Notes under the pieces: generated by a model
Database searches by the model: none
Told to the model about the DNA's origin: nothing
The model's input: the letters and a program-made list of their open reading frames with translations, nothing else
Part shown: positions 1-64,000 of the stretch, piece after piece
Layout: each line of letters starts with the position of its first letter
Position numbering within the stretch: the stretch's first letter is position 1
Position numbers and translations under genes: made by a program
Assembly: GCA_019117285.1 (NCBI GenBank)
Contig: DXAA01000001.1
Location: forward strand, 1-64,000
Length of the DNA: 64,000 nt
Origin: Candidatus Limosilactobacillus intestinigallinarum
GTDB lineage: Bacteria; Bacillota; Bacilli; Lactobacillales; Lactobacillaceae
Direction: 5' to 3'

Positions 1-14
1 ACCCGAGAGGGTAG

Positions 15-131
15 TGTGGTGATGATGGCTTGAAGGATACACCTGTTCCCATGCCGAACACAGAAGTTAAGCTTCAACACGCCGAAAGTAGTTGGGGGAT
101 CGCTCCCTGCGAGGATAGGACGTTGCCACGC
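15..131 (+). rRNA. rrf: 5S ribosomal RNA
   Basis: The stretch has the conserved 5S core, including CCCATGCCGAACACAGAAG and the GCTCCCTGCGAGGATAGGAC 3' part, and the TGTGGT...GCCACG terminal pairing, giving about 117 nt. It is probably the last rRNA gene of an operon whose 16S and 23S genes lie left of the window; tRNA genes follow directly, as in many lactobacilli. Confidence 0.95.
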
Positions 132-138
132 GGATTAT

Positions 139-211
139 TCCGGCATAGCTCAGTTGGTAGAGCACCTGACTGTTAATCAGGTTGTCGTCAGTTCGAGTCT
201 GACTGCCGGAG
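139..211 (+). tRNA. tRNA-Asn (anticodon GTT)
   Basis: Cloverleaf with acceptor TCCGGCA/TGCCGGA, anticodon loop CTGTTAA (GTT), T-arm with GTTCGAGTC and discriminator G. It lies 7 nt after the 5S rRNA and is probably cotranscribed with it. An identical gene occurs at 2173-2245. CCA is not encoded. Confidence 0.95.
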
Positions 212-254
212 TTGCTGAGATGTTGACTGGTTTGGTTGACATCTTTTCTTTTAT

Positions 255-327
255 GCCAACTTAGCTCAGTCGGTAGAGCATCTCCCTCGTAAAGAGAAGG
301 TCGGAGGTTCGATTCCTCTAGTTGGCA
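255..327 (+). tRNA. tRNA-Thr (anticodon CGT)
   Basis: Acceptor GCCAACT/AGTTGGC, D-arm GCTC/GAGC, anticodon loop CTCGTAA (CGT), T-arm GGAGG/CCTCT. The anticodon stem TCTCC/AGAGA has a C-A mismatch at the closing pair next to the loop (positions 31-39), an unusual detail. The gene is the last of the rRNA/tRNA operon and is followed by an intrinsic terminator. Confidence 0.93.
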
Positions 328-343
328 TTTTCTAATAATAGCG

Positions 344-385
344 AACCTTTATACCAGCTTAAAACGTTGATATAAAGGTTTTTTG
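344..385 (+). terminator. Intrinsic terminator of the rRNA/tRNA operon
   Basis: Perfect 10-bp stem AACCTTTATA/TATAAAGGTT with a 17-nt loop, running into a T tract. It lies 16 nt after tRNA-Thr. Confidence 0.8.
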
Positions 386-449
386 TGTAGATATCGAAAA
401 ACGTAGCGGAGAGATCCCTTCTGAGGTTTCTGATGGGCGATGACCACGT

Positions 450-722
450 ATGATGTCCAGCTTAAAGGAAAGTACCTACCTGGCCGCTGGACTGCCGGTG
501 ATCGTTCGGGATGAGAACCCATCGGCCAAACGCATTCATGATAATGGCCTGGGTCTGGTGGTCAGTTCCCTCGACGAGGCCGTCGCGCAGATCGACAGGA
601 TGAGTGAGGACGAGTATGAGCAATTGTTGGCAAACGTCAATCGCTTTGATGTCTTGATTCGTAACGGCTACTTCACGAAACACGCCCTGGTGGAAGCCGT
701 CCTCAAGGCCTATCAAGCGTAA
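450..722 (+). pseudogene. Truncated Gtf3-type glycosyltransferase remnant (C-terminal part only)
   Basis: The 90-residue ORF aligns to the last ~88 residues of the intact Gtf3-like protein encoded at 46877-47890. Shared blocks are STYLAAG, PVI, VVSSLDEAV and RNGYFT, and the C-terminal end matches as well. The family is normally about 330 residues, so some 245 N-terminal residues with the donor-binding Rossmann half are missing. An in-frame stop lies 9 nt before the first ATG, no good ribosome-binding site is present, and the ORF begins inside the conserved domain. I read it as a decaying duplicate left next to an rRNA operon. Expression as a short protein is possible but not supported. Confidence 0.75.
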
Positions 723-774
723 TGAAACAAGGTTGATGAGTGTTCATTGTTGGACTGATGGGCACCGTCGTGAA

Positions 775-820
775 TAAAAGAATTCCCGTCTGGATAAAAT
801 CCGGTACGGGAATTCTTTTA
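775..820. terminator. Bidirectional intrinsic terminator
   Basis: Near-perfect 14-bp inverted repeat AAAAGAATTCCCGT/ACGGGAATTCTTTT with T tracts on both strands. It separates the plus-strand gtf3 remnant from the convergent minus-strand membrane gene, so it can serve both. Confidence 0.8.
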
Positions 821-831
821 ATCTGTGTGGT

Positions 832-1398
832 TTAATAGTGGTCATTTGGGGAGTGCTTGCGCTGCCAGATCTGGTGAACCTTCGGCAGGCGGGCAACAAG
901 GTTGTAGTAATAGCCGAGGTAGGATGATGCAGTAAGCGTCCAAATGTACCAGTCGGTATGGAAGAAGACCATTAGGACCGGATTGAGATTCTTGATAATG
1001 TACTCAACGAATTCGTCGGTAATGCTGTCCGAGTTCATGTGGAGGCCAAAGTAAAGTTGAAGGGCGATATCTGCTGAGAAGATAATGATCCAACCGATTA
1101 GGTAGGGCCAGTTTCGCTTGGCCATGATGACGGGACGGCCCAGCCGCCGTTTTCCGGTGTCGATGATCTGCACCCCGCTGGCCTGGTACTTGCCAATGAG
1201 CATGCCAACAATGAAAATGATTGCCAAGAAACGGAACTTTTCGGCGGTGGGGTGACGGTCTACCGAGATGATCACCATGAAAAGCGTGTAGGTGGGAATC
1301 AGAATGATCCGCCAGCGTTTAATCCGGGTGTAGTGGAAGGTCCCTTTGACCAGGGTATGCAGGAGAAAGAGCAGTAAGATAATCAGCCAGATAAGCAA
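832..1398 (-). CDS. Integral membrane protein of unknown function
   Basis: 188 residues with an N-terminal hydrophobic segment (MLIWLIILLLFLLHTLVKG), a second around residues 33-50, a third around 55-70, another around 95-118, and amphipathic aromatic-rich stretches near the C-terminus. A conserved-looking RRLGRPVIMAKRNWP cytoplasmic segment sits in the middle. I do not recognise the family. The start is TTG at 1398, with GAGGAG very close upstream (about 3 nt), so the exact start is uncertain. It appears monocistronic; a shared bidirectional terminator lies downstream. Confidence 0.75.
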   Translation of the reverse strand: MLIWLIILLLFLLHTLVKGTFHYTRIKRWRIILIPTYTLFMVIISVDRHPTAEKFRFLAIIFIVGMLIGKYQASGVQIIDTGKRRLGRPVIMAKRNWPYLIGWIIIFSADIALQLYFGLHMNSDSITDEFVEYIIKNLNPVLMVFFHTDWYIWTLTASSYLGYYYNLVARLPKVHQIWQRKHSPNDHY

Positions 1399-1483
1399 TC
1401 ACTCCTCGAAGGTCGGCTGGGTGACGAGATAAAACATTGCTCCTTATATTTTATCCCAATCAGTAGGGCCGTGGCGAGCAATA

Positions 1484-1518
1484 TAAAAGGACCATCCACC
1501 GTCGACCGGTGATGATCC
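1484..1518 (-). terminator. Intrinsic terminator of the flavodoxin gene
   Basis: On the minus strand GGATCATCACCG pairs imperfectly with CGGTGGATGGTCC and is followed by TTTTAT. It begins 13 nt after the flavodoxin stop codon. Confidence 0.65.
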
Positions 1519-1530
1519 CTCATCATAATT

Positions 1531-2019
1531 TTACTTGAGCTGCAGTGAGCTGACCCAGGCACTGAGCTTGGCCGGGGAGTTCAGGACGTCCCCCTGCTGG
1601 AGGTCCAGCTGGTAGCCGTTCTCCTTGACCGTCCGGGCGATGTTGGACTGGGCGCGGTCGTAACCGGTGCTGCTGGACGTGCCGAAGGTGGCTAGCACCT
1701 TACCGTTGAGGTCCAGTTGGTCGATCGTGGCGGCAATCAGGCGTGGAGGGATTCCCCACCAGATTGGGTGACCGATGATTACGTTGTCGTATCCACTCAG
1801 GTCCGGCAGGTCATCCTTGATCGGGACCCGGCCGTCGTGTTCCTGTTTCTGTTCGACGGTGGCCCGGGTCGTCTCGTCGTGCCAGTTGAGGTCCGTGGCC
1901 GTGTATGGCTTGACCGGGTGGATCTCAGCGAGGTCGGCACCGAGTTGCTTGGCAACCTGCTCGGCTGCTTTCTTGGTGGTTCCAGTGGCGGAGTAGTAAA
2001 GTACAATCGTGTTTGACAT
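1531..2019 (-). CDS. Flavodoxin family protein
   Basis: 162 residues, the usual size of a single-domain flavodoxin. The N-terminus IVLYYSATGTTKKAAEQVAK carries the phosphate-binding loop SATGTTKKA for FMN. The central IIGHPIWWGIPPRLI and the ATFGTSSSTGYD segment match the isoalloxazine-contact loops of the Flavodoxin_4-like, electron-transfer or quinone-reductase-like group. ATG at 2019 is preceded by GAAGGAGT at good spacing. It is monocistronic with its own terminator. It is not NrdI-like in sequence, so I do not link it to the ribonucleotide reductase near 56 kb. The redox partner is unknown. Confidence 0.88.
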   Translation of the reverse strand: MSNTIVLYYSATGTTKKAAEQVAKQLGADLAEIHPVKPYTATDLNWHDETTRATVEQKQEHDGRVPIKDDLPDLSGYDNVIIGHPIWWGIPPRLIAATIDQLDLNGKVLATFGTSSSTGYDRAQSNIARTVKENGYQLDLQQGDVLNSPAKLSAWVSSLQLK

Positions 2020-2172
2020 GAGAAGGACTCCTTCAATAACTTACTTTTTACAAGTCTATTATAGAAAATTGCTCGCCGATTGTTAAATGATAAGGTGCGT
2101 TGGAAATTAGTAAAAATAGTGCTTGACGGTTTCCGGACCGGTAAGATATAATATTGATTGTTGATTTGTTAT

Positions 2173-2245
2173 TCCGGCATAGCTCAGTTGGTAGAGCACC
2201 TGACTGTTAATCAGGTTGTCGTCAGTTCGAGTCTGACTGCCGGAG
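2173..2245 (+). tRNA. tRNA-Asn (anticodon GTT), second copy
   Basis: Identical over its whole length to tRNA-Asn at 139-211, with the same TTAT immediately upstream; flanks then diverge. It is preceded by a plausible promoter (TTGACG at 2122, TATAAT near 2147) and is separated from the membrane gene by 59 nt, so both may share a transcript. Confidence 0.95.
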
Positions 2246-2304
2246 CTATCAGGACGGCTGGTGAATTATCATCAGTCGTTTTTTCATTCAGGGAGTGGTT
2301 TCAA

Positions 2305-2601
2305 ATGGATATCGTTTACCTAACGTTATGTGTCGTTTTTATGGCGATCGGGGTTCAGTTCATCCGCGGTAAATGGCTGCGCCTGCTGGCGGGGAGCTGG
2401 GGCCAGCCCAAGAAAGACCTCAAAAAGCCCGGTCTGATCGTGGCCCCGGCAATGATCGGCCTTGGCCTGAGCATGTTCTTCCTGGGCTTCTTTGATAGCC
2501 ACTACTGGGCTAACATCGGTAATGCCATCTTTGTGTTATCGATTGCCTACCTGGTGGGGGTCGTAATTCTTACCTACATTAATTTTGGCCGAGGAAAATA
2601 A
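2305..2601 (+). CDS. Small membrane protein, DUF3784-like
   Basis: 98 residues from ATG 2305. The ORF track begins inside the tRNA, which is not credible. The protein has a first hydrophobic segment at residues ~2-18, a basic FIRGKWLRLLAG loop, and two further hydrophobic segments at ~44-62 and ~70-92, so three membrane passes are likely. The length and the GKW..LAG motif after TM1 recall small DUF3784-type proteins, but this is only a resemblance. A weak ribosome-binding site (GGGAGTGG) lies upstream. Function unknown. Confidence 0.7.
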   Translation: MDIVYLTLCVVFMAIGVQFIRGKWLRLLAGSWGQPKKDLKKPGLIVAPAMIGLGLSMFFLGFFDSHYWANIGNAIFVLSIAYLVGVVILTYINFGRGK

Positions 2602-2604
2602 GCG

Positions 2605-2637
2605 GGTCGTCAAACGGACGGGCCACTTTTCTTTTTT
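2605..2637 (+). terminator. Probable intrinsic terminator
   Basis: GGTCGTC pairs with GACGGGCC (one bulged G, one G-U pair) and is followed by ACTTTTCTTTTTT. It begins 3 nt after the stop of the small membrane gene. The rest of the interval up to 2884 holds only AT-rich promoter-like DNA for dtpT. Confidence 0.55.
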
Positions 2638-2884
2638 AAACAGAATTCACACTCAAGTTAATTAGTTTAACCGGGCGCATCATCATCCTAAAAATTATTA
2701 AGTGAAATGAAACATTCTCCCACTTCTTTCTCATCAAAACTTTATTTTGTAATTGACTATTCCGGTGGGGAGGACTAAAATAATTACATTGTCATAAGAA
2801 AGTTAGATTTTTCTAATTATTTGGAATGAGTATTCTGAGTGATTAATCTGACCGTGCAATTATCAATGGAGGAATCAAATCTTT

Positions 2885-4384
2885 ATGAGTAAACAAAAAG
2901 ATATTGATACTGCATTCTTCGGGCAACCGCGTGGTCTCTCGACCCTGTTCTTCACCGAAATGTGGGAACGGTTCAGTTACTACGGAATGCGGGCAATTCT
3001 GTTATTCTACATGTACTATGCCGTCACCAAGGGCGGCCTGGGGATGAGCGAAACCACCGCCGCTTCGATCATGTCGATCTACGGTTCCCTGGTTTACCTG
3101 TCCGGGGTTGTCGGTGGTTGGCTGTCTGACCGGGTCTGGGGCCCACGGCGGACCGTCTTCATCGGTGGTGTCCTGATCATGTTCGGGCACATCGCCCTGT
3201 CGTTGCCGTTCGGCGTCAGCGCCCTCTACGTCTCGATCGCCCTGATCGTTGCCGGGACCGGGCTCCTGAAGCCAAACGTCTCCGAAATGGTCGGTGGTCT
3301 TTATTCCGAGAATGACCGCCGGCGGGACTCCGGTTTCAGTATGTTCGTCTTCGGGATCAACTTAGGGGCCGCGGTGGCCCCATGGGCGGTTCCGTGGGCA
3401 GCCAACGGCTTCGGGCTGAACCTCTTCCATGGCGAGATGAACTTCCACGCCGGGTTCTCCCTGGCCGCCATCGGGATGTTCTTTGGCCTGGTCCAATACG
3501 TTATCGGCGGACGGAAGTACCTGTCCAAGGATAGTCTGTACCCAGACGATCCGATCGACAAGGAAAGCCTGCGTCCGGTCATGATCTGGACCCTGGTCGG
3601 GGTCGTTGTCCTGGCCGTTGTCCTTGGCCTGCTGGCTGCGATGGGGCAGTTGAACATCACCAACATCATCACGATCATCACGATCATCGCGATTGCTTTG
3701 CCAATCTACTACTTCATCATGATGCTGAACTCCAAGAAGGTCACGAAGGAAGAACACTCCCGGGTATTGGCTTACATCCCGCTGTTCATTGCCGCCGTTA
3801 TCTTCTGGGCCATTGAAGAATCTGGTTCAGTTGTCCTGGCCCTCTTCGCCGAACAACGGACGATTCTCCACATCGGTGGCTGGCACTTTGCCGCCGCTAA
3901 CTTCCAGACCCTGAACCCACTGTTCATCATGATCCTGACGCCGGTCTTCGTTACCCTCTGGGATCACTGGAAGAAGCAACCAAGTGCCCCTGGTAAGTTC
4001 GCTGCCGGGCTGGTCTTCGCTGGTCTGTCATACGCCTTCATGGCGCTGCCAGCCCTGATCCACGGCACCACCGCCGGCCGGGTTTCCCCGTTCTGGCTGG
4101 TTGGTTCCTGGTTCATCGTTGAAATCGGTGAAATGCTGATTTCTCCAATCGGTTTGGCCGTTACGACCCGGTTGGCACCAAAGGCCTTCAAGTCCCAGAT
4201 GATGAGTATGTGGTTCCTGGCCGACGCCGCTGCCCAAGCGGTTAACGCCCAGATCGTTAAGTTCTACTCATCCGCGACTGAAGTACCATACTTCCTGACC
4301 ATCGGTTTGGTAAGTATCGTCTTCGGGATCATCCTGATGTTCTTCGTCAAGAAGATCCACGGCCTCATGGGTGGCGTTGACTAA
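2885..4384 (+). CDS. dtpT: Di-/tripeptide:proton symporter (POT/PTR family)
   Basis: 499 residues, the normal size for bacterial POT transporters, with about 14 membrane segments. The N-terminal FTEMWERFSYYGMRAILLFYM carries the ExxER proton-coupling motif (E25, E28, R29) and the PTR2 signature. GTGLLKPNVSEMVGGLY in TM4-5 is the second family signature, and a late WAIEESGSVVLALFAEQRT segment is also typical. The role is import of di- and tripeptides, which the pepC and pepI peptidases in this window could finish degrading. ATG 2885 is preceded by GGAGG. It is monocistronic with a terminator 27 nt downstream. Confidence 0.93.
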   Translation: MSKQKDIDTAFFGQPRGLSTLFFTEMWERFSYYGMRAILLFYMYYAVTKGGLGMSETTAASIMSIYGSLVYLSGVVGGWLSDRVWGPRRTVFIGGVLIMFGHIALSLPFGVSALYVSIALIVAGTGLLKPNVSEMVGGLYSENDRRRDSGFSMFVFGINLGAAVAPWAVPWAANGFGLNLFHGEMNFHAGFSLAAIGMFFGLVQYVIGGRKYLSKDSLYPDDPIDKESLRPVMIWTLVGVVVLAVVLGLLAAMGQLNITNIITIITIIAIALPIYYFIMMLNSKKVTKEEHSRVLAYIPLFIAAVIFWAIEESGSVVLALFAEQRTILHIGGWHFAAANFQTLNPLFIMILTPVFVTLWDHWKKQPSAPGKFAAGLVFAGLSYAFMALPALIHGTTAGRVSPFWLVGSWFIVEIGEMLISPIGLAVTTRLAPKAFKSQMMSMWFLADAAAQAVNAQIVKFYSSATEVPYFLTIGLVSIVFGIILMFFVKKIHGLMGGVD

Positions 4385-4410
4385 GTATTACAATTAAACT
4401 TGATTACATC

Positions 4411-4446
4411 AAAAGTCCGGCGGGCACGTCTCGGCGGGCTTTTTGC
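4411..4446 (+). terminator. Intrinsic terminator after dtpT
   Basis: AAAAGTCCG pairs with CGGGCTTTT (one G-U pair) around a GC-rich loop and runs into TTTTT. Confidence 0.65.
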
Positions 4447-4552
4447 GTAGTTGGAAAAATATTGAAATTAGGGCTTGCATTTGATTGCGGAATTGGGTAT
4501 TATAATAAACGTTGATTAGTTGTGCTTGCGCAATTGGTCGGCAAACCCTTTT

Positions 4553-4635
4553 GGGGGAGTAGCGAAGTCTGGTTAAACGCGACGGTCTGTAAAACCGTTC
4601 CTTCGGGTTCGGTGGTTCGAATCCACTCTCCCCCA
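4553..4635 (+). tRNA. tRNA-Tyr (anticodon GTA)
   Basis: 83-nt class II tRNA with acceptor GGGGGAG/CTCCCCC, anticodon loop CTGTAAA (GTA at 4589-4591), a long variable arm (CCTTCGGGTTCGG region) and discriminator A. A TATTATAAT-like -10 region lies about 50 nt upstream. It forms a two-tRNA unit with tRNA-Gln. Confidence 0.94.
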
Positions 4636-4644
4636 TTTCATTAT

Positions 4645-4716
4645 TGGGCTATAGCCAAGCGGTAAGGCAACGGTTTTTGGTACCGTCATGCGCTGGTTCG
4701 AATCCAGCTAGCCCAA
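4645..4716 (+). tRNA. tRNA-Gln (anticodon TTG)
   Basis: 72 nt, acceptor TGGGCTA/TAGCCCA, anticodon stem ACGGT/ACCGT around TTTTGGT (TTG), T-loop TTCGAATC. It lies 9 nt after tRNA-Tyr and is followed by a strong terminator. Confidence 0.94.
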
Positions 4717-4722
4717 CTGATT

Positions 4723-4757
4723 AAAGACGGTGGTCAGTTGACCACCGTCTTTTTTTA
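4723..4757 (+). terminator. Intrinsic terminator of the tRNA-Tyr/tRNA-Gln unit
   Basis: Perfect 14-bp stem AAAGACGGTGGTCA/TGACCACCGTCTTT with a 2-nt loop and a long T tract. Confidence 0.88.
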
Positions 4758-4928
4758 ACGTTTTAAAACGTATTTTTCTTGAAATGTCCCAAATTGCGAC
4801 AAAAGTGGCGAGACGTGCTTGATTTGGTCGTTAGGCCAGTTCTAAACTGTTCAACATACTGTCAAAAAAGCGGGCGGTCTTGGCAGGGCCGGCCGTGAAG
4901 CAATTATAAGAGAAAGGGATTTGTTATT

Positions 4929-7400
4929 TTGAAGCGACTGATTCACAATCATGTTTTTGCGTTGATTGCCTGGATCGTGATCACGGTGGTGGCCATCGTT
5001 GCCTTGCCAAACGTCAACCAGTTGACCCGTGAACACTCCGCAATCAACCTGCCAAAGAGTGCCCAGAGTCAGGTGGCCAGTGCCCTGCAGAACAAGCACT
5101 GGGGACACCACCAGAACAACACCTACCAGGTGGTGGCGGTGTTTAACAACGGCGACCGGGCCATGTCATCCAAGGATAAGGCCAACGTCCAAAAGACAAT
5201 CAACCGTCTGGACAAGCACAGTGGTAAGTACGGGATTAAGGCGATCACCGGGCCCAACGACAATGCGGCGACCCGCAAGCAGCTGATCTCTAAGGATAAG
5301 ACCACCGAGATTGCCCAGCTGAACGTCTCCAAGGATCATGGAACCCTGCGGTACATCAACCACCAGCTGTCCCACGCTGCCAAAACGAGTGGCGTCAAGA
5401 CCTACATCACTGGGGCCGACATCCTAAACGATGACTTCTCCGGGGCGGTCCAGGAGGGGATCAAGAAGACCGAGGCCATCTCGGTCATCTTCATCTTCGT
5501 TGTCCTACTCTTGGTCTTCCGTTCCCCGATCACCCCGTTGATCTCCCTGCTGAACGTCGGGATTGCCTTTATCACCTCCTTCAGCATCGTGACTAACCTG
5601 GTCAAGCACGTTAACTTTCCGTTCTCGAACTTCACCCAGGTCTTCATGGTGATCGTCCTCTTCGGGATCGGGACTGACTACAACATCCTGATGTACAACA
5701 AGTTTAAGGAAAACCTCGGCCAGGGGATGGACAAGTGGACTGCGGCCCACGATGCCCAGCACAAGGCCGGCCGGACGATCCTCTACTCCGGCTCCTCGAT
5801 TTTGATCGGGTTTACCTCCCTGGCCCTGGCCAAGTTCTCGGTATACCAGTCAGCGGTCGGAGTGGCCGTTGGGGTAGCCGTCCTCTTGATCCTGCTGTTG
5901 ACCCTGAACCCGTTCTTCATGGCGACCCTGGGCAAGAAGATGTTCTGGCCCGCCAAGAAGTTCACCGGTGAGTCGACCAGCAAGCCGTGGCACCGGATGG
6001 CCCAGAACTCGGTCCTGCACCCGATCATCACCCTGGTGGTCGTCTTCGCGATCATCCTGCCGATCGGGCTGTCCTATCAGAACCACCTGAACTACGATGA
6101 TGCCGACGAAATCAGCAACACCGTGCCGTCCAAGAAGGGGCTGCTGGTCGTGGAAGACCACTTCTCCAAGGGGACGGCGGAACCGACAACCGTCTATATC
6201 AAGGCTAACCACCGGCTCGATAACGAGCGCGACCTGATGCTGATCGATCGGGTTACCAACCAACTGAAGAAGAGCACCGGGGTTAAGACGGTGGCCTCTG
6301 TCACCCAGCCGGCCGGCTCCAAGGTTGACGAGCTCTACGTCAACAACCAGCTGGGGCAGATCACCGGCCAGCTCGGGACTGCCCAGTCCAGCATCGGTCA
6401 GCTCTCCCAGGGCATGCAGAGCCAGGAGAGCGCCGCGGCGGCCCAGGCAGCCCAGTCCGGTGCCAACCCGGCCCAACTGGCGGCCGAGCAGCAGAGCGGC
6501 ATGCAGATGATGCAGGGTGTCGACAAGATGAGCGCCGGCCTCAGCCAGGGCGGTGACTATCTGACCGGCCTGCAAAACTCAGCGGCTGCCAAGACCTTCT
6601 ACATCCCAAGCAACCAGATTGGTAACAAGGAATTCCAGCAGTCGATTGACAACTACCTGTCCGCCGATAAGAAGACGGCCAAGATCACGATTATCCTCGA
6701 CTCCAATCCAAGTGGGGCCCGGGCAACGCGGGAGATCCCGCAGATCACCGACCTAGTTCGCTACAGTCTGAAGGGAACGGCCCTGCGCCACGCGAGCGTG
6801 GTGGTGGGTGGCCAATCCTCCAAGATTGCCGACACCAAGCGGGTAGCCGGCGGTGACTTCATGCGGACCGCCGCCATCATGGTCATCGGGATCGGCCTGG
6901 CCCTGATCCTGATCACCCGGTCACTGCTCCAGCCAGTTTACATTCTGGGGACCCTGGTTTCCGCCTACATGGCGGCCCTGTCGATCACCCATCTGCTGAC
7001 CCGGGTCTTCCTGGGTCGGCCACTGCTGACCTGGAACACGCCGTTCTTCAGTTTCATCATGCTGCTGGCCCTCGGGGTCGACTACAGCATCTTCCTGGTC
7101 ATGCGTTACCGCAACATTGACCAGAACAAGTACCTGCCAACCGAACGGATTGTGCGGGCGGCTAAGGAGATCGGGACCGTGGTCATCTCCGCGGCCATCA
7201 TCCTGAGTGGGACTTTCGCGGCACTGATTCCGTCAGCGATCCCAACCCTGATTGAGGTGGCGATGACCGTTATCTGTGGGCTGATCATCCTCGTGATCAT
7301 CATTCCGCTGGTCGTCCCGGCCACGATTCACCTGACCTACCCACTGAAGTCGACCTTCCGTGACGATGAGGGGAATCGTAAGAAGCAATTGAATCATTAA
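4929..7400 (+). CDS. MMPL/RND-type membrane exporter
   Basis: 823 residues in a duplicated MMPL layout: TM1 at ~8-28, a large extracellular domain (~30-165), a first block of TM segments (~175-370) with the GIGTDYNILMYNKFKE motif, a second extracellular domain with a Gln/Ala/Ser-rich helical stretch (~505-590), and a second TM block (~650-810) with GVDYSIFLVMRYR. The two D-Y motifs are the proton-relay aspartates of the family. Such proteins export lipids, surfactants or drugs; the substrate cannot be read here. The start is TTG 4929, supported by AAAGGGA 8-14 nt upstream. A 214-aa gene of unknown type follows. Confidence 0.88.
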   Translation: MKRLIHNHVFALIAWIVITVVAIVALPNVNQLTREHSAINLPKSAQSQVASALQNKHWGHHQNNTYQVVAVFNNGDRAMSSKDKANVQKTINRLDKHSGKYGIKAITGPNDNAATRKQLISKDKTTEIAQLNVSKDHGTLRYINHQLSHAAKTSGVKTYITGADILNDDFSGAVQEGIKKTEAISVIFIFVVLLLVFRSPITPLISLLNVGIAFITSFSIVTNLVKHVNFPFSNFTQVFMVIVLFGIGTDYNILMYNKFKENLGQGMDKWTAAHDAQHKAGRTILYSGSSILIGFTSLALAKFSVYQSAVGVAVGVAVLLILLLTLNPFFMATLGKKMFWPAKKFTGESTSKPWHRMAQNSVLHPIITLVVVFAIILPIGLSYQNHLNYDDADEISNTVPSKKGLLVVEDHFSKGTAEPTTVYIKANHRLDNERDLMLIDRVTNQLKKSTGVKTVASVTQPAGSKVDELYVNNQLGQITGQLGTAQSSIGQLSQGMQSQESAAAAQAAQSGANPAQLAAEQQSGMQMMQGVDKMSAGLSQGGDYLTGLQNSAAAKTFYIPSNQIGNKEFQQSIDNYLSADKKTAKITIILDSNPSGARATREIPQITDLVRYSLKGTALRHASVVVGGQSSKIADTKRVAGGDFMRTAAIMVIGIGLALILITRSLLQPVYILGTLVSAYMAALSITHLLTRVFLGRPLLTWNTPFFSFIMLLALGVDYSIFLVMRYRNIDQNKYLPTERIVRAAKEIGTVVISAAIILSGTFAALIPSAIPTLIEVAMTVICGLIILVIIIPLVVPATIHLTYPLKSTFRDDEGNRKKQLNH

Positions 7401-7468
7401 ATGAGGTAAGTTCCTGAGATGTGCTATCATGTCTTAGGAACTTTTATTTTACGAGGGAGCGATTAACC

Positions 7469-8113
7469 ATGCCCAAACAGGGACAATTTGCCAAGTCGGC
7501 CCGACTCAAACGGGTCAACAACTTCAAGGTGCGCCGTCATGCACAGGGGCAGAGGATCAACGACGACCAGCTGACCGACTTTCTCCTGGTCCGCTTCAAC
7601 CTGACGGCCAAGAAGCGGGTTCCATCGACCGCCCAGGAAACGGTCCAGCGCTTCCTGATCGAAGTCAGTGACCAGCTGATCGCGGCCAACGGCGACCTGG
7701 CAACCCTGGTCCCCGACCTCCTGACCGACATCAACCACCGGGCCCCCTGGCAGTTCTATTGTCAGCTGCTGCCCCAGTGGACCTTGGTCCAGGACTTCCT
7801 GAAAAAGGAGCTGCCGGCGGTCCCACTGGCTAGCCGCCGTTACGTGACCAGCACGGTGACCACGGCCAACCTGACCCAACTGGTGGCCCGGCTGCTGGCC
7901 AAGAAGGCGGCGGCAATCACCTTCCTGAAACGGCCCAACGTCCCGGTGGCCATACAGGAGCAGACGGCCCGGTTGTTGGTGGCCAGCATCTACTCGGCCG
8001 GGGCAATCGACTGGGCCAAGGTCCGGGGCCTGCTGGCGCCGTTTCCGTTCACGGTCGATGCCAGCCTGGACGCGGGGACCCAGGAATGGCTGCGTCAGCT
8101 GGCAAGGTCCTGA
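7469..8113 (+). CDS. Hypothetical protein next to the MMPL exporter
   Basis: 214 residues from ATG 7469, preceded by GAGGGAG; the earlier start in the ORF track (7421) has no such site. The N-terminal ~30 residues are strongly basic (FAKSARLKRVNNFKVRRHAQGQR). The rest is predicted helical with no transmembrane segment or signal peptide. MMPL exporters of lactobacilli often sit beside a TetR-type regulator, and the helical C-terminal part would fit such a ligand domain, but I cannot point to a helix-turn-helix. I therefore leave the function open. Its 68-nt spacing from the exporter allows cotranscription. Confidence 0.65.
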   Translation: MPKQGQFAKSARLKRVNNFKVRRHAQGQRINDDQLTDFLLVRFNLTAKKRVPSTAQETVQRFLIEVSDQLIAANGDLATLVPDLLTDINHRAPWQFYCQLLPQWTLVQDFLKKELPAVPLASRRYVTSTVTTANLTQLVARLLAKKAAAITFLKRPNVPVAIQEQTARLLVASIYSAGAIDWAKVRGLLAPFPFTVDASLDAGTQEWLRQLARS

Positions 8114-8141
8114 AATTCCGTATGCATTTTGGGCCGGCCTT

Positions 8142-8221
8142 TGGTATAATTGAGCCGTTCAAGAATAATTTAACGATCAAAGGGTGCTGTGGTGGAGCAA
8201 AATCACCGGAGCACGCTTTTT
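8142..8221 (+). promoter_or_regulatory. Promoter with extended -10 and attenuator-like hairpin upstream of the DHA2 exporter
   Basis: TGGTATAAT (8142-8150) is an extended -10 element. The transcript leader then contains a hairpin, GTGCT-GT-GGTG / CACC-GG-AGCAC (8184-8214), followed by GCTTTTTAATTTT, the layout of an intrinsic terminator inside a leader. Conditional read-through is possible; it could instead simply terminate the gene ending at 8113. Confidence 0.5.
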
Positions 8222-8251
8222 AATTTTGTAATCATAAAAGGAGGGGTTGCC

Positions 8252-9652
8252 TTGCAATCAACACAACCAAAACACATCTATCCCGCCCTGGGGGCCCTGG
8301 CGTTGATGACCTTCATCGGGATCCTGAACGAGACCTCGATGAACGTCACCTACCCGGAGCTGGCTAACCTGTTCCACGTCTCCCTGGATGTCGTCCAGTG
8401 GATCACCACCGGCTACCTGCTGATGGTGACGGTCACGATGGGGACGACGGCCTACCTGCTCCGCCAGTTCACGGCCCGGCGGTTGCACCTGCTTTCGGTG
8501 ACAGCCTTCATCGTCGGTGACGTCCTCAGTGCCCTGGCGATCAACTTCCCGATGCTGCTGATCGGTCGGCTGATCCAGTCGGTGGCCACCGGTCTGGCGA
8601 CACCGATTCTCTTCCACCTGATCTTCACCGAGATCCCGCGGGAGAAGCTGGGGGCGATGACCGGGTTCGCGGGGATGGTGATCTCCTTTGCCCCGGCCTT
8701 GGGACCAACCTACGGGGGATTTATCTCCGAGACCTTCTCCTGGCGGATGATCTTCTGGTTGCTGCTCCCCCTGGCCCTGATCAGTCTGGTGGTCGGTCAA
8801 CTCTACATCCGTAACCGCCCGTTCGGCAACGACAAGCCCTTCAGCTATGGGAGCCTGATTGCCCTGGCCCTGGCGCTGTTTGCGGTGGTCTACGGCTGCT
8901 CGACGATCGGGAAGGGGGGCTTTGGCCCGGCCTTCTGGATCCTAATGGTGGTGGCGGTGATTTGCTTTGGCCTCTTCATCTACGTCAACAACCACGGCCA
9001 GTCCCAGCTGTTTGACCTGACCGTCTTCAAGGTCAAACCCCTGCGCCTGTCGACCTTGACCTACTTTAATCTCCAATTCATCAACATCGGGATCTCTCTG
9101 GTGATTCCCCTGTATGCTCAGTACGTCCTCCACACCTCGGCTACGGTGGCCGGCCTGGTCCTGCTGCCGGGATCGGTTCTTGGGGCCTTCCTAGCACCGC
9201 TGGCGGGCCGGCTGGCCGATGAGCAGGGCTTTGCCAAGCCGGTGACCTTCGGCGGGACCCTCCTCCTGGTAGGGACGGCTTGCTTTGCCATCTTCCAACG
9301 CCAGCTGACGGCCTGGTGGCTGATGATCTTCTTCCTCGTCCTGCGGGCTGGTTTCAACTTCGCCTTCGGGAACACGATCTCCAACGCCTCGATCCTGGTC
9401 GACCAACGTAACAGTTCCGACGTCAACTCGATCTTCAACATGGTTCAGCAGTTTGCGGGCTCCCTGGGAACGGGATTGCTGGCCTCAGTGATCGCCTTAG
9501 CCCAGCAGCGTGGCACCGGCAGCCTGGTCCAGCAGACCTTCGTCGGCGGGCGGGTCGACTACCTCCTGCTGACCGTGCTGGCGGTCGTGGTGGTGGTCGC
9601 CATCGTCGTCAACTATCGCTGGCAGAGGCGGTTGGGTGTGACCAAAAAATAA
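8252..9652 (+). CDS. MFS multidrug exporter, DHA2 (EmrB/QacA) family
   Basis: 466 residues with 14 hydrophobic segments. Near the N-terminus NETSMNVTYPELANLF with VVQWITTGYLLMV forms the drug:H+ antiporter motif D1 region, and GPTYGGFISETFSWRMIFWLLLP is the antiporter motif C region in TM5. The start is TTG 8252, which has AAAGGAGG 7 nt upstream. An in-frame GTG at 8189 would add 21 polar residues but lies inside the leader hairpin. The substrate is unknown, but the leader hairpin recalls translation-coupled attenuators of resistance genes. It appears monocistronic. Confidence 0.88.
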   Translation: MQSTQPKHIYPALGALALMTFIGILNETSMNVTYPELANLFHVSLDVVQWITTGYLLMVTVTMGTTAYLLRQFTARRLHLLSVTAFIVGDVLSALAINFPMLLIGRLIQSVATGLATPILFHLIFTEIPREKLGAMTGFAGMVISFAPALGPTYGGFISETFSWRMIFWLLLPLALISLVVGQLYIRNRPFGNDKPFSYGSLIALALALFAVVYGCSTIGKGGFGPAFWILMVVAVICFGLFIYVNNHGQSQLFDLTVFKVKPLRLSTLTYFNLQFINIGISLVIPLYAQYVLHTSATVAGLVLLPGSVLGAFLAPLAGRLADEQGFAKPVTFGGTLLLVGTACFAIFQRQLTAWWLMIFFLVLRAGFNFAFGNTISNASILVDQRNSSDVNSIFNMVQQFAGSLGTGLLASVIALAQQRGTGSLVQQTFVGGRVDYLLLTVLAVVVVVAIVVNYRWQRRLGVTKK

Positions 9653-9663
9653 CGTGGTTAAAA

Positions 9664-9706
9664 ATGAGATGGTCCTCATTATGAGGGTTGTCTCATATTC
9701 TGTTTT
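9664..9706 (+). terminator. Possible intrinsic terminator
   Basis: ATGAGA...CCTCAT/ATGAGG...TCTCAT forms an interrupted hairpin followed by ATTCTGTTTT. The T tract is broken, so efficiency is doubtful. Confidence 0.4.
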
Positions 9707-9788
9707 AAAACCACAATTCGATTGAATTAGGTTAGCATCAATGTGATAATGTGACTGGATTAAAAAGAAAGTGTAAAAGAGATAATTA

Positions 9789-11438
9789 ATGATGGATACA
9801 ATCGTCCACTTCATGGTGAACAATCAAGTTTTTACCCTATTTGTCTGCATGGCCCTCGGCTTTGCGATCGGTAACTACAAGATCGGTGGCAAGTTCAACA
9901 TTGGGGCGACGGTGGGGACCCTGATCGTGACCCTGATCGTCGGCCAGATTGGGGCCTTTCCGCGTAACGAGATGTTGGGCACGATCTTCTTTGGTGCCTT
10001 CATGTTCTCGGTTGGCTACCGGATCGGCCCCCAGTTGTTGGTCAGCCTGCGTCTGTTTGGGGTCCGCATTGTTATTGCCAGTCTCTTCTGGATGGTGACG
10101 GCCTTCCTGGTCGGCTGGGGGCTGTTTGCGGCCTGCCACATCGGGCCGGGAATCGCGGCCGGGGTCATCTCCGGTTCGCTGACCCAGTCGGCCACCGTGG
10201 CCAGCTCGCTGCAGACGATCGGCGCGCTGCCGGTCAGCCACGCGGTCAAGACCACCTACGAGGCCCAGCTACCCGTCGCCTACGCTCTGACCTACGTCTT
10301 TGGTACCCTGGGGGTCATCATCTTCCTGCGGGACCTGGCACCCAAGATGATGGGAATCACTATCGAGCAGCAGGGACCACAGATGGCGCGGAAGTACCAC
10401 TTCCACGCCAAGAACCCGAACCCGACCTGGCGGCGGACCTACCAGGTTGCCGTTGACTCACCGTTGGTGGGGAAGACGATCGCCGAGTTTAACAAGTGGA
10501 CCGATTATCACATCATCGCCTTGGCCGTCTTCCATGGTCACAAAATGACCGACCACCTCGAATACCAGATCAAGCCTGGCGACCTGGTGACCGTGATTGG
10601 CTACGCAGTTCACTTCGACCGCCTCCACCAAGTGCGGGGGATCAAGGAAGTCCTGACGCCGACTAATGCGCCTCAGGAACGGAAATTCGTCCTCGGTAAG
10701 AAGTTTAAGCCGGTCCAGTTGGCGATTCTGCGTCAGCACGGGGTCTTCATCAACATTCAGGACCCGATCACCGGTAACGAGCAGTTGGTTAACCAGCTGC
10801 GTCCCGGGGATGTGATCTCCCTGACCGGGAATACCTCGCGGACGGCCAACATCCTCCACCAGCTCGGTCGCTGGGCTACCACCGACCAGGCGATCAACTA
10901 TGTTTTGTTCTCGCTGGGGATCGGTGGGGCTTCCCTTTTGGGGATTATCGGCTTAAAATTAAATGGTATTCCCTTGCAACTGGGGAACGGGACCGCGGCG
11001 CTGATCATGGGCCTGGTCCTGAGTTCCTGGATTGACCGGCACCGCGACTACAAGTCGATCCCGGAGACGGTGACGAACTTCATGCAGAGCTTCGGTCTGA
11101 CCCTCTTCGTGGGGACGGTCGGCCTGCAGTCGGCCCAGGCCTTTACCGGGGCAATCAAGAGTCTTGGCTTTGGGGTGTTGATCGTCGGGGCAGTGATCTC
11201 GATTGTCCCGCACCTGCTGACCCTCCTGTTTGGGCGGTACGTACTGCGGATGGAACCCCTGGCCCTGCTGGGGGCGCTGACCGGCTCTGGGACGATTGCC
11301 GCTGCCATGAGTGAGATCTCGCAGAAGGCCGGACCCGAGGGTGGGGCTTACTACGCCGCCGCCTTTACCCCCGCCTTCGTTGTTGGTAACATCGGAATCA
11401 CCCTGCTGGGCCCGATCTTCGTGGCCCTGCTGTCATGA
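9789..11438 (+). CDS. aspT: AspT/YbjL-type exchanger (putative aspartate:alanine antiporter)
   Basis: 549 residues with the duplicated Asp-Al_Ex architecture: TM block 1 (~residues 10-185), two RCK_C/TrkA_C-like cytoplasmic domains (~205-285 and ~295-365), and TM block 2 (~375-548). The helix-end motifs GSLTQSATVASSLQTIGAL and LTGSGTIAAAMSEIS are the paired signature sequences of the family. Characterised AspT swaps aspartate for alanine with net charge movement; substrate here is by family only. The next gene, 25 nt on, encodes an Asp/Glu racemase, suggesting that aspartate is the common metabolite. No aspartate decarboxylase gene is present nearby, unlike the classic aspD-aspT operon. Confidence 0.83.
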   Translation: MMDTIVHFMVNNQVFTLFVCMALGFAIGNYKIGGKFNIGATVGTLIVTLIVGQIGAFPRNEMLGTIFFGAFMFSVGYRIGPQLLVSLRLFGVRIVIASLFWMVTAFLVGWGLFAACHIGPGIAAGVISGSLTQSATVASSLQTIGALPVSHAVKTTYEAQLPVAYALTYVFGTLGVIIFLRDLAPKMMGITIEQQGPQMARKYHFHAKNPNPTWRRTYQVAVDSPLVGKTIAEFNKWTDYHIIALAVFHGHKMTDHLEYQIKPGDLVTVIGYAVHFDRLHQVRGIKEVLTPTNAPQERKFVLGKKFKPVQLAILRQHGVFINIQDPITGNEQLVNQLRPGDVISLTGNTSRTANILHQLGRWATTDQAINYVLFSLGIGGASLLGIIGLKLNGIPLQLGNGTAALIMGLVLSSWIDRHRDYKSIPETVTNFMQSFGLTLFVGTVGLQSAQAFTGAIKSLGFGVLIVGAVISIVPHLLTLLFGRYVLRMEPLALLGALTGSGTIAAAMSEISQKAGPEGGAYYAAAFTPAFVVGNIGITLLGPIFVALLS

Positions 11439-11463
11439 TTAAATAAGAAAGGTAACAATTACT

Positions 11464-12177
11464 ATGAAACAATTCTTTACTGTACTTGGCGGGATGGGGA
11501 CCCTGGCCACCGAGAGTTACGTCCGGATCCTCGACGCCCGGACCCCGATCCATCGCGACCAGGATTACCTGAACTACATTGTGGTTAACCACGCCACGGT
11601 GCCGGACCGGACTACCTGGATCCTGGACCACAGCAAGCCGGATTACAACCTGGACCTGATCGAGGACATCAAGCAGCAGAGCCTGCTCAAGCCTGCCTTC
11701 TTCGTCCTGATCTGCAATACGGCCCACTACGCCTTTGATAAGCTGCAGGCAGCCACCGACATTCCGATTCTGAACATGCTTCAGGAGACGGTCAACGCGA
11801 TCAAGCAGATCAAGCCGGACGCTAAGAAGGTTGGTCTGTTGGCGACCCGGGGGACGGTGGAAGCCGGCCTCTATGACCACTACATCACCGACGCCGGCTA
11901 TGAAGAGATCAAGCCGACCCCGGAGATTCTCGACATGACCGAGGACCTCATCTACCACGACATCAAGGAGAGTGGCCATTCCAACGGCGCTAAGTATCAT
12001 GAATTGGTGCGGCGGATGATCGAGGAAGAGGGGGCCGACATTGTCATCCTCGGCTGCACCGAACTGTCCTACGCTGAGGAGATGAACCCGGAGACCCAGT
12101 ACCCGGTTGCCGATTCCCAGTCGATCATTGTCGACCGGTCACTGGAGAAGGGCCTGGCCCTGCGGCAAAACAAATAG
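11464..12177 (+). CDS. Aspartate/glutamate racemase family protein
   Basis: 237 residues, typical for the cofactor-independent two-cysteine racemases. Both catalytic cysteines are present: C84 in ICNTAHYAF and C198 in ILGCTELSY. The N-terminal VLGGMGTLATESY is the family substrate-loop signature. Aspartate racemase is more likely than glutamate racemase (MurI), given its pairing with aspT and the CNTAH and GCTEL motifs. D-aspartate is the cross-bridge residue of Lys-D-Asp type peptidoglycan in many lactobacilli, so a cell-wall role is plausible (inference). AAGAAAGG precedes ATG 11464 and a strong terminator follows. Confidence 0.87.
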   Translation: MKQFFTVLGGMGTLATESYVRILDARTPIHRDQDYLNYIVVNHATVPDRTTWILDHSKPDYNLDLIEDIKQQSLLKPAFFVLICNTAHYAFDKLQAATDIPILNMLQETVNAIKQIKPDAKKVGLLATRGTVEAGLYDHYITDAGYEEIKPTPEILDMTEDLIYHDIKESGHSNGAKYHELVRRMIEEEGADIVILGCTELSYAEEMNPETQYPVADSQSIIVDRSLEKGLALRQNK

Positions 12178-12182
12178 AAATC

Positions 12183-12238
12183 AAGCAGGATTTCACGATT
12201 GGTTATCACAACCGATGGTGGAATCCTGCTTTTCTTTA
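12183..12238 (+). terminator. Intrinsic terminator of the aspT-racemase operon
   Basis: Long stem AAGCAGGATT-CAC-GGTT / AACC-GTG-AATCCTGCTT with a TTTTCTTT tail. Confidence 0.85.
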
Positions 12239-12264
12239 TTACATTTGGCGGGCAGCGTAGGTTG

Positions 12265-12280
12265 ATTGGTCTAGATAACT
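12265..12280 (+). promoter_or_regulatory. Probable GntR/NagR operator
   Basis: ATTGGTCTAGATAACT is an imperfect palindrome close to the TTGGTCTAGACCAA type of operator bound by NagR/HutC-subfamily GntR regulators. It lies 59 nt upstream of the ATG of a NagR-like gene, so it is most simply an autoregulatory site. Confidence 0.6.
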
Positions 12281-12338
12281 AACATCGTGTTAAAATAAGA
12301 TCCAGTAATGAGAATCATTTGGCTTGAGGAGAAAGAAA

Positions 12339-13040
12339 ATGGGATCACCAGTATATATTCAGATTCATAATCAATTACGCGAAAACATTGAAAGTGGCAA
12401 GTGGACGGTCGGCCAGAAGATTCCGGCCGAACGGGAACTAGCGGCCAGCTTCGACGTCAGCCGGATGACACTGCGCCAGGCGATCCAGGCCCTGGTCGAC
12501 GAGGGGATCCTGGAGCGGCGCGTTGGGTCCGGGACCTTCGTGGCCAATCGTAAGGTCCAGGAGAAGATGTCGGGGGTGACCAGCTTCACCGAGCTGATGC
12601 AGGCCTCGGGCAAACGGGCTTCCAGTAAGACGATCTCCTACCACCTGACGATTCCGTCGCAGACAGAGATCGAGAAGCTCCAGCTGCCGGCCGGGGCTAA
12701 GGTACTGCGGATGGAACGGATCCGTTATGGCAACGACGTCCCGCTCTGTTACGAGGTGGCGACCGTGCCGGCCAAGCTGGTTGAGGGCTTCAGTAAGAGT
12801 GAAGTGACCAGCTCCTTCTACCGGACCCTGGAGGAGAAGGCCCACCTCTATCCGGGTCACGCCACCCAGGCGGTCTCGGCCACCACGGCCACCGAAAAGA
12901 TCGCTACCTATCTGCAGATCAAGCGGGGGGATGCGCTGTTGCGGATGACCCAGCTATCCTACCTGCAGGACGGTCGGCCGTTTGAATACGTCCACACCCA
13001 GTACGTTGGCTCCCGCTTTGAGTTCGTGCTGGAGAAGTAG
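12339..13040 (+). CDS. nagR: GntR-family transcriptional regulator, NagR (YvoA)-like, UTRA domain
   Basis: 233 residues from ATG 12339, which has GAGGAGAAAG upstream. The N-terminal winged helix-turn-helix (~5-70) contains IPAERELAASFDVSRMTLRQAIQ, and GSGTFVA marks the wing. The C-terminal UTRA effector domain (~85-230) shows GVTSFTELM, the YGNDVPLCYE loop and QDGRPFEYVHTQY, as in NagR repressors that sense GlcNAc-6-P or GlcN-6-P. An ATTGGTCTAGATAACT operator lies upstream. nagA and nagB are not in the window, so its main targets are elsewhere. It could sense another amino-sugar phosphate; the subfamily is more certain than the ligand. Confidence 0.82.
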   Translation: MGSPVYIQIHNQLRENIESGKWTVGQKIPAERELAASFDVSRMTLRQAIQALVDEGILERRVGSGTFVANRKVQEKMSGVTSFTELMQASGKRASSKTISYHLTIPSQTEIEKLQLPAGAKVLRMERIRYGNDVPLCYEVATVPAKLVEGFSKSEVTSSFYRTLEEKAHLYPGHATQAVSATTATEKIATYLQIKRGDALLRMTQLSYLQDGRPFEYVHTQYVGSRFEFVLEK

Positions 13041-13089
13041 TCGTTTCGTGCTACAATAACGATATTATATTTTGAGAGGATTAAGATTC

Positions 13090-14562
13090 ATGAAATTCAA
13101 TTATCCCGATGATAGTTTGGCCCTGCACACCGATGCCTATGAGCTGAGCATGATGCAGACCTATTGGAAGCAGGGGGTCGGTAACCGTCGCGCCGTCTTT
13201 GAGGCCTTCTTCCGGAAGATGCCGTTCCAGAATGGCTACGCGGTTTACGCTGGGCTTGACCACATCATCCGCTACATTAAGCAGCTTCACTTCACGGATA
13301 GCGACATCGCCTACCTCAAGTCGACCGACCAGTATGACGACGACTTTCTGGAGTACCTGCGCAACTTCAAGTTCACTGGTTCGATCCGCAGTTTTGAGGA
13401 AGGGGACTTTGTCTTCAACCACGAACCGATCTTTCAGGTTGACGCCCCAATCATCGAGGGCCAGCTGATTGAGACGGCCATCCTGAACATCCTCAATTAC
13501 CAGATCATGGTGGCCACCAAGGCATCGCGGATCAAGTCGATCGTCGGTGACCAGAGCGTGATGGAGTTCGGCTCACGGCGGGCGCAGGAGTTTGATGCCT
13601 CCATCTGGGGGACCCGGGCGGCTTACATTGGCGGTTTCAACGCCACCAGTAATGTCCGGGCCGGCAAACTCTTCGGAATTCCGATCTCCGGGACCCATGC
13701 TCACGCCCTCGTCCAGGCCTACCGGAATGACTACGACGCTTTCAAGGCCTACGCCCAGACCCATCGTGACTGTGTCTTTCTCGTCGACACCTTCGATACC
13801 TTGAAGAGCGGGGTACCGACCGCCATCCGGGTGGCCAAGGAATTTGGCGACAAGATCAACTTCATTGGGGTCCGGATCGACAGTGGTGACCTGGCTTCCT
13901 TATCTAAGCGGGTTCGGACGATGCTGGATGAGGCTGGCTTTCCGGAAGTGAAGATCTTTGCTTCCAACGGCCTCGACGAGAAGACCATCCAGAACCTGAA
14001 GATGCAGGGGGCCAAGATCGACGTCTGGGGGATCGGTACTAAGCTGATCACCGCCTACGACCAGCCGACCCTGGGCGCAGTCTACAAGCTAGTGGCCGTC
14101 GAGGATGATAATGGTCAGCTGGTCGACACCATCAAGCTGTCGAACAATGTGACCAAGATGTCAACGCCGGGCAAGAAGCAGGTTTGGCGGATTAACGATC
14201 GGGTCGACGGTAAGAGCGAGGGTGATTACATCACCTTGGCCGACGAAAACCCGTGCACTCAAGATTCGCTGAACATGTTCAACCCGAACTTCCCCCTTCA
14301 GCAAAAGGACGTCAGTGACTTCATCGCCCGGCCGATGCTCAAGGACATCTGGAAGGACGGCGAGTTTGTCTACGATGAACCAACCCTGGACGAGATCCGC
14401 GATCATCGGACGGCCAGCATGGACGCCCTCTGGGATGAGTACAAACGCGACCTCAACCCCGAGGTCTACCCGGTCGACCTTTCCCAGAAGTGCTACGATA
14501 ACAAGCTGGCGATGATTCACCACATTCATGAATACGTTAAGACACTCGGTCATAAGGAGTGA
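13090..14562 (+). CDS. pncB: Nicotinate phosphoribosyltransferase
   Basis: 490 residues, first enzyme of the Preiss-Handler NAD salvage route: nicotinate + PRPP + ATP to nicotinate mononucleotide. [12 protein letters not shown] at the N-terminus, the [15 protein letters not shown] and GGFNATSNV blocks, [10 protein letters not shown] (with the phosphorylated-histidine candidate) and [14 protein letters not shown] (PRPP/phosphate binding) are all present. ATG 13090 has GAGAGGA upstream; the track start at 13072 does not. Its stop overlaps the ribosome-binding site of nadE, so the pair is translationally linked. Lactobacilli usually lack de novo NAD synthesis, which makes this operon important for cofactor supply. 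Confidence 0.95.
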
Positions 14563-14567
14563 TAGCC

Positions 14568-15395
14568 ATGCGGAAAATGCAGGAACAGATTATTGATGAT
14601 TTGAAGGTTAGCCCCAACATCGACCCCCGAGAAGAGGTCGAGAAGCGGGTTAAGTTCATCCACGACTTCATGCAGAAGACGGGGATGAAGACGATTGTGT
14701 TGGGAATCTCCGGGGGCCAAGACTCTACGCTGGCTGGTCGGCTCTGTCAGCTGGCGGTTGAGCAGCGGCGCCGGGAGACCAATGATGATGCCTATCAGTT
14801 TATCGCGGTCCGGCTGCCCTATGGTACCCAGGCGGACGAGTCTGACGCCATGGAGGCCATCAACGACTTCATTAAGCCCGACAAGACAATGCGGGTCAAC
14901 ATCAAGCCGGCCACGGACGCGATGGTGAAATCACTGGAAGAGGCGGGCGCTGACATCAGTGACTTCAACAAGGGGAACATCAAGGCCCGCCAGCGGATGA
15001 TCGTCCAATATGCCATCGCCGGTCAGTACGGCGGGGCCGTTGTGGGGACGGATCACGCCGCGGAAGCCGTTACCGGTTTTTACACCAAATTCGGTGACGG
15101 CGGGGCAGACATTACCCCACTGTCTGGCCTGGACAAGCGGCAGGGCAAGGCCCTCCTGCAGTACCTCAAGGCTCCGGCTAACCTGTATGAGAAGACGCCA
15201 ACCGCCGATCTGGAGGATGACAAGCCGATGCGGGCAGATGAGGCAGCCCTGGGTGTCTGCTACGAGGACATTGATAACTACCTGGAAGGACACGTGATCG
15301 CTGAAAAGGCGGCTGAAAAGATCGAGGACTGGTACAAGAAGACCCGTCACAAGCGTCACCAACCGATCACACCACTGGATACCTGGTGGAAGTAG
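14568..15395 (+). CDS. nadE: Ammonia-dependent NAD(+) synthetase
   Basis: 275 residues, matching the single-domain NH3-dependent enzyme without a glutaminase domain. The ATP pyrophosphatase P-loop is SGGQDS (residues 48-53), followed by [41 protein letters not shown], the dimer-interface and substrate segment of the family, and the C-terminal RHKRHQP loop. It converts nicotinate adenine dinucleotide to NAD. The start is ATG 14568, with AAGGAG overlapping the pncB stop. It follows pncB by 5 nt in one operon. Confidence 0.95.
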
Positions 15396-15413
15396 AGTTT
15401 TAACGGAGGATTT

Positions 15414-17591
15414 ATGGACGAAAAGACACTGCAGCTAGTTAGTCAGCAATTACCAGATCTGAAGAAGGGCCAGATCAAGGCGGCCCTGCAACTGATGGAC
15501 GAGGGGAACACGATTCCCTTCATCGCCCGTTACCGCAAGGAGGCCACGGGAACCCTTGATGAGGTCCAGTTGCAGACGGTTCGTGACCAGTACCGCCACG
15601 TCACCAACCTGCTGGAACGTCAGGAGACCGTCATCAATAAGATCAAGGAGCAGGGAAAACTGACCCCGGCCCTGGAGAAGCAAATCAGGGCGGCCACGGA
15701 GCTTCAGGAGGTGGAGGATCTCTACCTTCCTTACAAGCAGAAGCGCCAGACCAAGGCCCAGAAGGCGAAGGCGGCCGGCCTGGCCCCCCTGGCCAACTGG
15801 CTGCTGACCTACCCGGACGACGACCTAACCACGGCGGCAGCGAAGTATGTCAACGACGAGGTGCCGGACGCCCAGGCGGCCCTGGATGGGGCCCATGAAA
15901 TCCTGGCGGAGGCGATCAGCGAGATGGCCACGGTCCGTGGTTGGCTACGCGACTACACGACCAATCACGGCCAGCTGGTCACCAAGCTGAAGCGCAACGG
16001 CGAGGCCAAAGATGAGCTGGGTACCTACAAGCAGTACTACGACTTTGCTGCTCCGGTGAAGGATCTCAGTTCCTACCAGATCTTGGCGATCAACCGGGGT
16101 GAAAAGGCGGGGGTCCTCAGCGTCAAGATTACCGTTGACACCAATGCGGTACTGAACTACCTTCACTTCCGGCTTATCCGGACCAGTAAGCGCAACGCTG
16201 CCACCGCCTTCATCACCGCGGCCTATACGGACGCGCTCAAGCGTTTCTTGGGTCCAGCAATCGAACGGGAGCTGCGTCGTCAGCTGACTGAACAGGCGGA
16301 CATCCAAGCAATCAAGGTCTTTGGTGAGAACCTCTACCACCTCCTGATGCAGGCGCCGATCAAGGGCAAGGTCGTGATGGGCTTTGACCCTGCCTACCGG
16401 ACCGGGTGTAAGCTGGCGATCCTTGACGAAAACGGCAAGTTCCTGACCAAGGCGGTCATCTATCCGCACGAGCCGGCCCCCGCAAAGAAGCGGGCCGCTG
16501 CGGAGGGGGAGTTTTGTCAGCTGATCGAGCAGTACGGGGTTGAGATGGTTGCGATCGGTAATGGAACCGCCAGTCGGGAGTCCGAGAAGTTCGTGGCCGC
16601 GGCCCTGAAGAAGCTCTCCCGACCGATCTACTACGTGATTGTCAACGAGGCCGGGGCATCCGTCTACTCCGCCAGTGAGGCGGCCCGGGAGGAGTTCCCG
16701 AACCTCCACGTTGAGCAGCGGAGCGCCATCAGCATTGGCCGCCGTCTCCAGGATCCCCTGGCGGAGCTGGTCAAGATCGACCCCCAGGCCATTGGGGTCG
16801 GTCAGTACCAGCACGATCTGCCGAAGAAGGAACTGGGGCTGGCCCTAGACGACGTGGTTGAGCGGGCGGTCAATCGGGTTGGGGTTAACCTCAACACTGC
16901 CAGTTACCAGTTGTTGACTCAGATCTCGGGGCTCAATAAGACTATCGCCCGGAACATTGTTCACTTCCGCGATGAGCATGGTCGCTACACGAACCGAACT
17001 CAGCTGAAGAAGGTCCCGCGCCTCGGGCCCAAGTCATACCAGCAGGCGGTTGGCTTCCTGCGAATTCCTGCCGGTGAGAACCCGCTGGACAACACGGATG
17101 TCCATCCGGAGAGTTATGGGATTGCGACACGGATCATGAATGACACCGGAATCGCAATTGACGATCTTGGGACGGCAGCGGCTACCAAGCGGCTGGCGAC
17201 GGTTGATCCGGCAGCCTACACGACGGCGAAGGTTGGGGAGGAGACGGTCAATGACATCATTGACTCCCTCAAGAAACCGGGCCGCGACCTCCGGGACGGG
17301 ATGCCAACCCCGCTGTTGCGTCACGACGTCATGACGATCGAGGACCTGAAACCAGGGATGAAACTTCAGGGGACCGTTCGCAACGTGGTTGATTTTGGGG
17401 CCTTTGTTGACATCGGCGTTAAGCATGATGGCCTGGTCCACGTCTCCAAGATGAGTAAGAAGTTCATCCGGGACCCACGAACCGTCGTGGCGGTCGGGGA
17501 CATTGTCGACGTCTGGATCGATGATGTCGACCTGAAGCGGCAGCGGATCCAGCTGACGATGGTTGCCCCGAAGAAGGCCGACAATGGATAA
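15414..17591 (+). CDS. tex: Tex-family RNA-binding transcription accessory protein
   Basis: 725 residues with the complete Tex order: N-terminal helical domain (GNTIPFIARYRKEATG at ~30-45), a YqgF/RuvC-like domain (GFDPAYRTGCKLAILD, ~325-450), a helix-hairpin-helix region (NLNTASYQLLTQISGLNKTIARNIVHFR), and an S1 RNA-binding domain at ~645-715 (GMKLQGTVRNVVDFGAFVDIG). Tex is thought to bind nucleic acids and influence RNA polymerase or RNA metabolism; its precise role is unsettled. ATG 15414 is preceded by AACGGAGG. It overlaps the next gene, sprT-like, by 8 nt, so both are in one unit. Confidence 0.94.
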   Translation: MDEKTLQLVSQQLPDLKKGQIKAALQLMDEGNTIPFIARYRKEATGTLDEVQLQTVRDQYRHVTNLLERQETVINKIKEQGKLTPALEKQIRAATELQEVEDLYLPYKQKRQTKAQKAKAAGLAPLANWLLTYPDDDLTTAAAKYVNDEVPDAQAALDGAHEILAEAISEMATVRGWLRDYTTNHGQLVTKLKRNGEAKDELGTYKQYYDFAAPVKDLSSYQILAINRGEKAGVLSVKITVDTNAVLNYLHFRLIRTSKRNAATAFITAAYTDALKRFLGPAIERELRRQLTEQADIQAIKVFGENLYHLLMQAPIKGKVVMGFDPAYRTGCKLAILDENGKFLTKAVIYPHEPAPAKKRAAAEGEFCQLIEQYGVEMVAIGNGTASRESEKFVAAALKKLSRPIYYVIVNEAGASVYSASEAAREEFPNLHVEQRSAISIGRRLQDPLAELVKIDPQAIGVGQYQHDLPKKELGLALDDVVERAVNRVGVNLNTASYQLLTQISGLNKTIARNIVHFRDEHGRYTNRTQLKKVPRLGPKSYQQAVGFLRIPAGENPLDNTDVHPESYGIATRIMNDTGIAIDDLGTAAATKRLATVDPAAYTTAKVGEETVNDIIDSLKKPGRDLRDGMPTPLLRHDVMTIEDLKPGMKLQGTVRNVVDFGAFVDIGVKHDGLVHVSKMSKKFIRDPRTVVAVGDIVDVWIDDVDLKRQRIQLTMVAPKKADNG

Positions 17592-18030
17592 TCAAGAGTT
17601 ACAAAGACTAACCGAGCAATGGTCGTTGGAATACTTCCAGCGGCCTTTTCTACACCGGATCGTGTTCAATGCCCGGCTGAAGACGACGGGGGGCCGTTAC
17701 CACCTGGCTGACCACCACATTGACATCAACCCGCTGATGTACACCGACCTGAAGGGGGTGGTCCTCCACGAGCTGTGTCACTACCACCTGCACCTGACCG
17801 GCCAGGACTACCACCACCGCAGTCCGGCCTTCAAACACCTCCTGGCCCGGGTCGGTGGTTCTCGGTATGCGCCTCCGACCAGTAAGGCCCGCCACCGGCG
17901 CCGGGCGCGATGGCTCTACCAGTGTCAGGGATGTGGGGCCTTGGTTGCCCGCCAACGCCGGTTTAACACCGCTCGCTACGTCTGCCGACGGTGTGGGGGC
18001 CGATTTAAATTAATTAATTTAAAAAAGTAG
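17584..18030 (+). CDS. SprT-like zinc metalloprotein
   Basis: 148 residues. The HELCH motif (62-66) is the HExxH zinc site of SprT-like proteins, and a third ligand is probably His in the YHHRSPAFKHL segment. The C-terminus has a zinc ribbon, CQGCGAL...CRRCGG. Start ATG 17584 overlaps the tex stop (ATGGATAA), which implies translational coupling. Bacterial SprT/YdcK proteins have no established substrate; the fold is related to the eukaryotic protease Spartan, which acts on DNA-protein crosslinks. Confidence 0.88.
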   Translation: MDNQELQRLTEQWSLEYFQRPFLHRIVFNARLKTTGGRYHLADHHIDINPLMYTDLKGVVLHELCHYHLHLTGQDYHHRSPAFKHLLARVGGSRYAPPTSKARHRRRARWLYQCQGCGALVARQRRFNTARYVCRRCGGRFKLINLKK

Positions 18031-18079
18031 TTGCCAAGTAGGGTCACGTTTGCTATAATAATTTCTGTTGATGAGATAT

Positions 18080-18165
18080 GCGGCCGTGGCGGAACTGGCA
18101 GACGCGTAAGATTAAGGATCTTATGGTCAATTATGACCGTGGAGGTTCAAGTCCTCTCGGCCGCA
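18080..18165 (+). tRNA. tRNA-Leu (anticodon AAG)
   Basis: 86-nt class II tRNA. Acceptor GCGGCCG/CGGCCGC, anticodon stem TAAGA/TCTTA enclosing the seven-base loop TTAAGGA, which puts AAG at 34-36 (18114-18116) after U33, long variable arm TGGTCAATTATGACCG, discriminator A. An A at position 34 is rare in bacteria outside tRNA-Arg(ACG) and would need deamination to inosine to read CUU, CUC and CUA. tadA is encoded at 58814-59314. Reading the loop one base off to get TAA would break both the stem and U33. Confidence 0.92.
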
Positions 18166-18170
18166 CTACT

Positions 18171-18207
18171 AAAGCACCTAGTCATTTGACTGGGTGCTTT
18201 TTTGTTT
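18171..18207 (+). terminator. Intrinsic terminator after tRNA-Leu
   Basis: AAAGCACCTAGTCA/TGACTGGGTGCTTT stem with a T tract. Confidence 0.85.
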
Positions 18208-18265
18208 TTAAATATTTTCTAGCTTGTCTAATAATCACGGGATCATCAGACATTCACTGAATTAC

Positions 18266-18295
18266 TTGTCTTCCACGGCTTGTAAGCGCTATACT
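18266..18295 (+). promoter_or_regulatory. lacLM promoter with overlapping cre site
   Basis: TTGTCT (18266-18271) and TATACT (18290-18295) with an 18-nt spacer form a sigma-A promoter. TGTAAGCGCTATAC (18281-18294) fits the cre consensus TGWAANCGNTNWCA at 12 of 14 positions and covers the spacer and -10, so CcpA binding there would repress lacLM when preferred sugars are present. Confidence 0.65.
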
Positions 18296-18331
18296 TAAAG
18301 GTGAAACTTACTTTATGAGGAGGATTTTTTA

Positions 18332-20281
18332 ATGGATGCAGATATCAAATGGTTAGATGATCCGGAGACGTTCCGGGTTAACCAGCTTCCTGCGCACAGT
18401 GACCATCACTACTATGGCAACTATGCAGAGTGGGCAGCCGGCGCCAGTCGCTTTACACAGTCCCTCGATGGTCAGTGGCAATTCAAATTTGCCCAGACTC
18501 CCCAAGAACGGTTGCACGGTTTCTATGGATTGGACCAGGATACCACGGACTTCGATTCAATCACCGTGCCCAGCGAGATCGAGATGAACGATTACGCCCA
18601 GAACAACTACATCAACACCCTGATTCCGTGGGAAGGGAAGATCTACCGGCGCCCAGCCTATGCCCTGCGTGCCGATGATGACCAGGCCGGCTCCTTCAGC
18701 ACTGGCAGTGATAACACGGTCGGCATGTACCGGAAGACCTTTGACCTGGACCCCGCTCTGCGTGGCAAGGAGATCCGGGTCCGGTTCGAGGGGGTCGAGC
18801 GGGCCATGTACCTCTGGCTTAACGGCCACTTCATTGGGTACGCCGAGGACAGCTTCACCCCGTCCGAGTTTGACCTGACCCCGTACATTCAGGATGAGGG
18901 TAACGTGATGGCGGTTGAGGTCTTCAAGCACAGCACCGCTTCCTGGATCGAGGACCAGGATATGTTCCGCTTCTCCGGGATTTTCCGCAGCGTCAGCCTG
19001 TTGGCCCAGCCGGTGACCCACGTTGAAGACATGACGATCCGACCGGTAGTGGAGGACAACTTCAAGGATGCCCGCTTCAACCTCAGCCTCAAGCTGGCCG
19101 GTGAACAGGCTGGAAGTGTCCACGTCATGGTTAAGGATGCCGATGGTAATGGCCTGCTGGACCAGACCCTGCCGGTATCTGAGGACGTCGACCTGACCGA
19201 TGTTGACTTCAAGGATGTCCACCTCTGGGACAACCACGATCCCTACCTCTACCAGCTGCTGGTTGAGGTTCGCGATTCGGCTGGTCAACTGCTGGAACTC
19301 GTTCCGTACCGATTTGGCTTCCGGCGGATCGAGATCAATGATGACCACGTGGTATTGCTCAACGGCAAGCGCCTGATCATCAACGGGGTCAACCGGCACG
19401 AGTGGGACGACCACCGCGGCCGGGCGATCACGATGGCCGACATGACGAAGGACATCGCCACCTTCAAGGAAAACAATATCAACGCCGTCCGGACCTGCCA
19501 CTACCCGGACCAGATTCCGTGGTACTACCTCTGTGATCAAAACGGGATCTACATGATGGCCGAGAATAACCTCGAGTCCCACGCCACTTGGCAGAAGATG
19601 GGGGCCATCGAGCCATCATATAACGTGCCGGGTTCCGTTCCGCAGTGGAAGGAGGCCGTCGTTGACCGGGCCCGGAGTAACTACGAGACCTTCAAGAACC
19701 ATACGGCGATCCTCTTCTGGTCACTGGGGAACGAATCGTTTGCCGGTGACAACCTGGTCGCCATGAACAAGTTCTACAAGGAGCACGATGACAGCCGCCT
19801 GACCCACTACGAGGGCGTTTGCCACACCCACGACTACAGCAAGCAGATCCCGAGCCTGGATCCAAAGGGCTACCTGCCGGCCAGTGGGACCAAGGACTAC
19901 CGTGACCAGATCTCCGACGTGGAGAGCTGGATGTACCTGCCACCAAAGCAGGTCGAGGAATACCTGAAGAACAACCCGGACAAGCCGTTTATGGAGTGTG
20001 AGTACATGCACGATATGGGTAACTCCGACGGGGGAATGGGTTCCTACATCGAGCTGCTCGACAAGTACCCACAATACTTCGGTGGCTTTATCTGGGACTT
20101 TATTGACCAAGCAATCGCGGTCAAGGATCCGATCAGTGGTCAGGAGGTCATGCGCTACGGCGGTGACTTCGACGATCGGCACTCAGACTACGAATTCTCG
20201 GGTGACGGCCTGATGTTTGCGGACCGGACACCAAAACCAGCAATGCAGGAGGTACGGTACTACTATGGCTTACACAAATAA
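18332..20281 (+). CDS. lacL: Beta-galactosidase large subunit
   Basis: 649 residues, the expected size for LacL of the heterodimeric GH2 beta-galactosidase of lactobacilli. A sugar-binding/jelly-roll part (~35-215), an immunoglobulin-like domain, and the catalytic TIM barrel are present. Acid/base Glu lies in [10 protein letters not shown] and the nucleophile Glu in [12 protein letters not shown], corresponding to LacZ GNES and CEY motifs. It hydrolyses lactose and related beta-galactosides with LacM. AGGAGG precedes ATG 18332. lacM overlaps its 3' end by 17 nt. No lactose permease gene is in the window. Confidence 0.96.
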
Positions 20282-21224
20282 ATTACACGTCATTTACGGC
20301 GACGGCGCCCTCGGGGTTGCTGGTGACGACTTCCACTATCTTTTCAGCTACGAGCGTGGGGGCCTGGAATCAATGAAGATCAAGGGCAAGGAATGGCTCT
20401 ACCGGGTCCCAACCCCGACCTTCTGGCGGGCCACGACCGACAACGACCGGGGGAACGGCTTCAACATTCGTTCCGCCCAGTGGGTCGGCGCCGACCTCTT
20501 CCAGAAATGTGTCGACATCGACCTGACCGTCGGTGACCACCACTTTGACGAACTACCGGTGGCACCACGGACCAACGACTTCACGGGTGACGAGATGGCC
20601 GATGGGGTCGTGATCAGCTATACCTTCGAGACGCTGACCACCCCGGCAACCCACGCCACGGTCAGTTACGAGGTCCAGGCGGACGGTCAGATCAAGGTCG
20701 GTGTTCACTACGCCGGCAAGAGCGGCCTGCCGGAGTTGCCGGTCTTCGGACTGCGGCTGATTATGCCGACTGAAGCAACCGGCTTCACCTATGAAGGCCT
20801 GTCCGGTGAGACCTATCCAGACCGGATGGCCGGAGCCACGCACGGGACCTTCACGGTGAAGGGGCTCCCGGTAGCTAAGTACCTGGTTCCCCAGGAGAAC
20901 GGGATGCACATGGCGACGGACTGGGTCAAAATCACCCGGAAGACTACTCAGAATAACGCTGACCACGACCGGACCCCGTTCAGTTTGAAGGTCGCCAAGG
21001 ATGACCGGCCGATCAATTTCAGTTGCCTGCCATACACGGCCGAGGAGCTGGAAAACGCCACTCACCTAGAGGAACTGCCGTTGGCGCGGCGGACCGTCCT
21101 GGTAATTGCCGGTGCCGTCCGCGGGGTCGGTGGGATTGATAGCTGGGGTGCCGACGTTGAAAAACGGTACCACATCCCGGCTGATCAGGACATCACCTTC
21201 TCATTTATCCTGAACGCTAAGTAG
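20265..21224 (+). CDS. lacM: Beta-galactosidase small subunit
   Basis: 319 residues, matching LacM, which equals the C-terminal part of one-chain LacZ (Bgal_small_N domain). It starts inside lacL at ATG 20265 with CAGGAGG 11 nt upstream; the track start at 20217 is not supported. The segment [18 protein letters not shown] is the hallmark of the LacZ C-terminal domain. It completes the active site of LacL. The 17-nt overlap suggests coupled translation and a 1:1 ratio. A terminator follows. Confidence 0.95.
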
Positions 21225-21282
21225 TGAACTACCTGGCCGCCAACGACCGACATGGACCCTTAAAAGAACGTGTTTAAAATTA

Positions 21283-21324
21283 ATCACCACCAGCTTCTTC
21301 ATCAGCTGGTGGTGATCTGTTTTA
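21283..21324 (+). terminator. Intrinsic terminator of lacLM
   Basis: Perfect 13-bp stem ATCACCACCAGCT/AGCTGGTGGTGAT followed by CTGTTTT. Confidence 0.82.
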
Positions 21325-21330
21325 AATGGT

Positions 21331-21374
21331 AACGCCGTGCTGCCTCGATAGCATCGGGACAACACGGCGTTATT
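21331..21374 (-). terminator. Hairpin at the 3' end of the large membrane protein gene
   Basis: AACGCCGTG/CACGGCGTT stem around a GC-rich interior, directly after the minus-strand stop codon. The T tract on the minus strand is weak, so it may act as an RNA-stabilising or bidirectional element instead. Confidence 0.5.
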
Positions 21375-21375
21375 A

Positions 21376-23151
21376 TTATTCAGTTATCTGCTGCCAGAAG
21401 CGGGGACAGTTGCGGATGAACCGGTAGATCCCGTAGAGGAGGAGCAGGGTCAATCCGGTCAGGGAGACTGTCAGCATGGCCTTGAACCAGCCAGCCATCT
21501 TAAAGTAGAGGGTGGCGGTGTTCTTGCCGCGACGTTGGTGGACATATGGGGCGCCGATCGAGGAGCGCTGGTAGTGCGTCAGGTGGTGACCATTGACGGT
21601 CAGCTGTGACTCGGCGTAGGCGATGATCGGCAAACGGACCTTCTTAGCCTGCTTGGCGTTCCAGGTCAGCTGGAGACCACCATGGGGTAGGACCGTGTGC
21701 TTGTATTCCTGAGCGTGGTTGATGATCTGGTCCTGGTAGGCAAAGGAGCGGATGTACTTCTTATTGACGTACTTCTTTGGGATTGGCAGGTAGTCTGGGC
21801 TCCGTTTCTCAACCATCGTCAACAGCTGGCCGGGATAGAGGTCATGGACCGACCGGCGCAGCTTGACCCGGTTGTCGGTGACCCAGGCGATGGCGCTGGA
21901 GGAGTTGAGAACGGCAGACGACTGGTAGCGGGCGGTCCGCTGGAAGACGTCGATGGTGTTGGGGACAAAGACCTGGGTGACCACGAAGAACAGGACCCCA
22001 ATCGTGATGTTGCGGCGCAGGTGCAGGGCCGGCTCATGATCACGCTGGACAAAGGCGGTGGCAGAAATTGCCACCCCTAGCAGGAGCAGGGGGTAGGCGA
22101 TCACGGTCAGCCGGTTGGGGAACTGGAGGTTGTGCTGGAGACTTGGCACGGCGACCGCCAGCTTTTCCCACGGCGTCCAAATCGAACTGAACATCAGCAC
22201 GATTGCCCCCCAAATGGTGACCGTCGTGTTGACCAGGGATCGTTTCAGGTGACAGCAGACATAGACGAACTGAGCCAGGAAGAGCAGCCAACAGAAGTAG
22301 ATCAGGTAGGCCCGGGTACTGCTGAATTGCGATGGGACCAGCGAGTTCTTAAACATGTCAAAGGCCGCCGGCGTTGCGATGTTGTTGTGCAAGTTGAGCA
22401 TCAACAGGGCCCCCCAGACGTTGGCCGTCAGGATGGTAGTACCGACGACGGCCAGGGCGGTTTCCTTGATCATTTCCCAGCGGTGGTCGGTTCGGACCAG
22501 GCCGATGATGAAGAAGGGAACCAGGGTGACGACGAAGAAGATCGAACTCAGCAGGTGGATCTGGATGATAATGGTCATCAACGTCATCAATGGTAGCCAG
22601 TGGACGGGGTGGTGGCGATCCTGAAGCATTGTTAGTCCGCACATCAGCATGTACGGCGCCAACATCGCTCCCCAGGCGTTCATGTTCTGAGCGAGTTCCC
22701 AGCGGGGCAGCCAACCGATGTTCATGAAGATCAGACTGACCAGGAGGGCAAAGCGGCGTGAACTATGAGCCTTGATGGCCAGGAGGTACATCCCGACGCC
22801 CCCGCCGATGTAGACGATTAGGTTGGTGACGACCTCATAGCGAAACCAGGTCCCTAATAGACCGATCAAGGCTCCGTTGAGGTAGGCGAACAGCGGTCCG
22901 TAGACGGCGTTGATCACCCGGCCACTCTGCTGGAAGCAATAGTTACTCTGGAAGTAACTGAAGTTGAACTGTTGAAGCTGCTTGGCCGCGTCATAGAAGC
23001 GGTTGAAGTGGAAGATCGAGTCGGTTCCCAGGATCACCCCGTGGGAGATCAGCTGGGGGTACATGATAATGTAGGCCATCGCACAGATCGCCAGATAGGG
23101 CAACGACCAGTTAATGAGGTGGTATATTTTTCTTTTCATATTCATTCCCAT
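21376..23151 (-). CDS. Polytopic membrane protein, GT-C/YfhO-like
   Basis: 591 residues with about 11-12 membrane segments spread over residues ~12-400 and one more near 560-580, and a soluble extracytoplasmic C-terminal part (~405-555). The first loop has GTDSIFHFNRFYDAAKQL, acidic and aromatic as in GT-C fold membrane glycosyltransferases, which use lipid-linked sugar donors. Lactobacilli carry similar proteins annotated as 6-pyruvoyl-tetrahydropterin synthase-related membrane proteins or YfhO-like. A role in cell-wall or teichoic-acid glycosylation is possible but not demonstrated. Start ATG 23151, with alternatives at 23145 and 23139. It is monocistronic. Confidence 0.78.
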   Translation of the reverse strand: MGMNMKRKIYHLINWSLPYLAICAMAYIIMYPQLISHGVILGTDSIFHFNRFYDAAKQLQQFNFSYFQSNYCFQQSGRVINAVYGPLFAYLNGALIGLLGTWFRYEVVTNLIVYIGGGVGMYLLAIKAHSSRRFALLVSLIFMNIGWLPRWELAQNMNAWGAMLAPYMLMCGLTMLQDRHHPVHWLPLMTLMTIIIQIHLLSSIFFVVTLVPFFIIGLVRTDHRWEMIKETALAVVGTTILTANVWGALLMLNLHNNIATPAAFDMFKNSLVPSQFSSTRAYLIYFCWLLFLAQFVYVCCHLKRSLVNTTVTIWGAIVLMFSSIWTPWEKLAVAVPSLQHNLQFPNRLTVIAYPLLLLGVAISATAFVQRDHEPALHLRRNITIGVLFFVVTQVFVPNTIDVFQRTARYQSSAVLNSSSAIAWVTDNRVKLRRSVHDLYPGQLLTMVEKRSPDYLPIPKKYVNKKYIRSFAYQDQIINHAQEYKHTVLPHGGLQLTWNAKQAKKVRLPIIAYAESQLTVNGHHLTHYQRSSIGAPYVHQRRGKNTATLYFKMAGWFKAMLTVSLTGLTLLLLYGIYRFIRNCPRFWQQITE

Positions 23152-23309
23152 ATCTTATTAAAATTAGTCAATCTCTACAATTATAGACTATTTTGCCCCG
23201 CGGTGACATTCTAATGAAACAAATGTGCCGAGATGTCGGATCATGGACGATGGGGCGCGGATGGTGGGTGTACAATAGGAAACAACTCCGTGAGAAAGAG
23301 ATGAATTCA

Positions 23310-24260
23310 ATGTTTTCTATTTTTCTGTCGGCCGTTTCCGGGGTCCTGATCATCCTGGTGATGGTCGTGGTCGGCTTTGTAATGAACGAACGCGGCTGGT
23401 TCAATCCCCAGTCGCCCCGCATTATCTCCCGGCTGGTCACCGAGGTGGCGCTGCCGTGCTACATGGTCACCACCATCATGCACGACTTCTCAGCCGGGGA
23501 GCTGAAGACCCTCTTGCCGGACCTCCGTTACCCCGTCCTGTCGATGATCATCCTCTTCGCCCTATCCTTTGCGGTGGCGCGGGCGATCGGCATCAAACGG
23601 TCCCACATCGGCCTCTTCTCGTCGATGTTCTTCAATTCCAACACGGTCTTCATCGGGCTGCCGATCAACCTGGCCCTCTTTGGCAACGCCTCAATCCCGT
23701 ACGTCCTGGTCTACTACATGGCCAACACGACCTTCTTCTGGACGCTGGGGGTCTGGCTGATCCAGCGCGACGGCCTGCATGAGGCCAAGATCGACGTCAA
23801 GACGGCGCTCAAGAAGATCTTCTCGCCGCCGCTGCTTGGCTTCATTCTCGGGGTTATCCTGGTGATGCTCCATGTTCACCTGCCGAAGTTTGTGATGAGC
23901 GACCTCGCCTACATCGGTGGGCTGACCATCCCGATGTCGATGATCTTCATCGGAATCGCGATCTCCAACGCCGGGCTGAGTCGGGTCCGGCTGACCCGGG
24001 ATGCCTGGGGGATCCTGTTGGGCCGCTTCCTCTTTGCCCCGGTCCTGATGGCCATCCTGGTCCTGCCGAGCAGCATGCCACCGCTGATGAAACAGGTTTT
24101 CATTCTTCAGGCGGCGATGCCGGTGATGACCAACGCCCCGGTTGTTTCCAAGCTATACCATGCGGATGCCAACTATGCGGCCATCATGGTGACCGAGACC
24201 ACCGTCTTGAGTGTGATCGTCATCCCAATTTTGATGGTGATTATCAAGACCTTATTGTAG
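23310..24260 (+). CDS. AEC-family transporter (auxin efflux carrier/malate permease type)
   Basis: 316 residues with ten hydrophobic segments in two five-helix repeats. Conserved elements include the unwound-helix glycines and prolines in VTEVALPCYMVTTI and VLQAAMPVMTNAPVVSKLYHAD-like segments near helices 2 and 9. Bacterial AEC proteins carry organic acids such as malate or citrate. ATG 23310 has AAAGAG 9 nt upstream; ATG 23301 would add three residues but sits directly on that site. The upstream M in the ORF track (23193) runs through the promoter region and is rejected. Substrate unknown. Confidence 0.85.
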   Translation: MFSIFLSAVSGVLIILVMVVVGFVMNERGWFNPQSPRIISRLVTEVALPCYMVTTIMHDFSAGELKTLLPDLRYPVLSMIILFALSFAVARAIGIKRSHIGLFSSMFFNSNTVFIGLPINLALFGNASIPYVLVYYMANTTFFWTLGVWLIQRDGLHEAKIDVKTALKKIFSPPLLGFILGVILVMLHVHLPKFVMSDLAYIGGLTIPMSMIFIGIAISNAGLSRVRLTRDAWGILLGRFLFAPVLMAILVLPSSMPPLMKQVFILQAAMPVMTNAPVVSKLYHADANYAAIMVTETTVLSVIVIPILMVIIKTLL

Positions 24261-24323
24261 GCTCAGACTGTTAAATAGTGCACAATTGCGCTATGATTAA
24301 TACTGGCAAAGGAGTGAAAGTGT

Positions 24324-25010
24324 ATGGTAGATTTAGTAATTGTTCGGCATGGTCAGAGCCAGGCCAACCGGGATAACATCTTTACGGGCTGGACGGATGT
24401 ACCGTTGACCCCTGAGGGCATTCAGCAGGGGATCGCGGTCGGCAAGGAACTGAAGCAGTTGGGCATTCAGTTCAGCGACGCCCATACCTCCTACATGGAG
24501 CGGGCAATTATGACTACCAACCTCGTCCTCGATGAGATTGATCAGCTCTACATTCCAATCCACAAGACCTGGCGCCTCAACGAGCGGCACTACGGCGCGC
24601 TGAGTGGGCGCAACAAGGCCCGGGTCAAGGAGGAGGTCGGCGCCGACCAACTTCACCGCTGGCGGCGGGGCTTTGCGGACCTGCCGCCGCAGTTGGAGCA
24701 CCGTCAGCATGAGCGTCGTTACGACCGGCTGGGGGTTAAGATGCCCCTGAGTGAGAGTCTGGCGATGACTCAGAAGCGGCTGCTGCCGTACTGGCAGGAC
24801 CAGATTGCGCCCCGGCTCCTCGACGGCAAGAACCAGCTGATCGTGGCCCACGGCAGCTCGCTGCGGGCCCTGATCAAGTACCTCGACCAAATTCCCGACG
24901 ACGAGATTGACCAGGTTGAAGTACCCAACGGCAAGCCGATCTGGTACCGTTTCGATGACCGGCTGAACATCTTCAAGAAGACCTTTATTACAATGGATGG
25001 TGAAAAATAA
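24324..25010 (+). CDS. gpmA: 2,3-bisphosphoglycerate-dependent phosphoglycerate mutase
   Basis: 228 residues of the histidine phosphatase superfamily. IVRHGQSQANRDNIFTGWTDV carries the phosphorylated His9; YMERAIMTTNLVLDE, WRLNERHYGALSGRNK and the late VAHGSSLRALIKYLD supply the remaining active-site residues. Compared with E. coli GpmA, several segments fit the dPGM subclass, interconverting 3- and 2-phosphoglycerate in lower glycolysis. RAHR-type tails are absent. Start ATG 24324 has AAAGGAG upstream. The next gene, an esterase, starts at the base after its stop. A paralogue elsewhere may be the main enzyme. Confidence 0.9.
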   Translation: MVDLVIVRHGQSQANRDNIFTGWTDVPLTPEGIQQGIAVGKELKQLGIQFSDAHTSYMERAIMTTNLVLDEIDQLYIPIHKTWRLNERHYGALSGRNKARVKEEVGADQLHRWRRGFADLPPQLEHRQHERRYDRLGVKMPLSESLAMTQKRLLPYWQDQIAPRLLDGKNQLIVAHGSSLRALIKYLDQIPDDEIDQVEVPNGKPIWYRFDDRLNIFKKTFITMDGEK

Positions 25011-25874
25011 ATGATTCATGAGCTGCACAACAACCCCGAACTGGCCGGTCAGGTTCGCCTGATTGAGAACATTACCTACGCTGCCGTGGCCGGACGCCCC
25101 CTCAAGATGCAGATCCTGGCGCCGTGGACCCAGCGCTACCCCCAGCAGTACCACACTGATCCCCGGCCGTTGATCGTCTTTGTCCAGGGGAGTTCCTGGC
25201 GGACGGGCCGGATGGGGGAGGAGATCCCGCAGCTGGTCCAGTTCGTCAAGCACGGCTACGTGGTCGCCACGGTCCAGCACCGCAGCGCCATCGACGGTTT
25301 TGCCTTCCCAGCATTTCTGAAGGACGTCAAGACGGCAGTTCGTTTCCTCCGGCACAAGGCGGCCAAGTATGCGATTGATCCCCACCGGGTCGCCATTTGG
25401 GGGACCTCATCCGGGGCCAACGCCGCCATGCTGGTCGGCCTGACCGGGGATGATCCCAGATACAAGACCCACCTCTACGCTGGGGAGTCGGATCGAGTTG
25501 ACGCGGTGGTTTCCTGCTTCGCCCCGATGGACGTGGCTGACACTTTCAAGGCGTCAGCCAAGGTTCCCGGCAACAAGCTCCTGCAGTTCTGCCTGTTTGG
25601 CATGGACACCAGCAAGTGGCCGGCTGAGATGGCGGCGATGAGTCCGTTAGATGTTGCCAAGCTGGGTCAGGACTACCCGCCCTTCCTGTTGATGCATGGT
25701 GATGCCGACCAGGTGGTGCCGTACCACGAGATGGTCGACATGTACAACAAGCTGGAGGAGGACGGCTACGATGTCGATGCCTACCGGGTGAAGGGGGCCA
25801 ACCACGAGCGTGACTTCTGGAGCCAGCAGGTCTACGATATCGTCTTGGACTACCTGGACAAAAAAGTGAAGTAA
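25011..25874 (+). CDS. Alpha/beta-hydrolase, esterase/lipase-like
   Basis: 287 residues, cytoplasmic with no signal peptide. The nucleophile elbow is GTSSGANAA (Ser in GxSxG), the acidic member probably the Asp in LMHGDADQVVPYHE, and the catalytic His in KGANHERDFW. The oxyanion region is FVQGSSWRTGR, in place of the usual HGGG, as in BD-FAE or kynurenine-formamidase-like carboxylesterases. ATG 25011 directly follows the gpmA stop (TAAATG), so translation is coupled although no metabolic link is obvious. The substrate is unknown; short-chain acyl esters are typical for the family. Confidence 0.85.
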   Translation: MIHELHNNPELAGQVRLIENITYAAVAGRPLKMQILAPWTQRYPQQYHTDPRPLIVFVQGSSWRTGRMGEEIPQLVQFVKHGYVVATVQHRSAIDGFAFPAFLKDVKTAVRFLRHKAAKYAIDPHRVAIWGTSSGANAAMLVGLTGDDPRYKTHLYAGESDRVDAVVSCFAPMDVADTFKASAKVPGNKLLQFCLFGMDTSKWPAEMAAMSPLDVAKLGQDYPPFLLMHGDADQVVPYHEMVDMYNKLEEDGYDVDAYRVKGANHERDFWSQQVYDIVLDYLDKKVK

Positions 25875-25920
25875 ACTAAAAAAGATATCGGGAAATTTTT
25901 CCCGGTATCTTTTTTTAGTT
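25874..25920. terminator. Bidirectional intrinsic terminator
   Basis: AACTAAAAAAGATATCGGGAAA with its complement in TTTCCCGGTATCTTTTTTTAGTT is nearly fully palindromic, with T tracts on both strands, between the convergent esterase and pepC genes. Confidence 0.88.
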
Positions 25921-25926
25921 AGGAGT

Positions 25927-27267
25927 TTAGGCCAGGGTTCCCATCGGATCCCATGGCTTCAGGACGATTGGATCTTGGGCCTGGGCCTTTTTTAGTTTGT
26001 CGGAGAGGTACTTCTTGTTGATGACGATCTGGTAGCAGTACTTGTCCATCCAGGCGTCGCTCATCACGAAGTAACCTTTGTGGCCGACCTTGTTGCCCCA
26101 GGAGTTTTCGACCTTCCACTTGGTTGGCTTGCCGTTGACGATGTCGACCCCGGTCAGGACCATTGCGTGGTCCATCATGCTCTGGCCGTAGTCGAGGGCC
26201 TCGGCCTTGGTCATGTCCAGGTCCATGTCGAAGAGGGCGTTGTAGTCGTAGGTGTTGAGGGCCATGATGCCGAGCTTGGTCTCGGAGTACTGGACGACGT
26301 CGGAACCGAACCAGACACTCTCACCGTGCTTGAGCTGTTCGATGGCCAGCTCCTTGAACTCGTCCATCGGCAGGTTAAGGTGCTTGATCTGCCGGCCGCC
26401 GACCACGTTACCCAGCATGTCGATCGTGTAGGTCTTGTGGTACTTCTTGTCGGCGGTTGGGGCCTGGATAATGGAGACGTAGTTATCGAGGTTCCAGCCG
26501 ATGTACTTCTTGAAGAATTCCTGCGGCGTCAGGTTGGTGTCGCGGTGGAACTCGTTGTCCTTCTTGGTCCGGTACTCAAAGTCGAAGTGGGTGCTTGGTT
26601 CCCCAAAGGCATAGGCCAACATCCGGTAGACCTCGTTCAGCATTGCCATCCGCTTGGCGTCGAGCTCACCCTGGTCGGCGTGGTCCTCGTTGACCATCTT
26701 GCGGAGGATTACGGCGTCGTGGCGGAGCTTGTTATTCAAGACACCATCGATACCCCGGGAGTTGTTGGAGTTGAAGGACTCCGGCATGGCAGACTTTGGC
26801 ATGACCCCATACTTCTCAATCAGGGCACAGAGCATGTCCCACTGGCCACCATCGTTTTGTGGTTCGGCCATCAGCCAGGCTACCTTGCGGCTGTCCGTGG
26901 CCTTGTGGGCAGTCTTCAGGACGTTCTCGTAGAAGTAGTTGGCCTTCTCAAACTTGTCCCAGAAGAACTGGTAGGACTGGGAGAGCTCAAAGTTATCGGG
27001 GAGATTGAACTTCTGCTGCATCTCGTGACGCATCGTGTTCAGGGCGGCAAACATCCAGCAGCGGCCGGATTGTTTCTGGTCGGCGACATCCCCGGTCTTC
27101 AGGTCAATGGAGAAGTGGGGATCGTTGTCCTTGATGGCGTGCCAGTTGAAGCTGGCGTTGCGCACCCCGTTCTTGGTGACCGCGTTCTCGATGACGTGGC
27201 TGTCGCGCCGAGCGTCATAGTCACTGCGGAACCGTTTAATATCATCCTTTTTAATCTTAAAAGCCAT
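25927..27267 (-). CDS. pepC: Aminopeptidase C (bleomycin hydrolase family, C1B)
   Basis: 446 residues, matching lactobacillal PepC. The papain-type triad is visible: Cys70 in DQKQSGRCWMFAALN, His in MMDHAMVLTGV and Asn in KVENSWGNKVGHKGYF. The C-terminus ends in Leu-Ala, as expected for the tail that occupies the active-site cleft and makes the enzyme an aminopeptidase. The enzyme is a cytoplasmic hexamer that removes N-terminal residues from peptides imported by systems such as DtpT. ATG 27267 has AGGAGG upstream. Monocistronic, sharing a terminator with the esterase gene. Confidence 0.96.
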   Translation of the reverse strand: MAFKIKKDDIKRFRSDYDARRDSHVIENAVTKNGVRNASFNWHAIKDNDPHFSIDLKTGDVADQKQSGRCWMFAALNTMRHEMQQKFNLPDNFELSQSYQFFWDKFEKANYFYENVLKTAHKATDSRKVAWLMAEPQNDGGQWDMLCALIEKYGVMPKSAMPESFNSNNSRGIDGVLNNKLRHDAVILRKMVNEDHADQGELDAKRMAMLNEVYRMLAYAFGEPSTHFDFEYRTKKDNEFHRDTNLTPQEFFKKYIGWNLDNYVSIIQAPTADKKYHKTYTIDMLGNVVGGRQIKHLNLPMDEFKELAIEQLKHGESVWFGSDVVQYSETKLGIMALNTYDYNALFDMDLDMTKAEALDYGQSMMDHAMVLTGVDIVNGKPTKWKVENSWGNKVGHKGYFVMSDAWMDKYCYQIVINKKYLSDKLKKAQAQDPIVLKPWDPMGTLA

Positions 27268-27410
27268 ATAAAGACCTCCTTGTTATTCTTACCCCTTATT
27301 ATAGGGGAATCGCCGGGCCGGGGGAAGGCGGAGCACTCATTGTTATGGGGATATTAAGAAACTGGCGTCCGGGGGGATTGCGGCTATAATGGGGGTGAGG
27401 GGATGAGAAT

Positions 27411-27566
27411 GTGCAACAGACGATCATGTGGGTGCGGTTTTGCTTCTGGCTCCTGGTGGTGATCCTGACCCTAGGCAAGCAGATGATGCTGGCGATGGAT
27501 CTGATGGCAATTGGGATGTGCCTGGAGGCTGGCTACTGCCTCTATCGTAACTACCATCGCGGCTAA
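27411..27566 (+). CDS. Small two-segment membrane protein (unlisted short ORF)
   Basis: A 51-residue ORF absent from the supplied track: GTG 27411 to TAA 27566. GGTGAGGGGATGA lies 4-15 nt upstream, and TATAAT (27385-27390) is a good -10 element. The product MQQTIMWVRFCFWLLVVILTLGK... has a first hydrophobic helix at residues ~7-21, a methionine-rich second one at ~25-42, and a basic tail (YRNYHRG). It ends just before a strong terminator, so promoter, ribosome-binding site, ORF and terminator make a complete unit. Function unknown. Confidence 0.6.
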   Translation: MQQTIMWVRFCFWLLVVILTLGKQMMLAMDLMAIGMCLEAGYCLYRNYHRG

Positions 27567-27573
27567 GCTAATA

Positions 27574-27619
27574 AGAAAAGATCGAGCGCCTCGCACAAAA
27601 CGGGGCGTTCGATCTTTTT
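27574..27619. terminator. Bidirectional intrinsic terminator
   Basis: AAAAGATCGAGCGCC pairs with GGCGTTCGATCTTTTT; T/A tracts on both sides allow it to serve the plus-strand small ORF and the minus-strand rpiA. Confidence 0.82.
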
Positions 27620-27641
27620 GTAATTATAAGGCAACCCAATT

Positions 27642-28325
27642 TTAACGGGCGTGCAGTACCTTTGGACCTTCGTTGGTGCCGACGATAACGTCGTTGACCC
27701 GGTTGAGGAAGAGGCCAGTCTCAACCACCCCAACCATGTGGATCAATTCGTCCGCCAGTTGTGCCGGGTGGTCGATCTCGCCGAGGTGGAGGTCGATGAT
27801 GTAGTTGTTCTCATCGGTGCGGAACTTCTTGTCACCGGCCATCCGCCAGCTCGGCTTGTAGCCCTTCTTCTCCAGACGGGCGAAGACGTGTTGACTACCG
27901 AACGGGATGACCTCAACAGGAAGTGGGAACTTCCCCAGCTTGTGGACCAGCTTGCTCTGGTCAACAATCCACATTACCTTGTCAGAGGCGTTGGCGACGA
28001 TCTTCTCCCAGAGGAGGGCGCCACCGCCACCCTTGATGCCTTGGAAGTCGTCACTGATCTCGTCGGCACCGTCGATGGTCAGGTCGATGTGGTCGACGTC
28101 ATCGAGGTTCTTGATGGTGATACCGAGGCTCTCGGCCTGCTTAGTGGTCCGACTTGAAGTCGTAACCCCGATGATGTTGGTCAGGTTACCGGCCTGGACC
28201 TGCTTGCCGAGTTCGTCAACCATGTAGCGAACGGTGGACCCGGTCCCGAGACCGACGATCATGCCAGACTTGATGTACTTGACTGATTCCTTACCCGTTT
28301 GGGCCTTCAATTCGTCTTGATTCAT
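27642..28325 (-). CDS. rpiA: Ribose-5-phosphate isomerase A
   Basis: 227 residues. The substrate loop [16 protein letters not shown], the TIDGADEI motif with catalytic acidic residues, and [13 protein letters not shown] are diagnostic of RpiA. It interconverts ribose-5-P and ribulose-5-P, linking the pentose-phosphate/phosphoketolase route to nucleotide synthesis, central in heterofermentative lactobacilli. ATG 28325 has TAGGAGGAA upstream. It lies 17 nt downstream of the GNAT gene on the same strand, so the two probably form an operon. Confidence 0.96.
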
Positions 28326-28342
28326 AAAACATTCCTCCTATG

Positions 28343-28651
28343 CTAAAAACGATCTTCTGGTAATAACAAACGCTGGAATTCCGGATGCAGCTTGAACTGC
28401 TGGGTTGCGTAGGGACACATCAGCTTGACGGTCCAGCCCTGGTCACTGGCATACTTGATAAAACGTTTTACAAGAACGGCAGCAATCCCCTGACCACGAT
28501 AATCAGGGTGGACAAAGACCCGTTCGACGACAACCCGGTCGGAGTAGCCGGCAACGGCGGGGAAGCTGATCTCCCCGACGAACGGCTGCTGGTCGTCACT
28601 GGCAACGATCCGGTGATCCTCAATTTGATATTGCAAAGTGATCACATCCAT
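28343..28651 (-). CDS. GNAT-family N-acetyltransferase, YjdJ-like short form
   Basis: 102 residues, the size of the minimal GNAT domain. VERVFVHPDYRGQGIAAVLVKRFI contains the acetyl-CoA pyrophosphate loop (R/QxxGxG/A: YRGQGIA) and the preceding beta4 strand. The C-terminal KLMCPYATQQFKLHPEFQRLL resembles YjdJ/N-acetyltransferase_2 (DUF4865-type) proteins with a conserved CPY segment. Substrate unknown. Start ATG 28651 with AAGGTG upstream. First gene of a two-gene unit with rpiA. Confidence 0.85.
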   Translation of the reverse strand: MDVITLQYQIEDHRIVASDDQQPFVGEISFPAVAGYSDRVVVERVFVHPDYRGQGIAAVLVKRFIKYASDQGWTVKLMCPYATQQFKLHPEFQRLLLPEDRF

Positions 28652-28764
28652 TCACCTTCAATTTTCCGTAAAGTAATCCTAAAAGTCAAGCCTTAGCGAT
28701 ACCATTAGGAAAGGTTCTATCCTATAATATTAAAATAGTGATTTAAATCGATGAGGTGAATGAA

Positions 28765-29301
28765 ATGAAACGCGGATTCAAGGTAGTTTCAAGCAAGATC
28801 AACGACGACATCAACCTGCCCCGGCGACAGACGGCCAATGCGGCCGGCTACGACTTCGAAGCGGCCGAAGACTTCACCCTGCCGTCAATCTGGAAGGGGA
28901 ACTTTATCAAGGCCCTCTGGACAATCCACCAGCAGAAGAAGCTGACGGACGCCGACTTCACCGCGGCTGATGCTCCCCTGAAGCCCTACCTGGTACCAAC
29001 CGGGATCAAGGCCTATATGCAGTCCAACGAGTTTCTCCTCTTGGCCGACCGGTCGAGTGGTCCCCTGAAGCGTCGCCTAGTCCTGCCTAACGGGGTCGGG
29101 ATCGTCGACGCCGACTACTACAATAACGACGGTAACGAGGGGGAAATCTTCTTCCAGCTGATCAACTACGGCCTGCGGGACTACCACATCAAGAAGGGGG
29201 AGCGGATCGGTCAGGGGATCTTCGTGCCGTACCTGCTCGCCGATGATGAGGAGACGCCGACCGCCCAGCGGACCGGTGGCTTTGGCTCAACCCAGAAGTA
29301 A
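28765..29301 (+). CDS. dut: Deoxyuridine 5'-triphosphate nucleotidohydrolase
   Basis: 178 residues, longer than E. coli Dut (151) as in the Firmicutes form. Trimeric dUTPase motifs appear in order: AGYDFEA (motif 1), [28 protein letters not shown] (motifs 2-3), [15 protein letters not shown] (motif 4) and the flexible C-terminal [10 protein letters not shown] (motif 5). It removes dUTP and makes dUMP for thymidylate synthesis. ATG 28765 has GAGGTG 7 nt upstream; the track's GTG 28756 is not preferred. Eleven nt before radA, the usual Firmicutes order. Confidence 0.94.
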
Positions 29302-29312
29302 GGAGCGTTAGG

Positions 29313-30689
29313 ATGGCAAAGGTAAGAACACAGTATGTCTGCCAGAACTGCGGCTATAACTCGCCCCGCTACCTGGGCCGCTGCCCAAACTGTGGTGAGT
29401 GGAACACCTTCGTCGAGGAACAGGTGCAGAGCAGCACCGGGGCGGCCACCAAGGCCAAGACGACTACCCTGACCGGGCTGGTATCCAAGCCACAGAAGAT
29501 CAGCGAGATCAATAGCCACGAGACACCCCGGGTCAAGACCCGACTCAACGAGCTCAACCGGGTACTCGGTGGCGGGATCGTTCCTGGCTCCCTGATCCTG
29601 ATCGGTGGGGACCCCGGCATCGGGAAGTCGACCCTCCTCCTCCAGGTTTCGGGTCAGCTGAGTGACGACCACCACCGGGTCCTCTATGTTTCCGGGGAGG
29701 AGAGCGGTACCCAGATCAAGATGCGGGCGGAGCGTCTCCACGTGGCCGGGGACAACTTTTACGTCTATCCGGAGACCAACATGGACAGCATCCGCGACAC
29801 GATCCGCGACCTCAAGCCCGAGTTTGTGGTGATCGATTCCGTCCAGACGATGCAGGCCACCGACGTCAGCTCGGCAATCGGCAGTGTCTCCCAGATCCGG
29901 GAGGTGACCGCCCAACTGATGCAGATTGCCAAGAGCAACAACATCACGATCTTCGTGGTCGGCCACGTTACCAAGGGTGGGGCACTGGCTGGGCCGAAGA
30001 TCCTCGAGCACATGGTGGACACCGTCCTCTACTTCGAGGGGGACCTCCACCACACCTACCGAATCCTGCGCTCAGTGAAGAACCGGTTCGGGTCAACCAA
30101 TGAACTGGGGATCTTCGAGATGCATACCAACGGGTTGACCGAAGTCAAGAACCCGTCCGAGATCTTCCTGGAGGAACGCCTCCGCGACGCCACCGGGTCG
30201 GCCGTCGTGGTTTCCCTAGAGGGGACCCGACCAATCCTGGTCGAGATCCAGGCCCTGGTCACGCCAACGGTCTACGGAAACGCCCAGCGAACCGCTACCG
30301 GTTTGAGCCGGAACCGTGTATCATTAATTATGGCGGTGCTGGAGAAGCGGGCCAACCTGATGCTGCAGAACCAGGACGCCTACCTGAAGGCGGCCGGTGG
30401 GGTCAAGCTGGATGAGCCCGCGATTGACCTGGCCATCGCGGTGGCGATCGCGTCGAGTTACCGGGACAAGGGGACCCGACCGAGCGATGCCTTTGTCGGG
30501 GAGGTCGGGCTGACCGGCGAGATCCGCCGGGTCAACCGGATCGAACAGCGGGTGGCCGAGGCCCAGAAGTTGGGCTTCCAGCGGATCTTCGTCCCGAAGA
30601 ACAACCTGAAGGGGTGGAACCCACCGACCGGAATCGAGGTTATTGGGGTGGCCACCCTGCGTGAGGCCCTTCGCCTGGCACTAGCCTAA
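29313..30689 (+). CDS. radA: DNA repair protein RadA
   Basis: 458 residues with all four RadA parts: an N-terminal zinc finger ([22 protein letters not shown]), a RecA-like core with Walker [11 protein letters not shown] (~residue 93-102) and Walker B-like [11 protein letters not shown], the RadA-specific KNRFG motif, and a C-terminal Lon-like domain. It promotes branch migration in recombination, and natural transformation in Gram-positives. ATG 29313 is preceded by AAGGAGCG. It sits between dut and yacL, the conserved context. Confidence 0.96.
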
Positions 30690-30713
30690 AATTGAATAAA
30701 GGAGGAATGATGA

Positions 30714-31895
30714 ATGCGGAAACGGATTGTGGTTGCGATCTACGTCCTCGTGGGGGCCATGGTTGGCTTTTACTACCTGCCCCTGCTCTGGGACGTATTC
30801 AACCTACACTTTGCACTCCCGTTGTTGGTATTCTTGGATATTATTATCGGTGCACTTATTTTCTGGCTGTTAGGACTGCTATTGGCCAAACCAACAATGC
30901 GACTGCTGACCCAAATTGAGCGGGAACTGACGCGCAAGAACCCACTTTACCTGATCTTCGGGTCCCTATTGACGATCTTTGGCCTGATCTTGGCGGTATT
31001 GATTTCCATTCCACTCTGGCAGACCAATATTCCGGTCGTCAACAACGTCCTGCCAATCCTGCTGATGCTGGTCTTCAGCTACCTGGGCTTTCGCCTGGGG
31101 ACGACCCGGATCGACGAATGGAAAAAGTTGCTGAACCGGCGGGGCCAACACGACGATAAGGGTGAGGTCCTGGACCGGCACGATGCCAACTACCACCATT
31201 ACAAGATCCTGGACACCAACATCCTGATCGATGGGCGGATCTACGACCTGGTCAAGACCGGTTTCTTGGAAGGGACCTTGCTGGTGCCAAACTTTGTCCT
31301 CTACGAGTTGCAGTACATTGCCGACTCCGGGGAGAGCATCAAGCGGGTTCGGGGTCGTCGGGGCCTGGACATCTTAAACAAACTGCGTAGCGAGAAAATC
31401 GTGCCGATCGAGATGTACGATGGCGACTTCGAGGACATCCCCGAGGTTGACAGCAAGCTGATTGCCCTGGCCAAGAAGGTCAACGGGGCGATTGTTACCA
31501 ACGACTACAACCTCAACAAGGTCATTCAGTTCCAAAACGTCGATGTCCTAAACATCAACAACCTGGCCAAGTCGTTGCGGCCCCGGGTGATCCCCGGTGA
31601 GACCCTCAACGTCGTGGTCGTCAAGAAGGGGACCGAACGTCAACAGGGGGTTGCCTACCTAGACGACGGCACGATGGTCGTGGTCGAGGACGGTCGTTAC
31701 TTCATGAACAAGCCGATCGAGGTCGAGGTCACCAGCGCCCTGCAGACCGATGCCGGCCGGATGATCTTTGCCCGGCCACGGCACTCCCAGCGGGGAATTG
31801 ACGATCATGCCAAGGACAATGGGCAGGCTAAAGCTACCGGCCAAGATAAGTCCAAAGATAATCCTCAGGGCAAGGCCAAGAATAAGAAGAAGTAA
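30714..31895 (+). CDS. yacL: PIN/TRAM-domain membrane protein (YacL family)
   Basis: 393 residues. Four hydrophobic segments occupy residues ~5-25, 33-60, 80-100 and 108-125. A PIN nuclease-like domain follows (~165-285), with DTNILIDGRI, conserved acidic residues in YDGDFEDIPEVDSKLIALA and VTNDYNLNK. A TRAM domain (~300-355) and a low-complexity Lys/Gln/Gly-rich tail end the protein. PIN domains cleave RNA, but no substrate is known for YacL. RBS AAAGGAGG lies 7 nt before ATG 30714. It is the last gene of dut-radA-yacL; a terminator follows where gltX often follows in relatives. Confidence 0.9.
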   Translation: MRKRIVVAIYVLVGAMVGFYYLPLLWDVFNLHFALPLLVFLDIIIGALIFWLLGLLLAKPTMRLLTQIERELTRKNPLYLIFGSLLTIFGLILAVLISIPLWQTNIPVVNNVLPILLMLVFSYLGFRLGTTRIDEWKKLLNRRGQHDDKGEVLDRHDANYHHYKILDTNILIDGRIYDLVKTGFLEGTLLVPNFVLYELQYIADSGESIKRVRGRRGLDILNKLRSEKIVPIEMYDGDFEDIPEVDSKLIALAKKVNGAIVTNDYNLNKVIQFQNVDVLNINNLAKSLRPRVIPGETLNVVVVKKGTERQQGVAYLDDGTMVVVEDGRYFMNKPIEVEVTSALQTDAGRMIFARPRHSQRGIDDHAKDNGQAKATGQDKSKDNPQGKAKNKKK

Positions 31896-31896
31896 T

Positions 31897-31935
31897 CAAA
31901 AGAGGGCAACCACGGATTGATGGTTGCCCTTTTCG
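31897..31935 (+). terminator. Intrinsic terminator of dut-radA-yacL
   Basis: AAAAGAGGGCAACCA/TGGTTGCCCTTTTC stem-loop directly after the yacL stop. Confidence 0.82.
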
Positions 31936-31951
31936 TATCCCAAATTTAGGC

Positions 31952-32108
31952 AAAAGAAAAGGACGGCCTGGGATTGGCCGCCCTCGATAATAGGGAGTAT
32001 TACGAAAACTTGGGGGAGATTTCGTAATGATTATTTTTTCGGTTACTATTGGGAGGAGTAATTGAAAAATAATAGGTTTCATTGATGTAGCAAAGCTCTT
32101 TCTTTACT
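31952..32108 (-). ncRNA. Candidate trans-acting small RNA with C-rich anti-SD motifs
   Basis: This gene-free 372-nt gap (31896-32267) looks like a small RNA gene on the minus strand. TATAAT is at 32115-32120 (minus), though the -35 is weak. A ~157-nt transcript would contain an unpaired TTACTCCTCCCAATAG, complementary to Shine-Dalgarno sequences; then a hairpin (31999-32028) with 9-bp stem ATTACGAAA/TTTCGTAAT whose 12-nt loop TCTCCCCCAAGT displays CCCCC; and finally an intrinsic terminator GGGCGGCC/GGCCGTCC with TTTTCTTTT (31952-31983). ORFs across it on this strand run through the terminator and look like nothing known. The right-hand part of the gap holds the cysS promoter (TGGTAAGAT near 32213). 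Confidence 0.5.
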
Positions 32109-32267
32109 ACGCTTATTATACTAGCAGTAGAATGTGAAGAAATTATGACCAAAGTCTTAAAGAACTTTTCAACCGCTGAAATCTTCAAGTGGGCGCGGAA
32201 CAAGCCGGTTTGTGGTAAGATGAAGGAAGCAATTTGCAAGTAAATCAAGATGAGGGAGCGGATTAAG

Positions 32268-33680
32268 ATGCTAACAATTTATAATACGCTGACAAGGAAG
32301 AAAGAGGAGTTCAAGCCACTACATCCAGGCGTTGTTAACATGTATGTCTGTGGCCCGACGGTTTACAACTACATCCACATCGGCAATGCCCGGTCGGCCA
32401 TTGCCTTCGACACGGTGCGGCGCTACCTGGAGTTCAAGGGTTACAAGGTCAATTATGTTTCCAACTTCACCGACGTCGACGACAAGATGATCAAGGCCGC
32501 CCACGAGCAGGGGATCACCATTCCCCAGCTGGCGGAGAAGTACATCAACGCCTTCATGGAGGACACGACGGCGATCAACATCGAGCCGGCCACCATGCAC
32601 CCGCGGGCTACGGAGAATATCCCCGACATCATCAAGTTCGTCAGCGGTCTGATCGACAAGGGCTACGCCTACGAAAAGGACGGCGACGTCTACTACCGGG
32701 CCCGCAAGTTCAAGCATTATGGTCAGCTGTCCGGTCAGTCGATTGACGACCTCGAAGTCGGGGCCAGTGAGCACGTCAGCGCTGATGAGGTGGACAAGAA
32801 GGAGGACCCGATGGACTTTGCCCTCTGGAAGGCAGCCAAGCCCGGTGAGATCAGCTGGGATTCCCCATGGGGCAAGGGCCGGCCTGGTTGGCACATCGAG
32901 TGCTCTGTGATGTCAACCAAGTACCTCGGCAAGACGATTGATATCCATGCCGGGGGTCAGGACCTGGAGTTCCCCCACCACGAGAACGAGATTGCCCAGA
33001 GTGAGGCCGAGAATGGCCAGCAGTTCGTCCGCTACTGGATGCACAACGGTTTCGTCACCATCGGTAAGGACAACGAGAAGATGAGCAAGTCCCTGCACAA
33101 CTTCATCACCGTCCACGACATCATCAAGGAGGTTGACCCCCAGGTACTGCGCTTCTTTATGGCGACGACCCAGTACCGGCGGCCAATCCAGTACAGTGAG
33201 GACAACCTAACCGACGCCCAAAACAATCTCGACCACATTCAAACGGCCTATGATAACCTGACCTATCGGGAGCAGGACGCCCAGGCCGGCGGGGACGACA
33301 CCGTCACGGCTAAGCTGGCGGACTTCAAGCAGCGCTTCACCGACGCCATGGACGACGACATCAACGTCCAGAACGGGATTGCCGTGGTCTACGAGTTGGT
33401 TAAGTATGCCAACGTCTATGCCCAACAGGACCAGGTTCAGGCAGGGGCCCTGGCTGACCTGAAGACGACCCTGGCAACGTTGATGAGCATCTTCGGGGTC
33501 AAGCTGACCGCCTCCGACAACCAGATCGACGATGACCAGATCAAGCAGCTGATTGCGGAACGCAATGCGGCCCGCAAGAACAAGGACTTCGCCCGCAGTG
33601 ATCAAATCCGGGACGACCTGAAGAAGCAGGGGATCATCCTCGAGGATACCCCGCAGGGCACTCGCTACAAGAAGGAGTAA
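32268..33680 (+). CDS. cysS: Cysteinyl-tRNA synthetase
   Basis: 470 residues, class I synthetase. [21 protein letters not shown] contains the first zinc Cys and the HIGH-type motif (HIGN); WHIECSVMS and [10 protein letters not shown] supply the other zinc ligands; KMSKS is exact in [11 protein letters not shown]. It charges tRNA-Cys. ATG 32268 is preceded by GAGGGAG; the track start 32250 overlaps this site. No T-box is seen upstream. Usual gene order with mrnC and rlmB follows. Confidence 0.96.
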
Positions 33681-33692
33681 TTCAAAATAACA

Positions 33693-34106
33693 ATGGAAAA
33701 CGCAGACTATCGACAACTGAACGGGATCGCCCTGGCCTACCTTGGCGATGCCGTCTACGAAGTATTCATTCGCCAGCACCTGCTGAGCACGGGCTTGAGT
33801 AAGCCAACCAAGCTCCAGCACATTGCTACCCACTATGTCTCGGCCAAGGCCCAGGCGGCTTTGATCGACCTGATGAAGGCTGACAAACTCCTCAACGAAA
33901 CCGAGTGGGCCTACTTCAAGCGGGGGCGCAATGCGAATAGCCATACCCACGCCAAGCACACCGCGGTCCTGACCTACCGGATATCCACCGGCTTCGAGGC
34001 CCTGATGGGGTACCTCCAGCTCTCGGGCCAGCAGGAGCGCTTGAACGAACTAGCAGAATGGTGCATCAAACAAGTGGAAGCGGGGCGGACAAAGCATGAA
34101 GACTGA
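33693..34106 (+). CDS. mrnC: Mini-ribonuclease III
   Basis: 137 residues made of one RNase III catalytic domain without the dsRNA-binding domain. [18 protein letters not shown] is the signature (with the catalytic Asp in GDAVYE), and [15 protein letters not shown] is typical of MrnC. It matures the 3' and 5' ends of 23S rRNA. It starts 12 nt after cysS and overlaps rlmB by 11 nt, giving one operon of translation and rRNA-processing genes. Confidence 0.94.
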
Positions 34107-34845
34107 AAACACTGATTTTATCATCGGCCGGCACCCAGCGGTTATGGCCCTTAAGTCGGACCAGGAGATCAATAAAGTCTTTATCCAATCGGGACTGAAG
34201 GCCGACGCAATCGCCCAGATCATCAAGCTGGCGAAGCAAAAGCACCTGGTCATCTCCAACGTGCCCAAGAACAAGCTGGACATGATGACCGACCACCAGA
34301 ACCACCAGGGGGTTGCCCTGGCGGTGGCTGCCTACCAGTACGCCACCATTGACGACCTCTTTGCCAATGCGGCTAAGCATAACGAGGATCCTTTCTTCCT
34401 GATCCTGGACGAGCTAGAAGATCCCCACAACCTGGGTTCGATCATCCGGACAGCGGACGCGGCCGGGGTTCACGGGATCATCATTCCCCGGCGGCGGGCG
34501 GTTGGCCTGACCTCCGTCGTTGCCAAGACCTCAACCGGAGCCATCGAACATGTGCCGGTGGCCCGGGTCACCAACCTGGTCCAGACTGCTAAGGAGCTCC
34601 AGGAGCGTGGGGTTTGGCTCTTTGGTACCGACATGCAAGGAAAGGACTACCGGACCTGGGATGCCCACGGAGCGGTGGCCCTGGTGATCGGTAACGAGGG
34701 GAAGGGAATCTCCACCCTCCTCAAGAAAACCTGTGATGAGATGCTGACGATTCCGATGATCGGCCACGTCCAGAGCCTGAACGCCAGTGTGGCGGCCAGC
34801 CTGCTGATCTACCAAGGGTTCAACTCTCGTCATCCATTGGAATAA
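34096..34845 (+). CDS. rlmB: 23S rRNA (guanosine-2'-O-)-methyltransferase RlmB, SpoU/TrmH family
   Basis: 249 residues: an N-terminal L30e-like substrate domain (~1-75) and a SPOUT domain. Trefoil-knot motifs are [28 protein letters not shown] (motif 1), [13 protein letters not shown] (motif 2) and [22 protein letters not shown] (motif 3). It methylates 23S rRNA, by family at G2251. ATG 34096 lies inside the mrnC 3' end. A terminator follows, separating it from the sigma-factor gene. Confidence 0.93.
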
Positions 34846-34851
34846 ATGACG

Positions 34852-34886
34852 AAACGCCTCTTCAGTTCGTGAAGGGGCGTTTTCTT
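34852..34886 (+). terminator. Intrinsic terminator of cysS-mrnC-rlmB
   Basis: AAACGCCTCTTCA/TGAAGGGGCGTTTT hairpin with TTTTCTTTT. Confidence 0.8.
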
Positions 34887-34947
34887 TTGAAACATTTTTC
34901 ACTTATCGTCCAATCAAGCAACGGTATGTCGCAATAAAAGACGACAC

Positions 34948-35221
34948 TATAATAGGCGTTTATCTATTAAATGGATTGCTAATCCTAGATATTAACGTTC
35001 GATTAGCCGTTCTATTAAACATATAAAGACCTGTTGTCTATCTAATATCTTTGATAGATTAATAGCAGACGCGAGGGTTTCACGAAAATTGCTGCTGAGA
35101 TTGAAAGCGCTTTTCGCCGCCGGCTGGGAAAGGCAAACCCCATGCCGGACGGAAACTAGTCATGCGACGAGCACTAGTTGAAATCGTGACGGGTCAATTA
35201 AATGGGGAGGAGCATGCAAGC
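34948..35221 (+). promoter_or_regulatory. Promoter, structured leader and cre-like site of the sigma-factor gene
   Basis: In the 376-nt gene-free gap before the sigma gene I see TATAAT (34948-34953) with a poor -35, then an AT-rich hairpin ATCTA..GGATT/AATCC-TAGAT (34957-34997), a second weak hairpin CTATC/GATAG near 35036-35057, a cre-like TGAAAGCGCTTTTC (35102-35115), and a GC-rich hairpin CCGCCGGC..TGGG/CCC..GCCGGACGG (35116-35152). The 5' leader would be over 250 nt, unusual for a sigma factor and suggestive of post-transcriptional or carbon-source control. Confidence 0.5.
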
Positions 35222-35815
35222 ATGCGCTGCACCAACAAAAATAGGTTTTTTTCACACGATAAAGAAGAAGTGAGGCTGCTGATCGCGGCCCGGGCAGGAA
35301 AGGATCAGGAGTTCCAAATGCTGTTTAACCAGTATTGGCCACTGGTTCGGCGATTATGGCAGGAATACTACGTCGCCGATCTGGAGCTGGAGGACTGGCA
35401 TCAGGAGGCCGAGGTTGTCATGATGAAGGCCCTGGACCGGTACCACGGCGGGTCACTAATCAAGTTCGCCGGCTTTTACAAGCAGAGCCTGATCAATCGT
35501 CTACTGGATCTCTATCGGGCTCGCCAGGCATACAAACGGATTCCGGCCAGTCAGCTTTCGTCATTAGGGGATGAGGATGCTGACCGGTTGGTGGACGGCT
35601 ACCACAACCGTCCGGAAGACATTGTCTACTGTCAGACCTGTCTGGCAGCCTTCATGCGCCGGTGTTCACCATTTGAGCGTCAGGTGATCAGCCAGTTGCA
35701 TCAGGGGACCAGCATTGCCCAGCTCGAACTGAATCTTAACTGCGACGAGCGCAAGATCCGGAGTGCATTGACGCGGGGACGGCGGAAGCTGGTTGCTGAA
35801 CTACAGCAAAGATAA
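35222..35815 (+). CDS. Sigma-70 family factor, SigH/ComX-like
   Basis: 197 residues from ATG 35222, which has GGGGAGGAG 10 nt upstream; an in-frame ATG at 35162 lacks such a site. Region 2-like sequence occupies ~25-95 (FNQYWPLVRRLWQEYY, LEDWHQEAEVVMMKALDRY), and a region-4-like helix-turn-helix lies at ~150-195 (FERQVISQLHQGTSIAQLELNLNCDERKIRSALTRGRRKL). The position between rlmB and rpmG-secE-nusG is exactly that of sigH in Bacillus, and the ComX-type competence sigma of lactobacilli sits here too. It probably drives late competence or a related programme (inference). A terminator follows. Confidence 0.85.
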   Translation: MRCTNKNRFFSHDKEEVRLLIAARAGKDQEFQMLFNQYWPLVRRLWQEYYVADLELEDWHQEAEVVMMKALDRYHGGSLIKFAGFYKQSLINRLLDLYRARQAYKRIPASQLSSLGDEDADRLVDGYHNRPEDIVYCQTCLAAFMRRCSPFERQVISQLHQGTSIAQLELNLNCDERKIRSALTRGRRKLVAELQQR

Positions 35816-35818
35816 TAT

Positions 35819-35861
35819 AAAACGACCGAGCAAGCGTTTAGTAGTGCCCGGTCGTTTTATT
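35819..35861 (+). terminator. Intrinsic terminator after the sigma gene
   Basis: AAAACGACCG/CGGTCGTTTT stem extended by GC pairs, followed by ATTT. Confidence 0.8.
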
Positions 35862-35925
35862 TAACAGTTCAGTTGATTTAAATGTAAATTTCGTGCTAAC
35901 CTATTTATTGAATGGAGGCGGTAGT

Positions 35926-36075
35926 ATGTCCCAACGAAAGGTTGCCTTGGAATGTACCAAGTGCGGTGCGCGTAACTACACGATCACCGCTAATCCGCAA
36001 CGACAATCACGTCTAGAACTACGTAAATTCTGCAAGCATTGCGGGGAGTACACGCTCCACCGTGAGAGCAAGTAG
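35926..36075 (+). CDS. rpmG: 50S ribosomal protein L33, zinc-binding form
   Basis: 49 residues; the track ORF is extended upstream by 11 codons without cause. Four cysteines in two CxxC pairs (CTKCG at ~10-14 and CKHCG at ~37-41) show the zinc-containing C+ paralogue, which zinc-limited cells can replace with a C- form. ATG 35926 has TGGAGGCGG upstream. It precedes secE by 12 nt. Confidence 0.95.
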
Positions 36076-36087
36076 GTGGAGGCAAGG

Positions 36088-36264
36088 ATGCACTTAATTC
36101 GATTTATCAAGAGTGTTAACCATGAGATGAAGCTGGTTGTTTGGCCAACTGCAAAGGAAAACCGGCGCGACACAACGATCGTTATTTCACTGACGTTGTT
36201 CTTCGTCCTCTTCTTTGCCCTGTTCGATTGGTTGATTCAATTATTAATGAAACTGTTTGTCTAA
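36088..36264 (+). CDS. secE: Preprotein translocase subunit SecE
   Basis: 58 residues, the single-span Gram-positive type. An amphipathic helix (HLIRFIKSVNHEMKLVVWPTAKENRRDT) contains the conserved VVWPT turn, then one membrane segment at ~33-53. It completes the SecYEG channel. ATG 36088 has TGGAGG 8 nt upstream. It shares an operon with rpmG; nusG has an additional promoter of its own. Confidence 0.93.
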   Translation: MHLIRFIKSVNHEMKLVVWPTAKENRRDTTIVISLTLFFVLFFALFDWLIQLLMKLFV

Positions 36265-36268
36265 GATA

Positions 36269-36333
36269 TGGTCAAACGGTGGGTTGTCTGTTATACTGAG
36301 TTTGGTGAACTTCGTGAAGAGCGAGGTTTTTTA
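36269..36333 (+). promoter_or_regulatory. nusG promoter followed by a terminator-like hairpin
   Basis: TGGTCA (36269-36274), a 17-nt spacer and TATACT (36292-36297) form a promoter that starts right after secE. Immediately downstream AACTTCG/CGAGGTT (36308-36328) with TTTTTT forms a 7-bp terminator-like hairpin. It may end the secE transcript or attenuate the short nusG transcript. Confidence 0.55.
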
Positions 36334-36380
36334 TTTTGGCAAAAACTTTGAAAAGCATTAATCTTTAAGGAGGATTTATC

Positions 36381-36929
36381 GTGGAATCACATGAAAAACG
36401 TTGGTACGTCTTACACACCTACTCCGGTTACGAAAACCGGGTGAAGAGTAACCTGGAATCCCGGGCCCAATCGATGGGGATGCAGGATTACATCTTCCGG
36501 GTAGTTGTCGCAAACGAGACGGTGCGGCAGGTGAAGGATGGCCAGGCCAAGGAAGTTGTCGAGAACACCTTCCCGGGCTACGTCTTGGTTGAGATGATCA
36601 TGACCGACCAGGCATGGTACATCGCCCGGAACACGCCAGGCGTTACCGGCTTCCTGGGTTCCCACGGTGGTGGTTCCAAGCCAACCCCACTGCTTCCCGA
36701 AGAAGTAGAACGGATCATGAAACGGATGGGTGCCGAGATCACCGTCAGTGACCTGGATGTTAAGGAAGGTGACACGGTCAAGGTAATTGCCGGACCATTC
36801 GCCGATCTGACGGGGAAGGTTACTGCAATTGACCATGAAAAGCAGAAGCTCAAGGTCAACGTGGAGATGTTCGGCCGGGAAACCTCAGCCGAACTGGGCT
36901 TTGACCAGGTCGACACCTCAGTGGATTAA
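36381..36929 (+). CDS. nusG: Transcription termination/antitermination protein NusG
   Basis: 182 residues with the N-terminal NGN domain (KRWYVLHTYSGYENRVKSNLE, and PGYVLVEM, NTPGVTGFLG) and a C-terminal KOW domain (VKEGDTVKVIAGPFADLTGKV, ~125-175). It binds RNA polymerase and influences pausing and coupling to translation. The start is GTG 36381 with AAGGAGGA 8 nt upstream. rplK follows after a 131-nt leader. Confidence 0.96.
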   Translation: MESHEKRWYVLHTYSGYENRVKSNLESRAQSMGMQDYIFRVVVANETVRQVKDGQAKEVVENTFPGYVLVEMIMTDQAWYIARNTPGVTGFLGSHGGGSKPTPLLPEEVERIMKRMGAEITVSDLDVKEGDTVKVIAGPFADLTGKVTAIDHEKQKLKVNVEMFGRETSAELGFDQVDTSVD

Positions 36930-36998
36930 TCATCTAAAACAAGCTTGAAATTATGAGATAACTGTGGTATGTTTCTATGGTATGCTATTCGACATACT

Positions 36999-37042
36999 GT
37001 GGGAGAGGTAAATTTGCTGCCTCATCATGACCACAACACGGA
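36999..37042 (+). promoter_or_regulatory. Probable L1-binding leader element of rplKA
   Basis: GTGGGAGAGG...CCTCATCATGACCACA, followed by ACACGGAC, has the layout of the L1 autoregulation element found in Firmicutes rplK leaders (GUGGGAG opposite GACCAC, mimicking the 23S rRNA L1 site). It ends about 20 nt before the rplK start. Confidence 0.55.
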
Positions 37043-37060
37043 CTAAGGAGGTTTTGTCTC

Positions 37061-37486
37061 GTGGCAAAGAAAGTAGCTAACGTTGTCAAGTTGCAAATTC
37101 CTGCCGGTGCAGCTACCCCAGCTCCACCAGTAGGTCCAGCACTTGGGCAAGCAGGTATTAACATCATGGGCTTCACTAAGGAATTCAACGCTCGGACTGC
37201 AGACCAAAAGGGTATGCTGATCCCAGTTGTAATTACCGTTTATGAGGACCGTTCATTCGACTTCATTACCAAGACGCCACCTGCTGCTGTCTTACTGAAG
37301 AAGGCCGCTGGTGTTGAACACGGTTCCGGTGAACCTAACACGAACAAGGTTGCTTCTGTAACCAAGGACCAAGTTAAGCAAATCGCCGAAACTAAGATGC
37401 AAGATCTAAACGCAGCTGACGTAGAAGCAGCTATGCGCATGATTGAAGGTACTGCACGCAGCATGGGCTTCACTGTTGAAGGCTAG
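37061..37486 (+). CDS. rplK: 50S ribosomal protein L11
   Basis: 141 residues, standard length. The proline-rich [29 protein letters not shown]-terminus and the C-terminal RNA-binding domain ending in [12 protein letters not shown] are characteristic. It is part of the GTPase-associated centre. GTG 37061 has AAGGAGG 8 nt upstream. Codon use shifts to strongly biased, T-ending codons compared with neighbours, as expected for a highly expressed gene. Confidence 0.97.
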
Positions 37487-37528
37487 TTGCTAAGCAGTCC
37501 GGACGTATTATCAAAGTAATGCGTCTCC

Positions 37529-37557
37529 GTGGGAGGTATTAACTCCGCTAGACCACA
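37529..37557 (+). promoter_or_regulatory. Second L1-binding-like element, between rplK and rplA
   Basis: GTGGGAG-GTATTAA-CTCC-GCTA-GACCAC can fold into the compact L1 target shape with the same GTGGGAG and GACCAC blocks as the element upstream of rplK. It lies 23 nt upstream of the rplA start. Confidence 0.5.
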
Positions 37558-37579
37558 TTTGCAAGGAGGAAAACACAAG

Positions 37580-38272
37580 ATGGCTAAGAATCGTGGTAAG
37601 AAGTACCAAGACGCGCTTAAAAAGGTTGACAGCAAGAAGGAATACGCTGTTAACGACGCGGTTCAATTAGTAAAAGACATTGACTTTGCTAACTTTGACT
37701 CAACCGTTGAAGTTGCATTTAACTTAAACGTTGACACTAAGCAAGCTGATCAACAATTACGTGGTGCCGTTGTTTTGCCAAACGGTACTGGTAAGGACCA
37801 AACCGTTATCGTATTTGCTGACGGTGAAAACGCCAAGGCTGCTCAAGACGCCGGTGCTGACTTTGTTGGTTCCGACGACCTGGTAGAAAAGATCCAAGAC
37901 GGCTGGCTCGACTTTGATGTTGCAATTGCAACGCCAAACATGATGCCTAAGGTAGGTCGCCTTGGTCGGATCCTTGGTCCTAAGGGCTTAATGCCAAACC
38001 CAAAGACTGGTACGGTTACGATGGACGTTGCTAAGGCGGTTTCTGACGCCAAGGCCGGCCAAGTTACCTACCGGACTGACCGTGATGGTAACGTTGCTGT
38101 ACCATTCGGTAAGGTTTCCTTCGACACTGACAAGCTGGTTGAAAACCTGAAGACGTTGGAAGACATCGTTGCTAAGGCTCGTCCTGCTTCAGTACGGGGA
38201 ACTTACATCAAGCACGCTTCAATCGCCTCAACCTTTGGCCCAAGCGTTACGCTTGATCTTGCTTCATTCTAA
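37580..38272 (+). CDS. rplA: 50S ribosomal protein L1
   Basis: 230 residues from ATG 37580 (GCAAGGAGG upstream); the track start lies inside the L1-like element. The conserved [18 protein letters not shown] block in domain II and [22 protein letters not shown] at the C-terminus define L1, which forms the ribosomal stalk for deacylated tRNA release and usually represses its own operon. A terminator follows, and rplJL lies 7.5 kb further on. Confidence 0.97.
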
Positions 38273-38289
38273 TTTAGAATATAAGCTAA

Positions 38290-38324
38290 AAAATTGCCGC
38301 GAGTTTCTGCTCGTGGCTTTTTTA
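38290..38324 (+). terminator. Intrinsic terminator of rplKA
   Basis: GCCGCGAG/CTCGTGGC stem and a seven-T tail. Confidence 0.85.
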
Positions 38325-38329
38325 ATACA

Positions 38330-38372
38330 CTAAAAAGCCGCGGGACCGGGAAGAGGCCACGCGGCTTTTGGG
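38330..38372 (-). terminator. Intrinsic terminator of the T-box operon
   Basis: On the minus strand AAAAGCCGCGTGGCC/GG-CCCGCGGCTTTTT forms a strong GC stem with a T tract, 34 nt after the hydratase stop. It is convergent with the rplKA terminator. Confidence 0.8.
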
Positions 38373-38405
38373 GTAGGATGATGTTCATTAATGGTAACGA
38401 AAGGA

Positions 38406-39197
38406 CTATTGAACGGTCAGTTCGACCTTACCCAAACCATGGTCGAAGCGGACCAGCCAGTGGCCCTGGACCAGTTTGGGTGGCAGGACGAAGGTCCCCG
38501 ATGAAACCAATTGGCCCTGACGGAAGACCTTCCCCTGACTAGCCAGCTTCTTGACTAACCATTGCAGGGAATTCAGTGGATTGCCGAGGACCTCTTTCGA
38601 AACGCCTGCATCGAGTTGGCGGTCACCGAGGAAGAGCTGGGCATTGACCGTAGCCAGCTCATCAACGTTTTGAAAGAGGGCGTCGGTCGGGTGCTCCTGA
38701 CCGTAAACCACCAGGCCGCCGACAGCACAGTCAGCCATTACGTTGTACTTGCCAAGGTCTGGGAACCAGTCAGCAAAGCGGGAGTCGGGGACCTCCAGTG
38801 CCCCGGCAACCGTGGTCTTATGCATTAGGTCGTCAAGACGATCGTCGGGGCGAAGGTCTTCTTTGGCCCGGAAGGCGAGTTCCACCTCAACCAGCGGTTC
38901 CATCTGGTCGGCCAGCTTAACGGTGGCCGGTGATGGCAGGAAGTGGCTGTCGACCTGCTGCCCGTAGAGCGGGGAGTCGGCATCAAACATCTGTTGGGTC
39001 TGCTTGCTGGTCAGCGAGACCTTGTAGCCACCGACCGGGACGCCCTTTAGTTTCATCACCTGGTCCTGGACGGCATAGGCGGTGTCATCGTCGGTGACGG
39101 TACCGGCCCAGTCCGTCTCGTGAAGGGGGTTGCCAGTGCTGGCGGCGTCAAATAGTGCTTGGGCAAATTTAGTTTGTTGTTCGTTTAATGTAGTCAT
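38406..39197 (-). CDS. 2-keto-4-pentenoate hydratase-like protein (FAH superfamily, MhpD type)
   Basis: 263 residues. The MhpD/2-oxopent-4-enoate hydratase layout is seen: DDTAYAVQDQVMKLKGVPVGGYKVSLTSKQ near residues 35-65, an acidic metal-site pair in MEPLVEVELAFRAKEDL, and the C-terminal GTFVLPPKLVQGHWLVRFDHGLGKVELTV. The reference reaction adds water to 2-hydroxypenta-2,4-dienoate in aromatic degradation, but no such pathway is visible here, so the real substrate is open. ATG 39197 has ACGGAGGAA upstream; the track ORF wrongly extends to 39311. It lies behind a T-box and a 28-aa ORF. Confidence 0.83.
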   Translation of the reverse strand: MTTLNEQQTKFAQALFDAASTGNPLHETDWAGTVTDDDTAYAVQDQVMKLKGVPVGGYKVSLTSKQTQQMFDADSPLYGQQVDSHFLPSPATVKLADQMEPLVEVELAFRAKEDLRPDDRLDDLMHKTTVAGALEVPDSRFADWFPDLGKYNVMADCAVGGLVVYGQEHPTDALFQNVDELATVNAQLFLGDRQLDAGVSKEVLGNPLNSLQWLVKKLASQGKVFRQGQLVSSGTFVLPPKLVQGHWLVRFDHGLGKVELTVQ

Positions 39198-39243
39198 AAT
39201 CAATTCCTCCGTTCGGTTTGACCATGACCCCATCCCCAATCGT

Positions 39244-39330
39244 TCACCCACACGGATGAGGATCATGGTTATTATCTGTTTGGTAGTTGTGCTGCGTAAT
39301 GTTGATATCACTAATGTTGCTTTCGTTCAT
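39244..39330 (-). CDS. 28-residue Asn/His-rich small protein behind the T-box
   Basis: The ORF MNESNISDINITQHNYQTDN...HPCG has one of the best ribosome-binding sites in the window, AAAGGAGGTGAGGGCC, 7 nt before ATG 39330. It starts 20 nt after the T-box terminator's T tract and ends 46 nt before the hydratase start. Composition is extreme: seven Asn, three His, three Ile and a C-terminal HPCG. Either it is a functional microprotein or a leader peptide coupled to hydratase expression. It is too short for family assignment; I do not recognise it. Confidence 0.6.
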   Translation of the reverse strand: MNESNISDINITQHNYQTDNNHDPHPCG

Positions 39331-39351
39331 GGCCCTCACCTCCTTTAGAGA

Positions 39352-39658
39352 AACAAAAAAACGTCCTTCAAGCATCGCTGTGATGCTTAAAGGACGAATA
39401 GCTCGTGGTACCACCTTATCTTCATGGAAAATCCATCTCAACCAGACATGATAATCTGTGGTCCGGGTAATGGTGGACGAGACCAGGGGAACCTACTGTC
39501 TTCAGCCCCCAGCTTCCAGGTGATGTTCGGTTCGGCGACGTCGCTTGGTTCACACCAGCCACCAAGTCTCTGCGGTCAGTCGTCAACCTACTATCCTGAG
39601 CATTGCTGTTTCTGTCTTAAATTGCACTCATCATACTCATCAAATTTTAATCTGTCAA
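39352..39658 (-). promoter_or_regulatory. T-box riboswitch with promoter, probable Ile (AUC) specifier
   Basis: Minus strand. Promoter TTGACA (39658-39653), 17-nt spacer, TATGAT (39635-39630). Stem I shows the AGTA loop-E strand, the AGAGA..GGCTGGTGTGAACC distal region, and on the 3' side GAA-C-ATC-A, placing the specifier at 39522-39524 (AUC, isoleucine). The T-box AAGGTGGTACCACGAGC is at 39401-39418 and the competing terminator CGTCCTTTAAGCATC/GATGCTTGAAGGACG plus seven T at 39354-39396. Uncharged tRNA would favour the antiterminator and expression of the 28-aa ORF and hydratase. Confidence 0.85.
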
Positions 39659-39708
39659 CCCCGAATCACAAAAATGTTAGAATTAATGGCGACAAGGAGG
39701 AGATCGTA

Positions 39709-40596
39709 ATGAACGTAACTGAGCTAAGCATTCCCTTTGGCCACTTTCATACCTATTGTCGGATCGTCGGTAAACCCAGTGACCGGGTGCCCCTGTTGCT
39801 TTTACACGGTGGCCCGGGCTCAACCCATAACTACTTTGAGTTGCTGGATGGCCTGGCAGAACGGACCGGCCGCCAGCTGATCATGTACGACCAGCTGGGC
39901 TGTGGGCGGTCGTCGATCCCCGATGACCAGCCCACACTGTACACGGCGGGAACCTGGGTGGCCGAGCTGGCCAACCTCCGTCGCTATCTGGGACTGGATC
40001 ATGTCTACCTGTTGGGCCAGTCTTGGGGTGGGATGCTGGCGATCATCTACCTCTGTGACTACCAGCCCCAGGGAGTCGATGGCGTGATCCTCTCCAGCAC
40101 CCTGTCCTCGGCCCGGCTGTGGGCCAGTGAGCTCCACCGCCTGATTAAATTCATGCCGGCAGCTGACCAGGCGGCCATCCGCCAGGCCGAAGCGACGGGG
40201 GACTTCAGCAATCCGGCCTACCAGCGGGCCAACGCGGCCTTCATGGCATTACACGCGGCTGCCCCGGTGACCCCGCAGTCGCCAGAACCACTACGCCGGG
40301 TCAAGCAGGGCGGGGCAGTGGCCTACCTGACTGCCTGGGGGCCTAACGAATATAACCCCCTGGGCAACCTCAAGGACTACGAATACACCACCAAACTCGA
40401 CCGGATCCGGATGCCGGCCCTGGTGATCGACGGGACCAACGACCTTTGCACACCCCTGGTGGCCAAGACGATGTTTGATCACCTGCCGCACGCCTGCTGG
40501 CAACTGTTCCAAGGGGCCCGGCACATGGTCTTTGCGGAGCAGCCCGCGGCCTATGAGCAGACGGTGGCCGACTGGCTGGCGGTCATTGAAAAATAA
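39709..40596 (+). CDS. pepI: Proline iminopeptidase-like alpha/beta-hydrolase
   Basis: 295 residues, matching PepI of lactobacilli. LLLLHGGPGSTHNYF is the oxyanion HGGPG motif of prolyl iminopeptidases, GQSWGGML holds the nucleophile Ser, DGTNDLCTP the Asp and GARHMVF the His. PSMxxDQLGCGRSS-like YDQLGCGRSSIPD is also typical. It removes N-terminal proline from peptides, completing peptide use with DtpT and PepC. Start ATG 39709 has CAAGGAGGA upstream; the track ORF (39424) runs through the opposing T-box. It is divergent from that T-box promoter. Confidence 0.88.
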   Translation: MNVTELSIPFGHFHTYCRIVGKPSDRVPLLLLHGGPGSTHNYFELLDGLAERTGRQLIMYDQLGCGRSSIPDDQPTLYTAGTWVAELANLRRYLGLDHVYLLGQSWGGMLAIIYLCDYQPQGVDGVILSSTLSSARLWASELHRLIKFMPAADQAAIRQAEATGDFSNPAYQRANAAFMALHAAAPVTPQSPEPLRRVKQGGAVAYLTAWGPNEYNPLGNLKDYEYTTKLDRIRMPALVIDGTNDLCTPLVAKTMFDHLPHACWQLFQGARHMVFAEQPAAYEQTVADWLAVIEK

Positions 40597-40694
40597 AATT
40601 ACCCCTTAACAAGTACCACCGGTTGGTGTATACTGCTTACCAACGTCGATAATTAAAAATTGATGAGAATATTAACTTTTAAGGAGTGACGACA

Positions 40695-41891
40695 ATGACA
40701 CAATTTAAGTTTTCAAAGCGTGTTCCGGCAGATGGAACGGATGCGGTGGGCGCAATTCTCAAGGCAGCGGCGGATCCACAAATCATTTCATTTGCTGGGG
40801 GATTGCCGGCACCCGAATTATTCCCAGTCAAAGAAATGAAGGCAGCGGTGGACAAGGTTTTTGACACCCACGGTCAGGAAGCCATGCAGTATGGCGCCGC
40901 CAAGGGGGTTACCGCCCTGCGTGAATTGATCCAAAAGCATGTTAAGGAAAAGGAAGACGTCGATGCTAAACTCGACAACGTCCTGGTCACCACCGGGTCA
41001 GAACAGGTCCTCGACCTGGTCGGGAAGGCCTTCGTCAACCCCGGTGACACCGTCCTGGTTGAACAACCAACCTACCTGTGTGCCCTCGATGTGTTCAAGA
41101 CCTACGGGGCTAACTTCGCTGGTGTGGAAATGGACGAGCAGGGGATGAAGATGGATGCCTTAGAGGAGGCCCTGAAGGCTCACCCCGAGACCAAGCTGAT
41201 CTATACGGTGCCAAACTTCCAGAACCCAACCGGCCGGACGATGGCCCTAGACCGACGTAAGAAGCTGGCCGAGCTGGCCGCCAAGTACGACGTCTACGTC
41301 CTGGAGGATAACCCATACGGTGAGATTCGTTTCGCCGGCCAGCACGTCCCGGCCGTCAAGTCCTTCGACACCACCGGTCACGTCTTCTACATGAGTACCT
41401 TCTCCAAGACCCTGGCCCCCGGTTTCCGGCTGGGCTGGGTTGTGGCCGATGCCGACGTGGTCAACAAGCTGACCGTGCTGAAGCAGTCGGCCGACCTGCA
41501 TACCGACAACCTGGTTCAGTACGCGGTGGCCCAGTTCTTTGCGGACAACGACGTCGACGCCCACGTCCGTGAGATCAGTGCCCTCTATGGCAAGCGTAAG
41601 CAGCTGATGGCCGACGGAATCAAGCAGTACTTCCCGGCCGGGGTCAAGTACACCGATCCCGAGGGCGGGATGTTCCTCTGGGTCGAGGTTCCCGGGGTGG
41701 ACGACACCGTCGAACTCTTCAAGGAGTGCCTGAAGCATAACGTGGCCTTCGTGCCCGGCGATCCGTTCTTTGCCGGTAAGCCACAGCCGGGGGCCTTCCG
41801 CCTGAACTACTCCAACGCTCCGGAGGACAAGATCAAGGCCGGCATGAAGCAGCTCGGTGAGGCCCTCCAGGACGCCGTTGCTGGTAAGTAA
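40695..41891 (+). CDS. PLP-dependent aminotransferase, class I/II (MocR/LysN-type fold)
   Basis: 398 residues. FAGGLPAPELFPV near the N-terminus, TTGSEQVLDLVGKAF, YTVPNFQNPTGRTM and EDNPYGEIRF, and the PLP-lysine motif STFSKTLAPGFRLGW place it with 2-aminoadipate/aromatic aminotransferases. In lactobacilli such enzymes begin catabolism of aromatic or branched-chain amino acids to keto acids. ATG 40695 has AAGGAG 9 nt upstream. Specificity cannot be read. It sits next to pepI, consistent with amino-acid metabolism, and is followed by a terminator. Confidence 0.88.
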   Translation: MTQFKFSKRVPADGTDAVGAILKAAADPQIISFAGGLPAPELFPVKEMKAAVDKVFDTHGQEAMQYGAAKGVTALRELIQKHVKEKEDVDAKLDNVLVTTGSEQVLDLVGKAFVNPGDTVLVEQPTYLCALDVFKTYGANFAGVEMDEQGMKMDALEEALKAHPETKLIYTVPNFQNPTGRTMALDRRKKLAELAAKYDVYVLEDNPYGEIRFAGQHVPAVKSFDTTGHVFYMSTFSKTLAPGFRLGWVVADADVVNKLTVLKQSADLHTDNLVQYAVAQFFADNDVDAHVREISALYGKRKQLMADGIKQYFPAGVKYTDPEGGMFLWVEVPGVDDTVELFKECLKHNVAFVPGDPFFAGKPQPGAFRLNYSNAPEDKIKAGMKQLGEALQDAVAGK

Positions 41892-41934
41892 TGGTTATTT
41901 TCAGTTTCCCAACAATATCTTAAGTGTGTTTCCC

Positions 41935-41973
41935 AAGCCCCAGGCGCGATCGTGACGTGCCTGGGGCTTTTGG
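41935..41973 (+). terminator. Intrinsic terminator after the aminotransferase gene
   Basis: AAGCCCCAGGC/GCCTGGGGCTT stem followed by TTGGGG; the T tract is short. Confidence 0.65.
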
Positions 41974-42023
41974 GGTGCATTCGGGTGCCGTATGGTTGGG
42001 TATCATAAAAAAGTATTTTATAA

Positions 42024-42050
42024 TTGATAGTTGATTGACTATCATATAAT
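42024..42050 (+). promoter_or_regulatory. Promoter with inverted repeat upstream of the ABC exporter pair
   Basis: TTGATA (42024-42029) and TATAAT (42045-42050) are 15 nt apart. Between and over them GATAGT-TGATTG-ACTATC is a perfect 6-6-6 inverted repeat, a plausible repressor operator. Confidence 0.5.
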
Positions 42051-42078
42051 AAGTAACTTTTGAAAAGGAGGAACAATC

Positions 42079-43833
42079 GTGGCAATTCTCAAACAACTCC
42101 GCTGGTTCTTCCGCCAACAGTGGCGCCAGTACCTCGGCGGGGTGGTTGCCCTGATCCTGGTGGCGATCTGTAACGTTATCCCGGCCCGGATTATCGGGAA
42201 CGTCGTCGATGCGATCAGCGCCCACCGGGTTCTCTTCGGTTGGCTGATGATCCAACTGGGGATCATGGTCGGGGCGGCCCTGATCCAGTATTTCCTGCGC
42301 TTCGCCTGGCAGAAGCTCCTCTACGGCAGCTCCTATGTTCTGGAACGACAGCTACGCAGCCGGCTCTTCCACCACTTCATGGTCATGGACCCCAGCTTCT
42401 ACCAGCGCTGGCGGACCGGTGACCTGATGGCCCACGCCACTAACGATGTTGAGGCGGTGCGGGAAGTGGCCAGCTACGGCATCCTGACCCTGGCTGACTC
42501 GGTGATCACCGGGGGTTCGATGATCATCGCGATGGGGGTCTTCGTCAGCTGGCGCTTGACCCTCCTGACCCTTCTGCCACTGCCCCTGCTGGTCCTCTTG
42601 TCCCACCACCTGGGTAATAAGATCCACGACGCTTACGGCCACGCCCAGCAGGCCTTCGGGGAGCTCAACAACAAGACCCAGGAGAGCATCAGCGGGATCA
42701 AGGTTGTCCAATCCCTCGGTGAGGAGCAAGCCGACCTGGCCGACTTTCACCGCTATGTTCAGCACGCCCTCCATACCAACCTGCGGGCCTACTTCTGGGA
42801 CGCCCTCTTCAGCCCGGCCACGACCCTGATCATGGGCCTGGCCTACATCATCGCCATCGGGGTCGGTGGCTGGGCGGTCGGCCAGGGTCAGCTGTCGGTC
42901 GGTCAGTTGGTCACGATGATTACCTATCTCGGCGAACTGGTCTGGCCGCTGTTTGCGATCGGGACCCTGTTCAACACCCTGGAACGGGGGCGGGCCAGCT
43001 ATGACCGGATCAATACCCTGCTGGCTGAGCAACCGACCTGGCTGCCAGCACCCCAGAACAGTGCAGTGCCGACCGGTGACCTGGTGGTGAAGATCGATCA
43101 CTTTGCTTACCCGGACGGAAAAGTGGATGTCCTCCACGACGTCCACTTCACGGTGCCTAAGGGAGCCAAGGTCGGACTGGTGGGTCCAACGGGGAGCGGG
43201 AAGTCGACCCTGCTGCGATTGTTGGTTCGTGATTTCGACCACTACCAGGGGACCATCACCATTGCTGGCCAGGATATCCGCCAGCTGCCGTTGAATGACT
43301 ACCGGCGGCGGGTGGCCTACGTGCCGCAGACCAACTTCCTGTTCTCGACCACCATCGACCGTAACCTTCGCTTCGGCAACCCGGCTGCTGGTGATCGCCG
43401 CCTCCGTGGGGTGACGGCAGCTGTCGCCATGGATAACGAGATTGCGGCGATGCCGGATCGCTACCAGACCACGGTCGGTCAGGACGGCACCAATCTCTCC
43501 GGAGGCCAGAAACAACGGCTGGCGCTGGGGCGGGCCCTGATGAAGGACGCTCAGTTGCTGGTCCTGGATGATCCCCTGTCGGCCGTGGACGCCGAGACGG
43601 CCGAGCAGATCGAACAGCACCTGGAACAGGCTGGCGACCAGTCGATCATCATGGCGACGAGCCGACTGAGCACGGTCGGTCAGCTGGACTGGCTGATCGT
43701 CATGGAGGACGGAACGATCACGGAGCAGGGGCGGCCCGACCAGCTTCTGGGCCAGCCGGGCTGGTACCGGGATACCCTGCGTGAGCAACTGCGCCGGCAA
43801 CGATTGGAGGATGACCTAAATGAAACAAACTAA
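42079..43833 (+). CDS. Heterodimeric ABC exporter, subunit with the degenerate ATP site
   Basis: 584 residues: six-helix exporter TMD (~1-320) and an NBD (~335-580). Walker A GPTGSGKST and signature LSGGQKQR are canonical, but the Walker B is LLVLDDPLSAVD, with Asp in place of the catalytic Glu, and the H-loop reads ATSRLS instead of AHRLS. This matches LmrC/BmrC/YheI-type halves of asymmetric heterodimeric multidrug exporters. GTG 42079 has AAAGGAGGAA upstream. It overlaps its partner by 14 nt. Substrates are unknown. Confidence 0.93.
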   Translation: MAILKQLRWFFRQQWRQYLGGVVALILVAICNVIPARIIGNVVDAISAHRVLFGWLMIQLGIMVGAALIQYFLRFAWQKLLYGSSYVLERQLRSRLFHHFMVMDPSFYQRWRTGDLMAHATNDVEAVREVASYGILTLADSVITGGSMIIAMGVFVSWRLTLLTLLPLPLLVLLSHHLGNKIHDAYGHAQQAFGELNNKTQESISGIKVVQSLGEEQADLADFHRYVQHALHTNLRAYFWDALFSPATTLIMGLAYIIAIGVGGWAVGQGQLSVGQLVTMITYLGELVWPLFAIGTLFNTLERGRASYDRINTLLAEQPTWLPAPQNSAVPTGDLVVKIDHFAYPDGKVDVLHDVHFTVPKGAKVGLVGPTGSGKSTLLRLLVRDFDHYQGTITIAGQDIRQLPLNDYRRRVAYVPQTNFLFSTTIDRNLRFGNPAAGDRRLRGVTAAVAMDNEIAAMPDRYQTTVGQDGTNLSGGQKQRLALGRALMKDAQLLVLDDPLSAVDAETAEQIEQHLEQAGDQSIIMATSRLSTVGQLDWLIVMEDGTITEQGRPDQLLGQPGWYRDTLREQLRRQRLEDDLNETN

Positions 43834-45580
43834 GTTAACCCACCGGCGGCAGCGGGCAGTCTTGCGGCGGATCTTCAAGGCGGCCCGGCCATTCTGGTGG
43901 CAGTTTACCCTGGCGATTGTCATGGCCGTCGTCCTCAGTGTCGTCAACCTTCTCTTGCCACGATTGATCCAGTTCTACATCGACCACTACCTGCGTCACG
44001 GCCCGATCCTGCTGAAGTGGATCATCATGTTTATCGGGATTTACCTGGGGCTGACGATTATCCGAGCCCTCCTTCAGTTCGTCCAGGCCTATAGCTTCGC
44101 AGTCGGGGCGGAGCGGACCCTGGAAAGCTTGCGGGACCGCTTGATCCGCCACATCTACTTCCTGGGGATGAAGTTCTTTGACAACACGCCAGTTGGTGAA
44201 ATTGTCTCCCGGGTGACCAACGACACCAAGACCCTTTATAACTTCTGGAACCTGATTTTGAACCTGGTTGTAGCCGTGACCGGCCTGGTGGCGGCCTTCG
44301 TGGCCATGTACCTGGTCAGCCCACTCCTGGCCTGGTTGACCCTGGGCCTCTTGGCGGTCATCATCCTTTTGGTGCGCTGGTATCAGAAACTCAGTGTGCC
44401 CGTCTACCAGCGGGTTCGCGCGAGCCTCAGTAACTTGAACACCCGGCTCAACGACGCCCTGGGCGGGATCGAGATCATCCAGCAGTTCGGCCAGCAACAC
44501 CGGTTGGCCACGGACTTCGACCGGGAGAACAACCGCTACTTCGGTTACCGGAACCGGTTGATCAACTTCGACTCCTTCTTGCTCTACCCGATTGTCAGCC
44601 TGATGTTCATCCTGGCGGAGACGGCCACCCTCGGCTATTTCGGCTGGCATAGCGAACGAACGATGGTGGCGGCCGGGGTCGTCTACGCCTTCATCGCCTA
44701 CCAGCAGAACTTCTTCAACCCACTGACCAGTGTGATGGAAAACCTGGCGACCTTCCAGGAGGGGATCGTCGCCGGGGACCGGATCTTCACCCTCCTGGAC
44801 CGGCCCTCGACCCAGCCGGCCCAGGGGAATGAACCCCTCCAGGTCACGGCGGGGAAGATCGAGTTTCGTCACGTGACCTTTGGCTACGATCCAGACAAAC
44901 CGGTGCTCAAGGACATCTCCTTTACGGTTGAACCGGGACAGATGGTCGCCCTGGTCGGTCACACGGGGAGCGGGAAGAGCTCAATCATCAACCTCCTGAT
45001 GCGCTTCTATGAGTTTCAATCAGGGCAGATCCTGGTCGATGGTAAGGACATCCGTCGTTATTCCCTGCGTGAGTTGCGCCACCGGCTGGGACTGGTGGTC
45101 CAGGAACCGATTATCTTCTACGGGACGGTTGCCCACAACATCGGGATGTTCACCGATGAAAATAACCGCGCCAACATCAAACAGGCGGCCCGGCTGGTGA
45201 ATGCCGACCACTTCATTGAGCAGCTGCCCCGTCAGTACGACACCCTGCTGAGTGAGGGTGGGGGCAACCTTTCAACTGGTCAACGCCAGCTGATTGCCTT
45301 CGCCCGGGTGATGGCCCGTCACCCACGGGTCCTGATCCTGGATGAGGCGACCGCCAGCATCGATTCGCACACTGAGAAGATGATCACCGCCAGCATCAAC
45401 GAGATGAGCAGTCAGCAGACCACCATCGCGATTGCCCACCGCCTGGCCACCATCCGCGACGCCGACCAGATCCTGGTCCTGCGGGATGGCCGGATCGTCG
45501 AGCGGGGAAATCACGAGTCCCTGATGGCTAAGGACGGCTACTACGCCAAGATGGTCCGCCTCCAGGAAAACGAAAATTAA
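43820..45580 (+). CDS. Heterodimeric ABC exporter, catalytically competent subunit
   Basis: 586 residues: TMD (~1-330) and NBD (~345-585). Walker A GHTGSGKSS, Walker B VLILDEATASID with the catalytic Glu, and H-loop IAHRLAT are intact, but the signature is LSTGQRQ rather than LSGGQ. Together with the partner's missing Glu and His, this gives one working and one degenerate ATP site, as in LmrCD, BmrCD and TM287/288. ATG 43820 lies within the 3' end of the first gene (GGAGGATGACCTAAATG), so the halves are coupled. Confidence 0.93.
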   Translation: MKQTKLTHRRQRAVLRRIFKAARPFWWQFTLAIVMAVVLSVVNLLLPRLIQFYIDHYLRHGPILLKWIIMFIGIYLGLTIIRALLQFVQAYSFAVGAERTLESLRDRLIRHIYFLGMKFFDNTPVGEIVSRVTNDTKTLYNFWNLILNLVVAVTGLVAAFVAMYLVSPLLAWLTLGLLAVIILLVRWYQKLSVPVYQRVRASLSNLNTRLNDALGGIEIIQQFGQQHRLATDFDRENNRYFGYRNRLINFDSFLLYPIVSLMFILAETATLGYFGWHSERTMVAAGVVYAFIAYQQNFFNPLTSVMENLATFQEGIVAGDRIFTLLDRPSTQPAQGNEPLQVTAGKIEFRHVTFGYDPDKPVLKDISFTVEPGQMVALVGHTGSGKSSIINLLMRFYEFQSGQILVDGKDIRRYSLRELRHRLGLVVQEPIIFYGTVAHNIGMFTDENNRANIKQAARLVNADHFIEQLPRQYDTLLSEGGGNLSTGQRQLIAFARVMARHPRVLILDEATASIDSHTEKMITASINEMSSQQTTIAIAHRLATIRDADQILVLRDGRIVERGNHESLMAKDGYYAKMVRLQENEN

Positions 45581-45620
45581 AAAAATCCCTTTACAGGATT
45601 GGGGAAGCATGTTAAACTAT

Positions 45621-45737
45621 CTGAGTTGATTAAATATGACTCTGCCTAAGACTCAGGTGGCGAAAGCCTTAATCCAATGCCTGCCGAGGAAGAAATGTAA
45701 GTTCCTTCTCTATGTCTGCGGTCATAGGGATTTTTTT
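45621..45737 (+). promoter_or_regulatory. Ribosomal protein L10 leader with attenuator
   Basis: CTGAGT...ACTCAG pairing, GGTGGCGAAAGCC, and CTGCCGAGGAAGAAATGTAAGTTCCTTCTC resemble the L10(L12)4-binding leader found before rplJ in Firmicutes. It is followed by a terminator TCTCTATG/CATAGGGA with seven T (45707-45737), so excess L10 could stop transcription. Confidence 0.75.
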
Positions 45738-45777
45738 ATAAAATCCGATCAAAATACATTGCAGGAGGTGAAAATTC

Positions 45778-46278
45778 ATGAGTGAAGCAGCTATTGCAAA
45801 GAAGGCTGAAATCGTTAAGAACACTCAAGCTCTGCTTAACGACGCTGAATCAGCTATCGTTGTTGACTACCGTGGTTTGACGGTTGCCGAAGTTACCGAC
45901 TTGCGTAAGCAACTCCGTGACGCCGGTGTTAAGATGTCAGTTATCAAGAACAAGATTCTTGACCGGGCCGTTGAAGGCACTGACTACGAAGATCTGAAGA
46001 GCACCTTTGTTGGTCCTACTGCTGTGGCTTTCTCAAACGAAGACCCAATCGCACCAGCAAAGATCCTGAAGAAGTTCGCTGATGACCACGACGCTCTTGA
46101 AATCAAGGGTGGCTTCATCGAAAAGAGTGTTAAGACTCTCGATGAAATCAACGAATACGCTACTATGCCAAGTCGCGAAGACCTGTTGTCAATGCTTGCA
46201 TCTGCACTGCAAGATCCAATGCGGAAGATTGCCCGTGCAGTCAAGGCTATTGCCGACAAGGAAGACGAAGCCGCATAA
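45778..46278 (+). CDS. rplJ: 50S ribosomal protein L10
   Basis: 166 residues. [23 protein letters not shown] is the conserved N-terminal rRNA-binding region; the C-terminal helix after ~135 ([25 protein letters not shown]) binds L7/L12 dimers. It anchors the ribosomal stalk. ATG 45778 has CAGGAGGTG upstream. Strong highly-expressed codon bias. Normally next to rplA, but here 7.5 kb away. Confidence 0.97.
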
Positions 46279-46340
46279 TTGCCGTATTAAGATTAAATAT
46301 CAAATTAAAATCAATTACCTAAATATTGGAGGAAATAAAC

Positions 46341-46706
46341 ATGGCTTTTGATAAGGATGCTATCATTGCTTCATTAAAGGAAGCATCAATTTCTGACCTT
46401 AACGACCTTGTTAAGGCAATCGAAGACGAATTCGACGTTTCTGCTGCTGCTCCAGTTGCTGTTGCCGGTGCTGCCGGTGGCGACGCTGCTGCTAAGGACA
46501 GCTTCACTGTTGAATTGACTGAACCAGGTCAAGCCAAGGTTAAGGTTATCAAGGCTGTTAAGGACATCACTGGTGTCGGCCTGAAGGATGCTAAGGACCT
46601 GGTTGACGGTGCTCCTTCAGCAATCAAGGAAGACGTTAAGGAAGACGAAGCTAACGACATCAAGGAAAAGCTTGAAGCCGCTGGTGCTACTGTTACCCTT
46701 AAGTAG
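46341..46706 (+). CDS. rplL: 50S ribosomal protein L7/L12
   Basis: 121 residues from ATG 46341 (TTGGAGGAAA upstream). N-terminal dimerisation helices, an Ala/Gly-rich hinge ([17 protein letters not shown]), and the C-terminal domain [27 protein letters not shown] that recruits translation GTPases. It forms the stalk with L10 and is followed by a strong terminator. Confidence 0.97.
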
Positions 46707-46726
46707 TCTTACATTCATTAATACAC

Positions 46727-46760
46727 GAAAGTGGTCGCCAGATTGGCGGCCACTTTTTTT
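46727..46760 (+). terminator. Intrinsic terminator of rplJL
   Basis: AAAGTGGTCGCCA/TGGCGGCCACTTT with seven T. Confidence 0.87.
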
Positions 46761-46876
46761 GTTTTACAAATTTTCTGGAATATGTTGATAATGGGTTCAC
46801 ATCTACTGATAAAATCTATAATATTATAGTTAATAACAATATTATTACAAAATGAAATTGGATGGGGAAATTAACC

Positions 46877-47890
46877 ATGAAAGTACATATTACCAATCTT
46901 TATGGGATGGGGATTCAGAGTGTGGCCCAGATTGCCCAACACATGGTTGCCAAGATTGCCTGTCAGAATCTAGGTTACCATGAGTTGGCGATCTTTAACT
47001 ACCGGTGGAACGAGGAGCCACTGAATGCCCGGACGGCCCGCTACGATGGGATCCTTTCGGCGGTCGGTAATCACGATATCGTGATCTTTCAGTCACCATC
47101 GTGGAACGAATTGGGTTGGGATAGTGGCCTGATGGACCGGCTAGCCAGCTATGAAGACGTCAAGAAGATTGTCTTCGTGCATGATGTGATTCCGCTGATG
47201 TTTGAGGTCAACCGCCAATTGATGCCGCAGTGGGTCCACTACTATAATCAGGCGGACGTCCTGATCGTCCCGTCGACCAAGATGCTTCAGGTATTGCAAC
47301 AGGCAGGGGTCAATGTTAAGAAAGTGGTGATTCAGCAGATGTGGGATCACCTGACGACGGTGGACCCGTTGATTCAGCCGGGAAACCGACGGGTGATTAA
47401 CTTTGCTGGTAACCCCCAGAAGTTTACCTTTGTGCGGGATTGGAACTATCCGACCGTTCAACTGCGCCTATTTGCTCCGGCGCAGGCGTGGCCGGGCCAG
47501 CCCAATGTCCGCTTTATGGGCTGGCAAGATGACTCTCAATTGATGACAACTCTCCGGCAGAACGGGGGCTTTGGTCTGGTCTGGTCAACCGATCCGTACT
47601 GGTCCAAGTACATGGCGTTGAATGCGTCCTACAAGTTGAGTACCTATCTGGCCGCGGGAATTCCGGTGATTATTAACCCTCAGACGCCCGCCCGCCAGTT
47701 GATCGAGCAAAACCACCTTGGCATCGTCGTAAGCAGTTTGGACGAGGCCGTTCAGGCCGTTGCTGATTTTCCGGATGATCGTTACCAGGCAATGCAGGCG
47801 GCGGTGGAACGCTTTGCCTTCCTCCTGCGGAATGGTTACTTTACCCGGCGGGTGCTGACGGCGGCCGTGTTTAAAGCGTTGACTGACTAA
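46877..47890 (+). CDS. gtf3: Gtf3-family sugar transferase
   Basis: 337 residues from ATG 46877 (GGATGGGGAAA upstream). The sequence follows the Gtf3/GtfC fold: MKVHITNLYGMGIQSVAQIAQ, DIVIFQSPSWNELGWD, IVFVHDVIPLMFEVNR, FAGNPQKFTFV, and GGFGLVWS...YKLSTYLAAGIPVI in the C-terminal half. In streptococci Gtf3 adds glucose to GlcNAc on serine-rich repeat adhesins. No such adhesin or SecA2/SecY2 is in the window, so the acceptor is unknown. It is 16 nt before a GtfA-like gene. A truncated copy lies at 450-722. Confidence 0.88.
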   Translation: MKVHITNLYGMGIQSVAQIAQHMVAKIACQNLGYHELAIFNYRWNEEPLNARTARYDGILSAVGNHDIVIFQSPSWNELGWDSGLMDRLASYEDVKKIVFVHDVIPLMFEVNRQLMPQWVHYYNQADVLIVPSTKMLQVLQQAGVNVKKVVIQQMWDHLTTVDPLIQPGNRRVINFAGNPQKFTFVRDWNYPTVQLRLFAPAQAWPGQPNVRFMGWQDDSQLMTTLRQNGGFGLVWSTDPYWSKYMALNASYKLSTYLAAGIPVIINPQTPARQLIEQNHLGIVVSSLDEAVQAVADFPDDRYQAMQAAVERFAFLLRNGYFTRRVLTAAVFKALTD

Positions 47891-47906
47891 GGATTGGAGG
47901 ATTCTA

Positions 47907-49415
47907 ATGAATTACTTTATTACTACTGCCCAGACCCCCCTGACCTCATCGATTGAGCTTGCCCAGGTGCGGCGGCTGAAGATCTTTGATAGCCTAAAGC
48001 AGCCCGCCACGATCGTGGATCTCCGCTATAATTTTGACCATCGGCAAATCGAACGTCAGTTAGGGATCACCGGCCGGGTGCTGAACATGTACCAGTATTT
48101 CCAGCGCTTGCCATACCAGTTCCTCGACGGTCAGGCGAGCCACGACCTGGCAGACCGGATATTGCATCAGGATGGCTACGTGGTGCATGATGATGAACAG
48201 GCCGCCTACCTTGATGGTCAGAAACGGGTGCAGGCTTTCTACCGGGACGAGAACCTTTACTATATTGATTACAATAATCAAGAGGAAAAGTTGGTCCGCC
48301 GCGATTTCTACGACTGTGGCTGTCGGACCTACAGTGAGTTTGTTGATGAGCATGGTCAGATGACGATGCGCCAATACTATGACTACCAGGGCCGGCCGAA
48401 GATCACCTACTACTACCATGGGGTCTTCAAGAACAAACCGGTTCTCAAGATGATCCACCTACGCGACCGTGACCAGCTGCACACCTTTGAGACTGAGGAC
48501 CAGTTCCGGGCCTACTTCCTCGATCAACTGGTGGAACATGACCCGGGGGCCTCGTTTATCAGTGACCGCTCGGATGTAACCCTGAACGCCTTTTTGCAGA
48601 TGCGGTACCGGATTGCCCGCTACCAGGTTTTCCATTCCACCTTTACCATGGACGGTCGGCCCGACGGCCAGCTTTTTCCAATCTACGACCAGATTAAGGG
48701 GATGCTGGCCGGTCAATACCTGACGGGCCTGATCTCCTCGACCGATCGGGAGGCCCAGGACGCCAAGAAGCGTTTCCAGACCGCGAAGAGTTACGGGATT
48801 CCCGTTACCTATATGCCGACCGCCCTGCTTAACAAGCGGATCCCGTTTAGCCAACGTAAGCGGGGCCAGATCATTGCGGTGGCCCGGTTGACCACCGTCA
48901 AGCGGCTTGACGACCTCATCAATACGGTGGTCCTTTTGCACCAGCGCTTTTCATTTGTGGACCTGAAGATCTATGGCTTTGGTGATGGTAACTACGCTAC
49001 TACGAATTACCTCCACCGGCTGGTCAAGCAGAACCAGGCTCAGGATTATATTCACTTCTGCGGCTTCACCCGTGACCTGACCAGTGTCTATGAGACAGCC
49101 GAGATTGAGGTACTGACGAGCTTCTATGAGGGCTTTGCCATGGCCCTCTTGGAAGCGGCCGGGCATGCCTGCCCGACGGTGAGCTATGACATCAACTATG
49201 GCCCGGCAGAAATCATCCAGAATGGGGTAAACGGTTGTCTGGTTCCGAATGGTGATTCGCATGGCCTGTATGTCACCCTGGCAAACCTCCTGGAGGACCA
49301 ACCGAAACTCCAGGAATTCTCCGCGCATGCCCAGGCGGTGGTGACCAAGTATTCCTTTACAAATGTAAAAGCTAAGTGGCAACAATTCCTGCAACAGGAG
49401 GGGCTTTGGCAATAG
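47907..49415 (+). CDS. GtfA/TarM-like glycosyltransferase (GT4)
   Basis: 502 residues. An N-terminal beta-rich region (~60-220, DUF1975-like: RDFYDCGCRTYSEFVDEHGQMTMRQYYDYQGRP) precedes a GT-B fold. The C-terminal half carries IIAVARLTTVKRLDDLI, CGFTRDLTSVYETAEIEVLTSFYEGFAMALLEAAGHACPTVSYDINYGP with the E-x7-E type retaining GT4 motif. This matches GtfA of the accessory Sec glycosylation system and the poly(glycerol-phosphate) alpha-glucosyltransferase TarM. Without GtfB beside it, a teichoic-acid or novel protein acceptor cannot be excluded. RBS GGATTGGAGG precedes ATG 47907. It forms a two-gene unit with gtf3. Confidence 0.86.
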   Translation: MNYFITTAQTPLTSSIELAQVRRLKIFDSLKQPATIVDLRYNFDHRQIERQLGITGRVLNMYQYFQRLPYQFLDGQASHDLADRILHQDGYVVHDDEQAAYLDGQKRVQAFYRDENLYYIDYNNQEEKLVRRDFYDCGCRTYSEFVDEHGQMTMRQYYDYQGRPKITYYYHGVFKNKPVLKMIHLRDRDQLHTFETEDQFRAYFLDQLVEHDPGASFISDRSDVTLNAFLQMRYRIARYQVFHSTFTMDGRPDGQLFPIYDQIKGMLAGQYLTGLISSTDREAQDAKKRFQTAKSYGIPVTYMPTALLNKRIPFSQRKRGQIIAVARLTTVKRLDDLINTVVLLHQRFSFVDLKIYGFGDGNYATTNYLHRLVKQNQAQDYIHFCGFTRDLTSVYETAEIEVLTSFYEGFAMALLEAAGHACPTVSYDINYGPAEIIQNGVNGCLVPNGDSHGLYVTLANLLEDQPKLQEFSAHAQAVVTKYSFTNVKAKWQQFLQQEGLWQ

Positions 49416-49429
49416 GCTGATTTAAACTA

Positions 49430-49472
49430 AAAAACAAGGTTTAGGATACGACATCCTAAACCTTGTTTTTTA
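49430..49472. terminator. Bidirectional intrinsic terminator
   Basis: AAAACAAGGTTTAGGAT/ATCCTAAACCTTGTTTT is a perfect 17-bp stem with a 5-nt loop and T tracts on both strands, serving gtf3-gtfA and adhP. Confidence 0.9.
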
Positions 49473-49486
49473 ATAATCACATTATT

Positions 49487-50512
49487 TTAGTTGGCACCGT
49501 GGGTGAAGTCGACAACCATCCGACCGATGATCTTGCCTTCCTTCATCTCGTCAACGATGTCGTTGATCTCACTGAGCTTCCGGGTGTGAACGATTGGGTC
49601 GATCCCGCCGTCGGCTGCCAGCTGGAAGGCCTCGGCCAGATCCTGCCGGGTGCCGACCAGGGAGCCGACAATCTCGATTCCGTCGAGAACGGTCTTAGAG
49701 ATCGGTACATCGATGTTCCCCTTTGGCAGAGAAACGGCAACCACCTTGCCACCAGCCTTAACAGAGGCCAGGGCCTGGTCGTAGCAGATCGGGGCGGTGG
49801 CCGTTACCACGGCCGCCTGAACGCCACCGACCTTGTCCTGGATTTCCTTGGCCGGGTCAGTTTTGGCGGAGTTGATGACGATGTCGGCACCGTTCTCCTT
49901 GACGGATTCCAGCTTATCGTCATTGATATCAACGGCGATAACGTGGGCCTTGAAGACGTTCTTCGCCCATTGAACACCGAGGTTCCCCAGGCCACCGGCA
50001 CCATAGATGGCGATCCATTGACCAGGACGAATCTCGCTGGTCTTGATGGCCTTGTAGGTGGTGACCCCGGCACAGGTTACGGATGTTGCCTTGACGGGGT
50101 CGAGGTTTTCGGGAACCTTGACCGCGTAGTTGGCTTCGACGATGCAGTATTCGGCCATTGCCCCGTCGACGTTGTAACCGGCGTTCTTAACGTGCCGGCA
50201 GAGTGATTCGTTACCGCTGACACAGTATTCACAGTGGCCACAGCCGGAGAAGAACCAGGCGATGGAGACCCGGTCACCAATCTTGACGCTGGTGACCCCA
50301 GGAGCAACCTTGACGACGCGGCCGATCCCCTCGTGACCGGTGATCCGGCCGGGAACCTTACCGAAGTCGCCGGCTGCGACGTGGAGGTCGGTGTGGCAGA
50401 GACCACAGTACTCCATCTTGACCAGGGCTTCACCAGCCTTGAGGTCACGCAGCGGCACATCCTTAACGTCAAAGTATCCATCACAATTGTCACGTACTAC
50501 AGCAGCTTTCAT
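49487..50512 (-). CDS. adhP: Zinc-dependent alcohol dehydrogenase, AdhP type
   Basis: 341 residues from ATG 50512; the track start is TTG 50578 without a site. Catalytic zinc ligands are in [17 protein letters not shown] and GHEGIGRV, the structural zinc lobe in [15 protein letters not shown], and the nucleotide-binding GAGGLGNLG around residue ~172. It interconverts ethanol and acetaldehyde, or related pairs, with NAD(H). AGGAGATGCTTTACA lies before the ATG. The promoter overlaps a cre site, suggesting CcpA control. Confidence 0.94.
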
Positions 50513-50592
50513 TGTAAAGCATCTCCTCGAGGTGATTAAAAATGTTTGGATTTGTTGAAAGAGTGAAACATCATTCAATCACCTCATGGCTC

Positions 50593-50631
50593 TACTGTAG
50601 AACCAACTTTGTGAAAATGCAAGCGTTTTCT
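50593..50631 (-). promoter_or_regulatory. adhP promoter with cre site and Rex-like half-site
   Basis: On the minus strand TTGCAT, 17 nt, TACAGT form the promoter. AGAAAACGCTTGCA (50618-50631) fits cre at 12 of 14 positions and overlaps the -35. TTTTCACAAAG in the spacer resembles one half of a Rex box. Confidence 0.5.
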
Positions 50632-50663
50632 TGAACAAAAAGTAACTTTTTTAGTAAAAGTAA

Positions 50664-50696
50664 AACTCCCCAACCCAAGAAAAGGGTGGGGAGCCG
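50664..50696 (-). terminator. Probable intrinsic terminator of the 95-aa membrane gene
   Basis: CTCCCCACCC/GGGTTGGGGAG stem on the minus strand, followed by TTTTACTTTTACT. Confidence 0.65.
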
Positions 50697-50718
50697 ATTG
50701 GAACGGAATAGCTGCTAC

Positions 50719-51006
50719 TTAGCTGGCGGCATGGTGCATGTGGTTAACATTCGTCATGCCCTTGTAGCCAAAGTAGAACTGGATGGCGGCGACAGCGATG
50801 TTGACCCAGTTCATGGTGATGAACCAGCCATCAATCGCACTGACGTCGTGAGTAACGCTGTAGTATACCCAGAATCCAATCACAATTGCACAAACGTTGA
50901 TCCAAGCGAAGGTCTTTTGTAACGTTTGGTCATCGAGCTTAAACCACATCCATACCACATTGACGACAAACCAGATGGCTAAAACCCAGAATACAAAGTT
51001 AAACAT
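50719..51006 (-). CDS. Small membrane protein of unknown function
   Basis: 95 residues from ATG 51006, with AAGGAGGGG upstream. Three hydrophobic segments at ~2-19, ~30-48 and ~60-80, rich in Trp, Phe and Tyr (FVFWVLAIWFVVNVVWMWFKL), and a His-rich C-terminus (NVNHMHHAAS) that could bind metal. The size, three-span layout and aromatic content recall small YnfA/PnuC-like subunits but I cannot assign a family. Monocistronic with its own terminator. Confidence 0.72.
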   Translation of the reverse strand: MFNFVFWVLAIWFVVNVVWMWFKLDDQTLQKTFAWINVCAIVIGFWVYYSVTHDVSAIDGWFITMNWVNIAVAAIQFYFGYKGMTNVNHMHHAAS

Positions 51007-51077
51007 AAGACACCCCTCCTTAGAGTTCTGATTGTAACAACGGATCAATGATCAACCTCATCGATCACCTTCATTGT

Positions 51078-51410
51078 AGGGCGCCAGCGGGGATCCGTTA
51101 AGAACGGTTGGCCCTGACTGGTGGTTATCTGTACAAAGTTGGTAAACAAATCAGTGGGGGACCGTCGATGGATTATGGTGTTATTAGTCGGCTGATCGCA
51201 ACGACTGTATCGTAATAAGACATACTAAAATGAACATTATTTATGAAAGGGGGCCCGATTAGCCGGTAGAAGAAGTGCTGGGGTACCGGAGTTCCAGGAA
51301 GTCCACGACCCTGCCCACCCTGTACAAGGACTGCGAGACGGTAATCAAGCTAGACGGCCGTTCAGGACCGCTACCAGATCAAAAAGGATGTCAGAGGCAA
51401 TACACTGAAC
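51078..51410. other. Gene-free stretch with a long hairpin and a possible decayed coding remnant
   Basis: The 445-nt gap 51007-51451 holds no intact gene. At 51078-51115 AGGGC(G)CCA...CCGTT-AAG-AACGG...TGGCCCT is a long hairpin without a T tract. At about 51258-51410 the plus strand looks like frameshifted coding DNA: one frame reads LPTLYKDCETVIKLDGR, and after a +1 shift another reads RYQIKKDVRGNTLN followed by a stop. The family is not recognised; chance cannot be excluded. Confidence 0.3.
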
Positions 51411-51450
51411 TAAAAAGCAGGGATGCGCTGCATGGGCACCCCTGCTTTGG
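51411..51450 (-). terminator. Intrinsic terminator of mscL
   Basis: AAAGCAGGG/CCCTGCTTTTT hairpin on the minus strand with inner GTGCCC/GGGCAT-like pairing. Confidence 0.75.
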
Positions 51451-51451
51451 T

Positions 51452-51880
51452 TTACTCAGTTTTCGCTTTTGGCGTTGACTTCTGCTTAACAGCCACTTGG
51501 GACGGCTGATCCTGTTGCTGCTTCAGGGTCTCAGCGATCTCCTTGAGGTATTGTACCTCGGCACTCGGTTCTGGTGCGGGTTCCTCCTCCTTTTTGGTGC
51601 GGAAGCGGTTGACCCCCTTGACTAGGAGGAAGACGACGAAGGAGATGATCAGGAAGTTGATCACCGCGTTCAGGAAGGAACCGACCTTGAACTGAGCGGA
51701 ACCAACGGTGAAGATGATGTTGGATAGGTCGATCTTACCGACGAAGAGCCCGATCAAGGGGTTAATCAGGTAGGCGACCAGGTCCTTGACGATGGTCGTG
51801 AAGGCCGACCCGACGATGATCCCGACGGCCATGTCCATCACGTTGCCGCGGGCAATAAATTCTTTGAACTCTTTAAGCAT
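51452..51880 (-). CDS. mscL: Large-conductance mechanosensitive channel
   Basis: 142 residues. The N-terminal amphipathic helix and TM1 MLKEFKEFIARGNVMDMAVGIIVGSAFTTIVKDLV hold the gate glycines/alanines, TM2 lies at ~72-95, and a charged cytoplasmic helix (VNRFRTKKEEEPAPEP, then KEIAETLKQQQDQ) follows. It opens under hypo-osmotic membrane tension to release solutes. ATG 51880 has AAGGAGGAG upstream. Monocistronic. Confidence 0.95.
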   Translation of the reverse strand: MLKEFKEFIARGNVMDMAVGIIVGSAFTTIVKDLVAYLINPLIGLFVGKIDLSNIIFTVGSAQFKVGSFLNAVINFLIISFVVFLLVKGVNRFRTKKEEEPAPEPSAEVQYLKEIAETLKQQQDQPSQVAVKQKSTPKAKTE

Positions 51881-51997
51881 GTTGCGCTCCTCCTTTGGTT
51901 GGTGTTGAATATCTTAATTTTACCAGATCGCCAAATCCCCGCCAAGCCTGGTGGGGCGGGGGATCGTGGCCTTGGAAAATTCTTAAATAATCGACAC

Positions 51998-52034
51998 AAA
52001 AGGGGCCACCCGGCAAATGCCAGGTGGCCCCAAT
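51998..52034 (-). terminator. Intrinsic terminator of adhE
   Basis: GGGGCCACCTGGC/GCCGGGTGGCCCC stem with TTTTG on the minus strand. Confidence 0.82.
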
Positions 52035-52057
52035 TAGCTAATCAAATTTAATTTATG

Positions 52058-54688
52058 TTACTTAACGTCTTCCACACCGGTACCGTCGTAGCAACGTTCC
52101 AGGAGTTCCTTGAGCTGGCTGACCAGTGGTTCAACCGGGTTAGTGGTCGTACATTGGTCCTCGTAGGCCAGGACGGCGAGTTGGTCAACAACCTTGTCGA
52201 ACTGTTCACGGGTAACGCCGTTGTCCTTCAGACTCAGCTTGACACCACATTCGTGGGCCACCTCGATGTACTTCTTGGCGTAGGCTTCGGCCAATTCCTC
52301 ATCCGTGTTACCTTGCAGACCGATGAACCGAGCAAGATCGGCGTAGTCCTTGGTTGCGTGGTAAGTCTCGTAGTGTGGCCAGAGGGCAAGCTTTTGTGGC
52401 CGTTGGGCGTTGAAGCGGATAACCTGTGGCATGGCGATGGCGATCAAGAGACCGTGTGGCAGACCGAAGGCACCACCCATCTTGTGGGCCAGGGAGTGCG
52501 TGATCCCCAGGAAGGCTTGGCCGAATGCCATTCCGGCCATCGTGGAGAAGTCATGCATCTTCCGCCGGGCGAGCTTGTCACCGCGAACGGACTTCGGCAG
52601 GTATTCCATGGCGCCCTTGACGGTTTGCAGTGACCAACCACGGGTGTAGTCGGTGGCCATCACGGAAACGTAGGATTCAGTGGCGTGGCAGATAACGTCC
52701 AGACCCGTGTAGGCCGTGGTCTTGGCTGGGACCGTCTCCACGAATTGGGAGTCAACGATCGCAATGTTTGGCGTCAGGGCGTAGTCAGCCAGTGGGTACT
52801 TGACGTGGGTCTTGGAGTCGGTGATGACCGCAAATGGGGTCACTTCAGAACCGGTCCCGGAGGTGGTTGGGATAGCAATCATCTGGGACTTAACCGGCTT
52901 CTTGATCTGGTAAGCACGCTTCCGGATATCGAGGTACTTCTGCATTACGCCGTACCAGGAGGTCTCTGGGTGCTCGTAGAACATCCACATTGCCTTGGCG
53001 GCGTCCATTGGTGAACCACCACCGAGGGCGATGATCGTGTCCGGCTTAAAGTCGTTCATCATTGCGACACCCTTTTCAACGGTGTTCGTGGATGGGTCTT
53101 CCTCAACGTCATCGAAGACGAGGTAGGCGGTCCGGTTTTGCCGGAGCCGCAGTTGGTCGATCACCCGTTGAACGTAACCCCGCTTGCTCATCCCCGGGCC
53201 GGTAACGATGAAGGCCCGCTCAATGTTTGGGATATCCCGCAATTCTTTTAATGAGTTCCGTTGAAAGTATACTTTTGGGGGAATCTTGACCCATTGACGG
53301 TTCTCACGCCGCTTGGCGATGACCTTGATGTTCAAGAGGTCCCAGTCGGTAACGTTGTGGGAAACTGAGTTACCACCGTAGGAACCAGTCCCCAGGGTCA
53401 GGGAAGGTGTCATGTTGTTGTAGATATTACCAATCCCACCGATCCCAGATGGGGAGTTGACGATGATCCGGGAAGCCCGCATTTCCAGGCCATACTTGGT
53501 AGCCAGATCTTCGTCTAAGGTGTGGATAGCAGCCGTGTGACCTTCACCACCGTAGTGCAGGAGCTGACGGCAGATGTCAAAGGCATTTTCACGTGAAGTT
53601 GCCCGGTACATGGTCAGCACTGGGGACAGCTTTTCGGCGGACAGTGGGTACTTGTCACCGACCCCGTCGTATTCGGCGATCAGGACCTTGGTGTTGGCTG
53701 GAACGTTCTTCAGGCCACACATTTCGGCGATGGCGTTGGCAGAACGACCCGCAATTGGTCCCCGCACTTGGTGACGTTCAGGATCAATGAAGCCATCAGT
53801 AAAGGTCTTGATCTCGTTTGGCTTGATGAAGTAGCAGTTCCACTTCTTGAATTCTTCCTTAACTTGGTCGTAGATTTCATCGTCAACCACGACGGAGTTT
53901 TCGGAGGCACAGATCATCCCGTTATCGAAGGTCTTGGAAAGGACGATGTCGTAGATGGACCGGGCGATGTTAGCCGACTTTTCGATGTAGGCCGGACCGT
54001 TACCAGGACCAACCCCCAGGGCCGGGTTACCGGAACTGTAAGCCGCCTTAACCATGGCTGGACCACCAGTTGCCAGGATGGTGGCGGTGTTCGGGTTCGT
54101 GATCAATGCGTTCGTGGCCTCAAGGCTGCATTGTGGGATCCATTGGATCATGTTCTTTGGGGCCCCAGCCTTTTCGGCGGCTTCCTGCAGGATCTTGGCA
54201 GTCTTGATGGAGGATTGCAGAGCCTGTGGGTGGAAGGAGAAGATGATCGTGTTTCGTGTCTTAGCGGAGATGATGGACTTGAAGATCGTGGTGGAGGTTG
54301 GGTTCGTAACCGGCACGATTCCGGCGATTACCCCCAGTGGATCCGCGATGGTGATCGTTTGGTCTTCATCGTTGTCTTCGATGATCCCAACCGTCTTGTC
54401 ATGACGGATGTTGTTCCAGATGTATTCACTGGCGTAGATGTTCTTGATGGCCTTATCTTCGGCAACCCCACGACCGGTTTCCTTAGCGGCGTCAACGGCT
54501 AAGTCCATGTGATGTTCTTCAGCAGCCAGGGCCATTGCCTGACAGATCTTATCAACCTGTTCTTGTGAATAGTATCGTAATTTTTCAAAGGCAGCCAGAC
54601 TCTTCTGCATCAGGTCGTCGACCATTGCTTGAGCCTGTTGTTGCTTGTTTTCCTTGGATTCAACAGTTTGCTTTTTTTGATTAGCCAT
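52058..54688 (-). CDS. adhE: Bifunctional acetaldehyde-CoA/alcohol dehydrogenase
   Basis: 876 residues, standard AdhE. The N-terminal aldehyde dehydrogenase domain (~1-440) has GPGNGPAYIEKSANI and the catalytic Cys in DNGMICASENSVV. The C-terminal iron-dependent alcohol dehydrogenase domain (~460-870) has GGGSPMDAAKAMW and the iron-binding ITHSLAHKMGGAFGLPHG. It reduces acetyl-CoA to ethanol, regenerating NAD+ in heterofermentation, and forms spirosome filaments in other bacteria. AAAGGAGCAATTTGTT precedes ATG 54688. A Rex-like box and a cre site lie in the upstream region. Confidence 0.97.
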   Translation of the reverse strand: MANQKKQTVESKENKQQQAQAMVDDLMQKSLAAFEKLRYYSQEQVDKICQAMALAAEEHHMDLAVDAAKETGRGVAEDKAIKNIYASEYIWNNIRHDKTVGIIEDNDEDQTITIADPLGVIAGIVPVTNPTSTTIFKSIISAKTRNTIIFSFHPQALQSSIKTAKILQEAAEKAGAPKNMIQWIPQCSLEATNALITNPNTATILATGGPAMVKAAYSSGNPALGVGPGNGPAYIEKSANIARSIYDIVLSKTFDNGMICASENSVVVDDEIYDQVKEEFKKWNCYFIKPNEIKTFTDGFIDPERHQVRGPIAGRSANAIAEMCGLKNVPANTKVLIAEYDGVGDKYPLSAEKLSPVLTMYRATSRENAFDICRQLLHYGGEGHTAAIHTLDEDLATKYGLEMRASRIIVNSPSGIGGIGNIYNNMTPSLTLGTGSYGGNSVSHNVTDWDLLNIKVIAKRRENRQWVKIPPKVYFQRNSLKELRDIPNIERAFIVTGPGMSKRGYVQRVIDQLRLRQNRTAYLVFDDVEEDPSTNTVEKGVAMMNDFKPDTIIALGGGSPMDAAKAMWMFYEHPETSWYGVMQKYLDIRKRAYQIKKPVKSQMIAIPTTSGTGSEVTPFAVITDSKTHVKYPLADYALTPNIAIVDSQFVETVPAKTTAYTGLDVICHATESYVSVMATDYTRGWSLQTVKGAMEYLPKSVRGDKLARRKMHDFSTMAGMAFGQAFLGITHSLAHKMGGAFGLPHGLLIAIAMPQVIRFNAQRPQKLALWPHYETYHATKDYADLARFIGLQGNTDEELAEAYAKKYIEVAHECGVKLSLKDNGVTREQFDKVVDQLAVLAYEDQCTTTNPVEPLVSQLKELLERCYDGTGVEDVK

Positions 54689-54775
54689 AACAAATTGCTC
54701 CTTTAATCTTTAATAAGTTTGTTACGCTTTGAACATGGTTAATATTAATATAGGCGATTGGGAAAAGCAAGTTCT

Positions 54776-54819
54776 TTGTGACTCCTTGAACAATGGTTAT
54801 TCTACTGAATTCGCTTACA
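54776..54819 (-). promoter_or_regulatory. adhE control region: Rex-like box and cre site
   Basis: TTGTGACTCCTTGAACAA (54776-54793) matches a Rex box (TTGTGAANNNNTTCACAA) except in two right-half positions. TGTAAGCGAATTCA on the minus strand (54806-54819) matches cre at 13 of 14 positions. Both lie between 88 and 131 nt upstream of the adhE ATG. A TTGACA hexamer occurs at 54832-54827 on the same strand. Confidence 0.6.
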
Positions 54820-54850
54820 ATATTATTCTGTCAAGGGGCGACAGCATGGG

Positions 54851-54919
54851 AAAAATATTGGTATATTTTTGGCCGCCTCGTTTTGCATAAAATTTGGTTC
54901 ATTCATCATTTGAATGATG
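54851..54919. repeat. Two short inverted repeats upstream of adhE
   Basis: AAAAATAT-TGGT-ATATTTTT (54851-54870) and CATCAT-TTGA-ATGATG (54904-54919) are perfect palindromes in the AT-rich DNA between adhE and nrdF. They could be operators for adhE; no further evidence. Confidence 0.4.
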
Positions 54920-54941
54920 TTTCACATTGCTGGACAAAAGA

Positions 54942-54979
54942 AAGGCCCCGCCGACCAGGTGACAGGCAGGCGGGGCCTA
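54942..54979 (-). terminator. Intrinsic terminator of nrdHEF
   Basis: AGGCCCCGCCTGC/GGCGGGGCCTTTC stem-loop on the minus strand, directly after nrdF. Confidence 0.82.
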
Positions 54980-54984
54980 GCTAA

Positions 54985-56007
54985 CTATTCACGTGAGTTC
55001 TTATCCTTACCGGCGTTGGGGTCTTTGATGTTGTAGTCATCGTCGCTCATCGCCTCAACCTCACCGAGTCGGTAGCCGTTACCGACCTGGCTGAAGAAGT
55101 CGTGGTTGGAGGTGGAGGTTGAAATCCCGTTCATGACTACGGGGTTGACGTCGGCCGCGGTGTCGGGGAAGAGTGGTTCTTGACCGAGGTTCATCAGCGC
55201 CTTGTTAGCGTTGTAGCGGATGAAGGTCAAAACATCACTGGTCCACCCAACCTGGTCATAGAGGATCTTGGTGTAGTCCTCCTCGTTGCTGTAGAGGTCG
55301 TAGAGGAAGTTGTACATCCAGTCCTTCATGTCCTGCTGCTGCTTCTCGGTCCGGTCGTGCATGCCGACCTGGAACTTGTAGCCAATGTAGGTGCCGTGGA
55401 CCGATTCGTCCCGGAGGATCAGTTTGATGATCTCCGCCACGTTGTTCAGCTTGTTGTGGCCCAGGTAGTAGAGCGGGGTGTAGAACCCAGAATAGAAGAG
55501 GAAGGTTTCCAAAAAGACGTTCGCCACCTTCTTCTTCAACGGGTCTTCCTCAGGATCGAGGTACATGTTGGCAATCTTGGTGGCCTTGTTCTGGAGGTAC
55601 TCCTCAGAGTCCGACCAATTGAAGATCTCGTCGATCTCGTCGGGGGTGTTCAGGGTGGAGAAAATGGTGGAGTAACTCTTGGCGTGGACTGATTCCATGA
55701 ACTGGATATTGTTCAAGACAGCGGTCTCGTGCTGGGTCTTAACGTCCTGTTTGAGGGCGGTCAGGCCGGCCTCGGATTGGACGGTATCCAGGAGGGTCAA
55801 CCCCCCGAAGACGTGACCAACTGTCCAGCGGTGGTCGTCATCCAGTTCCCGCCAGTCATCGAGGTCATTAGAAACGGGGATCCGGGTGTCCAGCCAGAAC
55901 TGTTCGGTCAGCTTCTCCCAGGTCGCCTTGTCGATCATATCGGAAACCTCGTTCCAATTGATCGCCTTATACTTTTTCAGTGGCTTAAATTCTTCTTCAA
56001 GCTTCAT
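54985..56007 (-). CDS. nrdF: Class Ib ribonucleotide reductase, radical-bearing beta subunit
   Basis: 340 residues of the ferritin-like R2 fold. Metal-ligand segments are VFGGLTLLDTVQSEAG, FMESVHAKSYSTIF (E-x2-H) and ILRDESVHGTYIGYK (E-x2-H). NrdF carries a Mn- or Fe-tyrosyl radical that starts catalysis in NrdE. ATG 56007 has AAAGGAGTC upstream. Last gene of nrdH-nrdE-nrdF. NrdI, the flavodoxin-like protein needed to assemble the Mn2 form, is not encoded in this cluster. Confidence 0.95.
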   Translation of the reverse strand: MKLEEEFKPLKKYKAINWNEVSDMIDKATWEKLTEQFWLDTRIPVSNDLDDWRELDDDHRWTVGHVFGGLTLLDTVQSEAGLTALKQDVKTQHETAVLNNIQFMESVHAKSYSTIFSTLNTPDEIDEIFNWSDSEEYLQNKATKIANMYLDPEEDPLKKKVANVFLETFLFYSGFYTPLYYLGHNKLNNVAEIIKLILRDESVHGTYIGYKFQVGMHDRTEKQQQDMKDWMYNFLYDLYSNEEDYTKILYDQVGWTSDVLTFIRYNANKALMNLGQEPLFPDTAADVNPVVMNGISTSTSNHDFFSQVGNGYRLGEVEAMSDDDYNIKDPNAGKDKNSRE

Positions 56008-56080
56008 TACGCGACTCCTTTATCATGATTAAACAATTACGCATTAATGTTTCTAAGTTTAGCAGGTGACCGATGCCAAA

Positions 56081-58252
56081 TCAAATGACGCAGCTCTCAC
56101 ACTGGTTGGCGCCGATCTCGTCGTTGTCGTCGGTGAAGGTCCGGATGTAATAGAGCGACTTGATTCCTTTCTTATAGGCATAGTGCCGCAGGAGGTTGAG
56201 GTCCCGGGTAGTCATCTTGTTGGTCCGGCCGGCCTTCCAGTCATAGAGCCCTTCTGGGATGGTGGAGCGCATGAAGAGGGTCAAAGACATCGACTGGTCA
56301 ACGTGTTGCTGGGCTGCCGCGTAGGTATCGATGACCTTACGCATGTCGGTGTCGTAGGCGGACTTGTAGTACGGCATCGTGTCGTTGGACAGGTACGGGG
56401 CCGGGTAGTAGATCTTCCCGATCATCTTTTCCTGGCGTTCCTCAATCCGGTTGACGATCGGGGTCAGGCTGGCGGTTGAGTCGTTAATGTAGGCCGTTGA
56501 ACCGTTCGGGGCCACGGCCAGCCGGTAGGCGTTGTAGAGACCGCCCTTCATGACTCGATCACGGAGGGCCTGCCAATCGTCAGGACCGGGGAGGAAGATG
56601 CCGTTAAAGAGGTCCTTGACGACGTCAGACTGGGGCCGCCAGTCCCGGTTGACGTACTTATCGAAGTAGGAACCATCAGCGTAGGTACTCTTGTCGAAGT
56701 CGTGGAAGGACTCACCGCGTTCTATGGCGATCTCATTGGAGGTGACCAGGGACCAGTAATTCAACAGCATGAAGTAGACCCCGGTGAATTCGATGGCGAC
56801 CGGGCTCCCGTATTGGATATGGTTCTTGGCCAGGTAACCGTGCAAGCCCATGGCACCGAGCCCGATGGCGTGGGTGAGGTCGTTGCCGTGCTTGATAGTT
56901 GGCACGGTGTCGATCTGTTCGACGTCGCTGATCCGGGTTAATCCGCGGACCATTGCCCGGACGGACCGGCCAAAGTCGGGACTTTCCATCATATTGGCAA
57001 TGTTGGTCGAACCGAGGTTACAGGAGATATCCTGCCCTAACTTGGTATAGGTCTGGTCATCGTTGACCCGTGACGGGACCTGAACCTGGGCGATTTCGGA
57101 GCAGAGATTGCTCATGACGATCTTACCGGCAATTGGGTTGGCCCGGTTGACGGTGTCGATGTTGATGATGTAAGGGTAGCCGGATTCTTGCTGGAGCTTG
57201 CTGATCTCGTCCTCGAGGTCCCGGGCATTGAGCTTCTTCTTGTGGATCTCGTCATTAGCGACCATGTTGTCGTACTCCTTGCTGATGTCCACATAGGAGA
57301 ATGGGACGCCATAAACCCGTTCAACATCGTAGGGACTGAAGAGGTACATGTCTTCGTCTTTTTCAACTAGCTCGTAGAACTTATCTGGGACGGTGACCCC
57401 TAGTGAGAGGGTCTTCAGCCGGATCTTTTCGTCGGCATTTTCCTTCTTGGCGCCCAGAAATTCGATAATGTCGGGGTGGAAGACGCTCAGGTAGACCACG
57501 CCGGCCCCCTGACGCTGGCCCAGCTGGTTGGAGTAGGAGAAGCTATCCTCGAGGAGCTTCATCACCGGTACGACCCCGCTGGCCGCACCCTTGATCTTCT
57601 TGATCGGGGCACCAGCCTCCCGGAGGTTGGACAGGTTGATCCCGACCCCACCACCGATCTTGGAGAGCTGGAGGGCGGAGTTAATTGTCCGGCCAATAGT
57701 GTTCATGTCGTCGGTCGTCTGGATGGCAAAGCAGGAGATGAATTCGCCCCGCCGCTTGCGACCGACGTTGAGGAAGGTTGGCGTGGCTGGCTGATAGCGC
57801 TGGTGGATGATCTCATCGGCCAGGTCCATCGCCAGGTCCTCATCGCCGTCGGCCAGGTAGAGGGCGTTCATTGCGACCCGGTCGATGTAGTTCTCCAGGT
57901 AGTATTCCTTGTCGTTGGTCCGCAGGGCATACTGAGCGTAGAATTTATAGGCGGCCATGAAGGAGTGAAAATGGAAGTTTTGCGCCTTCAGATAGTCGTA
58001 CAGCTTTTCTAAGAAGGCTAGGCTATACTTGTCCATGAAGCCCCGCTCGATGTAGTCGTGATCCTCTAACCAGGTGAAGCGTTCCTTTAATGAAGAGAAG
58101 CGTTTGGTGTTGGGCTTGACGTTGTGCTCGATGAAGTCGGCGAGGGCCTCCTTGTCCTTGTCGAGTTGAATCTGCCCGTCACGGGGGATGTTGACCTCGT
58201 TGTTGAGGTCGAAGTAGCGAACCTTGGTCAGGTCGATATCAGATAGTGCCAT
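56081..58252 (-). CDS. nrdE: Class Ib ribonucleoside-diphosphate reductase, alpha subunit
   Basis: 723 residues from ATG 58252 (GTG 58267 would add five). Active-site NLCSEI contains the N-x-C-x-E triad, PATPTFLNVGRKRRGEFISCF has the first redox Cys, and the tail ANQCESCVI supplies the CxxC pair reduced by NrdH. The short N-terminus without an ATP-cone is the class Ib form. It reduces ribonucleoside diphosphates to deoxyribonucleotides. Middle gene of nrdHEF; transcription is probably controlled by the NrdR boxes upstream of nrdH. Confidence 0.96.
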   Translation of the reverse strand: MALSDIDLTKVRYFDLNNEVNIPRDGQIQLDKDKEALADFIEHNVKPNTKRFSSLKERFTWLEDHDYIERGFMDKYSLAFLEKLYDYLKAQNFHFHSFMAAYKFYAQYALRTNDKEYYLENYIDRVAMNALYLADGDEDLAMDLADEIIHQRYQPATPTFLNVGRKRRGEFISCFAIQTTDDMNTIGRTINSALQLSKIGGGVGINLSNLREAGAPIKKIKGAASGVVPVMKLLEDSFSYSNQLGQRQGAGVVYLSVFHPDIIEFLGAKKENADEKIRLKTLSLGVTVPDKFYELVEKDEDMYLFSPYDVERVYGVPFSYVDISKEYDNMVANDEIHKKKLNARDLEDEISKLQQESGYPYIINIDTVNRANPIAGKIVMSNLCSEIAQVQVPSRVNDDQTYTKLGQDISCNLGSTNIANMMESPDFGRSVRAMVRGLTRISDVEQIDTVPTIKHGNDLTHAIGLGAMGLHGYLAKNHIQYGSPVAIEFTGVYFMLLNYWSLVTSNEIAIERGESFHDFDKSTYADGSYFDKYVNRDWRPQSDVVKDLFNGIFLPGPDDWQALRDRVMKGGLYNAYRLAVAPNGSTAYINDSTASLTPIVNRIEERQEKMIGKIYYPAPYLSNDTMPYYKSAYDTDMRKVIDTYAAAQQHVDQSMSLTLFMRSTIPEGLYDWKAGRTNKMTTRDLNLLRHYAYKKGIKSLYYIRTFTDDNDEIGANQCESCVI

Positions 58253-58353
58253 GTGTTTTTTACTCACTTTCTAATGCTTACTTGCGACAATAAATAAGCC
58301 AGGGCGAAGATGAGCGAACTCACTGGGCCCTGGCTTAAGGGTGACGTCAGCCA

Positions 58354-58575
58354 TTATGCTAGTTGTGCAAGACGATCTGGACGGAAGCCGGAAAATGCGT
58401 TACCGTTGGGAAGCTTGACAACCGGAGTGGCCATGAAGCCCTCGGCCTTCAGCTGGTCGACATATTCAGGTTGCTCGTCGATGTTGTGTTCGATGAAGTT
58501 GATCTGGTGCTGCTTCAGGAACTTCTTGGTCATCTTGCATTGAATACAGTTGTTCTTGGAGAAGACGGTTACCAT
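58354..58575 (-). CDS. nrdH: Glutaredoxin-like NrdH-redoxin
   Basis: 73 residues, the normal size. The redox motif is CIQC (FSKNNCIQCKMTKKFL), the cis-Pro segment is ATPVVKLPNG, and the C-terminal FSGFRPDRL is the NrdH hallmark (WSGFRP in most), which fits thioredoxin reductase as electron donor. It delivers electrons to NrdE. ATG 58575 has AAGGAGGG upstream. First gene of nrdHEF. Confidence 0.95.
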   Translation of the reverse strand: MVTVFSKNNCIQCKMTKKFLKQHQINFIEHNIDEQPEYVDQLKAEGFMATPVVKLPNGNAFSGFRPDRLAQLA

Positions 58576-58619
58576 CGTAATCCCTCCTTTAAGCGCGAAA
58601 TCGTTTGTTGATGTTTTCT

Positions 58620-58700
58620 AGTATAGCGGGAAATTTGGAAAAATCAATCAAAAAATACCATATATTGTGGTTCGCCTTTTAGTGAAACACGATATATGGT
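58620..58700 (-). promoter_or_regulatory. nrdHEF promoter with tandem NrdR boxes
   Basis: Minus-strand promoter: TTGATT (58642-58647), 16 nt, TATACT (58620-58625). Two NrdR-box-like palindromes lie just upstream of the -35: ACCATATATTGTGG (58657-58670) and ACACGATATATGGT (58687-58700). Their 30-bp phasing, three helical turns, is the arrangement that NrdR, an ATP/dATP-sensing repressor, needs. Confidence 0.78.
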
Positions 58701-58813
58701 AATAATAACGGGAACTAGCCTTGTGAAACTTTTTTGGCTATCACTAGATAAAACTCAATTAAATATTATACACTGGAAACGACGAAAAGTATTTCAATCT
58801 ACGGAGAAATTTT

Positions 58814-59314
58814 ATGACAGACGAAGAAATTCATCAGAAGTATATGCGGGTCGCAATTAAGGAGGCCCGTCAGGCCCAGCTACTGGGTGAGGTCCCAATC
58901 GGGGCAGTGGTTGTTCACGACGACCAGATCATCGGTCGCGGCCACAATATGCGGGAGAAGTTTCAGGACGTGACCTACCATGCCGAAATGCTGGCGATCA
59001 TGGAGGCCTGCACCACCCTGGGCAGTTGGCGTCTGGAGGATTGCGACCTCTACGTCACCCTGGAGCCCTGCATCATGTGTAGTGGGGCGATTGTCAATGC
59101 CCGGATCAAGAACGTTTACTATGGGGCCCAGGACCCTAAGGCCGGGGCGGTGGACAGCCTTTACCACTTACTGAACGATCAGCGACTCAACCACCAGGTC
59201 CACGTCGAAAGCGGCATCCTGGGGGCGGAATGCGGTCAGATGCTGAAGGACTTCTTCCGGGCGATCCGTAAGAAGAGAAAGCTGGCCCGGAAAAAACGTC
59301 GGGCAAAGGGCTAG
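58814..59314 (+). CDS. tadA: tRNA-adenosine deaminase TadA
   Basis: 166 residues. The zinc deaminase motifs are HAE (TYHAEMLAIMEA) and PCxxC (EPCIMCSGAI). TadA converts A34 to inosine in tRNA-Arg(ACG). In this genome tRNA-Leu(AAG), at 18080-18165, may be a second substrate. It has a basic C-terminus (RKKRKLARKKRRAKG) suited to RNA binding. ATG 58814 has CGGAGAAA upstream. It is followed by the SRP RNA and dnaX, the usual order. Confidence 0.95.
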   Translation: MTDEEIHQKYMRVAIKEARQAQLLGEVPIGAVVVHDDQIIGRGHNMREKFQDVTYHAEMLAIMEACTTLGSWRLEDCDLYVTLEPCIMCSGAIVNARIKNVYYGAQDPKAGAVDSLYHLLNDQRLNHQVHVESGILGAECGQMLKDFFRAIRKKRKLARKKRRAKG

Positions 59315-59351
59315 CATTTCACGGCGAAGTAGTGTACTATAAATATTGCCG

Positions 59352-59441
59352 TAAGGCCTTAGAGCAAGGTTGCACTTACGAACCGTGTCAGGTCCGGAAG
59401 GAAGCAGCACTAAGTATGAAGCAGCTTGTGCTCTAAGTTTT
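59352..59441 (+). ncRNA. ffs: Signal recognition particle RNA, small bacterial type
   Basis: The sequence GTGTCAGGTCCGGAAGGAAGCAGC is the apical loop and symmetric loop region of bacterial SRP RNA (domain IV, Ffh-binding). The arm CTTAGAGCAAG pairs with CTTGTGCTCTAAG to give a ~90-nt hairpin. It lies between tadA and dnaX, the usual position. Exact ends are estimated. Confidence 0.9.
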
Positions 59442-59457
59442 ATTGATAATCAACTCT

Positions 59458-59495
59458 GGCTCACAACTGAGATAGCTCGTTGTGGGCCTTTTACT
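59458..59495 (+). terminator. Intrinsic terminator after ffs
   Basis: GGCTCACAAC/GTTGTGGGCC stem with a TTTTACTTTCTT tail. Confidence 0.75.
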
Positions 59496-59586
59496 TTCTT
59501 AAAATGCCAAACATATTGATGACCAATTGAGCAGGAAAGCTTGTATAATATTTATTAGCACTTTGTTATCAGAAAGGAAGGTTTGC

Positions 59587-61500
59587 GTGAGTTACCAGGC
59601 TTTGTATCGGGTTTGGCGGCCCCAGCGCTTTGATGAGCTGGTCGGCCAACAGATTGTGACCCAGACATTAAAGAACGCAATCATTACTAATCAGATCAGT
59701 CACGCCTACCTCTTTGCGGGCCCCCGGGGAACGGGGAAGACGTCGGCAGCCAAGATCTTTGCCAAGGCGGTCAATTGCCACCATTCCAAGGATGGTGAGC
59801 CCTGCAACCAGTGTGAAATCTGTCAGGCGATCACCAAGGGACAACTCAACGATGTGATCGAAATCGATGCGGCCTCCAACAACGGGGTCGAGGAGATCCG
59901 GGATATCCGGGATAAGGCCAAGTACGCGCCAACCCAGGCCGATTACAAGGTCTACATCATCGACGAAGTCCACATGCTCTCCACCGGGGCCTTCAACGCT
60001 CTGCTGAAGACCCTTGAGGAACCACCGGCCAACGTTATCTTTATCCTGGCGACGACGGAGCCCCATAAGATTCCACTGACGATCATCTCCCGGGTGCAGC
60101 GCTTCGATTTCCGGCGGATCAGCGCCCAGGACGCCTTCGACCGGATGAAGTATATCCTGGATCAGAAGAAGGTTGACTACGAGGAGAAGGCCCTGTGGGT
60201 AATTGCCAACGCCGCCGAGGGTGGAATGCGGGATGCCCTGAGTATTCTCGACCAGGTGCTTTCCTTTAGCGATAACGAGGTTAAGCTCGATGACGCCCTC
60301 CTGGTGACCGGCAGTGTGACCAAGCAGCTGCTCAAGAAGTACTTCCTGGAGCTGGCCCACCACGAGAGTGCCAACGCCCTTGATACAATGAAAGATATCC
60401 TGGCGGAGGGGAAGGACGGTCAACGCTTTATCGAAGACCTGATCTCCTTCATCCGGGATGTCCTTCTCTATCAGGAGTCACCGGACCTGATCAAGGTGGC
60501 CGCGACCGGTCTCAAGGATGAGGACTTCAAGGAACTCAGTGCGGCGGTTTCCGCCACCGGCCTCTACCAGATGATCAACGAACTCAACGAGATCCAGGAG
60601 GAGATGCGGTTTACCACCCATCCAGACGTCTACTTGGAGGTATTGACCGTTAAACTCTGTCAGATCAAGACCGGGGCGACCGCGGTGAGCGCCCAACCGG
60701 TTGCTCAACCGGAAACACCTGCCCAAGCAGCGCAACCAAACCTGGCGGCCAACGCGACGATCAAGCAACTCCAACAGGAGATTCAGCAGCTCCAGCAGAC
60801 GGTCCAACAGCTCAAGGCCAGTGGTGGAGGAGTGGCCAAGAAGCCGGCCCAACCGCGGGTCAAGCAGCGTAAGGTCCAGGTTAACCTGGGACAGATTTAC
60901 CCCGTTCTGGGAGCTGCCACCCGTAAGGACCTGGTTAACATTCAGAACCTGTGGGAAGATATGCTCAACCACCTGACGGTTCCCCAACGATCGCTCCTCC
61001 ACGTCTCTAAACCCGTGGCGGCCAGTGATACTGGGGTAATCGTTGCCTTTAACTACGCCTTCCTCTTCCAGGAGGCCACCACGGATGATAACTTGATCGC
61101 GGCGATGGAGGGGGCCCTCCAGCAGTTGATGGGGAGCGAGCATAAGGTGGTCTTTGTACCACAGGATAAGTGGCCGCAGATCCGGAAGAACTATATCAAG
61201 GAGCACGGCCTCGACCACCGGAAATCGGCCGCTGTCAAATCATCAGGGGCAGGTCAACCAAAGCCGGCGCCGAGTCAGGCCCCAAGCCAGTCGACTAGTC
61301 AGGCCACCACGGCCGCACCGGCCCCGCAGCAGTCGGCCCCGCTGAACGCGGAACCACCACTACCGGAGGAACCACCGCTCGATGAGGACGATGGCAGCCC
61401 GGCGGCCCCACAGAAACCGCAGTCGGCAGGTAGCCAAGACCCCGTGACAGCGGCAAAGCAGCTTTTTGGCGACGATATTGTTAAAATAGAAGATAACTAA
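59587..61500 (+). CDS. dnaX: DNA polymerase III subunits gamma/tau
   Basis: 637 residues from GTG 59587 (AAAGGAAGG upstream). AAA+ clamp-loader ATPase: Walker A GPRGTGKTSAAK, zinc module CNQCEIC, Walker B/DEVH YIIDEVHML, sensor 1 ATTEPHK. Domain III follows (~220-365), then a Gln-rich coiled stretch (QQEIQQLQQTVQQLKA) and a Pro/Gln/Ala-rich tail (~550-637) as in the tau form, which links the polymerase core and helicase. First gene of a replication/repair operon. Confidence 0.95.
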   Translation: MSYQALYRVWRPQRFDELVGQQIVTQTLKNAIITNQISHAYLFAGPRGTGKTSAAKIFAKAVNCHHSKDGEPCNQCEICQAITKGQLNDVIEIDAASNNGVEEIRDIRDKAKYAPTQADYKVYIIDEVHMLSTGAFNALLKTLEEPPANVIFILATTEPHKIPLTIISRVQRFDFRRISAQDAFDRMKYILDQKKVDYEEKALWVIANAAEGGMRDALSILDQVLSFSDNEVKLDDALLVTGSVTKQLLKKYFLELAHHESANALDTMKDILAEGKDGQRFIEDLISFIRDVLLYQESPDLIKVAATGLKDEDFKELSAAVSATGLYQMINELNEIQEEMRFTTHPDVYLEVLTVKLCQIKTGATAVSAQPVAQPETPAQAAQPNLAANATIKQLQQEIQQLQQTVQQLKASGGGVAKKPAQPRVKQRKVQVNLGQIYPVLGAATRKDLVNIQNLWEDMLNHLTVPQRSLLHVSKPVAASDTGVIVAFNYAFLFQEATTDDNLIAAMEGALQQLMGSEHKVVFVPQDKWPQIRKNYIKEHGLDHRKSAAVKSSGAGQPKPAPSQAPSQSTSQATTAAPAPQQSAPLNAEPPLPEEPPLDEDDGSPAAPQKPQSAGSQDPVTAAKQLFGDDIVKIEDN

Positions 61501-61522
61501 AATGTAAAGGATGGATAAGACT

Positions 61523-61831
61523 ATGATGCGTGGAATGAATATGCAACAAATGATGAAGCAGGCTAAGGCAATGCAGAAGAAAATGATGGCCGAGCACGAG
61601 GAACTGGCCAAGCAGGAATTCATCGGCAAGGCGCCCGATGACATGGTGACGGCGACCTTCACCGGTGACAACAAGCTGGTCGACCTGAAGATCAACAAGG
61701 AAGCCGTTGATCCCGATGACATTGACATGCTTCAGGACCTGGTGGTGGCGGCCATCAATGATGGGATGACCAAGGTCAACGAAGCCACCCAGCAGACCCT
61801 TGGCAAGTACACCCGTGGCATGGGGATGTAG
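61523..61831 (+). CDS. YbaB/EbfC-family nucleoid-associated protein
   Basis: 102 residues from ATG 61523 (AAAGGA 11 nt upstream; ATG 61511 is a less likely start). Met-rich N-terminus ([21 protein letters not shown]) and the central [35 protein letters not shown] are typical. It binds DNA as a dimer without strict specificity. Directly after dnaX and before recR, as in most Firmicutes. Confidence 0.93.
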
Positions 61832-61834
61832 TTG

Positions 61835-62434
61835 ATGCAGTACCCAGAACCACTTGCCAAGCTGATTGAAAGCTACACCAAGCTACCGGGGATCGGTCAG
61901 AAGACGGCCACCCGGCTGGCCTTCTACACCCTGGGGATGGAAGAGGACGACGTGACCAACTTCGCCAAGTCACTCCTGTCGGCCAAGCGGGACCTCCACA
62001 GTTGCAGTATCTGTGGTAACATCACGGAGGATGATCCGTGTCCGATCTGTCGGGACAAGACCCGGGACCGGTCTAAGATTCTGGTGGTTGAACAGTCTCA
62101 GGACATCATGGCCATGGAGCGGATGCATGAGTATCATGGGCTCTATCACGTCCTGCAGGGGGTCATCTCACCCGTTGCGGGAACCGGTCCTGAGGATATC
62201 AACATCACGAGCCTGCTGAAGCGGCTCCAGAAGAATGACGAGGTCAAGGAGGTTATCATCGCGACCAACGCCTCCTCGGACGGGGAACTGACGGCGGGTT
62301 ACCTCGCCAAGCTGATCAAGCCAGCGGGGATCAAGGTCACCCGGCTAGCCCACGGACTGTCCGTGGGGGCCGACATTGACTACGCCGACGAGATGACCCT
62401 GTTCAAGGCGGTTCAAGGACGAACGGAGATGTAG
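61835..62434 (+). CDS. recR: Recombination protein RecR
   Basis: 199 residues from ATG 61835; TTG 61832 is also in frame. A helix-hairpin-helix ([15 protein letters not shown]), a four-Cys zinc finger ([16 protein letters not shown]), a Toprim domain ([14 protein letters not shown]...YHVLQG) and a C-terminal Walker-B-like segment are present. RecR works with RecO and RecF in loading RecA at gaps. It starts 3 nt after ybaB, indicating coupling. Confidence 0.95.
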
Positions 62435-62437
62435 GAA

Positions 62438-62689
62438 ATGTTATTCAGACGCCAGCCAAAGCATGAAGTGGAAAAGAAGCGCAACCAGCGGCTGCTGACC
62501 ACGATTTACGAGACCAAGGCCAGTTGGGACCACGCCCGGGAGACTGAGCGGGCCGTCTATGAAGCCAACGTCAGCAGTGAGCTTCAGGACCGGTCCCACC
62601 TGCAGGAGCAGAAGTACCTGTACCTGTACCGGATCGCCCGCCGCTACCACGTCCACGGCCAGCTTAACCATGGCATTGTCAGCCAATAG
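62438..62689 (+). CDS. yaaL: YaaL-family protein (DUF2508)
   Basis: 83 residues, helical, rich in Arg, Glu and Tyr (RETERAVYEANVSSELQDRSHLQEQKYLYLYRIARRYH). This matches the short YaaL/DUF2508 proteins found between recR and tmk in lactobacilli and bacilli. No function is known. It begins 4 nt after the recR stop, within the same operon. Confidence 0.82.
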   Translation: MLFRRQPKHEVEKKRNQRLLTTIYETKASWDHARETERAVYEANVSSELQDRSHLQEQKYLYLYRIARRYHVHGQLNHGIVSQ

Positions 62690-62703
62690 AAAGGAAACCA
62701 AGC

Positions 62704-63363
62704 ATGAGTGGAAAGTTTATCTCTTTTGAGGGGCCCGATGGCGCAGGCAAGACCAGTGTGATCCGGCAGATCAAGGCCGACCTGGTTGCCCAATTAGGAG
62801 CCGACCAGGTCTTGTACTCGCGGGAACCCGGTGGCAGTCCCATCTCCGAACAGATCCGGCAGGTCCTTTTTGCCCCGGAGAACACGGATATGGATGCCCG
62901 GACTGAGGCACTTCTCTTTGCCGCATCACGCCGCCAGCACGTCGTTTCGACCCTCCGGCCGGCCCTGGCAGCTGGTAAGGTGATCCTGTGCGATCGCTAC
63001 GTTGACAGCTCGGTCGTTTACCAGGGTGTTGGCCGCCAGTTGGGCGAGGAGACCATCTGGAAACTGAACCAGTATGCCATCGATGGCCTGATGCCCGGGC
63101 TGACGCTCGACCTGGATGTGCCATCGGAGCTTGGTCTCCGGCGGATTGCCGAGCACCGGGCCGATCAGGTCAACCGCCTGGATAAGGAAAAACTATCCTT
63201 CCACCACATGGTTCGGCACGCCTTTCTTGACCTTCAGCGGGCCAATCCGGATCGGATCAAGTTGGTCGACGCCAGCCAGCCCCTCGACCAGGTGGTTGCC
63301 GATGTCAAGCGGCTGATTAACCAGCGCTACCCAGAACTATTCGCTAATGAAATACAGAGGTGA
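62704..63363 (+). CDS. tmk: Thymidylate kinase
   Basis: 219 residues. P-loop GPDGAGKTSVI, the DR(Y/H) motif CDRYVDSSVVYQG, the lid region with HRADQVNRLDKEKLSFH, and the TMP-binding YSREPGG segment are present. It phosphorylates dTMP to dTDP. ATG 62704 has AAAGGAAACC upstream. It precedes darA and holB, the order found in Bacillus. Confidence 0.96.
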   Translation: MSGKFISFEGPDGAGKTSVIRQIKADLVAQLGADQVLYSREPGGSPISEQIRQVLFAPENTDMDARTEALLFAASRRQHVVSTLRPALAAGKVILCDRYVDSSVVYQGVGRQLGEETIWKLNQYAIDGLMPGLTLDLDVPSELGLRRIAEHRADQVNRLDKEKLSFHHMVRHAFLDLQRANPDRIKLVDASQPLDQVVADVKRLINQRYPELFANEIQR

Positions 63364-63368
63364 TTATA

Positions 63369-63692
63369 ATGAAGATGATTGTGGCCATTGTTCAAGCAAA
63401 GGATAGCAGCCGCCTGCGAAAGGCATTCACTGCTGCCAACATTCAAGTGACCCAGCTCTCCACGACCGGGGGGTTCCTGCGGGAAGGGAACGCGACCTTC
63501 TTGATTGGGATCCAGGATGACCGGGTTCAGGACGTCTTAAATGTCATCAAGAAAAACGCTAAGTCCCGGGAGCAATACATTACTTCCCAGATGCACATGG
63601 ACGTTGAGGGGGGCTCGGCCTTCCCGGTCAACGTCAAGGTTGGTGGGGCAACGGTTTTTGTCCTACCAGTTGATGACTTCATTAAATTCTAA
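63369..63692 (+). CDS. darA: Cyclic di-AMP receptor, PII-like (DarA/PstA)
   Basis: 107 residues from ATG 63369 (AGAGGTGAT upstream). MKMIVAIVQAKDSSRLRKAFTAANIQVTQLSTTGGFLREGNATFLIGI is the PII-like fold with the c-di-AMP-binding SSTGGFL-type loop, and the C-terminal GGATVFVLPVDDFIKF is family-typical. It is a signal-binding trimer whose partners are unknown. It overlaps the region directly after tmk and precedes holB. Confidence 0.93.
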   Translation: MKMIVAIVQAKDSSRLRKAFTAANIQVTQLSTTGGFLREGNATFLIGIQDDRVQDVLNVIKKNAKSREQYITSQMHMDVEGGSAFPVNVKVGGATVFVLPVDDFIKF

Positions 63693-63709
63693 GTAAGTGG
63701 GGGATTAAT

Positions 63710-64000
63710 TTGGCTGAGGAACCACGAGAACGTGCGGAAGAGCTCCAGCCGCAGATTGTCAACCGTCTTAAGCGCATCTTGGATAATCACGAATTGGCCC
63801 ATGCCTACCTGTTTGTGGGGCCAACTGGCTCTGGCAAGTTGGAGATTGCGCGCTGGCTGGCTTTGCGGCTCTTCTGTCTGCACCCGCAGAACGGTGAGCC
63901 GGACCTGACCTGTGCGGAGTGCCAGCGGATCCTGTCTGGCAACCATCCGGATATCGTGACGGCTGCCGCATCGGGTCGCCAGATCAAGGTTGACGAGATT
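63710..64000 (+). CDS. holB: DNA polymerase III delta' subunit (partial, runs off the window)
   Basis: 97 residues are visible from TTG 63710, preceded by AGTGGGGGA at good spacing; the ORF is open to the right edge, so it is missing from the supplied track. NHELAHAYLFVGPTGSGKLEIARWLALRLFC is the clamp-loader AAA+ N-terminus with a P-loop, followed by a zinc module beginning CAEC. With DnaX it loads the sliding clamp. It completes the conserved tmk-darA-holB order. Confidence 0.9.
   Translation, partial: MAEEPRERAEELQPQIVNRLKRILDNHELAHAYLFVGPTGSGKLEIARWLALRLFCLHPQNGEPDLTCAECQRILSGNHPDIVTAAASGRQIKVDEI

Follow-up and report, generated by a model that had tools for sequence, protein, structure and literature searches.

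An isoleucine-free hydratase gene of Lactobacillaceae behind an isoleucine T-box and a probable second isoleucine sensor

Overall arrangement of the locus

The leader analyzed here revealed an isoleucine-type T-box followed by a short open reading frame (ORF) with features of a second isoleucine sensor, and both precede the gene of a hydratase-like enzyme that contains no isoleucine. We consider it probable that this is an isoleucine-starvation gene under two successive isoleucine sensors. The core of the arrangement is an ordinary T-box; its target was unreported in the literature examined, the second sensor is probable and the product is isoleucine-free. Regulation by isoleucine, as judged from the leader sequences, appears well supported. 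Compared with a previous sequence-only reading of the same DNA, the second-sensor features of the ORF, the isoleucine-free enzyme and the family-wide association are additional.

The locus lies in a stretch of 64,000 nucleotides (the window), and the host genome comprises 1.22 Mb and is 67% complete. The window hydratase shares 92% identity with its Limosilactobacillus pontis DSM 8475 counterpart, and the window genome is therefore Limosilactobacillus-like. The promoter, T-box, terminator, 28-codon ORF and hydratase gene were all present and all on the minus strand, and the neighbors were a proline-iminopeptidase-like gene (divergent) and an L1 ribosomal protein gene (convergent; named by reading of the sequence). 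The features are as follows.

39630 to 39658, minus strand: promoter, TTGACA-17 nt-TATGAT, 11 of 12 consensus matches
39387 to 39612, minus strand: T-box leader of isoleucine type, stem I to antiterminator (Rfam RF00230, 98.4 bits, full length)
39522 to 39524, minus strand: specifier codon AUC (Ile), context GAA-C-AUC-A, specifier loop GAACAUCACC
39402 to 39416, minus strand: T-box motif region AGGUGGUACCACGAG, antiterminator
39355 to 39396, minus strand: intrinsic terminator and T run, a 15-pair stem (39396-39362) and then TTTTTTT
39244 to 39330, minus strand: 28-codon leader ORF MNESNISDINITQHNYQTDNNHDPHPCG, Ile codons 6, 9 and 11, strong Shine-Dalgarno sequence (SD) GGAGGUGAGG
39328 to 39340, minus strand: putative attenuator segment 1 GGUGAGGGCCAUG, SD and start of the leader ORF, complementary to segment 2
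39254 to 39268, minus strand: putative attenuator segment 2 CCAUGAUCCUCAUCC, 3' part of the leader ORF, pairs with segment 1 or segment 3
39222 to 39236, minus strand: putative attenuator segment 3 GGGAUGGGGUCAUGG, downstream of the leader ORF (energy of the 2:3 duplex -25.6 kcal/mol, p=0.01)
39218 to 39228, minus strand: 3' part of segment 3 GUCAUGGUCAA, partner of segment 4 (11/11 pairs, -15.2 kcal/mol, p=0.01)
39193 to 39203, minus strand: putative attenuator segment 4 UUGAUUAUGAC, holds the hydratase start codon (AUG)
39206 to 39210, minus strand: hydratase SD, GGAGG, in the loop of helix 3:4
38406 to 39197, minus strand: FAH-superfamily hydratase-like protein, 263 aa, zero isoleucine (HpaH 1.5e-25, MhpD 1.3e-20)

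T-box and specifier codon

The window T-box matched model positions 1-219 of RF00230 with 98.4 bits (E 2e-20; gathering score 93), which bears out the previous description of a complete T-box with promoter, stem I, T-box motif and terminator. The match runs to 39387 and shares sequence with the terminator stem, that is, the terminator overlaps the antiterminator. For comparison, loci were taken from the 138 of 301 Lactobacillaceae genomes in which the hydratase gene was found and from named genomes. A T-box motif, for which up to two errors were allowed in the 560 nt upstream, preceded the hydratase in 115 of the 135 non-redundant Lactobacillaceae loci, and this conserved arrangement supports the putative T-box control of the gene. 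All 22 tested leaders among the predicted orthologous ones gave an Rfam T-box match, far beyond chance, and none of the three tested leaders predicted to lack a T-box did so.

The specifier was AUC in 111 of 114 aligned orthologous leaders, and the other three represent a one-base alignment shift. In the 111 leaders, all four bases occurred both before AUC (G 37, A 34, T 32, C 8) and after it (A 79, G 16, C 14, T 2). A shift of the loop by one base would yield CAU (His) or UCA (Ser) in the window, as the sequence-only reading had pointed out when it proposed AUC in a GAA-N-specifier-A context; since the bases on either side of AUC vary and AUC itself does not, both codons are excluded. A histidine or serine specifier is thus extremely improbable, and the enzyme, furthermore, lacks isoleucine, not histidine or serine. 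The comparison of orthologous leaders placed no other codon in the specifier loop, and the assignment of the window specifier to AUC, isoleucine, has strong support from these alignments.

The assembly contained 14 T-box-like matches, which were typed by their specifier and downstream ORF (the PanE-like one by NCBIfam, the others by sequence reading). Three were of the isoleucine type, namely those of the hydratase leader, ileS and a PanE-like reductase. By analogy with the T-box family, to which the leader belongs by sequence, uncharged tRNA-Ile(GAU) would bind the T-box with its specifier AUC and block the terminator, and the leader ORF and hydratase would be transcribed mainly when Ile-tRNA is uncharged.

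Leader ORF between the terminator and the hydratase gene

ORFs between the terminator and the hydratase were chosen by their ribosome-binding site alone. Of the resulting 85 leaders, five were considered to lie outside the class; a comparable isoleucine-containing ORF with a strong ribosome-binding site was present in about 80 Lactobacillaceae leaders. Codons 2-17 of the 85 leader ORFs contained on average 2.74 Ile, compared with 1.53 in dinucleotide shuffles, and at least two Ile were found in this region in 73 ORFs. Ile occupied codon 5 in 55 of the 85. Between similar pairs, the ratio of kept to changed positions was 450:40 at Ile sites and 1637:888 at other sites, and the synonymous ratio of single-base codon changes was 311:466 in the frame of the leader ORF versus 158:686 and 162:565 in the other frames. 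Since synonymous change was enriched solely in the ORF frame and the Ile sites were the best conserved, the 28-aa ORF is not incidental.

The Ile codons of the leader ORFs were mostly AUU. In the clade of the window, the AUU:AUC ratio was 19:4 in the leader ORFs versus 86:215 in the window genes (p=4e-7); sensitive attenuators need a particular choice of synonymous regulatory codon (PMC1183508). A search for a known protein family revealed no Pfam or NCBIfam match to the 28-aa ORF. As judged from its sequence, the ORF has the features of a second isoleucine sensor in the layout of a translational attenuator.

Besides Ile, codons 2-17 of the leader peptides at about 80 loci contained mainly S, D, Q, N, K, E and G. 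The peptides were poor in L, V, R, F, Y and W, as if leaving Ile as the sole limiting residue.

Alternative helices of the putative attenuator

By reading of the window, segment 1 (GGUGAGGGCCAUG) pairs with the stretch CAUGAUCCUCAUC of segment 2 at 12 of 13 positions. Pairing 2:3 excludes both 1:2 and 3:4, and helix 3:4, which reaches -18.5 kcal/mol in the window with a longer segment 4, closes over the hydratase start codon. We used per-clade folds and not one global consensus because the spacers differ too much, and the start codon was re-picked by hand in six leaders for the helix tests. At p<=0.05 against shuffles, where 5% of leaders are expected, 1:2 complementarity was found in 38 of 74 leaders, 2:3 in 38 of 70 and 3:4 in 29 of 68. 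The corresponding p values in the window were 0.10 (borderline), 0.01 and 0.01, and the 1:2 helix of its closest relative showed a p value of 0.01. In the clade of the window, helix 2:3 showed covariation: 85.7% of its pairs were kept in five distinct sequences, compared with 34-54% in slid controls, and three pairs were changed on both sides. In the short-leader clade, segment 1 paired directly with segment 4 in five of six leaders. About half of the leaders, mainly in two clades with long CACATA-rich spacers, showed no significant helices. Overall, these complementarities make the predicted anatomy of the attenuator well supported.

When segment 3 was held by segment 2, the predicted exposure of the window ribosome site rose from 0.41 to 0.70; of 38 leaders, 14 gained more than 0.1 in exposure and none lost that much. 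Masking of control segments gave the same average gain as holding segment 3 in the 12 testable leaders. In a simulation of ribosome stalling at equilibrium, mean exposure changed from 0.42 to 0.47, with 18 leaders up and one down and almost no gain in the window leader. We rejected this simulation as proof of a second tier since it was too weak, and because the equilibrium effect of stalling is small and near nil for the window, the second tier needs a co-transcriptional folding order. Additionally, the SD half of segment 1 is only partly masked by a ribosome at codons 5-6.

The proposed second tier would act on translation. The read-through RNA would encode the leader peptide with its Ile codons. 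With no stalled ribosome, 1:2 and 3:4 could pair, and 3:4 would cover the hydratase start codon. When stalled at these Ile codons, a ribosome would disturb segment 1, so that segment 2 would take segment 3, segment 4 would be released and the hydratase would be translated. The segments and their complementarity come from the leaders themselves, and for the order of events and the direction we draw on erm-type and anti-TRAP leaders, which make this direction of the peptide switch likely.

The T-box might instead be the sole regulator. The 28-aa ORF would then encode a small conserved protein or serve as a translational coupler, and the role of the hairpins would be only to protect or space the mRNA. 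Some observations fit this explanation: L. reuteri-type and Convivina leaders have the T-box directly before the hydratase and no such ORF, non-Ile residues (D, S, Q, N, G) recur in the peptide too, and the stalling simulation is weak. However, the Ile codons are the most conserved sites of the ORF, the C-terminal part of the peptide is variable yet base-pairs with the ORF's own SD, the three mutually exclusive pairings recur much more often than expected by chance, and Ile-run peptides stand in for the T-box in other genera. We therefore regard a T-box acting alone as unlikely. Somewhat less likely still is simple coupling, in which a ribosome reaching the end of the ORF opens the hydratase site and isoleucine starvation lowers the output of the second tier. 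A second tier that turned the gene off during starvation would work against the T-box and against the isoleucine-free composition of the enzyme. In the short-leader clade, moreover, the hydratase site is covered by segment 1 itself, so that a ribosome held early opens it. These points outweigh, in our judgment, the overlap of the ORF with the hydratase start in one clade and the finding that, in several leaders, predicted exposure gains as much from a ribosome near the ORF end as from an early stall. The erm-type switch behind a T-box is thus our preferred reading of the leader.

The spacer between T-box and hydratase also contained CACATA/ACACATAG motifs, up to 12 per leader in at least two clades. 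In total, 176 CACATA-type motifs were seen versus 14.5 expected from shuffles, with an irregular spacing of 7-195 nt. They occurred at loci L041, L042, L066-L081, L089, L097-L099, L113 and L123, where the attenuator helices were weakest, and Rfam gave no match explaining them.

Isoleucine content of the hydratase

The window hydratase contained no Ile in 263 residues, compared with a local background of 5.9% (p about 1e-7 for one protein). Zero Ile was likewise found in 102 of 112 orthologs behind a T-box and in 12 of 15 behind a leader peptide, and thus in 114 of the 127 Ile-regulated orthologs in all. In contrast, 17 of 18 homologs without a detected sensor contained 4-18 Ile. Five of these 18 were Lactobacillaceae proteins, with Ile counts of 0, 4, 5, 8 and 10; the other 13, with 4-18 Ile, came from different families of the order, and all 13 lacked a T-box. 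The Fisher p of 3e-13 for the association of Ile-free composition with regulation overstates independence, as the species are related, but the contrast is plain.

It is very improbable that the missing isoleucine is due to chance or is a compositional feature of the protein family. The relatedness of the orthologs, which makes the counts not independent, would favor such an explanation. Against it stand the low probability of zero Ile in even one protein of this length, the 4-18 Ile of sensor-less homologs in and outside Lactobacillaceae with one exception, and the abundance of Leu and Val in the hydratase. Furthermore, the sites with Ile in unregulated homologs are occupied mainly by Val, Leu or Met in the Ile-regulated hydratases.

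Amino-acid biosynthetic enzymes are known for their low cognate bias (PMC4209129). As in that case, the hydratase avoids the amino acid whose shortage would induce the enzyme; unlike in that case, the avoidance is complete and the enzyme has no assigned place in isoleucine metabolism. The composition is observed directly, and its purpose may be that an enzyme without isoleucine could be made while isoleucine is missing. The enzyme carries the annotation of an aromatic-degradation hydratase, and its complete loss of isoleucine is a strong sign of a place in isoleucine metabolism; the bacteria concerned mostly have no classical isoleucine pathway.

Enzyme identity and metabolic context

The AlphaFold model of the hydratase showed a pLDDT of 91.7, and Foldseek revealed similarity over the whole fold to NahK, HpcG and MhpD (TM 0.87-0.89, E 7e-25). 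The sequence also matched PDB 8ih6 (1e-17). Like MhpD, HpcG (HpaH) and NahK, with TM scores of about 0.88, the hydratase has the E-x-E and E motifs (EVEL, ALEVPD), which were conserved in the alignment, resemble a metal site and which we take, from MhpD, to belong to it. Unlike these enzymes, it is isoleucine-free, is only 20-28% identical to them and has no aromatic-degradation genes nearby; its scores against the MhpD and HpaH equivalogs (90 against 351.5 and 74 against 350 bits) were far below the cut-offs. Sequence and predicted structure together place the hydratase with the MhpD, HpcG and NahK branch of the FAH superfamily. The earlier assignment to a FAH-superfamily hydratase thus stands as an HpaH/MhpD-type match that remains below the family cut-offs.

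A PanE-like reductase was a second gene under an AUC T-box in this genome (G000:C13:137952-138188; L003/L165). PanE-like enzymes reduce branched-chain 2-oxo acids in Lactococcus. A T-box motif was found in about 18 of 30 inspected orthologous or paralogous PanE-like loci, and the proteins under AUC T-boxes mostly contained 4-8 Ile versus 16-21 in most T-box-less paralogs, with several exceptions in both directions. Directly downstream of the hydratase we found BrnQ (L137), a PanE-like reductase (L053) and an L-2-hydroxyacid/lactate-dehydrogenase-like gene (L025), each in a single relative. The previous statement that no pathway surrounds the hydratase therefore holds within the window and not beyond it. 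The suggested link to branched-chain 2-oxo acids gains circumstantial support from the PanE-like gene under an isoleucine T-box and from these downstream genes.

The classical isoleucine pathway was rejected as the setting because IlvC was absent from all 15 sampled genomes of the genus. In the family, the hydratase occurred in 33 of 35 IlvC-bearing genomes versus 105 of 266 without IlvC (p=2e-10, a value that ignores relatedness). The most economical guess at the substrate is a branched-chain 2-oxo acid, and the enzyme may act on it in a way that feeds isoleucine supply or salvage. As a tentative and rather speculative proposal, Lactobacillaceae could have an unrecognized route for isoleucine supply or salvage, at work even in species without IlvC, that combines an Ile-free MhpD-like enzyme with Ile-poor PanE-/hydroxyacid-dehydrogenase-type enzymes. 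This route would be induced in two tiers, by the T-box and the Ile-stalled peptide together, and only under severe isoleucine starvation. Dehydration of 4-hydroxy-3-methyl-2-oxopentanoate or tautomerization of 3-methyl-2-oxopentanoate, for example, could be reactions within it.

Comparison with known leaders

In ermC/cat-type translational attenuators, a leader ORF is followed by an exchange of 1:2/3:4 against 2:3 that hides or exposes the next ribosome-binding site. The hydratase leader is similar in having an ORF and 1:2/3:4 versus 2:3 alternatives. The two differ in that a starved codon would be the signal in place of an antibiotic, segment 1 is formed by the SD of the leader ORF itself, and an upstream T-box would gate transcription.

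The B. subtilis at (rtpA, anti-TRAP) leader reportedly consists of a Trp T-box and then the rtpLP leader peptide, as Chen and Yanofsky are said to have described in 2003 and 2004. By analogy, both leaders would contain two successive sensors of one uncharged tRNA, here the AUC specifier and the Ile codons. Unlike the anti-TRAP leader, the present one concerns isoleucine and not tryptophan, its target is an enzyme and not an antagonist of an RNA-binding protein, and it is family-wide in Lactobacillaceae, with dispersed Ile codons and mutually exclusive helices 1:2/2:3/3:4. To our knowledge, a tandem of T-box and leader-peptide sensor is known only from the B. subtilis anti-TRAP operon. The hydratase leader would, if the proposal is true, be the second example, for another amino acid and in many genera. 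PMC11255114 cites both Chen and Yanofsky reports on the anti-TRAP leader.

The hydratase T-box is of the same riboswitch class and senses, by prediction, the same amino acid as the Ile T-boxes of ileS and branched-chain amino acid genes (Wels et al. 2008, PMC2494555). That study lists an Ile T-box on an unnamed lactobacillus gene, LBA1071, as 'Ile related hypothetical'. The hydratase target sets the present T-box apart, and the main text of neither PMC2494555 nor PMC3766115 mentions a hydratase target. A literature search that left aside supplements and the Vitreschak 2008 and Gutierrez-Preciado 2009 surveys revealed no paper linking a T-box to this hydratase in lactobacilli.

Leaders of T-box-less relatives

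Among 20 loci without a T-box, 15 encoded a leader peptide containing a dense run of Ile, such as MVNSAKTNVQIIISIIIIS; the peptide of Fructobacillus was MLKSNVKQTNRQLNIIAAIIIT. In those Ile-run leaders that were folded, a terminator-like hairpin and T run came after the peptide, which is the classical attenuator layout. Three regulatory designs thus appear, from their sequences, to serve the same gene, and all point to isoleucine. Such alternative isoleucine-sensing leaders before one orthologous gene represent a natural experiment in regulatory RNA replacement.

Two further leaders were observed. Two tandem T-box/antiterminator motifs lie before an amino-acid ABC transporter (G000:C8:48755-49100; L008), and the first specifier appears to be CAC (His). 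At window positions 45627-45745, an ordinary L10 leader (RF00557, 73.6 bits) precedes an L10-like gene.
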